From the IMG/VR virus record IMGVR_UViG_3300034198_004795, positions 1 to 24,449 of that record: a stretch of DNA of 24,449 nucleotides, one strand, 5' to 3'. The position numbers and the translations under genes were made by a program. Below are positions 1 through 24,449 of this stretch, piece after piece. This stretch comes from a virus. The stretch's first letter is position 1; every line of letters begins with the position of its first letter. The notes beneath the pieces were generated by a model, which saw only the letters and a program-made list of their open reading frames with translations, made no database searches and was not told the origin of the DNA.

Positions 1-168
1 AACACCGACTACGCCGCCTACCTGGCGTGGGTGGAGGAGGGCAACACGCCTGACCCTGCCCCGGAGCCTGAGCCCGTGCCTGCGCTGACCACTGAGCAAA
101 AGCTCGAAGCAGCTGGTCTGACCGTGGCGGAACTGCGGGAACTGTTTGGGCTTCCCGCGCCTGAATAG
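1..168 (+). CDS. C-terminal end of a tail or fibre-type protein (5' partial)
   Basis: The reading frame is open from base 1 to a TAG at 166-168 and gives the last 55 residues of a protein that starts outside the window. It begins with an aromatic/acidic segment (NTDYAAYLAWVEEGN), runs through an alternating Pro-Glu linker, and ends in a short predicted amphipathic helix (EQKLEAAGLTVAELRELFGL). Similar Tyr-x-x-Tyr-Leu-x-Trp-x-x-x-Gly-Asn-x-Pro endings occur in phage tail-fibre or tail-assembly proteins, which fits its place upstream of the lysis genes. The exact function cannot be set from 55 residues. Confidence 0.6.
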   Translation, partial: NTDYAAYLAWVEEGNTPDPAPEPEPVPALTTEQKLEAAGLTVAELRELFGLPAPE

Positions 169-170
169 CC

Positions 171-308
171 ATGGCAGTACGCTCCAAGACCGGCGCTGCC
201 CGCATCGAGCACCAGCCCGGTCCGCCTAAGACCACCTCTCAGGGCTACGGCCAGCGCTCGCGGCCGCGGCGCCGTGGCAAGAAGCCCATGCGCGGTCAAG
301 GCCGGTAA
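171..308 (+). CDS. Small basic Arg/Lys-rich cyanophage-type protein
   Basis: This 45-residue protein starts at ATG 171, two bases after the previous stop, and its TAA overlaps the next ATG (TAATG at 306-310). It is strongly basic, with an RPRRRGKK block near residue 30 and a Gly-rich, basic C-terminus, and has no Asp, so nucleic-acid or capsid-surface binding is plausible. I recall near-identical short proteins (MAV-KSKTG-ARIE--PG-PK pattern) as a conserved but uncharacterised gene of cyanobacterial phages. It has no hydrophobic segment. The function is unknown; the cyanophage link is from memory. Confidence 0.7.
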   Translation: MAVRSKTGAARIEHQPGPPKTTSQGYGQRSRPRRRGKKPMRGQGR

Positions 309-481
309 TGGATCCCCAAACCCGCGAGAACTGGCGACGCATCCGCGACACGCTGGAAGCTGCGGGAAAGACCGATAACCACTACTACCGCCGCGCTCTT
401 GCCATCCTCGCCGGGATGCCTGACCCTTTCGATCGCTACGATGGGATCAGACCAGGAACAGCCGGTGACGGACGACCCTAA
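308..481 (+). CDS. Small hypothetical phage protein
   Basis: The 57-residue product starts at ATG 308, whose A is the last base of the previous stop, so the two genes look translationally coupled. The first 40 residues form a predicted charged helix (TRENWRRIRDTLEAAGKT) followed by a Tyr/Arg segment (NHYYRRALAILAGMPDPFDRY). The last 17 residues overlap the next gene in another frame and are poor in structure. There is no membrane segment. I do not recognise a characterised family; the pattern recalls small proteins that travel with the preceding basic protein in cyanophages. Confidence 0.6.
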   Translation: MDPQTRENWRRIRDTLEAAGKTDNHYYRRALAILAGMPDPFDRYDGIRPGTAGDGRP

Positions 482-698
482 AACAGTCGGCGGCGTCTTC
501 GTCGCGTCCCTCCCGGCGGCGATCGCGGCTGGCATGTTCGCCATCGGCGCCTTGCTGCTCAACATGCAGATCCAGTCGGCGCGCATCGAGGCAACGTTGC
601 AGCAGATGGCCGTTGCCGTCAACGAGCTGAAGAACGACTACAAGGTTCAGCTGTCCGACCTCGACGAGCGGGTGCGCACGCTGGAGATCCAGAAGTAA
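441..698 (+). CDS. Single-TM protein with coiled coil, possible holin or lysis accessory
   Basis: From ATG 441 this is 85 residues. Residues about 22-42 (VFVASLPAAIAAGMFAIGALL) form one hydrophobic membrane segment, followed by about 40 residues with heptad-like spacing (IEATLQQMAVAVNELKNDYKVQLSDLDERVRTLEI), a probable coiled coil. A better-supported start may be GTG 465, which has AGGA at 454-457 seven bases upstream and shortens the overlap with the previous gene from 41 to 17 nt. One TM plus coiled coil, directly before another small membrane protein and the endolysin, suggests a holin, XhlA-like or spanin-like role. That is inferred from topology and position, not from a family match. Confidence 0.6.
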   Translation: MGSDQEQPVTDDPKTVGGVFVASLPAAIAAGMFAIGALLLNMQIQSARIEATLQQMAVAVNELKNDYKVQLSDLDERVRTLEIQK

Positions 699-713
699 CC
701 TGAGGCCAACAAC

Positions 714-866
714 ATGGATGCCATGAGTCCCGAAACTATTGCCGTCGTTGCAATCGTCATTGCTGCTGGTAGCGAGATCATTGCCCTTACCCCCCTCAAG
801 TCCAACAGCTGGATCCAGCTGCTGCTGCAGGCTGGCCGGCTGATGTTCCCCAAGCAGCGCCGCTGA
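714..866 (+). CDS. Small membrane protein next to endolysin, holin candidate
   Basis: This 50-residue product starts at ATG 714, preceded by GAGG about nine bases upstream. Residues 8-26 (TIAVVAIVIAAGSEIIALT) are a hydrophobic helix. The C-terminal half is a short amphipathic segment (WIQLLLQAGRLMF) ending in a basic tail (PKQRR). This outline (short N-terminus, one TM, 'SEIIALTPLK', basic C-end) resembles a small protein conserved beside lysis genes in cyanophages. The endolysin starts four bases after its stop. A holin or antiholin role is inferred from size, topology and neighbours. Confidence 0.62.
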   Translation: MDAMSPETIAVVAIVIAAGSEIIALTPLKSNSWIQLLLQAGRLMFPKQRR

Positions 867-869
867 CTG

Positions 870-1949
870 ATGGCTAACGCCGCACCGATCACGCTGGAGC
901 AGCTGTTCCGGTTCTACAAGGCGCTGCCGCATCAGGCCGCCGCCATCCAGCTGCTGGAACAGGACCTGGCCGTCAACGGTTACGCCGCTGCCATGCGCCG
1001 GGACCGGGCATGGTTCAACGTCTGGAGCCAGGATGGCAAGCAGGCCGACTTGGCCGCGGCGTTGAAGATCATCAAAGAGTTCGAGGGTTGCCACCTTGAC
1101 GCCTACCCTGACCCGCTCAGTGGTGGTGCGCCCTGGACCATTGGCTACGGCACCACCCGCTACCAGGACGGCCGCAAGGTATCGAAGGGCGACAAGATCA
1201 ACGCCATCGAGGCGGACATGCTGCTCCGCCAAGAGGTGGACCGCATCGCTGAAAAGCTCCGCGCCTCAATTCCCGCATGGGGTGAGATGGCGGATCATCA
1301 GAAGTGCGCGCTGATCTCCTTCGCCTACAACCTCGGCAGCAGCTTCTATGGCGCGTCGGGCTTTGAGACCATCAGCCGGGAGTTGCGCGAAAAGGACTGG
1401 GCTGCAGTGCCCGCTGCCCTGCTCCTCTACCGCAACCCCGGCACCAACGTCGAAGCAGGCCTCAGGCGCCGCCGTGAAGCGGAAGGTCGCCTATGGGCTG
1501 GCAGCACCCAGCAGCCGCAGCAGCCCGCCAAGGCCAAGCCCGGCGACCCGTTCAGCACCAAGCTGTCGCCCCACTTCACGCTGGGTGAGTTTGCCCTGGG
1601 TGAGCCGGCCCGGCGCTTCACCGCGCAGCATCAGGTGGACACTGCCATCGAACTGGCCCAGTTCTTGGAGAAGGTGCGCACAGCATTCGGCGGCAAGCGG
1701 GTCACGATCACCAGCGGCTACCGGCCGGCAGCGATCAACCGCGCAGTTGGTGGCGCCAGCCAGTCGGAGCATCTCTACGACGCGCCAGGAGTGGGAGCGG
1801 TGGACGTGTACGTTGACGGCGTAGACATTAACAAGGTCCAAGACTGGGTCGATCGTGAGTGGCCGTATTCGCTCGGCTACGGCGCACCCAAGGGCTTCAT
1901 CCACCTCGGCATCCGCAAGGGCAGGCCTAGAGTCCGCTGGGACTACTGA
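870..1949 (+). CDS. Two-domain endolysin: GH24 lysozyme plus M15-type peptidase
   Basis: The 359-residue protein has three parts. Residues 1-60 are a helical block with many aromatics (LFRFYKALPHQ, RRDRAWFNVWSQDG) of a type I associate with cyanophage endolysins. Residues 64-210 are a T4/P22-type lysozyme (GH24): the catalytic Glu is probably E72 in KEFEG, followed by D81 and T90 before the IGYGTT motif, and the domain continues to LRRRREAEGRLW. After a Gln/Pro/Ala/Lys linker (about 211-230), residues 231-359 match the peptidase M15_3 fold: H301 (SEH), D312 (AVDVY) and H345 (FIHLG) are the expected zinc ligands. It would cut both the glycan and peptide parts of the cell wall at lysis. There is no signal peptide, so release would need the holin-type proteins just upstream. 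Confidence 0.9.
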   Translation: MANAAPITLEQLFRFYKALPHQAAAIQLLEQDLAVNGYAAAMRRDRAWFNVWSQDGKQADLAAALKIIKEFEGCHLDAYPDPLSGGAPWTIGYGTTRYQDGRKVSKGDKINAIEADMLLRQEVDRIAEKLRASIPAWGEMADHQKCALISFAYNLGSSFYGASGFETISRELREKDWAAVPAALLLYRNPGTNVEAGLRRRREAEGRLWAGSTQQPQQPAKAKPGDPFSTKLSPHFTLGEFALGEPARRFTAQHQVDTAIELAQFLEKVRTAFGGKRVTITSGYRPAAINRAVGGASQSEHLYDAPGVGAVDVYVDGVDINKVQDWVDREWPYSLGYGAPKGFIHLGIRKGRPRVRWDY

Positions 1950-1955
1950 GCCTGC

Positions 1956-2477
1956 ATGATCATTCACGATGTCGAGCTGGAGCGTCTCTGCCGCGAAGAG
2001 GCGCTCATCGTTGGCTGGGAGCTGGAGCTAATCAACCCCGCCAGCATCGACGTACGACTTGGCGAGCGGCTGATGATCGAAGACCCTAGCCACCCACAGC
2101 TGGAGATCCTTGGCATCAGCAAACGCACCAAGGAAGACCCGTACTGGCTCCACCCTGGCGCTTTCGTGCTGGCCGAGACGATTGAGATTTTCAACATGCC
2201 CGAAAACGTCGCGGGCCAGTTTGTGCTCAAGTCCAGCAGGGCGCGCGAAGGGCTCAGCCACGCGCTCGCCGGCTACCTGGACCCGAGCTGGTGCGGCAGC
2301 CGCCTGACGCTGGAGCTGCACAACATCCGAAAGCATCACGCCATCCCGCTCTGGCCTGGGATGCGCATTGGCCAAGTGGTCTATCACCGCATGGCAGGGA
2401 CGCCGCAACAGAACTACGCCGAGGTGGGTCATTACAACAATCAGCCGCGCGTCATGCCGAGCTGGGAGGCGGCGTAA
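1956..2477 (+). CDS. dcd: dCTP deaminase (Dcd/dUTPase superfamily)
   Basis: The 173-residue product has the dCTP deaminase/dUTPase trimer motifs in order: NPASIDVRLG (27-36), KSSRAREGL (92-100), YLDPSWCGSRLTLELHN (107-123) with the probable catalytic Glu at 120, and PLWPGMRIGQ (131-140). E. coli Dcd has the same Ser-Ser-x-x-Arg and LE[FL]xN pattern. It should turn dCTP into dUTP, feeding thymidylate synthesis during phage replication. It starts six bases after the endolysin stop and seems to ride on the late operon. A bifunctional deaminase/diphosphatase cannot be excluded by eye. Length is slightly short for the family (about 190) but the core is complete. Confidence 0.88.
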   Translation: MIIHDVELERLCREEALIVGWELELINPASIDVRLGERLMIEDPSHPQLEILGISKRTKEDPYWLHPGAFVLAETIEIFNMPENVAGQFVLKSSRAREGLSHALAGYLDPSWCGSRLTLELHNIRKHHAIPLWPGMRIGQVVYHRMAGTPQQNYAEVGHYNNQPRVMPSWEAA

Positions 2478-2482
2478 GATTG

Positions 2483-2514
2483 AGGGGCTGCAGCGCTACT
2501 AACGCTCAGCCCCT
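2483..2514 (+). other. Stem-loop between dcd and HNH gene
   Basis: AGGGGCTG (2483-2490) pairs with CAGCCCCT (2507-2514), with an inner AGCG/CGCT stem (2492-2495 and 2503-2506), one bulged C and a 7-nt loop. It sits six bases after the dCTP deaminase stop. No T-run follows, so it is more likely an attenuating or mRNA-stabilising hairpin than a full terminator. Confidence 0.5.
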
Positions 2515-2533
2515 GACCACTGCTGTTTCAGTG

Positions 2534-2992
2534 ATGATCAAATCTTACGGCGCTGAGCGCTGGGCGCCTGTTGCTGGCTTTGAAGGCCTCTATGAGGTTT
2601 CAGATCAAGGCCGCGTGCGGAGCCTCGATCGGATTGTGCCGCTTCATGGCCACCCAACGCTTAAGGAGCGCACGATGCGCGGCCGCTTGCTATTTCAAAA
2701 GATCAACCGGCCAGCGGGCGGTAACTACAAGCGCAAGCAGGTCGCGCTGTGGAAATGCAACAAAGAGCACACCATAAACGTTGCGCGGCTGGTGGCCGAA
2801 GCGTTCATCCCAAATCCTGATGGCGCCCCGTTTGTCTTGCATTTGGACGACGACGCCACAAACAACGTAATTTCAAACCTTCAATGGGGCGACCATCTTG
2901 AAAACGTGCGCCAAGTGGTGGAGCGCAATCGGATGCCATCCGGGCCGCGCCATCACAACTACAAGCACGGCCGCTACGCCAGCCTCGGGTAA
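2534..2992 (+). CDS. HNH homing endonuclease with NUMOD4 motif
   Basis: Starting at ATG 2534 the product has 152 residues. The N-terminus carries a NUMOD4-type segment (W-x-PVAGFEGLYEVSDQGRVRSL), typical of phage HNH homing endonucleases. The C-terminal half has the HNH_3 core: VARLVAEAFIPNP, then the first catalytic His in VLHLDDD, then NN and NLQW. The region ends in a basic tail (RHHNYKHGRYASLG), perhaps DNA-binding. It is probably a free-standing selfish nuclease rather than a phage function, lying between the late operon and its terminator. No good Shine-Dalgarno precedes the ATG (a GTG lies one codon upstream). It starts 56 nt after dcd. Confidence 0.85.
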   Translation: MIKSYGAERWAPVAGFEGLYEVSDQGRVRSLDRIVPLHGHPTLKERTMRGRLLFQKINRPAGGNYKRKQVALWKCNKEHTINVARLVAEAFIPNPDGAPFVLHLDDDATNNVISNLQWGDHLENVRQVVERNRMPSGPRHHNYKHGRYASLG

Positions 2993-3018
2993 TCTGACAC
3001 CGGAATGGTGAGCTGATC

Positions 3019-3045
3019 GCCCCGGATTGAGCCCCGGGGCTTTTT
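3019..3045 (+). terminator. Rho-independent terminator of the left rightward operon
   Basis: GCCCCGG (3019-3025) pairs perfectly with CCGGGGC (3034-3040) across an 8-nt loop and is followed directly by five T residues. It lies 26 nt past the HNH stop, so it would end transcription of the lysis/dcd operon before the opposing leftward genes. Its T-run overlaps the stop codon of the convergent gene at 3044-3217. Confidence 0.85.
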
Positions 3046-3217
3046 ATGCGGCCAGCGCATCGCGCACCCGGGCGATTCGTGCCGGCGCCTCAGCCGGATC
3101 ATCCAAAGCGAGCATCTGGTAGTCATCGACGCCGTGGGTTTCCGCCCAATGCTGCGCAGCGATGTGGGTGGGAAACGGCCCGACGTGCCACGGGCCGAGG
3201 TTGAGGATGTAGGTCAT
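3044..3217 (-). CDS. Small hypothetical phage protein
   Basis: ATG at 3217 (minus) to TAA at 3044 gives 57 residues. It begins MTYILNLGPWHVGPFPT, then a predicted helix (HIAAQHWAETHGVDD), a short strand (YQMLALDDP) and a final helix (PARIARVRDALA). The pattern recalls small cyanophage proteins of unknown function. It follows the 3256-3501 gene on the same strand with a 38-nt gap that holds a very stable hairpin. The ATG is preceded by CCTCCACCC rather than a Shine-Dalgarno, a feature shared with other leftward genes here. Function unknown. Confidence 0.6.
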   Translation of the reverse strand: MTYILNLGPWHVGPFPTHIAAQHWAETHGVDDYQMLALDDPAEAPARIARVRDALAA

Positions 3218-3229
3218 GGGTGGAGGTTA

Positions 3230-3247
3230 GGGCCGCCGGAGCGGCCC
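3230..3247 (-). other. Stable hairpin with UUCG-class tetraloop in leftward mRNA
   Basis: On the minus strand GGGCCGC and GCGGCCC form a perfect 7-bp stem around TCCG. In RNA this is C(UCCG)G, a UNCG-type extra-stable tetraloop. It sits between the stop of the 3256-3501 gene and the start of the 3044-3217 gene. No T-run follows, so a processing or stabilising role is more likely than termination. Confidence 0.5.
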
Positions 3248-3255
3248 GGTGAGGG

Positions 3256-3501
3256 TCAGCGCCCGAGGCAGCGGCTGGCGTGCTGCTCGGAGACCCAGCC
3301 GCCTTCCTCTCCAGGATCAGGCAAAGCTGCGGTGGGCAGCTGACGCACCCAGACCATGCCGGGCTGGGGCTCGCGGTGACCCTCGATCACCTCGGCCCAC
3401 ATCACGGCGCCGGGGAACCAGCTGGGCATGTGGGGCATGTCCACCCAGACCTTCTGGCCGATGCTGAGCGTTTCGCCCATCTGATCGAAGAGTTGAACCA
3501 T
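3256..3501 (-). CDS. Small beta-rich hypothetical protein
   Basis: The chosen start is ATG 3501, because GGAGG lies 5-6 bases before it (GCGGAGGACGCC), one of the few clear Shine-Dalgarno sites in this leftward region. An upstream ATG at 3552 would read through the putative promoter. The 81-residue product has strand-like segments (GETLSIGQKVWVDMP, PGAVMWAEVIEG, GMVWVRQLP), which suggests a small KOW or SH3-like barrel. It ends in GWVSEQHASRCLGR. It has no membrane segment and no recognised family. A promoter-like motif at 3527-3551 lies just upstream. Confidence 0.6.
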   Translation of the reverse strand: MVQLFDQMGETLSIGQKVWVDMPHMPSWFPGAVMWAEVIEGHREPQPGMVWVRQLPTAALPDPGEEGGWVSEQHASRCLGR

Positions 3502-3526
3502 GGCGTCCTCCGCCTGAACTGAAAGA

Positions 3527-3551
3527 ACTATACACCGCCCGCAGCGCATCA
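3527..3551 (-). promoter_or_regulatory. Leftward promoter-like motif, copy A
   Basis: On the minus strand the site reads TGATGCGCTG, five variable bases, GGTG and then TATAGT, a good -10 hexamer. The same layout recurs at 7407-7431 with identical spacing, identical 10-mer and identical GGTG. No sigma70-like -35 hexamer is seen at 17 bp. It precedes the Shine-Dalgarno of the 3256-3501 gene by about 30 nt. The promoter role is inferred. Confidence 0.5.
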
Positions 3552-3639
3552 TCCCCCGTCAGCCCGGCCAGTTGACAATCCGTAACACGAGCCGATCCGG
3601 TCGCAGCCGCTACCGTGTGCCAAGCCGGCCATCAGCCCC

Positions 3640-3825
3640 ATGCAGGCGTTCCTGGTCGAGATCAACGCCAAGCTGATCGTCAGGTCTGACACCGAAGCCC
3701 ACGAGCTGCCCGCCGACATCTACGCGCAGCTGGTCGAGTTCATCCGCAACGACGACGACATCGTGGACCTCGATGTCTCCGCCTTTGTCCTTCCTGGCTT
3801 GGACGGTGGATCAACACCACATTGA
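3640..3825 (+). CDS. Small acidic hypothetical protein
   Basis: This 61-residue product starts at ATG 3640. It has a strand-like start (AFLVEINAKLIVRSDTEA), a helix (LPADIYAQLVEFIRN) and an acidic segment (DDDIVDLDVSAFVLP). The sequence resembles short phage proteins of a mixed alpha/beta type, but I cannot name a family. No Shine-Dalgarno is visible. Its 3' end overlaps the HNH gene that follows, so the two are probably coexpressed. Confidence 0.5.
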   Translation: MQAFLVEINAKLIVRSDTEAHELPADIYAQLVEFIRNDDDIVDLDVSAFVLPGLDGGSTPH

Positions 3826-4177
3826 CGAAACCCGGCTGGTCACCCGCCGCTCGGCGCGCGATCAGATCCACCTCGCCTGGAACTATCAATGCGCCTATTG
3901 CGGCGATGCGCTTGGCCGGTCCCCGACGCTCGATCACGTCATCCCCAAAGTCCACGGCGGCCTCACCGTTCGCCGCAACCTGATCAGCTGCTGCTTCATG
4001 TGCAACAGCCAGAAAGGCCACAAGCCGTGGGTGGACTGGTATCGCGCCCAGCCGTTCTGGTCCGCCCTAGGTGAATGGGCGATCGTCACCTGGCTAGGGC
4101 AGGAGCTTCTTACACAAGCACAAGACCAAGGCGCAGATGAGCCAGTAGGCCCCGGCCAGGTAGAGGGCCACGGGTAG
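3773..4177 (+). CDS. HNH endonuclease, cyanophage/cyanobacterial small type
   Basis: The 134-residue frame has a classic HNH core: zinc pair CAYCG, then LDHV with the catalytic His, PK-HGG, RRNLISCC and the second zinc pair C-x-x-C in CCFMCNSQKGHKP. The YCG-x-x-LGRS-x-TLDHVIPK pattern and the trailing W-x-x-WYRAQPFW are, from memory, common in small HNH proteins of cyanobacteria and their phages. ATG 3773 overlaps the previous gene by 53 nt; GTG 3806 is a plausible alternative that starts nearer the conserved DETRLVTRR segment. The last residues are Gln/Gly-rich and overlap an antisense 29-aa gene. It may act in packaging or as a selfish nuclease; which is not clear. Confidence 0.85.
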   Translation: MSPPLSFLAWTVDQHHIDETRLVTRRSARDQIHLAWNYQCAYCGDALGRSPTLDHVIPKVHGGLTVRRNLISCCFMCNSQKGHKPWVDWYRAQPFWSALGEWAIVTWLGQELLTQAQDQGADEPVGPGQVEGHG

Positions 4178-4183
4178 GGTCAT
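4094..4183 (-). CDS. 29-residue single-TM micropeptide at end of leftward array
   Basis: ATG 4183 overlaps the stop of the upstream gene as ATGA (4180-4183), the same coupling used through the whole leftward array, and the frame ends at TAG 4094-4096. The product is MTLPVALYLAGAYWLI followed by CALVLCLCKKLLP: nearly all hydrophobic, with two Lys near the C-end, so it is a probable single membrane helix. It is antisense to the 3' end of the HNH gene. The start overlap and clean membrane topology are the evidence; there is no family match. A role as membrane-acting early protein or lysis modulator is possible but unproven. Confidence 0.5.
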   Translation of the reverse strand: MTLPVALYLAGAYWLICALVLCLCKKLLP

Positions 4184-4353
4184 CGCGCCAGCAAGTGGTC
4201 GAGGTACAGCTCAGCCTGCCACAGGTCGCTGCTGTAGCGGCACATGCCATGGGCGCAGCTGCGGTAATACAGCTCCCCGCCAGCCGCAGGTTCTAAGGTG
4301 TCGATCCAGCCGCCATCGCGCAGGCTGGTGCTGATCACTGTGGGCTCTTGCAT
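4180..4353 (-). CDS. Small hypothetical protein (leftward array gene 13)
   Basis: The 57-residue product starts at ATG 4353, which lies 19 nt inside the upstream gene, and ends in an ATGA overlap with the 29-aa gene. It has a strand-rich start (EPTVISTSLRDGGWIDTLEP), two Cys (SCAHGMCRYSS) and a final helix (LWQAELYLDHLLA). The CxxxxC spacing is weak for a metal site. An upstream ATG at 4467 would extend it by 38 residues but overlap the neighbour far more. No family recognised. Confidence 0.5.
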   Translation of the reverse strand: MQEPTVISTSLRDGGWIDTLEPAAGGELYYRSCAHGMCRYSSDLWQAELYLDHLLAR

Positions 4354-4685
4354 GGCGTGAACACCGCGCAGGTGGCCGCAAATCTTCCCCCAGTCTGGCG
4401 GCACTCGGGAATGTCCAGCTCGCACTTGCCGCGGCCGCCTGGCGTCCAATGGATGCAATCCCAGCACAGTCGCTTTGGTGGCATCTCAGGGTCCACCGGC
4501 CGCGCCTTGGCACGGAATGCCGCGTAGAGGTTTTGCCCCCGCTCCATTGCCTGGCGCAAGTCCACCGTGCCGGTGTCAGCCATCAATTGATGCTCAGGCT
4601 TGGGGCCGAGAATTATGTGCGCGTGCCACGTCTGGCTCGCCCGCTCACAGGTCAACAGCAGGCGGCCAGCGAGCAGCGAGATCAT
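4335..4685 (-). CDS. Cys-rich small protein, probable zinc binder (array gene 12)
   Basis: ATG 4685 overlaps the upstream TGA as ATGA, giving 116 residues. The C-terminal half has a regular cysteine set (LCWDCIHW, GKCELDIPECRQ, AATCAVFTPC) that looks like a small zinc-binding domain. The N-terminal 34 residues (LLAGRLLLTCERASQTWHAHIIL) look like a separate strand-helix unit. An internal ATG at 4583 (MADTGTVDL) could give a shorter form of 82 residues. No catalytic motif is seen. Position in the coupled array points to an early expressed accessory protein of unknown target. Confidence 0.6.
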   Translation of the reverse strand: MISLLAGRLLLTCERASQTWHAHIILGPKPEHQLMADTGTVDLRQAMERGQNLYAAFRAKARPVDPEMPPKRLCWDCIHWTPGGRGKCELDIPECRQTGGRFAATCAVFTPCKSPQ

Positions 4686-4918
4686 TCCTGTTCGCCGTGC
4701 GCGGGCATGTGATACAGCCGCTCCAGCACCATGCTCGGCGGGTCCGGTTCGTTCATGCCGTCAGCAACGAACGCCGCAGCCGGATCGGTCATGTCGGCCG
4801 AGAAGAACACCTCCGGCCAGAACCGATCTTTGACGACCACCAAGCTGATCCGCGGGCTGCGGTGCAACACCCAGATCGCCAGGCGCTCCAGCAGCGAGAG
4901 GTTAGGAAGGATGTCCAT
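4682..4918 (-). CDS. Small hypothetical protein (array gene 11)
   Basis: ATG 4918 shares its A with the upstream stop (TGATG), and the frame ends in an ATGA overlap with the next gene: 78 residues. It starts with an amphipathic helix (ILPNLSLLERLAIWVLHRSP), then strands (RISLVVVKDRFWPEVFFSADM), and ends in a Glu/His-rich tail. The pattern 'LE-LAIWVLHRSPRISLVVVKDR' is alpha/beta-like. It has no recognised family. An in-frame ATG at 4954 exists but would lie inside the upstream gene by 37 nt. Confidence 0.58.
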   Translation of the reverse strand: MDILPNLSLLERLAIWVLHRSPRISLVVVKDRFWPEVFFSADMTDPAAAFVADGMNEPDPPSMVLERLYHMPAHGEQE

Positions 4919-5130
4919 CAGTCCAGTTTGGCGAGAAGCCGCCGCAGATACCACTCCGCCTTGGCAAGTGAATCACCACCGGCCTTGTGCCGCTCGCGCC
5001 AGACATACTTCAGCACATTGCCCTTGCAGTAGCCGGCAAACTCCTCAGGCGTCAGCGCTGCCTCGATTGCGTCGATGCACTCGATCTCGCCCTGGCGGTA
5101 GTGCGGTGGGTGGTTGATGTTGTCGGTCAT
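4918..5130 (-). CDS. DUF3310 family protein
   Basis: ATG 5130 overlaps the upstream TGA (ATGA). The 70-residue product carries the DUF3310 signature: NHPPHYRQGEIECIDAIEAAL at the start, then EFAGYCKGNVLKYVWRERHKAGGDSLAKAEWYLRRLL. DUF3310 is very common in tailed phages, sometimes fused to or annotated as a nucleotide kinase-like protein, but its activity is not established. The His-Tyr and Glu-Cys-Ile-Asp residues are the invariant ones. Its presence marks this array as phage early or middle genes. It ends by sharing one base with the next start (TGATG). Confidence 0.88.
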   Translation of the reverse strand: MTDNINHPPHYRQGEIECIDAIEAALTPEEFAGYCKGNVLKYVWRERHKAGGDSLAKAEWYLRRLLAKLD

Positions 5131-5360
5131 CGCTTTTTGGTTTCCAGTTCGCTGGCCAGCACCGCTGCAGATCGAAGCAGCGTGCTGAGTGTGACGGGTC
5201 GCATGTTGCGATCGCTGGCGTAACGCAGTGCCCATCGAAAACCCATGGACACATTGCCACCGCCCAGCTCACGCGCTTGGTCGATCTCCTCACGGCTCAT
5301 CCTGATGTTCACCGTGAAGTTCCTGCCTTTGCCCTTTGGGCGTCGATCGCTCAGGACCAT
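5127..5360 (-). CDS. Ribbon-helix-helix-like DNA-binding protein (array gene 9)
   Basis: ATG 5360 (MVLSDRRPKGKGRNF) lies 10 nt inside the upstream gene and gives 77 residues. After a basic leader, NFTVNIRMSREEIDQARELGGGNVSMGFRWALRYA follows the ribbon-helix-helix plan: one strand, a helix, a Gly turn and a second helix. The C-terminal third (TLSTLLRSAAVLASELETKKR) is a further helix. It would bind DNA as a dimer and could regulate the array. The family call rests on pattern only; an upstream in-frame ATG at 5399 is less likely because of overlap. Confidence 0.62.
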   Translation of the reverse strand: MVLSDRRPKGKGRNFTVNIRMSREEIDQARELGGGNVSMGFRWALRYASDRNMRPVTLSTLLRSAAVLASELETKKR

Positions 5361-5617
5361 CTTTCGCCAAGCAGAAATTGGCGGCAGACCTCGATGCACT
5401 GCTGCGCGTGCTTTTCGGCTAGGTGGCTTTCAGCGTCACCGATGGCCGTCACGCAGGCAGCGTGCAGCTCGGGGTAGTGCGTGTCCCTAAAGTTGGCAGC
5501 GATGTCGCGGCAAAACTCCTCCCACAGGCCGGTGTAGGTGCCGCAGGTGCGGCCGCTGGAGGCGTAGAGCGCGTCCATCATGTCGGCGCGCTGTTGGTCA
5601 AGTCGAACGCAGGTCAT
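5351..5617 (-). CDS. Small helical hypothetical protein (array gene 8)
   Basis: ATG 5617 overlaps the upstream TGA as ATGA, giving 88 residues. The protein looks all-helical (DQQRADMMDALYASSG, YTGLWEEFCRDIAANF, LHAACVTAIGDAESHLAEKHAQQCIEVCRQFLLG) with five Cys spread without a clear metal-binding spacing. The start shares the 14-nt sequence TCCACCCATGACCT (minus strand) with the start of the 3044-3217 gene. No family recognised. Confidence 0.58.
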   Translation of the reverse strand: MTCVRLDQQRADMMDALYASSGRTCGTYTGLWEEFCRDIAANFRDTHYPELHAACVTAIGDAESHLAEKHAQQCIEVCRQFLLGERWS

Positions 5618-5817
5618 GGGTGGATCAAAGATTGCAGGATGTTCAGCAGCTCCTCGCGGCGCGCTGAGATGTGCGGGTGACATGGCAGGTTGCTCAGCTG
5701 ATCGAGGCGAGCCCTGAGCAGTCCCACCAGCCGCAGGCGTTCCTCCTGCTGGCCGGCGTTGAACATGCCCGAGTCGGTGATCAAGGCCTCCAGCTTGGCG
5801 CGGATGTGGTCAGTCAT
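5614..5817 (-). CDS. Small helical hypothetical protein (array gene 7)
   Basis: The start ATG 5817 is 8 nt inside the upstream gene. The 67-residue product begins MTDHIRAKLEALITDSGMF and continues as two predicted helices (QQEERLRLVGLLRARLDQL, SARREELLNILQSLIHP), which could form a small helical bundle or coiled coil. A 17-nt sequence at its start (5805-5821) is repeated exactly at the start of the 5989-6507 gene. GGAGGT lies about seven bases before the ATG on the minus strand, a good Shine-Dalgarno. Function unknown. Confidence 0.58.
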   Translation of the reverse strand: MTDHIRAKLEALITDSGMFNAGQQEERLRLVGLLRARLDQLSNLPCHPHISARREELLNILQSLIHP

Positions 5818-5821
5818 CGAG
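5805..5821 (-). repeat. 17-nt gene-start repeat, copy 1 (copy 2 at 6495-6511)
   Basis: The plus-strand sequence TGTGGTCAGTCATCGAG is identical at 5805-5821 and 6495-6511. In both places it covers the start codon of a leftward gene and the stop of its upstream neighbour, and both genes begin Met-Thr-Asp-His. A similar 14-nt sequence is shared by 3211-3224 and 5611-5624 (AGGTCATGGGTGGA). Such shared seams could be traces of gene shuffling by recombination. Confidence 0.7.
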
Positions 5822-5992
5822 CCGACCTCCATCAACGATGGCGTCGCACCACTCCTTAAATGGTGTTTCAATCTGAGCCATAGCTTTGTTGTCCACGGTG
5901 TTCGGGTTGCGGATCATGGCGATGGCAAGGCCGAGCGCATCGCCGAGGCGATCCTCAAGGCTGTTTAGTGGCACAAATTTGTAGTCAGTCAT
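5810..5992 (-). CDS. Small hypothetical protein (array gene 6)
   Basis: ATG 5992 overlaps the upstream stop as ATGA, giving 60 residues. It begins MTDYKFVPLNSLEDRLGDALGLAIAMIRNP, has one predicted helix, and ends WCDAIVDGGRLDD. Base composition is lower in GC than in most of the window. There is no membrane segment strong enough to call. No family recognised. Confidence 0.55.
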   Translation of the reverse strand: MTDYKFVPLNSLEDRLGDALGLAIAMIRNPNTVDNKAMAQIETPFKEWCDAIVDGGRLDD

Positions 5993-6507
5993 TGATTTGC
6001 TTGGTCATAAAGGGCATTGACGACGATGCCGCGATCACCGGGGTAAAGATTTAAGGGAGCTTCGTTAAGCCACAATGCCACCATGCGGATTGCGGCGCGG
6101 GCTTCCTCCTCCCAGTTAATGGGCTCATCGTCTCGACCGATGGCGCGGGCTACCTGATCCAGCAGCAAACTATCAACTTGGTTTGAAGTAGAAGTTAGCG
6201 TCATACCAACCCTGAAGTCGGGCGTCAGCAATGCCTGTAACTCCGCCTGTTGCTCTGCTGTAAGTTTCAGAGGCTTGCTGATTTGGTGGACCTTTGATGC
6301 TTGGCGTTCAGCAGCTTCTAGCGATTCAACCCGACTACACAAAGCCAAAATGTTTGAATTGGTTTCGACGATGTGCTTGTGAGCTGCATCTTCTAGCACC
6401 TTGACCCTGGCGCGGAGTTCAAGGATGCAGGCTTGAGCGTGGCCGTGCTGACGAGCCCAATGCTCCGTGTCGGCCCATTGCTCGGGCGTTGCTGTGTGGT
6501 CAGTCAT
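5989..6507 (-). CDS. Coiled-coil hypothetical protein, largest gene of the leftward array
   Basis: From ATG 6507 (8 nt overlap with the upstream gene) the product has 172 residues. Residues about 25-75 form a probable coiled coil (ILELRARVKVLEDAAHKHI, LALCSRVESLEAAERQA). The second half is helical with a conserved-looking block (INWEEEARAAIRMVALWLNE) and ends in VNALYDQANQ. The DNA (about 5995-6400) is visibly richer in A+T than its neighbours, with more AT-ending codons, a sign of separate origin. A second in-frame ATG at 6579 is rejected because it would overlap the upstream gene by 80 nt. Function unknown. Confidence 0.6.
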   Translation of the reverse strand: MTDHTATPEQWADTEHWARQHGHAQACILELRARVKVLEDAAHKHIVETNSNILALCSRVESLEAAERQASKVHQISKPLKLTAEQQAELQALLTPDFRVGMTLTSTSNQVDSLLLDQVARAIGRDDEPINWEEEARAAIRMVALWLNEAPLNLYPGDRGIVVNALYDQANQ

Positions 6508-6817
6508 CGAGTTGCTCCAGTGCTTGGCGAATTGCGGCAAGGTTGCACTGCAGATCCCACCGCTTTTCAAGTCCTCCAAGCGCTTCCAGCGCCTGCTCCT
6601 TCAAGCTCGGCAGCTTGGGGCGGCGGGCGGCGCGAAGTTCTCTGGCGAAGCCGTGGAAGTCCTCATGCTGCATGTATCCACAGCACGCATCCAGCTCGAC
6701 GTCGGCACCCCAGCGGGCGGCGGCGATGGCAAAGGACTCAAAGGAGCCAGGGTCTGGTCCCATATTGTCGTACCACTGCTGCACCAGCTCAGGCGGTGGG
6801 GTGATCGGGTGGTCCAT
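6500..6817 (-). CDS. Conserved-looking cyanophage hypothetical protein (array gene 4)
   Basis: The start ATG 6817 shares its A with the upstream stop (TGATG), giving 105 residues. The protein reads ITPPPELVQQWYDNMGP, then a helix (FESFAIAAARWGADVELDACC), a linker, and LRAARRPKLPSLKEQALEALGGLEK, ending in a helix (LAAIRQALEQLDD). The 'ITPPPELVQQW ... AA-WGAD-ELDACC ... LRAARRPK-PSLKEQAL' pattern is one I associate with hypothetical proteins of cyanobacteria and cyanophages. It has no known activity. The much longer frame from 7015 is out of place because it runs across the upstream gene. Confidence 0.62.
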   Translation of the reverse strand: MDHPITPPPELVQQWYDNMGPDPGSFESFAIAAARWGADVELDACCGYMQHEDFHGFARELRAARRPKLPSLKEQALEALGGLEKRWDLQCNLAAIRQALEQLDD

Positions 6818-7053
6818 CACGCCACCTCCACCGTGGCGCCAGGCCAGCGGGCTTGGGCATAACGGATCGCGTGGCGCTTGGTCTCGGCGCGGGTGATCCA
6901 TGTCATCGGCCGGGCGCCCATCGGGTAGATGATCAGGCGGTACTCGCGGGTGCGTGCCTTGGGCCGCGGCCGGCTGATGCCTTCGCCAAAACGGCCAACG
7001 ATTGGTTCGTCCCACTGAAACGGCAGCATCGCGCCGGTGCTTGTGTCAGACAT
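6817..7053 (-). CDS. Small hypothetical protein (array gene 3)
   Basis: The product from ATG 7053 has 78 residues; it overlaps the upstream gene by 8 nt and the downstream one by 1 nt. It starts with a disordered, Arg/Pro-rich segment (RFGEGISRPRPKARTRE), then two strands (YRLIIYPMGARPMTWITR) and a helix (AETKRHAIRYAQARWP) ending in a strand (ATVEVA). The alpha/beta pattern after residue 38 resembles small phage proteins with a 'W-x-TRAETKRHA--YAQARWP' ending. Function unknown. Confidence 0.58.
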   Translation of the reverse strand: MSDTSTGAMLPFQWDEPIVGRFGEGISRPRPKARTREYRLIIYPMGARPMTWITRAETKRHAIRYAQARWPGATVEVA

Positions 7054-7231
7054 GGATGGAAGGGTCGGTAACGGTTTCAGGGTTGAGCCATTCCAGCTCT
7101 TGCCACCACGGCATCCAGTCGATGGCCGCCTTGGCTTTGGCATCGGTCAGGCTGTGCGCCCAGATGCATTCGATCACGTTGGCTGAGCGGATCTGGAAGT
7201 AGAACCGCCGCATCTTGGTGGTGATGGTCAT
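7046..7231 (-). CDS. Small hypothetical protein (array gene 2)
   Basis: ATG 7231 overlaps the upstream TGA (ATGA) and gives 61 residues. The start MTITTKMRRFYFQIRSANVIECIWAHSLTDAKAKAAI looks like strand-strand-helix, a small alpha/beta fold similar in plan to the next gene product, and it ends in a Trp-rich segment (DWMPWWQELEWLNPE). The bases before the ATG are CCTCCAGCC, not a Shine-Dalgarno. No family recognised. Confidence 0.58.
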   Translation of the reverse strand: MTITTKMRRFYFQIRSANVIECIWAHSLTDAKAKAAIDWMPWWQELEWLNPETVTDPSIHV

Positions 7232-7371
7232 GGCTGGAGGTTGGTGTGGCAAGCGGGATGCTGTTGATGAGCCTGCACGGCTTGGTCACGGCCGCCGGCA
7301 TAGCCCGCGGCGTAGACGGCGAACATCACCACTAGGACGGTGATGCGGTTGATCCAGGGATTGGTGAGCAT
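7228..7371 (-). CDS. 47-residue small membrane protein, first gene of leftward array
   Basis: ATG 7371 to TGA 7228-7230, with an ATGA overlap into the next gene. Residues about 9-24 (RITVLVVMFAVYAAGYAGG) form one membrane helix, followed by a soluble tail rich in Gln and His (RDQAVQAHQQHPACH). It is the first gene after the promoter-like motif at 7407-7431, so it should be the first translated. It is preceded by CACCCACCACC and no Shine-Dalgarno. Topology suggests N-out or N-in single span. Function unknown. Confidence 0.6.
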   Translation of the reverse strand: MLTNPWINRITVLVVMFAVYAAGYAGGRDQAVQAHQQHPACHTNLQP

Positions 7372-7406
7372 GGTGGGTGGGTGAGTGGCCTGTTGGCCGT
7401 GCGCGC

Positions 7407-7431
7407 ATCCTACACCGTAAACAGCGCATCA
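7407..7431 (-). promoter_or_regulatory. Leftward promoter-like motif, copy B (leftward array)
   Basis: On the minus strand TGATGCGCTG is followed by five bases, GGTG and TAGGAT, the same arrangement as the site at 3527-3551, with 18 of 25 positions identical. TAGGAT would be a -10 hexamer and lies about 35 nt before the first array gene. There is no clear -35. Repetition before two separate leftward units is the evidence for a regulatory role. Confidence 0.5.
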
Positions 7432-7445
7432 CGCCATCCGTGCCG

Positions 7446-7757
7446 TCACATTCCGTAATCTGCCTGGTCGCTTCTGCGGGCGTTGGCCTCTCGCAGTCCT
7501 GCCAGCTGGTCGCCGGCCTCCTCATGGCTCACCCGCAGCCGCGTGTGGCCAGCCTGCAGATCCAGTGGGATCCGCAGCACCGGCTTGCGCAGGTGGTTGG
7601 CGCTCCAGCCCACCGCATAGCTCGGCACCATCACCTCCACGGTGAACCACTTGTGCCCGCATCCCTGGCACACCCGCTGACGCATGATCTGGTCCGCCAG
7701 CCTCGTATTGGTCGAGGTGGCACGGTGATCGTTGTGGCTGCACTGGGGGCAGTTCAT
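7446..7757 (-). CDS. Zinc-ribbon protein, NrdR N-terminus-like
   Basis: The 103-residue product from ATG 7757 begins MNCPQCSHNDHRA and continues to VCQGCGHKWFTVEVMVP: two C-x-x-C pairs about 25 residues apart forming a zinc ribbon like the N-terminal domain of NrdR. The ATP-cone of NrdR is absent; instead the C-terminal half is strand then helix (KPVLRIPLDLQAG, VSHEEAGDQLAGLREAN). Similar short zinc-ribbon proteins with 'CGHRWFTVEV-VP-YAVGWS' occur in cyanophages from memory. A role in transcription or nucleotide-metabolism control is possible. An ATG three codons upstream (7766) overlaps an inverted repeat. Confidence 0.72.
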   Translation of the reverse strand: MNCPQCSHNDHRATSTNTRLADQIMRQRVCQGCGHKWFTVEVMVPSYAVGWSANHLRKPVLRIPLDLQAGHTRLRVSHEEAGDQLAGLREANARRSDQADYGM

Positions 7758-7766
7758 GGGCAACAT

Positions 7767-7781
7767 GGGGCAACCTGCCCC
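7767..7781. promoter_or_regulatory. Inverted repeat between divergent genes
   Basis: GGGGCA and TGCCCC are separated by ACC (7767-7781). The repeat lies between the divergent starts at 7757/7766 (minus) and 7788 (plus), so it could be an operator for both or a translation-blocking hairpin in the plus-strand leader, six bases before ATG 7788. No protein is known to bind it. Confidence 0.4.
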
Positions 7782-7787
7782 GGACTA

Positions 7788-7985
7788 ATGAACTTCGGTC
7801 AATGGATGGCGGTCGAGATCCCGCCGGAAAAAGCCTTTCAGCTGGAGGCGCAGTGCCGGGCGCTGCAGGCCACCGGCGAGGCCGGCCAGTTTGCAGCGCT
7901 TCTCCTGCGCCAGACCTATTACCAGCAGGAGCTGCTCCAGGCAGCGGTCAATGAGATCGCCCGCCTAGAGCTGCAGCTCATGTGA
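7788..7985 (+). CDS. Small helical hypothetical protein
   Basis: The 65-residue product starts at ATG 7788 and ends one base before the stop of the opposing 7987-8370 gene. It is almost all helix: PPEKAFQLEAQCRALQATGEAGQFAALLLRQTYYQQELLQAAVNEIARLELQL, with hydrophobic spacing that suits a coiled coil or helical hairpin. It is the only rightward gene between the leftward array and the recombination module. The pattern resembles small conserved cyanophage proteins of unknown function. The longer frame that starts at 7377 runs antisense to the zinc-ribbon gene and is rejected. Confidence 0.55.
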   Translation: MNFGQWMAVEIPPEKAFQLEAQCRALQATGEAGQFAALLLRQTYYQQELLQAAVNEIARLELQLM

Positions 7986-7986
7986 T

Positions 7987-8370
7987 CTAGAACAGGTCGC
8001 TGTCGCTGGCATCGATCACCGTGCCGCCGGTGGCTTTCGCCAGGCTGTCGGCAGCGCCAGCAGCTGCCACTCGCTCGTCGATTGCCTTCTGAGTTTTGAA
8101 GTCCGGCTCAATCGACAGGCCCAGGTACTTCACCCCGCTGGCGCTGGTGTTGTTGTAGCCCGTGATCCGCACCGGAATCTCGCCTTTGTCATTGGGCGCA
8201 GCGTTCATGATGTAGCTGGCGAACGCCATCCGGTCCTCTTCCTTGATGCCGAACACGCCATCGACATCGGGATACTTCTTCCCGGCGTCGTAGCGGTCGC
8301 CAAGCCGCTGTTGCAGCTTCTCCGGCGTGTTCTTGAAGATGGCGCCTTTGCTCTTAAAAGTCATGATCAA
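7987..8370 (-). CDS. Probable phage ssDNA-binding protein with acidic C-terminal tail
   Basis: ATG 8370 overlaps the upstream stop as ATGA (127 residues); a second ATG two codons on (8364) is equally possible. The N-terminal 90 residues have alternating strands with Lys, Asn and aromatic residues (KSKGAIFKNTPEKLQ, DRMAFASYIMNAAPNDKGEIPVRITGYNN, GVKYLGLSIEPDF). The tail is flexible, then acidic, and ends DASDSDLF, like the acidic tip of bacterial SSB (DDDIPF). It is the last gene of the RecE-RecT operon, where phages often place an SSB. The call is inference from the tail, strand pattern and context; no OB-fold family match is claimed. Confidence 0.55.
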   Translation of the reverse strand: MIMTFKSKGAIFKNTPEKLQQRLGDRYDAGKKYPDVDGVFGIKEEDRMAFASYIMNAAPNDKGEIPVRITGYNNTSASGVKYLGLSIEPDFKTQKAIDERVAAAGAADSLAKATGGTVIDASDSDLF

Positions 8371-8558
8371 TCGTGGGTGATGGTGTTGGCCTTTTCGTAT
8401 TGCTCCACCTCGGCCAGGGGATAGAGCACGCGCCGACCGATGCGCACAAATGCTGGGCCGGTGCCAGCCGATCGCCAGCTGATCAAGGTCTGGCGGTGCA
8501 TGTGCCAGCGATCAGCCAGTTCAAGATCAGTCAGAAACTCAGAAGATGTCTTCGTCAT
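8367..8558 (-). CDS. AlpA/MerR-like helix-turn-helix protein
   Basis: The 63-residue product from ATG 8558 has the excisionase-type winged helix-turn-helix: LTDLELADRWHMHRQTLISWRSAGTGPAFVRIGRRVLYPLAEVEQYE. The segment ELADRWHMHRQTLISWR is the DNA-contacting helix pair and 'G-GP-FVRIGRRVLYPL-EVE-Y' the wing, as in the HTH_17/AlpA family. It starts 20 nt inside recT and ends in an ATGA overlap with the next gene. It could be a regulator or an excisionase; no integrase is in the window, so regulation is the simpler reading. Confidence 0.78.
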   Translation of the reverse strand: MTKTSSEFLTDLELADRWHMHRQTLISWRSAGTGPAFVRIGRRVLYPLAEVEQYEKANTITHD

Positions 8559-9213
8559 CGGTCGGCACCTCCTCGGTCATCTTGGTCTGGATCTTTTTGT
8601 TTAGGTCGGCCAGCTCCGCCTTGGGCTCTGGTGTGGGCTCGGTGATCACCACCGGCTCCACATCCAGCACCTCCTCCTGCGTCTGGATGCCCACCAGCAG
8701 CTCGGGGATGAACAGCCGCCCCCAGAAGGCCGCGGCGCGGTAGCGAATCATCAGCTCGGGCATGGTCAGCCACTTGCTGCCGCTCTTACTCGCCCACCCC
8801 TCTTTTTTCGCCATGGCCATCGTCACCTCAGGACCGCGCAGCTCCTCGCCGGTCTTCAGCTCAGTGGCTACGGCCGTGCAGGCCAAGGTGTCACCCTTGC
8901 CGGTGATGTCGTAGCGCAGCGGGCTGAAGCGCCCGCAGCCGTTGATCAGGCCGATGATGAACTGGCTGGACCAGCTCGGCCGGCCGTGAATGATGTGCAG
9001 GTTCTGAACCACGACGAACGGGCTCATCCGCATCCGGTGTGAGATCTCAAGGGCGACCAAGCAATTGGCAAACCCTTGCTGCCCTTGGAACTGAGGCGGC
9101 ACCAGCGTGGAGCTGGCGAGCGACTTGGCCATCCGCTGCGCGTCCTCAAAGGCTTGGATGCCACTAAATGCGGAGCCGTTGCTTGTGGTCGTGAGTGCTG
9201 TTGATTCAGACAT
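8539..9213 (-). CDS. recT: RecT-family single-strand annealing recombinase
   Basis: From ATG 9213 the protein has 224 residues; an ATG five codons upstream (9228) is possible. It has the RecT pattern: AQRMAKSLASSTLVPPQFQG, NCLVALEISHRMRMSPFVVVQNLHIIHGRPSWSSQFIIGLINGCGRF, and later MPELMIRYRAAAFWGRLFIPELLVGIQTQEEVLD. It would pair complementary single strands after resection by the RecE-like nuclease encoded two genes upstream. The C-terminus is a Pro/Glu linker and then an acidic tip ending TDDEDIF, unusual because it resembles the SSB tip. An HNH gene lies between the nuclease and recT. Overlap with the HNH stop is 8 nt. Confidence 0.88.
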   Translation of the reverse strand: MSESTALTTTSNGSAFSGIQAFEDAQRMAKSLASSTLVPPQFQGQQGFANCLVALEISHRMRMSPFVVVQNLHIIHGRPSWSSQFIIGLINGCGRFSPLRYDITGKGDTLACTAVATELKTGEELRGPEVTMAMAKKEGWASKSGSKWLTMPELMIRYRAAAFWGRLFIPELLVGIQTQEEVLDVEPVVITEPTPEPKAELADLNKKIQTKMTEEVPTDDEDIF

Positions 9214-9685
9214 GGGCGTATTCACCAAAGAGTTGGAGCTTGGCTGCAGCGTGCGCTGCGCGGGCTTCTTCGGCGGTGTTGAACATGCCGAGGTGGACGC
9301 ACGCGCGGTCCTTGTAGACGTAGGCCTGAAACTTGCCAGAAGACTTGCGGCAATGGATGCCCTTGGTGGGCTTGTTTGCGCAGTTCTGGCTGCGAGTGGC
9401 TAGCCGCAGGTTGCCGGGGCGATTATTGGCCTTGTCTCGGTCGATGTGGTCAACATCGAGCAAGCCTGGATCCGCTTGATTGCAGATCGCCCAGATAATG
9501 CGATGCGCCAGGTACGAATCGCCGCGAATCCTGACGGCCAAGTAGCCGCCACGCATTGGCGTGCCAACTGTGTCGCCGGGCTTGCGACCCCCGCCAACCT
9601 TGGTCTTGCGAATCAGAGCGCCGTCGCTGCGAACCGCAAACATGCGGCGCAGCTCAGCTATGGGTGGTAATGGCTTGGCTTTCAT
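9206..9685 (-). CDS. HNH homing endonuclease with AP2 domain
   Basis: ATG 9685 gives 159 residues; a TTG two codons upstream is less likely. The N-terminal part (FAVRSDGALIRKTKVGGGRKPGDTVGTP) leads to an HNH_3 domain: AHRIIWAI, DVDHIDRDKANNRPGNLRLAT and SQNCANK, with the catalytic His in DHID. Residues 105-155 (GIHCRKSSGKFQAYVYKDRACVHLGMFNTAEEARAAHAAA) are an AP2-like DNA-binding unit. This pairing is typical of mobile phage homing endonucleases. It splits the RecE and RecT genes, starts two bases after the recE stop and overlaps recT by 8 nt, so it has been fitted into the operon without breaking neighbours. Confidence 0.85.
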   Translation of the reverse strand: MKAKPLPPIAELRRMFAVRSDGALIRKTKVGGGRKPGDTVGTPMRGGYLAVRIRGDSYLAHRIIWAICNQADPGLLDVDHIDRDKANNRPGNLRLATRSQNCANKPTKGIHCRKSSGKFQAYVYKDRACVHLGMFNTAEEARAAHAAAKLQLFGEYAHV

Positions 9686-9687
9686 GG

Positions 9688-10536
9688 TCAATACATCTCG
9701 ATCTCAGGTGGCGCCCCGAGGGGCGTGGTGCCGTCGGCCTTGGGCCGCATCCATGGCGGCAGGTTGATGGTTTCGATCTGGTCGCTGTAGCCAGGCCAGG
9801 CGCCAGCTGCCTTGCAGGTAGCCAGCACCTCAAGGTCGCGGGCTGCTGCCTCGCTGCCGATCTGAATCATCTCCGCATCTGCCGCATAGACGGCCACCGC
9901 GAACGGCGCCTTCTTCTCAACGCAGATGAAGATGAACTGCTCCGGCCGGGTGCCAGTGGCCTGCTCGATGCCGTTCAGATACCAGGCCGCTTGGACGTGG
10001 TAGCGCCAGTTGCCGATCGACTTGCGGAACCCAGCCGGGCTCGCGTCCTCGGTGGTCTTCAGGTCCACGATCAGGCTGCCGTCATCCGTCAGCCAGTCCG
10101 GCCGGCATTTGCACTGCAGCCCGGTGGCCTCATCGGTCCACATGTGGGTGGTCTCAGCTTTGCCCGGCATGGCCAGCAGCATCGCTGCAGCTGGATGCGC
10201 AAAGACCGAGTGACCCATGCGCATGACCAGCTCGGCATCGGTACGGCTTAAAACCGTACGTCCTGTGCTGGCGGTCTCAAACGCCTCCCATTCGGCCTTG
10301 CCTGCGTTGGTGCGTCGGTTGATGCCTTCGGGTGCTGTGACGTAGCGGGCGTCCCACTGGTCCAGTTCAAGGACGTGGGTGTGAACCGCGCTGCCGATCG
10401 CCATGGCTGGCGTGGGCTCGGGGATGACCCGGTTCGCGTCCAAGTAGCGCGCCCAGTAATGCAACGGGCTTTTGGCGATCTGATCAAGGTGGCTTTTGCT
10501 GACCGCCGAGTGGCGGTGATAGTCGGCGTTCTCCAT
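9688..10536 (-). CDS. RecE-like PD-(D/E)XK exonuclease (DUF3799 type)
   Basis: The 282-residue protein begins with the RecE/DUF3799 start: YHRHSAVSKSHLDQIAKSPLHYWARYLD and then PAMAIGSAVHTHVLE. The nuclease core follows: CKCRPDWLT (D147), LIVDLKTTEDASPAGF (D158 and K160) and a YHVQAAWYLNG motif (about 179-189) as in exonuclease VIII and AddB/RecB-type nucleases. It would resect double-stranded ends for RecT. It is the first gene of the leftward recombination operon; a possible promoter lies at 10557-10585. The start ATG 10536 has no Shine-Dalgarno. Confidence 0.87.
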   Translation of the reverse strand: MENADYHRHSAVSKSHLDQIAKSPLHYWARYLDANRVIPEPTPAMAIGSAVHTHVLELDQWDARYVTAPEGINRRTNAGKAEWEAFETASTGRTVLSRTDAELVMRMGHSVFAHPAAAMLLAMPGKAETTHMWTDEATGLQCKCRPDWLTDDGSLIVDLKTTEDASPAGFRKSIGNWRYHVQAAWYLNGIEQATGTRPEQFIFICVEKKAPFAVAVYAADAEMIQIGSEAAARDLEVLATCKAAGAWPGYSDQIETINLPPWMRPKADGTTPLGAPPEIEMY

Positions 10537-10556
10537 AAACCGTGGCGACTTGCGGT

Positions 10557-10585
10557 ATCCTATAGCATGATGCCAGCAGATGCAA
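10557..10585 (-). promoter_or_regulatory. Possible sigma70-like promoter for recombination operon
   Basis: On the minus strand TTGCAT (10580-10585) and TAGGAT (10557-10562) are 17 bp apart, and TAGGAT is the same -10 hexamer as in the motif at 7407-7431. The start of the RecE-like gene is 21 nt downstream. The helicase gene starts on the opposite strand at 10590, so the 53-bp gap must hold both promoters or share an operator. Confidence 0.42.
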
Positions 10586-10589
10586 CCCT

Positions 10590-11948
10590 ATGCAGCTTCG
10601 GGGCTACCAGCGGCAAGCGATCGACGATCTCCGCGCCGCCTTCCGCGACGGGGCACGCGCGCCGCTGCTAGTCGGCCCGACTGGCATGGGCAAAACCGTG
10701 ATCATCGCCGCGGTGCTTCAAGGCATCGCAGCACGGGGCCGGAGCGCCATGGTGCTCGTTCATCGCCGGGAGCTGATCGCCCAGACCGCAGACAAGCTCT
10801 GCCTCGCAGGCGTGCAGCACGGGATCATTGCTGCTGGCACTGCCGCTACAAATGCACCAATTCAGGTCGCATCGGTGCAAACGCTCACGCGGCGGCTGGA
10901 GCAGCTCACCACCGCTCCTGATCTCATCGTCATTGATGAGGCGCACCATGCCACCGCGAACACATGGGGCAAGGCGCTCACCCATTGGCCTGAAGCCCTG
11001 CGCCTCGGTGTCACAGCTACCCCAGTCCGCCAAGATGGCCGCGGCCTTGGGATCGTGTTCGATCGCTTGGTGCTCGGGCCATCCACTGCTGAGCTGATCA
11101 GCGGCGGCTTCCTTTGCCCGGCGCGCCTCTACGCTCCGCCGCCTGTTGCGGATCTATCCGGGCTGCATCGCCGCGCTGGTGATTACGCCATCGAAGAAGC
11201 CGCCGAGCGCATGGACCGGCCCACGGTGACGGGTGACGCCATCAGCCACTATCAGCGTTTTGCCGCTGGGCAGCGCGCCATCGCTTTCTGCTGCAATGTC
11301 AAGCACGCCGAGCATGTTTGCGCCGCCTTCAACAATGTCGGGGTCGGGGCGGCCACCTTGCTTGGCTCCACCGATCCGCAGCTGCGCGATGCCACCGTCG
11401 CCCGCTTCGCTGCCGGCCAACTGCAGGTGCTGGTCACCGTGGACGTTGTGAGCGAGGGCTTTGACATCCCCGCCGCTGGGTGCGCCATCCTGCTCCGCCC
11501 TACCCAGTCCCTCGGTCTTTACCTGCAGCAGGTTGGCCGCGTGCTGCGCCCCGCACCAGGCAAGGCCGCGGCGATCGTGCTCGATCACGTTGGCAACGTC
11601 CACCGCCATGGCTGGCCGGATGATCCCCGTGAGTGGTCGCTAGCAGATCGGGAACGCCGCGCCGGATCTGCAGGCGAGCCCGCTCCCACCGTGCGGACAT
11701 GCGAGGTGTGCTTTGCAGCGTTCAAGCCCGCGCCGATCTGCCCGTGCTGCGGCACCGCTGCCAAGCTCAGCGCCCGCGAGATCCAGCAGCGTGATGGTGA
11801 GCTGCAGGAGTTGGCGCGCACCCATCAGCGGCGGCAGGTGGGCAAAGCCCGCTCACTGGCCGAGCTGCTCGCTGTCGCTAAGCAGCGGGGCTACGCTCCC
11901 GGTTGGGCGTATCGCATCCATGGCGCCCGAACGGCGCGGCATGGCTAA
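10590..11948 (+). CDS. SF2 DEAH-box DNA helicase
   Basis: The 452-residue protein contains the full set of SF2 motifs: Q-motif-like LRGYQRQAIDDL at the start, Walker A GPTGMGKT (29-36), Ia VLVHRRELIAQT, DEAH (116-119), TATP (142-145), motif V (TVDVVSEGFDIP, 283-294) and motif VI QQVGRVLRP (313-321). After the helicase core there is a zinc knuckle, CEVCFAAFKPAPICPCCG (C371, C374, C384, C387), and a C-terminal helical tail (SLAELLAVAKQRGYAPGWAYRIHGAR) seen in phage helicases of this type. It should unwind DNA at phage forks or in recombination. It ends with an 8-nt overlap into the VRR-NUC gene. Confidence 0.92.
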   Translation: MQLRGYQRQAIDDLRAAFRDGARAPLLVGPTGMGKTVIIAAVLQGIAARGRSAMVLVHRRELIAQTADKLCLAGVQHGIIAAGTAATNAPIQVASVQTLTRRLEQLTTAPDLIVIDEAHHATANTWGKALTHWPEALRLGVTATPVRQDGRGLGIVFDRLVLGPSTAELISGGFLCPARLYAPPPVADLSGLHRRAGDYAIEEAAERMDRPTVTGDAISHYQRFAAGQRAIAFCCNVKHAEHVCAAFNNVGVGAATLLGSTDPQLRDATVARFAAGQLQVLVTVDVVSEGFDIPAAGCAILLRPTQSLGLYLQQVGRVLRPAPGKAAAIVLDHVGNVHRHGWPDDPREWSLADRERRAGSAGEPAPTVRTCEVCFAAFKPAPICPCCGTAAKLSAREIQQRDGELQELARTHQRRQVGKARSLAELLAVAKQRGYAPGWAYRIHGARTARHG

Positions 11949-12303
11949 CCAGGAGACCACTCTCCAGCAACAGATCCGTCTCGCGCTTGGCACACGCCCC
12001 GACACCAGGCTGTTCCGCAACCAGGTCGGATCCTTGCCCGACCCCCGCACCGGCCGGCTCGTCACATTCGGCCTCGCGCGCGGCAGTGCAGACCTGATCG
12101 GCTGGCGCACCGTCACCATCACTCCCGACATGGTTGGTCAGCAGCTGGCCGTGTTCACATCCATCGAGGTGAAGACCCCCACGGGCCGCATCCGCCCTGA
12201 GCAGCAGCACTGGCTTGGCGCCGTGCATGGCGCTGGTGGGATTGCTGGGGTGGCGCGATCGGTGGGGGATGCGCTCAGGATTGTTGCTGATGGCAACAGT
12301 TAG
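11941..12303 (+). CDS. VRR-NUC domain nuclease
   Basis: From ATG 11941 the product has 120 residues; an in-frame ATG at 11920 would add seven. The VRR-NUC core is clear: LFRNQVG, then FGLARGSADLIGW with the catalytic Asp, FTSIEVKTPTGRIRPEQQHWLGAVHGAGGIAGVARSVGDAL with the E-x-K motif and downstream Gln. Phage proteins of this kind are stand-alone PD-(D/E)XK nucleases, often proposed to cut branched DNA. It overlaps the helicase stop by 8 nt, which implies a joint role. Its 3' end overlaps 29 nt of an antisense nuclease gene. Confidence 0.86.
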   Translation: MANQETTLQQQIRLALGTRPDTRLFRNQVGSLPDPRTGRLVTFGLARGSADLIGWRTVTITPDMVGQQLAVFTSIEVKTPTGRIRPEQQHWLGAVHGAGGIAGVARSVGDALRIVADGNS

Positions 12304-13027
12304 AGCACAGCACCCGCCATTCGTGACTGCCGTCAGTGAATTGCACCTTGCGAAGCGATCCAGCACCGGCCTGCACAAAAGCATCGCAACCAAAGCAGCC
12401 GCGGTTCCATTTCGTCGGCCCAAGATGTTTGAACTGCAACGTCTCTCGCACTTGGCGCGCCATTGCCTGACGGTTGAGTTCCTGCTGCTCCTGCCACGCA
12501 CGCTGCCGCTCTGCTGCTTCGGCTTCCCACTGCAGACGCTTTTGTTCGCGTTCCTTAGCCTTTTGCAAGCCAAGCCAGTTCACGAATGGATGCTGCCGAC
12601 TGAACCGGATCGAGTCCGCGCACATCTCAATGGACAACGAAGACGTGCCGCCAACGGTGCCAACGACCAGAACAGATTCGCCAGTCAGCTCGGCCAAGCG
12701 CTTTGGTTTCCAAAGCTCCTGCACCAAGAGGTTTTGAAGGTCTTTGGAGGTGACGTTCTCATGTCGAATCTCACCAGAAAAGCGCTCGCCATGCCTGCGC
12801 GTGACGCCAAGCGCATCTCGCAAGTCATACAGAAATTGCTGCGGCTTAGCCTCAACCCATCGCGGCAACTGGAGCGCAAGATCGGCGCTGTCAATCGTGA
12901 AGTCCGGCAGGTAACGCACCTGAGGGCCACCCGGCAGCACCACCGGTCGCTCGTAGTCCCAGTTCACGCCATGCTCGTCAAGCTCCTGGGCAACGAGCAC
13001 TTCAAGATGCGACCTAAACGCCGGCAT
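12275..13027 (-). CDS. Antisense PD-(D/E)XK endonuclease with zinc-ribbon tail, moron-like
   Basis: The 250-residue product begins MPAFRSHLEVLVAQELDEHGVNWDYERP, then RYLPDFTI and LPRWVEAKP: the Glu, Asp and E-x-K pattern of a PD-(D/E)XK fold like that of T7 endonuclease I-type proteins. A middle section (about 95-140) is helical and strand-like, then a long Gln/Arg/Glu helix (KAKEREQKRLQWEAEAAERQ), and last a C-x-x-C pair set (RGCFGCDAF, VLCSNCCH) that suggests a zinc ribbon. It is the only leftward gene between the helicase and the primase, with its own possible promoter at 13054-13082. It looks like an inserted independent unit. It could be a resolvase-like or anti-host nuclease. Confidence 0.75.
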   Translation of the reverse strand: MPAFRSHLEVLVAQELDEHGVNWDYERPVVLPGGPQVRYLPDFTIDSADLALQLPRWVEAKPQQFLYDLRDALGVTRRHGERFSGEIRHENVTSKDLQNLLVQELWKPKRLAELTGESVLVVGTVGGTSSLSIEMCADSIRFSRQHPFVNWLGLQKAKEREQKRLQWEAEAAERQRAWQEQQELNRQAMARQVRETLQFKHLGPTKWNRGCFGCDAFVQAGAGSLRKVQFTDGSHEWRVLCSNCCHQQQS

Positions 13028-13030
13028 GGG

Positions 13031-13058
13031 TTGGCAGATGCAGATTTCACGCTACGAT
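13031..13058 (+). promoter_or_regulatory. Sigma70-like promoter for RHH/primase operon
   Basis: TTGGCA (13031-13036) and TACGAT (13053-13058) are 16 bp apart, and the RHH gene starts 27 nt further on. This is the best sigma70-like site in the window. It overlaps the -10 of a possible leftward promoter (TTGCGC at 13077-13082, 17 bp, TATCGT at 13054-13059 on the minus strand) for the 12275-13027 nuclease. Confidence 0.5.
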
Positions 13059-13082
13059 AACCCCAGCGATTCACCAGCGCAA
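13054..13082 (-). promoter_or_regulatory. Possible divergent promoter for the antisense nuclease
   Basis: On the minus strand TTGCGC (13077-13082) is 17 bp from TATCGT (13054-13059). It would start transcription about 20 nt before ATG 13027. The two divergent -10 boxes share ACGAT(A), so use of one should block the other. Confidence 0.38.
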
Positions 13083-13085
13083 CCC

Positions 13086-13241
13086 ATGCACACCCAGCGC
13101 CAGCAGCGCCGCACCATCACGCTCGACCTTCCGCAAGATCAAATCGCCTGGCTTGATCGCCAAGCGGGCCAGTTGATGTCGCGGTCGGCCTACGTTCGTC
13201 AACTGATCGCTGATGCCATGCAACAGCAGGGCCAACGCTGA
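13086..13241 (+). CDS. Ribbon-helix-helix (CopG/Arc-like) regulator
   Basis: The 51-residue product from ATG 13086 has the complete RHH plan: strand RTITLDLPQ, helix DQIAWLDRQAGQ, turn LMSRSAY and helix VRQLIADAMQQQG. The R-S-x-x-VRQLI motif is the usual dimer core. A start at 13026 is ruled out by the promoter at 13031-13058. Its TGA overlaps the ATG of the primase-helicase (TGATG), so the two are coupled. It could regulate its own overlapping divergent promoters or bind the GTTAC-type repeats after the primase gene. Confidence 0.78.
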   Translation: MHTQRQQRRTITLDLPQDQIAWLDRQAGQLMSRSAYVRQLIADAMQQQGQR

Positions 13242-15742
13242 TGCCGCGCATCTTTGAACTCGCCAACGGCCACTGGCCGGCAATCCTTGGCGCGCTTGCT
13301 GGACTGACCACCGAGCAGCTCACCGACAAGCATCAACCATGCCCGCTATGCGGTGGCAAGGATCGCTACCGCTTTGATGATCAGGACGGCACCGGCTCAT
13401 GGTTCTGCAATCAATGCGGTGGCCCATCCGAAACAGGCGGCGGCGGGTCAGGCATCGAGTTGCTCATGCGCCGCACTGGCTGGACATTCAAGGAAGCCGC
13501 CCAACGCGTTGAGCAGCACTTAGGCGTCACCCCGCAGCGGCCAGAGCCGCCAATCAAGGGCGCCGAATCGGTCTGGCGTTACAGCGACACCTTCATGGTC
13601 TGCCGCTTCCCCGGCAAGAAGATCCGCCCCCTTTGGTGGTCTGGCAGCCGCTGGGAGTGGAAGGCGCCACCAGCGCCTCGCCCACTGCTCAACCTCGACC
13701 AGCTTCGCGCCCGCACCGGCACCGTGCTGATCGTTGAAGGCGAGAAGGCAGCTGATGCCGCAACCAAGCTTTACCCCAAGGCCGTGGTCACAACATGGCC
13801 ATCAGGCTGCAAGGCCATCGACAAGGCCAACTGGTCACCCCTGCAAGGTCGCCGCGTCATCCTTTGGCCTGATGCTGATCAGCCTGGCCAGCAGGCCATG
13901 GATCAGCTTGCGCAACGGCTGCTGCGCCTGCCCGTCGATCGCGTGCAGATGGTCACACCACCAGCCGACGCGCCTGAAGGTTGGGACCTAGCCGATGCCA
14001 CTTGGACACAAGAAGAGGCCGCGGCCTACGTCAAAACCAACATCTCCGCACCGCTGGAGCTGGATACCGAGCAGCCTGACCTTGAACCTGAGCGCGAGCC
14101 CGAGCCCGAGCTGCCTGACCTCGACGCCAACGCGCATTTCACCTGCCTCGGCTTCGACGGTGACGCTTACTACTACCGACCCCACAGCACTGGGCAGGTG
14201 TTGCGCCTGTCGCGCTCAGCGCACACCTCGACCAACCTCGTCGCCCTAGCCGCATCACTTGAGTACTGGGAGCAGCTTGCACCTGGTGGCCGCGGCGGCG
14301 TTGACTGGACCAAGGCAGCCGCAACCCTGTTTGCAATCGGTGCTGAACGCGGCGTTTACAACCCTGACCGCATCCGTGGCCGCGGCGCTTGGTGGGATGA
14401 AAAGCGCACCATCTTGCACCTCGGGGATCGGTTGATCGTTGACGGTCAAACTCACATGGTGCTCAAGCCATTTGACAGCCGGTATCTCTACCAGCGCATG
14501 AGTGAGCTGCATGGCCCCGGCAAGGAAAAGCCTCTCAGCGATGCCGAAGCGTTTGAGATCCTTGAGCTGGCCAACCGCTTCCATTGGGAGGTGCCCGCAT
14601 CCGGCCTGCTGCTGGCTGGCTGGGTCACCCTTGCACCGATCTGTGGTGCTCTCCCATGGCGTCCACACGCATGGCTCACCGCAGCAGCCGGTTCAGGTAA
14701 ATCCGCCATCCTTGATCGCTACGTCGCGCCGTTGCTGGCTGACATGGGGTTAATCGTTGCCGGCAACACCACCGAGGCCGGCCTGCGCCAGACCCTGCGA
14801 TGTGATGCCCTCCCCGTTGTGTTCGACGAGGCCGAATCAAACGAGAAGGCCGATCAGGTGCGGATGCAAAACATCCTTGCCCTTGCTCGTGTCGCCAGCT
14901 CAGAATCCCACGCAACCATGCTCAAGGGCAGCCCCGGCGGTGATGTGACGCGTTTCAACATCCGCTCAATGTTCCTGATGTCTTCCATTGCCACTGCTCT
15001 TAAGCAAGGCGCCGATCGCAGCCGCTTTGCGCAGCTCACCCTGCGCTCACCGACCGAGCTGCCCAAGGAAGAACGCATCAAGCACTGGGAAGAGCTGGAC
15101 CGCGACCTTGATCGCCTTGTCACCCGTGAAGCCAGCCTGCGCTTGATCGCTCGCACCGTTTCGCTAATCCCCACCATCCGCCAATCCGTGCGCGTATTCA
15201 GCCGTGTTGCCGCCGAGCATTTTGACAGTCAACGACTTGGTGATCAGTACGGAACCCTGCTGGCCGGCGCGTGGGCGCTGCAGTCAAGCCAAGTGCCGAC
15301 CGATGCTGAAGCCAGCCAGTTGATCACTAGCAACGACTGGGAGCCCTACAGCCAAACTACCGAGGTGCCCGATGAGCAGCGTTGCATTCAACGCATCCTT
15401 CAGCATCAGGTGCGCGTTGAGGCTGACGGCAAGACGATCTCTCGCACGCTGGGCGAATTGGTCGAAATTGCTGGCCATCGCGCTACCGATTTCGACATCA
15501 CGCCTAGCAGGGCGCAAGACGTGCTTGGCCGCCATGGACTCAAGGTCGATTCTGATCAAGGTCAGCTGCTGGTCAGTAACACCGCCGAGGCGCTGGCCAG
15601 CATCCTCAAGGAGACCTCGTGGTCTCACAGCTGGGCCACAGTGCTGAGCCGGTTACATGGCGCTACCAAGGCCGGTGCTGTTCGGTTTCGGGGTGCCGGC
15701 GCTGTTTCCAGGGCCGTAGCGTTACAGATTTCGGGGTTGTAA
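13241..15742 (+). CDS. Primase-helicase with zinc ribbon, TOPRIM and P-loop ATPase domains
   Basis: This 833-residue protein combines a primase and a ring-type ATPase. Residues 30-62 hold a zinc ribbon (CPLCGGKDRYRF, WFCNQCGG). Residues 160-245 are a TOPRIM fold with VEGEKAAD (165-172) and PDADQPGQQA (210-219), giving the Glu and Asp-x-Asp metal set. A Pro/Glu/Asp linker (about 272-296) follows. The C-terminal half has Walker A TAAAGSGKS (480-488) and Walker B LPVVFDE (524-530), then an R-rich region with ATALKQGADRSRFAQL. It should prime and unwind at the fork, like other phage primase-helicases. No DNA polymerase lies in the window. The 3' end has two GTTAC repeats that join the noncoding repeat block. 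Confidence 0.9.
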   Translation: MPRIFELANGHWPAILGALAGLTTEQLTDKHQPCPLCGGKDRYRFDDQDGTGSWFCNQCGGPSETGGGGSGIELLMRRTGWTFKEAAQRVEQHLGVTPQRPEPPIKGAESVWRYSDTFMVCRFPGKKIRPLWWSGSRWEWKAPPAPRPLLNLDQLRARTGTVLIVEGEKAADAATKLYPKAVVTTWPSGCKAIDKANWSPLQGRRVILWPDADQPGQQAMDQLAQRLLRLPVDRVQMVTPPADAPEGWDLADATWTQEEAAAYVKTNISAPLELDTEQPDLEPEREPEPELPDLDANAHFTCLGFDGDAYYYRPHSTGQVLRLSRSAHTSTNLVALAASLEYWEQLAPGGRGGVDWTKAAATLFAIGAERGVYNPDRIRGRGAWWDEKRTILHLGDRLIVDGQTHMVLKPFDSRYLYQRMSELHGPGKEKPLSDAEAFEILELANRFHWEVPASGLLLAGWVTLAPICGALPWRPHAWLTAAAGSGKSAILDRYVAPLLADMGLIVAGNTTEAGLRQTLRCDALPVVFDEAESNEKADQVRMQNILALARVASSESHATMLKGSPGGDVTRFNIRSMFLMSSIATALKQGADRSRFAQLTLRSPTELPKEERIKHWEELDRDLDRLVTREASLRLIARTVSLIPTIRQSVRVFSRVAAEHFDSQRLGDQYGTLLAGAWALQSSQVPTDAEASQLITSNDWEPYSQTTEVPDEQRCIQRILQHQVRVEADGKTISRTLGELVEIAGHRATDFDITPSRAQDVLGRHGLKVDSDQGQLLVSNTAEALASILKETSWSHSWATVLSRLHGATKAGAVRFRGAGAVSRAVALQISGL

Positions 15743-15744
15743 CG

Positions 15745-15776
15745 GCGCCTGTTACGGCTGAAAACCGTTCCGGCGC
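15745..15776 (+). other. Stem-loop after the primase gene
   Basis: GCGCC (15745-15749) pairs with GGCGC (15772-15776), and ACGG (15754-15757) with CCGT (15765-15768). It starts three bases after the primase stop. No T-run follows directly, so it is a weak terminator candidate or a processing hairpin. Confidence 0.35.
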
Positions 15777-15828
15777 AAAGGATTAGGGCATCCTGTAACG
15801 GTGTAACGCTTTTTGGCCAGAACATAGC

Positions 15829-15848
15829 CTCTCTCTCACACACACACA
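15829..15848. repeat. CT/CA dinucleotide run in noncoding region
   Basis: A (CT)n run passes directly into (CA)6 at about 15829-15848, between the GTTAC repeats and the A+T palindrome. Such purine/pyrimidine tracts can melt or bend. In this phage it may be part of the origin-like region, but it could also be simple slippage sequence. Confidence 0.5.
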
Positions 15849-15874
15849 GAAAGGGAAGGACACCCTCTCAAACC

Positions 15875-15906
15875 CCTCTAATAAATAAACTTTATTTAGA
15901 AAGAGG
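15875..15906. repeat. A+T palindrome, possible DNA-unwinding element
   Basis: TAAATAAA (15882-15889), a central C, and TTTATTTA (15891-15898) form a perfect inverted repeat; CCTCT (15875-15879) and AGAGG (15902-15906) extend it with small mismatches between. It is the most A+T-rich spot in this GC-rich window and lies in the centre of the GTTAC repeat cluster. It could be an unwinding element, a cruciform or a transcript hairpin. Confidence 0.55.
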
Positions 15907-16053
15907 TGTTACAACGTTACAGAGGGGAGCAGACCTGCTGAGCTGGAAGGGATCTCGGGTGTAACGGCTCCTGTTACACCGCGTTACACCTGCAACGCTC
16001 GATCTCACCCCTTCTTGCTGGCTTGCGCCCATCCCCAGCCCTACCCTGACCAC

Positions 16054-16722
16054 ATGGCAACCATCACCCTCGACATCAAGTCAGAGCTGCCCAAGGCCAT
16101 CCGGTGGACGGATGCCATGACCAAGCAGCTCCCCTTTGCCATCAGCCAGGCGCTCAATAGCACTGGCTTCGACATCCGCGGCTCACTCAAGGGCGCATCC
16201 CGCCAATACTTCAATAACCCCACCCCGTTCATCCAGAACGCATGGCAGGTCGACAAGAGCACCAAGCGCAGCCTCGCGGTCACGATCTTTCCTGAGGCCA
16301 AGCGAGAGCCTTACCTCAGGGCCAACATCACGGGCGGTAGGCGTGGCACTAAGCCATTCGAGGCGCGCCTGCTTGCACAGGCCACAGGCGCCATCCCAAG
16401 CGGCAGCAAGCTGATCCCCGCAGCAATCAAGCGCAACGCTGCAGGCAACGTGTCTCTGGCCGCTATCAAGCGCATATCAGGGCAGGTTGGGCAGCTTGGG
16501 CGTAATGGGGTATTTGTCGGCACGCCACCCGGTGGCAACAAGCCTCCCGGCGTTTATCAGCGCGCTGCTCGTGGTCGCCTCAGGCCCCTGTTCATTGCAG
16601 TGCCATCAGCGAACTATCGGCCGATCTTCCCCATCAACGACATCGGCCAGAAGGTGGTCGAGAGGCGCTTTGGTTCATACCTGCGCAGCTCCTTGGAGCG
16701 TGCGCTGGCCTCGGCTCGTTAA
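16054..16722 (+). CDS. Tail-completion/minor tail protein Z-like phage protein
   Basis: From ATG 16054 the protein has 222 residues. It is basic and follows the plan of a phage family of unknown fine function: LPFAISQALNSTGFDIR near the start, PTPFIQNAWQVDKSTKRSLAVTIFPEA, YLRANITGGRRGTKPFEARLL, IPSGSKLIPAAIKRNAAGN, VFVGTPPGG---PPGVYQRAARGRLRPLFI and a Tyr/Phe/Arg C-terminus. These features recall proteins sometimes annotated as minor tail protein Z or neck/tail-completion proteins. Its place before the terminase, apart from the tail genes, is odd. No Shine-Dalgarno is seen. The call is from pattern and is moderate at best. Confidence 0.55.
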   Translation: MATITLDIKSELPKAIRWTDAMTKQLPFAISQALNSTGFDIRGSLKGASRQYFNNPTPFIQNAWQVDKSTKRSLAVTIFPEAKREPYLRANITGGRRGTKPFEARLLAQATGAIPSGSKLIPAAIKRNAAGNVSLAAIKRISGQVGQLGRNGVFVGTPPGGNKPPGVYQRAARGRLRPLFIAVPSANYRPIFPINDIGQKVVERRFGSYLRSSLERALASAR

Positions 16723-16925
16723 GGCCCCCCCTGCCAGGCATTTTTGGGTCCTCCCTGCCAGATTTTTCGGGGGTGATCGCAGACCGCAGAAAAGCGCTAG
16801 CGCCAGCGGTTAATCCCCGTAAACCCTTGCGCCGCAAGGGATCTCGGCGAATCTTGCTTGAAGATACCCCGAACGGGTTTAGCGCGGTTTAGCATCAGTT
16901 AACTAAGCCTAGCTTTTGCTTAATT
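16723..16925. other. 203-bp noncoding region upstream of terminase, possible cos or pac site
   Basis: This gap holds a direct repeat with CCCTGCCAG and a T-run (16729-16746 and 16753-16766), a perfect 10-bp palindrome GCGCTAGCGC (16794-16803), a hairpin CCCTTGC/GCAAGGG with a 3-nt loop (16824-16840), and two copies of GGTTTAGC (16876-16883, 16886-16893). Lambda-type phages that use Nu1/GpA terminases carry their packaging site just upstream of the small-subunit gene. The region is therefore the best place for a cos or pac site; that is inferred from position. Confidence 0.4.
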
Positions 16926-17459
16926 TTGCTGGTCACGTTTTCTGAGTTCGCTGCGATCAAGGGCTGCACGAAGGCGGCGGTAACTCATGCAACCAAGAGC
17001 CGGATTGCCGCAGCAGTGGTGGAGAAGGACGGCAAGCGGTGGCTGGATCGGGATCTGGCGCTGGAGTTGTGGCGGAAGAACACGCTGAAGAACAACGCGG
17101 CGAAGGTGGATGACCCGGATCCGATTGAGCCGCCACCACGGGATGCGCAGGAGCTGCGACGACGGGTGGAGGGATTGCCTGATGATGAGATCCCTGAGCT
17201 GAATGAGAGTCGTGCGCGGCGCGAGCATTATCAGGCGGAGCTGGCAAAACTGGAGGTGGATCTGAAACGCAAGGAGCTGGTGCCTGCGGTGGATGTGCAG
17301 AAGGAAGCGTTCGCGCTGGGGCGGAGTGTGCGTGAGGCGCTGGCGAACTTGGCCGATCGGCTGAGCCACCAGCTGGCTGGCGAGACGGATCCGGCGCGGA
17401 TCCATGCGGTGCTGACGGATGAGCACCGCTCGGCGTTGGTGGAGCTGAGCAATGGCTAA
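16926..17459 (+). CDS. Terminase small subunit, Nu1-like
   Basis: The 177-residue frame opens at TTG 16926, and no in-frame ATG exists in the conserved N-terminus, so a non-ATG start is needed. The N-terminal 50 residues (VTFSEFAAIKGCTKAAVTHATKSRIAAAVVEKDGKRWLDRDLALELW) form a winged helix-turn-helix like lambda Nu1. A Pro/Asp linker follows, then a long charged helix (ARREHYQAELAKLEVDLKRKELVPAVDVQKEA), and a C-terminal helical part (LANLADRLSHQLAGETDPARIHAVLTDEHRSAL) as in Nu1-type proteins. It would recognise the packaging site and bring in the large subunit, whose ATG overlaps its stop by 8 nt. Confidence 0.82.
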   Translation: MLVTFSEFAAIKGCTKAAVTHATKSRIAAAVVEKDGKRWLDRDLALELWRKNTLKNNAAKVDDPDPIEPPPRDAQELRRRVEGLPDDEIPELNESRARREHYQAELAKLEVDLKRKELVPAVDVQKEAFALGRSVREALANLADRLSHQLAGETDPARIHAVLTDEHRSALVELSNG

Positions 17460-19320
17460 CCCCTGGCGTGCTGGGTTCCTCGAGGGCCTGCGACCTGAGC
17501 AGCCGCTGACGGTGAGCGAGTGGGCGGACCGTTACCGGAAGCTGAGCAGCAAGGCCAGCGCAGAGCCTGGGCCGTGGCGCACCAGCCGGACGCCGTACCT
17601 GCGGGAGCCGATGGACTGCTTGAGCAGTAGCAACCCGGTGCAGCGGGTGGTGATGATGTTCGCGGCGCAGACGGGCAAGACGGAAGCGGGCAGCAACTGG
17701 TTGGGCTATGTGATCGACCACGCGCCGGGGCCGATGCTTTGCGTGCAGCCGACGGTGGAGATGGCGAAGCGGTTGAGCAAGCAACGGCTCGAGAGCATGA
17801 TCACCGACACGCCATGCTTAGCGGCAAAGATCGCGCCATCGAGGGCGAGGGATTCGGGGAACACGATGTTCAGCAAAGACTTCAGCGGCGGGATCATGCT
17901 GCTGACCGGGGCGAACAGCAGCACGGGGCTCAGGTCTGCGCCATGCCGTTACCTGTTCGCTGACGAGGTGGACGCTTACCCCAGTGATGTGGATGGCGAG
18001 GGCGACCCGGTGGCATTGGCTGAGCGCAGGACGACGACGTTCGCCAGGCGCAAGATCCTGCTGACCAGCACGCCGACGGTGAAGGACTTCAGCCGGATCG
18101 AGGCGGAGTACCTACGCAGCGATCAGCGGCGCTTCTATGTGCCGTGCCCGAACTGCGGCGGGATGCAGTGGCTGCAATGGCCGCGGCTGAAGTGGGACGC
18201 AAAGCGCCCGGGTGATGTCAGGTATCAGTGCGAGCACTGCGGCGAACGGTTCGAGGAGAACCACAAGCCGGCGATGCTGGCTGCTGGTGAGTGGCGCGCG
18301 ACGGCACCGAGTGATGGCAGGACGGCTGGGTTCCATCTGTCGGGGCTTTACAGCCCGCTCGGGTGGTGCAGCTGGGAGCAGCTGGTGGATGATTTCCTGC
18401 GGGCGAAATCAGACGCGCCAGCGCTTAAGGCATTTGTGAACACCAGACTGGCGGAGACCTGGGAGGAGGACTACGCCGCGGCCGTGAGCGCTGACGGGTT
18501 GATGGCGAAGCGGCTGGCCTATGAACCAGGGACCTGTCCCGATGGAGTGGTGCTGCTGACGTGCGGCGTGGACGTGCAGGACAACCGACTGGCGGTGAGC
18601 GTGTGGGGCTGGGGCGAGGGCGAGACCGGCTGGATGGTGTGGCACCAGGAGCTGATGGGTGACCCGACGCAGACGGAGGTATGGGGCCAACTGGACCAGG
18701 TGCTGGTGACCGAGTGGGCAACAGCTGCGGGCAAGGCGCTGAAGGTGTCGCAGGTGGCAGTGGATAGCGGCGGCCACTGCACCCATGAGGTGTATCGGTA
18801 TGTACGCGATCGCGTGCGGCAGAACGTGGTGGCGATCAAGGGCAGCAGCAGACGCAACAGCCCGGCGGTAGGCAAGGGCAACAAGGTCGACGTGAGCTGG
18901 CAGGGCCGGGTGTTGAAGCGTGGTGTCACGTTGTATCAGCTGGGAACCGACACGATCAAGACGACGCTGTTCGGCCGGTTGCGGCACAACGAAGCAGGTG
19001 GCATCGGGACACTGCACTTCGGGATGGCTGCGGACGAGGAGTATTTCAAGCAACTAACCAGCGAACGGCAGGCATTGCGGTATCACCGCGGGTTTCCGAT
19101 TCGGGAGTGGGTGAAGAAAGCAGGTGATCGGAACGAGGCGCTGGACTGCGTGGTCTATGCCTACGCGGCGATGTTGCTGTTCTCGCGGCGGATGAACCGA
19201 GCAACGATGTGGCAACAACTGGCAGATCAGCTTGAGCATGGGAAGAAGGCGCCGCTAAGATCGAAACAACAGCCTGCGGCACCTGCTGCGGCCGGGCCTG
19301 GATTCGTCAACAACTGGTAG
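17452..19320 (+). CDS. Terminase large subunit, GpA family
   Basis: This 622-residue protein is a lambda GpA-type packaging motor. The N-terminus has VSEWADRYRKLSSKASAEPGPWRTSRTPYLREPMD, typical of the family. The ATPase Walker A is AAQTGKTEAG (71-80); Walker B is RYLFADEVDAYP (166-177); the coupling motif is LLTSTPT (203-209). A zinc site follows: PCPNCGG (C232, C235) and CEHCGERF (C260, C263). The nuclease domain begins at TCGVDVQDNRLAVSVWGWG (370-388), with Asp 374 and Asp 377 as likely metal ligands, and later motifs VDSGGHCTHEVY and RNEALDCVVYAYAA. It packages DNA into the prohead with the Nu1-like subunit. It is full length. Confidence 0.95.
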   Translation: MANPWRAGFLEGLRPEQPLTVSEWADRYRKLSSKASAEPGPWRTSRTPYLREPMDCLSSSNPVQRVVMMFAAQTGKTEAGSNWLGYVIDHAPGPMLCVQPTVEMAKRLSKQRLESMITDTPCLAAKIAPSRARDSGNTMFSKDFSGGIMLLTGANSSTGLRSAPCRYLFADEVDAYPSDVDGEGDPVALAERRTTTFARRKILLTSTPTVKDFSRIEAEYLRSDQRRFYVPCPNCGGMQWLQWPRLKWDAKRPGDVRYQCEHCGERFEENHKPAMLAAGEWRATAPSDGRTAGFHLSGLYSPLGWCSWEQLVDDFLRAKSDAPALKAFVNTRLAETWEEDYAAAVSADGLMAKRLAYEPGTCPDGVVLLTCGVDVQDNRLAVSVWGWGEGETGWMVWHQELMGDPTQTEVWGQLDQVLVTEWATAAGKALKVSQVAVDSGGHCTHEVYRYVRDRVRQNVVAIKGSSRRNSPAVGKGNKVDVSWQGRVLKRGVTLYQLGTDTIKTTLFGRLRHNEAGGIGTLHFGMAADEEYFKQLTSERQALRYHRGFPIREWVKKAGDRNEALDCVVYAYAAMLLFSRRMNRATMWQQLADQLEHGKKAPLRSKQQPAAPAAAGPGFVNNW

Positions 19321-19323
19321 GCC

Positions 19324-19893
19324 GTGAACATCCCCAGCGAAATCAGGGCAGGCGACACGATTCAGTGGCGGGATGTTCCTGGTGCTGACAATTTGGGCAA
19401 CGTGGTGAGCAGCTCGGACTACACGCTGACCTATTACCTGCGGACTAACACGGCGAGCGAAGGTGCTACGGCAGTTGGTGCCGCCTACGGAACTGGTTGG
19501 GAGTTCACGATCACTGCAGCCACCAGCGTGGCGTTCGATGCTGGCCAGTGGTTTTGGCAGGCGGTTGCGACCAAGACTGGCAGCACGGTGACGCTGGGCT
19601 CTGGCCAGCTGACGGTGCTGCGGAGCCTGAGCTATAGCGGCACACCCGGCGCAGTTGATGGCCGGTCGCAGGCACAGCAGGATCTGGATGCGGTGCAGGC
19701 GGCGATCCGCGCGATTGTTGCTGGTGGTGTTGCGAAGGAGTACACGATCGGCAACCGCAACCTGAAGAAGTACGACATGGCTGACTTGCTGCAGCTTGAA
19801 AGTAAGCTCAAGGCTGAAGTGAAGCGTGAGCAGATGGCGGACTTGATTGCCAATGGCCTGGGCAATCCCCACAATCTGTTCGTGAGGTTCTGA
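19324..19893 (+). CDS. Head-tail connector-type protein with Ig-like N-terminal part
   Basis: The start is GTG 19324, three bases after the terminase stop; no closer ATG suits. The 189-residue product begins with a beta-rich, Ig-like block (GDTIQWRDVPGADNLG, YTLTYYLRTN, WEFTITAATSVAF, WFWQAVATKTGSTVTLGSGQLTVL). The C-terminal half is helical and resembles a gpW-type connector: AQQDLDAVQAAIRAIVAGGVAKEYTIGNRNLKKYDMADLLQLESKLKAEVKREQ. It lies between terminase and portal, where lambda encodes gpW. The stop shares one base with the portal ATG (TGATG). Function is inferred from position and the C-terminal pattern. Confidence 0.68.
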   Translation: MNIPSEIRAGDTIQWRDVPGADNLGNVVSSSDYTLTYYLRTNTASEGATAVGAAYGTGWEFTITAATSVAFDAGQWFWQAVATKTGSTVTLGSGQLTVLRSLSYSGTPGAVDGRSQAQQDLDAVQAAIRAIVAGGVAKEYTIGNRNLKKYDMADLLQLESKLKAEVKREQMADLIANGLGNPHNLFVRF

Positions 19894-21452
19894 TGGGACT
19901 GCGCACGCGGCTATTTAAGGCGATGGGTTTTGAGCCGACGCGACCCCAGCGCCGGGCGTATCAAGGCGCACGGGTGAGCCGGCTGACTGCCGACTGGGTG
20001 ACAAGCGGCACCAGCGCCGATAGCGAGATCAAGTCCAGCTTCAAGGCATTGCGCAACCGTGCGCGGCAACTGGTGCGCGACAACGATTACGCGCGGCAGG
20101 CAGTGCGCGCGATCCAGAACAACGTGATCGGGCACGGGATCAAGCATCAGTCGCAGGTGCGGATGCTGCGCGGCGGGCGACTGGATGAGGCGATCAATGG
20201 GCAGATCCACGAGCAATGGGAGCGGTGGATGCACAAGAGCCGCTGCGATGTGAGCGGGCTTCTGGGTTTCCATGACATCGAGCGGCTGCTGGCGCGGAGC
20301 ATGGCCGAATCGGGCGAGGTGTTCGTGCGGATGATCCGTAGGCCGTTTGGCGATTCGCGGGTGCCGTTCGCGTTGCAGATCCTTGAGGCTGATTACCTGA
20401 TTGACGATGACGTGCCGCAAGCAGCGGACGGCAACACGGTTCGGATGGGCATCGAGGTGGACGGCTACCTGCGGCCGCAGGCTTACCACTTCTACGCAAA
20501 CCACCCGGGTGACACCTATGCAGGCAACCCGCGGACCAATGGCCGGCGGATCCGGGTTCCTGCTGATGAGGTGATCCATCTGTTCCTGCCGGAGCGGCCA
20601 GGCCAGACCAGGGGCGTCACATGGTTTGCATCAGCGCTGATGCGGCTCCACATGCTGCAGGGCTACGAAGAAGCGGAAGTGGTGCGCGCCCGGGCCAGCA
20701 GCGCGTTGATGGGCTTCATCCAATCGCCTGAGGGCGAGTTGATTGGCGATGAGATCTACGAAGGCCAGCGCGTGAGTGAGTTCACTCCAGGCGTGTTCAA
20801 GTATCTGGCGCCAGGCGAAAGCGTGACGGTGCCCGATCTGAATGCACCTGACGGTCAGCTGGAGCCGTTCACGCGGTCCATGCTGCGCGCTGTGGCGGCT
20901 GGTGTTGGGGTGAGTTTTGAAAGCATCAGCAAGAACTTCAGCGAGAGCAACTACAGCAGCAGCCGGTTGAGCCTGCTCGAGGAACGCGACACCTATCGGG
21001 TGCTCCAGCGCTCGATGATCGAAAACTTCCACCAGCCGGTGTTTGAAGCATGGCTTGAGATGGCGGTGCTGAGCGGTGCGCTGAATCTGCCGGGCTACGA
21101 AACCAACCCCGACCGCTACCGGGCTAGCCGGTGGATCCCAAGGAGCTGGGAGTGGGTCGATCCACAGCGTGAAGTGGAGGCGTATAAGACGGCCGTGCGG
21201 TGTGGCTTCAAAACGCTGGGCCAGGTGATCAGCGAGCAAGGCGGCGATCTGGATGATGTGCTGATCGCACGTCAGGCCGAGCTGGCGATGCTGGATGAGA
21301 TGGGCATTGTTACGGATAGCGATCCGAGCGAAGTTGCTGACAGCGGTGCGGTTCACCCGATGCCAGTGCCTGCCACTGAGACGCCAGTAGAAGAGGAGGA
21401 GTATGAGGAGCTGTCAGTCCTCGAGGATCCGCTCGAGGATGAAGAGGACTGA
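19893..21452 (+). CDS. Portal protein, lambda gpB family
   Basis: The 519-residue protein has the lambda portal features: ADSEIKSSFKALRNRARQLVRDNDYARQAVRAIQNNVIGHGI near the start, a tail-type GFHDIERLLARSMAESGEVFVRM segment, LQILEADYLIDDDVPQA, IRVPADEVIHLFLPERPGQTRGVTWFASALMRLHMLQGYEEAEVVRARASSALMGFI, and YSSSRLSLLEERDTYRVLQRSMIENF. It forms the dodecameric ring through which DNA enters. The C-terminus is strongly acidic and rich in Pro and Glu, a probable flexible tail. It starts on the last base of the connector stop and ends with the same TGATG coupling to the capsid polyprotein. Confidence 0.95.
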   Translation: MGLRTRLFKAMGFEPTRPQRRAYQGARVSRLTADWVTSGTSADSEIKSSFKALRNRARQLVRDNDYARQAVRAIQNNVIGHGIKHQSQVRMLRGGRLDEAINGQIHEQWERWMHKSRCDVSGLLGFHDIERLLARSMAESGEVFVRMIRRPFGDSRVPFALQILEADYLIDDDVPQAADGNTVRMGIEVDGYLRPQAYHFYANHPGDTYAGNPRTNGRRIRVPADEVIHLFLPERPGQTRGVTWFASALMRLHMLQGYEEAEVVRARASSALMGFIQSPEGELIGDEIYEGQRVSEFTPGVFKYLAPGESVTVPDLNAPDGQLEPFTRSMLRAVAAGVGVSFESISKNFSESNYSSSRLSLLEERDTYRVLQRSMIENFHQPVFEAWLEMAVLSGALNLPGYETNPDRYRASRWIPRSWEWVDPQREVEAYKTAVRCGFKTLGQVISEQGGDLDDVLIARQAELAMLDEMGIVTDSDPSEVADSGAVHPMPVPATETPVEEEEYEELSVLEDPLEDEED

Positions 21453-23785
21453 TGGCCGGTTTGAACACCGATAGAATCAAAGAACTACAAGACAGAAGCG
21501 CGATGGAGATGGAGCGCCCCTACCCGAACGAACACGCCGCACGATTGAAAGATCCGGCTCAGTACGATTCGCTGCGCCGCGTCAACGATGAAGGCGGCAC
21601 CGGCGTTGATTTCATCTATGGCGTGAAGGAAGGCGAGAGCGAGCTGCAGGCAATCCGGTTCCGCAGTTCGGTTTACACCGCAACCGAGGCCCGCACCTGG
21701 TTGGCCGAGCATGACTTTGAGCCGATCGAGTTTGAGGAGGCAACTGGTGACGGCGAAGCTGAGCGCGCCGCACCGAATGAGTTAACCGAAGGCGACTTTG
21801 TGCGCTGGGATTCGAGCGGCGGCACTGCCCAGGGCAGGATCGAGCACGTCATGCGCGAAGGCACGCTTGGCGTCCCTGGCACTGAGTTCAGCATCGACGC
21901 AACAGCAGAAGACCCTGCTGCGCTGATCCGCATCTATCGCGAAGGCGAAGAGGGATGGGAAGCAACCGAGACGATGGTGGGCCATAAGTTTTCGACGCTG
22001 AGCAAGATCGATGCACTGCGGGCCATGCCTGGCATCGGCAAATATCAGCGCGCTGAACTGACCACTTTCGACGAAGTGGAGGACCGCACTTATGAGTTCC
22101 CATTTAGCTCTGAGTTCCCTGTCGCGCGGTACTTCGGCAACGAGATCCTGAGCCATGAGGCGAATGCAGCTGATCTCAGCCGCTTGAACGATGGCGCGCC
22201 GCTGCTGTTTAATCACAACCCTGATCGTGTGATCGGCGTGGTTGAACAGGCGAGGATCGATAGCAAAGGACGGCGCGGCTATGCGCGGGTGCGGTTCAGC
22301 CGCAACCCGTTTGCTCAGGAAGTCCTGAGTGATGTGAAGGACGGCGTTCTACGGAATGTGTCCTTTGGCTACTCCATCGACAGAATGGAGGAGCGCGGCA
22401 GTGGTGACTTCGTTGCTACTGCTTGGGCACCTTACGAGGTGTCGATCGTCAGCGTTCCCGCTGACAAAACTGTGGGCATTGGCCGCGCGTTGACGCCCAC
22501 GGACCCTGCTGCTTCGGCAGCACCATCCCCTGATCCCCTTCCTTCAATGGAATCCACCACCCCCGATCTGGCCGTGGTGCGGGCCGAAGCCGCCGAGGCT
22601 GAGCGCTCCCGCATCAATGAGATCTCCGCCTTGTGCGACAAGCACAACATGGGCGATCTGGGCCGTCAGCTGGTCGAGTCTGGTCGTTCAATCGACGAGG
22701 CCCGTGCCGCTGTTCTCGACAAAATGAACATTCAACAGGAGCCTGTGACCATGAGCGCCGCCGACATCGGCATGAGCGAGAAGGAGAGCCGTAATTTCTC
22801 CTTCCTGCGTGCCATCAACTATCTCTCCAACCCGACCGATCGTTCGGCCCGTGAGGCTGCAGCGTTCGAGATCGAAGCATCCGAGGCTGCTGCTTCTAAG
22901 CTCGGCCGTCAGTCCCGTGGCATCACGATCCCCCAGGACGTGCTGCGTCGTGACCTGAACGTTGGCGCGGCTACGGCTGGCGGCAACCTGGTCGAGACCA
23001 TGCTTGACGCTGGCAGCTTCATCGACCTGCTGCGCAATGCTTCGGCCCTGGATCAAGCTGGCGCCACCGTGCTGACCGGCCTGACCGGCAACGTCGCCAT
23101 CCCCCGTCAGTCGGGTGCTGCCACCGCCTACTGGGTGGCTGAGAGCGGCGCTCCTACCGAGTCGCAGCAAACTGTGGATCAGGTCAGCCTGACCCCCAAG
23201 ACGGTGGCCGCGTTCACCGACTACAGCCGCCGCCTGATGATCCAATCGTCGATCGACGTGGAGAACATGGTCCGGGGCGATCTGGCCCGCGTGCTGGCGC
23301 TCAAGATCGACCTGGCTGGTCTGTATGGCACCGGCAGCAACAGCGAGCCCCTCGGCCTGAAGCTGACCACCGGCATCGGCACCGAGAACTTCGCCGCTGC
23401 TGCCCCGACCTTCGAGGAAGTGGTGGCACTTGAGAGCGACGTGGCAACCGCCAACGCGCTGCTGGGCAACCCTGTCTACCTGATGAACGCTGCTATGCGC
23501 GGCAGCCTCAAGACCACCAAGAAGGACGCCGGTTCCGGCATGTTCATCATGGATGGCAACGAGGTGAACGGCTATCGCGGCGTGCTGTCCAACCAAGTGG
23601 CATCTGGCGATCTGTGGTTCGGCAACTTCGCCGACCTGATCATCGGCTACTTCAGCGGACTCGACATCATGGTCGACCCCTATAGCAACAGCACCAGCGG
23701 CACCGTTCGCGTGGTTGCGATGCAGGACGTGGACATCGCTGTCCGTCATCCTGAGTCCTTCAGCCGCGGCAACGATTCCCTCTGA
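21452..23785 (+). CDS. Prohead protease - major capsid polyprotein with Tudor-like insert
   Basis: The 777-residue protein has four parts. Residues 1-100 form a module with PYPNEHAARLKDPAQYDSLRR and LQAIRFRSSVYTATEARTWL, seen from memory in phage capsid or protease leaders. Residues 110-185 resemble a Tudor/KOW-like DUF2945 domain (GDFVRWDSSGGTAQGRIEHV, VGHKFSTLSKI). Residues 195-348 are an HK97-type prohead protease with H255 in LLFNHNP and S304 in NVSFGYSID. A charged linker (366-430) looks like a scaffolding or delta domain. Residues 434-777 are an HK97-fold major capsid protein (TAGGNLVETMLDAGSFIDLLRNASAL, YWVAESGAPTESQQT, LKIDLAGLYGTGS). An internal ATG at 22751 with AGGAG nine bases upstream could make capsid alone. 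Confidence 0.93.
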   Translation: MAGLNTDRIKELQDRSAMEMERPYPNEHAARLKDPAQYDSLRRVNDEGGTGVDFIYGVKEGESELQAIRFRSSVYTATEARTWLAEHDFEPIEFEEATGDGEAERAAPNELTEGDFVRWDSSGGTAQGRIEHVMREGTLGVPGTEFSIDATAEDPAALIRIYREGEEGWEATETMVGHKFSTLSKIDALRAMPGIGKYQRAELTTFDEVEDRTYEFPFSSEFPVARYFGNEILSHEANAADLSRLNDGAPLLFNHNPDRVIGVVEQARIDSKGRRGYARVRFSRNPFAQEVLSDVKDGVLRNVSFGYSIDRMEERGSGDFVATAWAPYEVSIVSVPADKTVGIGRALTPTDPAASAAPSPDPLPSMESTTPDLAVVRAEAAEAERSRINEISALCDKHNMGDLGRQLVESGRSIDEARAAVLDKMNIQQEPVTMSAADIGMSEKESRNFSFLRAINYLSNPTDRSAREAAAFEIEASEAAASKLGRQSRGITIPQDVLRRDLNVGAATAGGNLVETMLDAGSFIDLLRNASALDQAGATVLTGLTGNVAIPRQSGAATAYWVAESGAPTESQQTVDQVSLTPKTVAAFTDYSRRLMIQSSIDVENMVRGDLARVLALKIDLAGLYGTGSNSEPLGLKLTTGIGTENFAAAAPTFEEVVALESDVATANALLGNPVYLMNAAMRGSLKTTKKDAGSGMFIMDGNEVNGYRGVLSNQVASGDLWFGNFADLIIGYFSGLDIMVDPYSNSTSGTVRVVAMQDVDIAVRHPESFSRGNDSL
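22737..22753 (+). promoter_or_regulatory. Internal ribosome-binding site and start for the capsid part
   Basis: AGGAG at 22737-22741 lies nine bases before ATG 22751, which is in frame with the polyprotein. Initiation here would give a 344-residue protein starting MSAADIGMSEKESRNF, close to the usual size of a processed HK97-like capsid protein. This is one of the strongest Shine-Dalgarno sites in a window where most starts lack one. Confidence 0.55.
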
Positions 23786-23991
23786 TGTTGATCCAGGTCC
23801 TACGGCAAACGATGCTGGCGGGCCAGGTGGTTCGTGTTGGGGATGTCATTGAGGCATCCCCTTCCGACGCCAAGCTCCTAATCGGCATCGGCAAAGCAAT
23901 GGTGGCCGCCGCCCAGGTGGCCGAAGCGGTTGAGACTATTTCTCTACCTTCACGCAAACCTTCTACCCCTCGACGGAGGGCGAAACCATGA
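23785..23991 (+). CDS. Small capsid-associated hypothetical protein
   Basis: This 68-residue product starts at ATG 23785, overlapping the capsid stop (TGATG). The N-terminal half (MLIQVLRQTMLAGQVVRVGDVIEASPSDAKLLIGIGKAMVAAA) is alpha/beta with a Gly-Asp turn and resembles small proteins found just downstream of capsid genes in other phages. The tail is basic and Ser/Pro-rich (SLPSRKPSTPRRRAKP). It may bind capsid or DNA. It overlaps the next gene by 4 nt. Exact function unknown. Confidence 0.68.
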   Translation: MLIQVLRQTMLAGQVVRVGDVIEASPSDAKLLIGIGKAMVAAAQVAEAVETISLPSRKPSTPRRRAKP

Positions 23992-24377
23992 CCATCCAAA
24001 ACCTCGGGTCAAAGACTGACCTGCTCGAGATCCACAACAACGCTGTTGTCGCATCAACCGGCGCTGGCACCCCCGCCAACGTTGACTTGGTCGACTACGA
24101 GGGCGACGTTGCATTCATCATCGATGCAGCTGCTGCCGGCTCTGGCGTCACCCTGGTCGCCAAGATTCAACACAGCAACACCACCACCAGCGGTGACTTT
24201 GTCGATGTGACCGGCGGCGGCTTCACCGCTGCTGCTGCTAACACCGCCTTCCAGGAGAAGATCTACCTGAACAGCAACGACCTTCGTCGTTATGTTCGCG
24301 TCCTCTTCACTGTGACCGGCGGCACTGGCACTGGTGCTGTTTCGGTGGTGGCTCTCGGCTCGAAGAAGTACAGCTGA
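23988..24377 (+). CDS. Capsid decoration-like protein
   Basis: The 129-residue product begins at ATG 23988 (ATGA overlap with the previous stop). It is rich in Thr, Ala, Gly and strands: VASTGAGTPANVDLVDYEGDVAFIIDAAAAGSGVTLVAKIQHSNTTTSGDFVDVTGGGFT, then LNSNDLRRYVRVLFTVTGGTGTGAVSVVALG and a final SKKYS. The pattern 'KIQHS ... DFVDVTG ... LRRYVRV ... TGTGAVSVVA.G' is common in phage structural proteins next to the capsid, seen as decoration or capsid-stabilising proteins. It has no transmembrane segment. Role inferred from position and beta-rich composition. Confidence 0.68.
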   Translation: MTIQNLGSKTDLLEIHNNAVVASTGAGTPANVDLVDYEGDVAFIIDAAAAGSGVTLVAKIQHSNTTTSGDFVDVTGGGFTAAAANTAFQEKIYLNSNDLRRYVRVLFTVTGGTGTGAVSVVALGSKKYS

Positions 24378-24449
24378 TGGCGATCACGGAAGATCTGGAC
24401 ATCTTCCTGGCAGACTTCGGCGTCAGCTGCACAGCTGGCGCCGTTACTG
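24377..24449 (+). CDS. Start of a head-tail joining-type protein (3' partial)
   Basis: The frame opens at ATG 24377, which shares its A with the previous stop (TGATG), and runs to the window edge. The first 24 residues are MAITEDLDIFLADFGVSC followed by TAGAVT. Short proteins starting 'M--T-DL--F-ADFGV' sit after the capsid genes in lambda-like phages and act in head-tail joining. It is only a start, so the assignment is tentative. Confidence 0.55.
   Translation, partial: MAITEDLDIFLADFGVSCTAGAVT

Follow-up and report, generated by a model that had tools for sequence, protein, structure and literature searches.

The array of short repeats at the 3' end of a phage primase-helicase gene is very probably the replication origin of the phage, bound by the encoded enzyme through its C-terminal domain (probability about 0.88). 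The window, the whole stretch of DNA that was analysed, is a virus record of 24,449 bases with no host genome attached. The nearest isolate is Synechococcus phage S-H1, and relatives in cellular genomes belong chiefly to Cyanobium, Synechococcus, and Vulcanococcus. Judged by comparison of sequences, the repeats switch together with the C-terminal domain of the primase, a property that is invisible from one sequence. The observed parts of the case are the repeats, their conservation, their concerted switching, the association with the domain, and a correlation between residue 815 of the protein and base 6 of the repeat.

The primase-helicase matches PF08273 (E 5e-16), phrog_35358 DNA primase (E 7.5e-141), and, weakly, Toprim. 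Its upstream neighbours are RecT, exonuclease VIII, a helicase, and an RHH-type regulator (13026-13241). A minor tail protein and a gpA-type terminase are encoded downstream. A candidate cos site, GGGTCCTCCC...CGGGGGTGATCGCAGAC, lies at 16746-16786 and is similar to the termini of numerous related contigs (L003, L005, L008, L011, L019, L020, L030, L039, and L072), with the end of L008 mapping to 16784. At 21452-23785, a prohead protease and the major capsid protein are apparently fused in one 777-aa frame (PF04586, PF05065). The features of the gene and array are listed below; repeats come from a pentamer scan and, except for the one at 15652, from comparison of relatives.

13241-15742, plus strand: primase-helicase gene (833 aa), with zinc ribbon, Toprim-like segment, P-loop ATPase, and C-terminal domain
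15386-15739, plus strand: segment encoding the C-terminal domain (residues 716-833), the proposed iteron reader
15652-15656, plus strand: repeat GTTAC within the primase gene
15683-15685, plus strand: codon of Arg815, the residue that closes strand 1 of the C-terminal beta-hairpin (column scan, model)
15721-15725, plus strand: iteron CGTTACA within the 3' end of the primase gene
15739-15743, minus strand: iteron across the primase stop codon
15751-15755, plus strand: iteron, the final one ahead of the left 39-bp spacer
15756-15794, no strand: left spacer, an imperfect palindrome in relatives but weak in the window (comparison)
15795-15799, minus strand: iteron
15803-15807, minus strand: iteron, within GGTGTAAC at 15800-15807
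15809-15904, no strand: middle tract, a CT/CA run plus A+T-rich end, candidate DNA unwinding element
15908-15912, plus strand: iteron
15916-15920, plus strand: iteron CGTTACA
15921-15960, no strand: right spacer, mirror counterpart to the left spacer (comparison)
15961-15965, minus strand: iteron, within GGTGTAAC at 15958-15965
15973-15977, plus strand: iteron (GTTACACC)
15983-15987, plus strand: iteron CGTTACA (GTTACACC)

An earlier sequence-only reading had counted 11 GTTAC/GTAAC pentamers in about 340 bp, more than chance would give. All are present, at 15652-15987 (336 bp), and 300 dinucleotide shuffles of the window reach a maximum of 3 per 340 bp. The whole window holds 26 pentamers against 10.7 +/- 2.9 expected, and its richest 340-bp stretch outside the array holds 2. 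The four exact GGTGTAAC octamers of that reading are also there, at 15800 (+), 15958 (+), 15973 (-), and 15983 (-), with 15958/15973 as its inverted pair and 15973/15983, 10 bp apart, as its direct pair, though CGTTACA is the better repeat unit. The repeats do overlap the end of the primase gene, whose stop codon TAA is at 15740-15742, but three of them do so (15652, 15721, and 15739-15743) and not two. The order of iteron orientations is largely mirror-symmetric around the middle tract. A+T content is 47% over the whole array span, 59% in the middle tract, and 75% at 15870-15905.

Whether the repeats are kept in relatives that share the primase was one of the points on which the sequence-only reading had made itself refutable, and the reading withstands this check. 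Among 140 distinct primase relatives having enough sequence, many of them related and not independent loci, 136 carry at least five copies of one core by the primase stop, as do 0.6% of control stretches. At a threshold of at least seven copies, the numbers are 112 relatives and no controls. The count covers 390 bp around and after the stop, and the controls are 2,800 random stretches from the same loci.

Spacing and orientation are largely kept across relatives, while the core sequence switches in concert. Measured from the stop, the iterons of the window lie at -22, -4, 8, 52, 60, 165, 173, 218, 230, and 240, and those of relative L193, with core GTTAG, at -22, -4, 7, 39, 47, 159, 167, 222, 234, and 245. 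The cores seen are GTTAC, GTAAC, GTCAC, GTGAG, GTAAG, GTTAG, GTCCC, and GTTCC, and a single core is usually common to all repeats of a phage. A reduced set of 114 contains GTTAC (32), GTAAC (31), GTTAG (14), GTCAC (12), and GTGAG (10), and more rarely GTAAG (7), GTCCC (4), GTTCC (3), and GTTGG (1). The primase tree shows 22 changes of iteron type, with types assigned by a simple rule (L091 is typed GTSAC by count and behaves as GTWAC). In L076, the array after the primase has GTGAG repeats plus GTTAC restricted to the right half, and this locus is possibly an intermediate or a recombinant between two iteron types.

The middle of the array is also conserved, in composition. The middle tract has 52.8% A+T where the remainder of the loci has 38.0%, and it is the richer of the two in 136 of the 140. 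The raised-A+T tract belongs to the conserved design, and the layout that had been recognised as that of many phage origins, with iterons and an unwinding element next to the replication gene, recurs in the relatives (136/140). The window does contain the CT/CA run that had been described, and the TAAATAAA-C-TTTATTTA palindrome as well. Unlike the tract, the exact A+T palindrome occurs in one of the 140 loci, the window alone, and is therefore ruled out as a conserved element. In many relatives, the spacers carry the imperfect palindrome RARAYC..YTGC...GCAR..GRTYT, in opposite orientations in the left and right spacers. As a general ssi-like priming site, spacer hairpins fare unevenly: the left spacers score 6.46 against 3.93 in shuffles, the right ones just slightly above (4.59 against 3.91), and folding gives no stable hairpin in the window's own spacers. 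The spacer of L034 at 10610-10644 forms a strong hairpin (z -5.6). No match to a known RNA family was found. Cumulative GC skew, which had been put forward as a check, lends no independent support to the origin; in S-H1 (MK105819), the minimum is at 32.9 kb and the array at 17.65-17.94 kb.

The first question about such an array is which protein reads it. The sequence-only reading had offered the RHH protein as a possible binder and a multi-site operator for the late operon as its alternative. An operator of the late or replication operon, bound by the RHH protein or another repressor, would suit an array that sits ahead of the structural genes. RHH proteins do bind short sites in arrays, and there is a repressor match to phrog_4738 (E 4e-5). 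Under the same repeats, however, the gene upstream of the primase encodes various RHH proteins, an unrelated protein of about 90 aa, a nuclease, or is absent altogether. Since many relatives have these repeats but lack the RHH protein or have another gene in its place, it is ruled out as the general reader, and the primase is the constant partner. No promoter-like site was found in 15500-16200 of the window, and variation in the repeats goes with that in the primase C-terminal domain. The operator is thus disfavoured and very unlikely.

The comparison of siblings points to the C-terminal domain of the primase-helicase as the part that reads the iterons. Siblings with different repeats differ mostly in this domain. 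L243 and L248, of the same type, have 55 differences, of which 1 falls in residues 721-833; L245 and L243, of different types, have 83, of which 39 fall there. The C-terminal share is 1 of 22 differences between L042 and L046 and 21 of 54 between L042 and L068. For pairs 3-6% apart elsewhere, divergence of the domain is 0.026 within types and 0.17 between types, where all ten between-type pairs involve L068 and so represent a single event; the contrast fades at greater distances. L042 and L068 are 93.6% identical. The former has 12 GTTAGG and no GTGAGG, the latter 12 GTGAGG and no GTTAGG, so that the same T-to-G change is found in all 12 repeats, while the spacer stretches and downstream DNA remain alike.

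Within the domain, one residue follows one base of the iteron. Where iteron base 6 is C, 94 of 95 sequences have Arg at residue 815; where it is G, all 39 have Tyr, Trp, His, or Ser there. The rule thus fits 133 of 134, the exception being L069 (His and C). Trp815 accompanies GG and Tyr815 accompanies GA at iteron bases 6-7. On a tree of residues 1-700, independent pairs agree in 9 of 9 cases (sign test p 0.004, an indicative value because the pattern had been spotted visually ahead of the scan and the three motif calls of L243, L195, and L008 were hand-set). Residue 815 ranks first of all 833 columns both in normalised mutual information with base 6 (0.60; next 0.32) and in leave-one-out accuracy (0.98), where A827 (0.93) and V822 (0.90) of the same hairpin follow. 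Contact between Arg and the guanine opposite C is common.

Association of domain and iterons might also reflect linkage only, with one recombination block carrying both and another protein reading the repeats. The domain adjoins the array, and between L245 and L243/L248 homology breaks within the domain and returns at the next gene, as such a block would predict. Against this stand the 9 of 9 independent changes in which residue 815 tracks base 6, its rank above the other 832 columns with the next two in the same hairpin, and the single base altered twelve times between L042 and L068. Two distant phages described below, Acjo_20 and PBb002, have Arg with C although their arrays are not adjacent downstream, an argument that is weak because the unlinked cases are all of the C type. 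Mere linkage is improbable.

The structure of the domain was modelled using AlphaFold2. Residues 696-833 give pLDDT 90 and pTM 0.82, and the model has helices, a wing-like strand pair, two short helices, and a C-terminal hairpin with strands at model residues 114-120 and 127-134, where residue 815 is model residue 120. The full-length primase model (pTM 0.38, with an unreliable ATPase part) was excluded. Compared with solved structures, the domain has no match at E <= 0.001; weak PDB matches include the winged-helix DNA-binding domains of 5vfx, IRF3, and HSF1, and the P4 origin-binding domain is absent from the best 50 of 107 matches. No sequence relatives of the domain were found in the PDB. 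A viral library yields matches to proteins of Synechococcus phage S-CAM8 and to H9C0J7, which at 838 aa has the same length as the primase of Bdellovibrio phage phi1422. A weak fold match to a DUF927 phage protein (E 0.045) was obtained. Among the Pfam tables listed, neither DUF927 nor D5_N is assigned at the cut-off, and DUF5906 falls below it (best E 0.0037).

Distant isolates extend the pattern. The primase of phi1422 is 34.5% identical over the matched part, is directly followed by 12 GTTACC, and has Arg at the 815 position. Acinetobacter phage Acjo_20 has 14 GTTAC in the gap before the primase gene, and Arg. Both were found after the rule was set, and single-phage queries added few new loci. 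L272 and L299 have GTTAC clusters with Arg. In whole-genome scans, the leading cluster of Bordetella phage PBb002 is CGTAAC (L345 22228), with Arg, and that of Serratia phage MQ-4 is GTTAC (17 in 500 bp, L346 41324), with Lys. The leading cluster of Aeromonas phage ST4, in a scan of 49 kb of 90.6 kb, is GCTACC (L348 at about 8932, corresponding to about 13.9 kb on the ST4 record), with Lys. Each of these three clusters begins within or next to an intergenic gap of the annotation and is a candidate origin away from the primase gene. L289 also pairs GTTAC with Lys, so the exceptions L289, MQ-4, and ST4 suggest a wider rule, a basic residue with C. Pararheinheimera phage KLER1-1 is ambiguous, with GCTTACA just past the primase that fits the rule in one reading only. 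No iteron array was found near the primase gene in ZRG1, Dolphis, or Mwe-JY13.

These phages bear on two further explanations. The first has the C-terminal domain bind the array, but chiefly as an operator of its own gene or as a copy-control or partition site, with the origin elsewhere. Autoregulation is frequent in origin-binding proteins. The array, however, is 3' of the gene and not 5', which is unusual for an autoregulatory operator; the A+T-raised tract between the iteron groups gives 136 of 140 loci a SaPI-type origin layout; no second comparable array is present in the window; and in Acjo_20, PBb002, MQ-4, and ST4 the densest array is off the 3' end of the gene, in gene-poor gaps. This explanation is unlikely. 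In the second, the repeats serve recognition by terminase in the manner of cosB, and the candidate cos site is indeed about 760 bp downstream. Yet the array keeps to the primase where the terminase is different (Terminase_6-type in L085, gpA type in the window), and that of Acjo_20 precedes the primase. A role of this kind is scarcely credible.

For the array as an origin, a mechanism may be outlined. Each 7-bp iteron (CGTTACA in the window) would be bound by the C-terminal domain of the primase-helicase, with the C-terminal beta-hairpin among the contacts and Arg815 reading the G opposite iteron base 6. The iterons form two groups that largely mirror each other, and these would load a pair of helicase assemblies oriented towards the middle A+T/dinucleotide tract. 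The assemblies would melt this tract, and the fused primase would prime both strands. Since the reader domain adjoins the array, the two could be swapped as a cassette or drift together, giving many origin specificities in one phage family. From the comparisons we infer binding, helicase loading, melting, bidirectionality, and origin activity itself. A more detailed proposal, held at a little under even odds, is that the hairpin is a recognition code in which residue 815 specifies base 6, Trp specifies GG, Tyr specifies GA, and perhaps residue 813 specifies base 4. At least eight mutually exclusive specificities would then exist, re-set repeatedly as cassettes are exchanged or some twelve iterons change in concert, possibly because there is pressure to escape cross-firing or competitors that target the origin.

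Phage P4 offers a known parallel. Its alpha protein has a C-terminal origin-binding domain, and ori is composed of short iterons plus an A+T-rich tract. P4 replication also uses a second site, crr. No second cis region with the same iterons was found in the window, which is a fragment (maximum 2 per 340 bp). P4 alpha is a fused primase-helicase (PMC7145576), as is the protein described here.

In SaPIs, the C-terminal domain of Rep recognises an iteron origin directly downstream of its own gene (PMC7581432). As in SaPI Rep and its origin, and in SCCmec Cch2 with its putative origin, a helicase initiator is followed by short iterons; the array is directly 3' of the initiator gene and flanks an A+T-raised tract (136/140; 52.8% against 38.0%). 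Unlike SaPI Rep, the present protein is a fused primase and helicase with a zinc ribbon and Toprim-like part, and lacks a DUF927 or D5_N assignment at the Pfam cut-off. The hosts are picocyanobacteria, one family has many iteron types, and there is a base-level correlate.

The PLE of Vibrio cholerae has modular RepA/origin replicons in which initiator and origin co-vary, as they do here, and swapped origins fail (PMC8263062). PLE RepA is a RepA_N protein with no predicted helicase or primase and reads through its RepA_N domain, not a C-terminal one. Two origin classes are described for PLE, against at least eight cores in the present phage family. The archaeal plasmid pRN1 has an operon of a repressor and a primase-helicase, and its putative origin is likewise 3' of the replication gene (PMC4234260). 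That origin is a 100-nt stem-loop and not iterons, and the primase is of the archaeo-eukaryotic type. In geminivirus Rep, amino acid-base pairs were proposed by comparison, according to the title of Arguello-Astorga and Ruiz-Medrano 2001 as cited in PMC6669703. Variable iterons are paired with a variable part of the initiator (the iteron-related domain) there as here, though geminivirus Rep is a rolling-circle initiator of plant viruses. It is not known to be related to the phage primase-helicase.

Taken by analogy, the array appears to work like the initiator-iteron modules of the SaPI, PLE, and P4 type. It is not filed as a SaPI or P4 replicon because the helicase family and domain fold are unmatched. 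In the open-licence literature, no described origin was found for the picocyanobacterial phage family, an absence that is not proof, and a search for iterons in cyanophages led only to a Vibrio system.

Several phage-like elements of the family lie together in the assemblies of individual Synechococcus, Cyanobium, and Vulcanococcus strains. They co-occur in HJ21-Hayes (L085, L087, L103, and L116), Cruz-8D1 (L098, L100, and L111), and Clear-D1 (L108 and L110). Synechococcus sp. HJ21-Hayes has three CGTTACA elements and one CGTTCCA, and strict exclusion of equal iteron types within one host is therefore unsupported.

The array gives a testable candidate origin for the picocyanobacterial phage family, and for distant phages of Bdellovibrio, Acinetobacter, Serratia, Bordetella, and Aeromonas. 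The relatives form an extensive natural series. Across it, an initiator and its array of a dozen copies shift specificity jointly, to the level of a single residue and a single base, which makes concerted switching of a protein and its many sites directly testable. If the reading is true, the family would hold a set of origins that are likely mutually exclusive, with a rule that predicts them.
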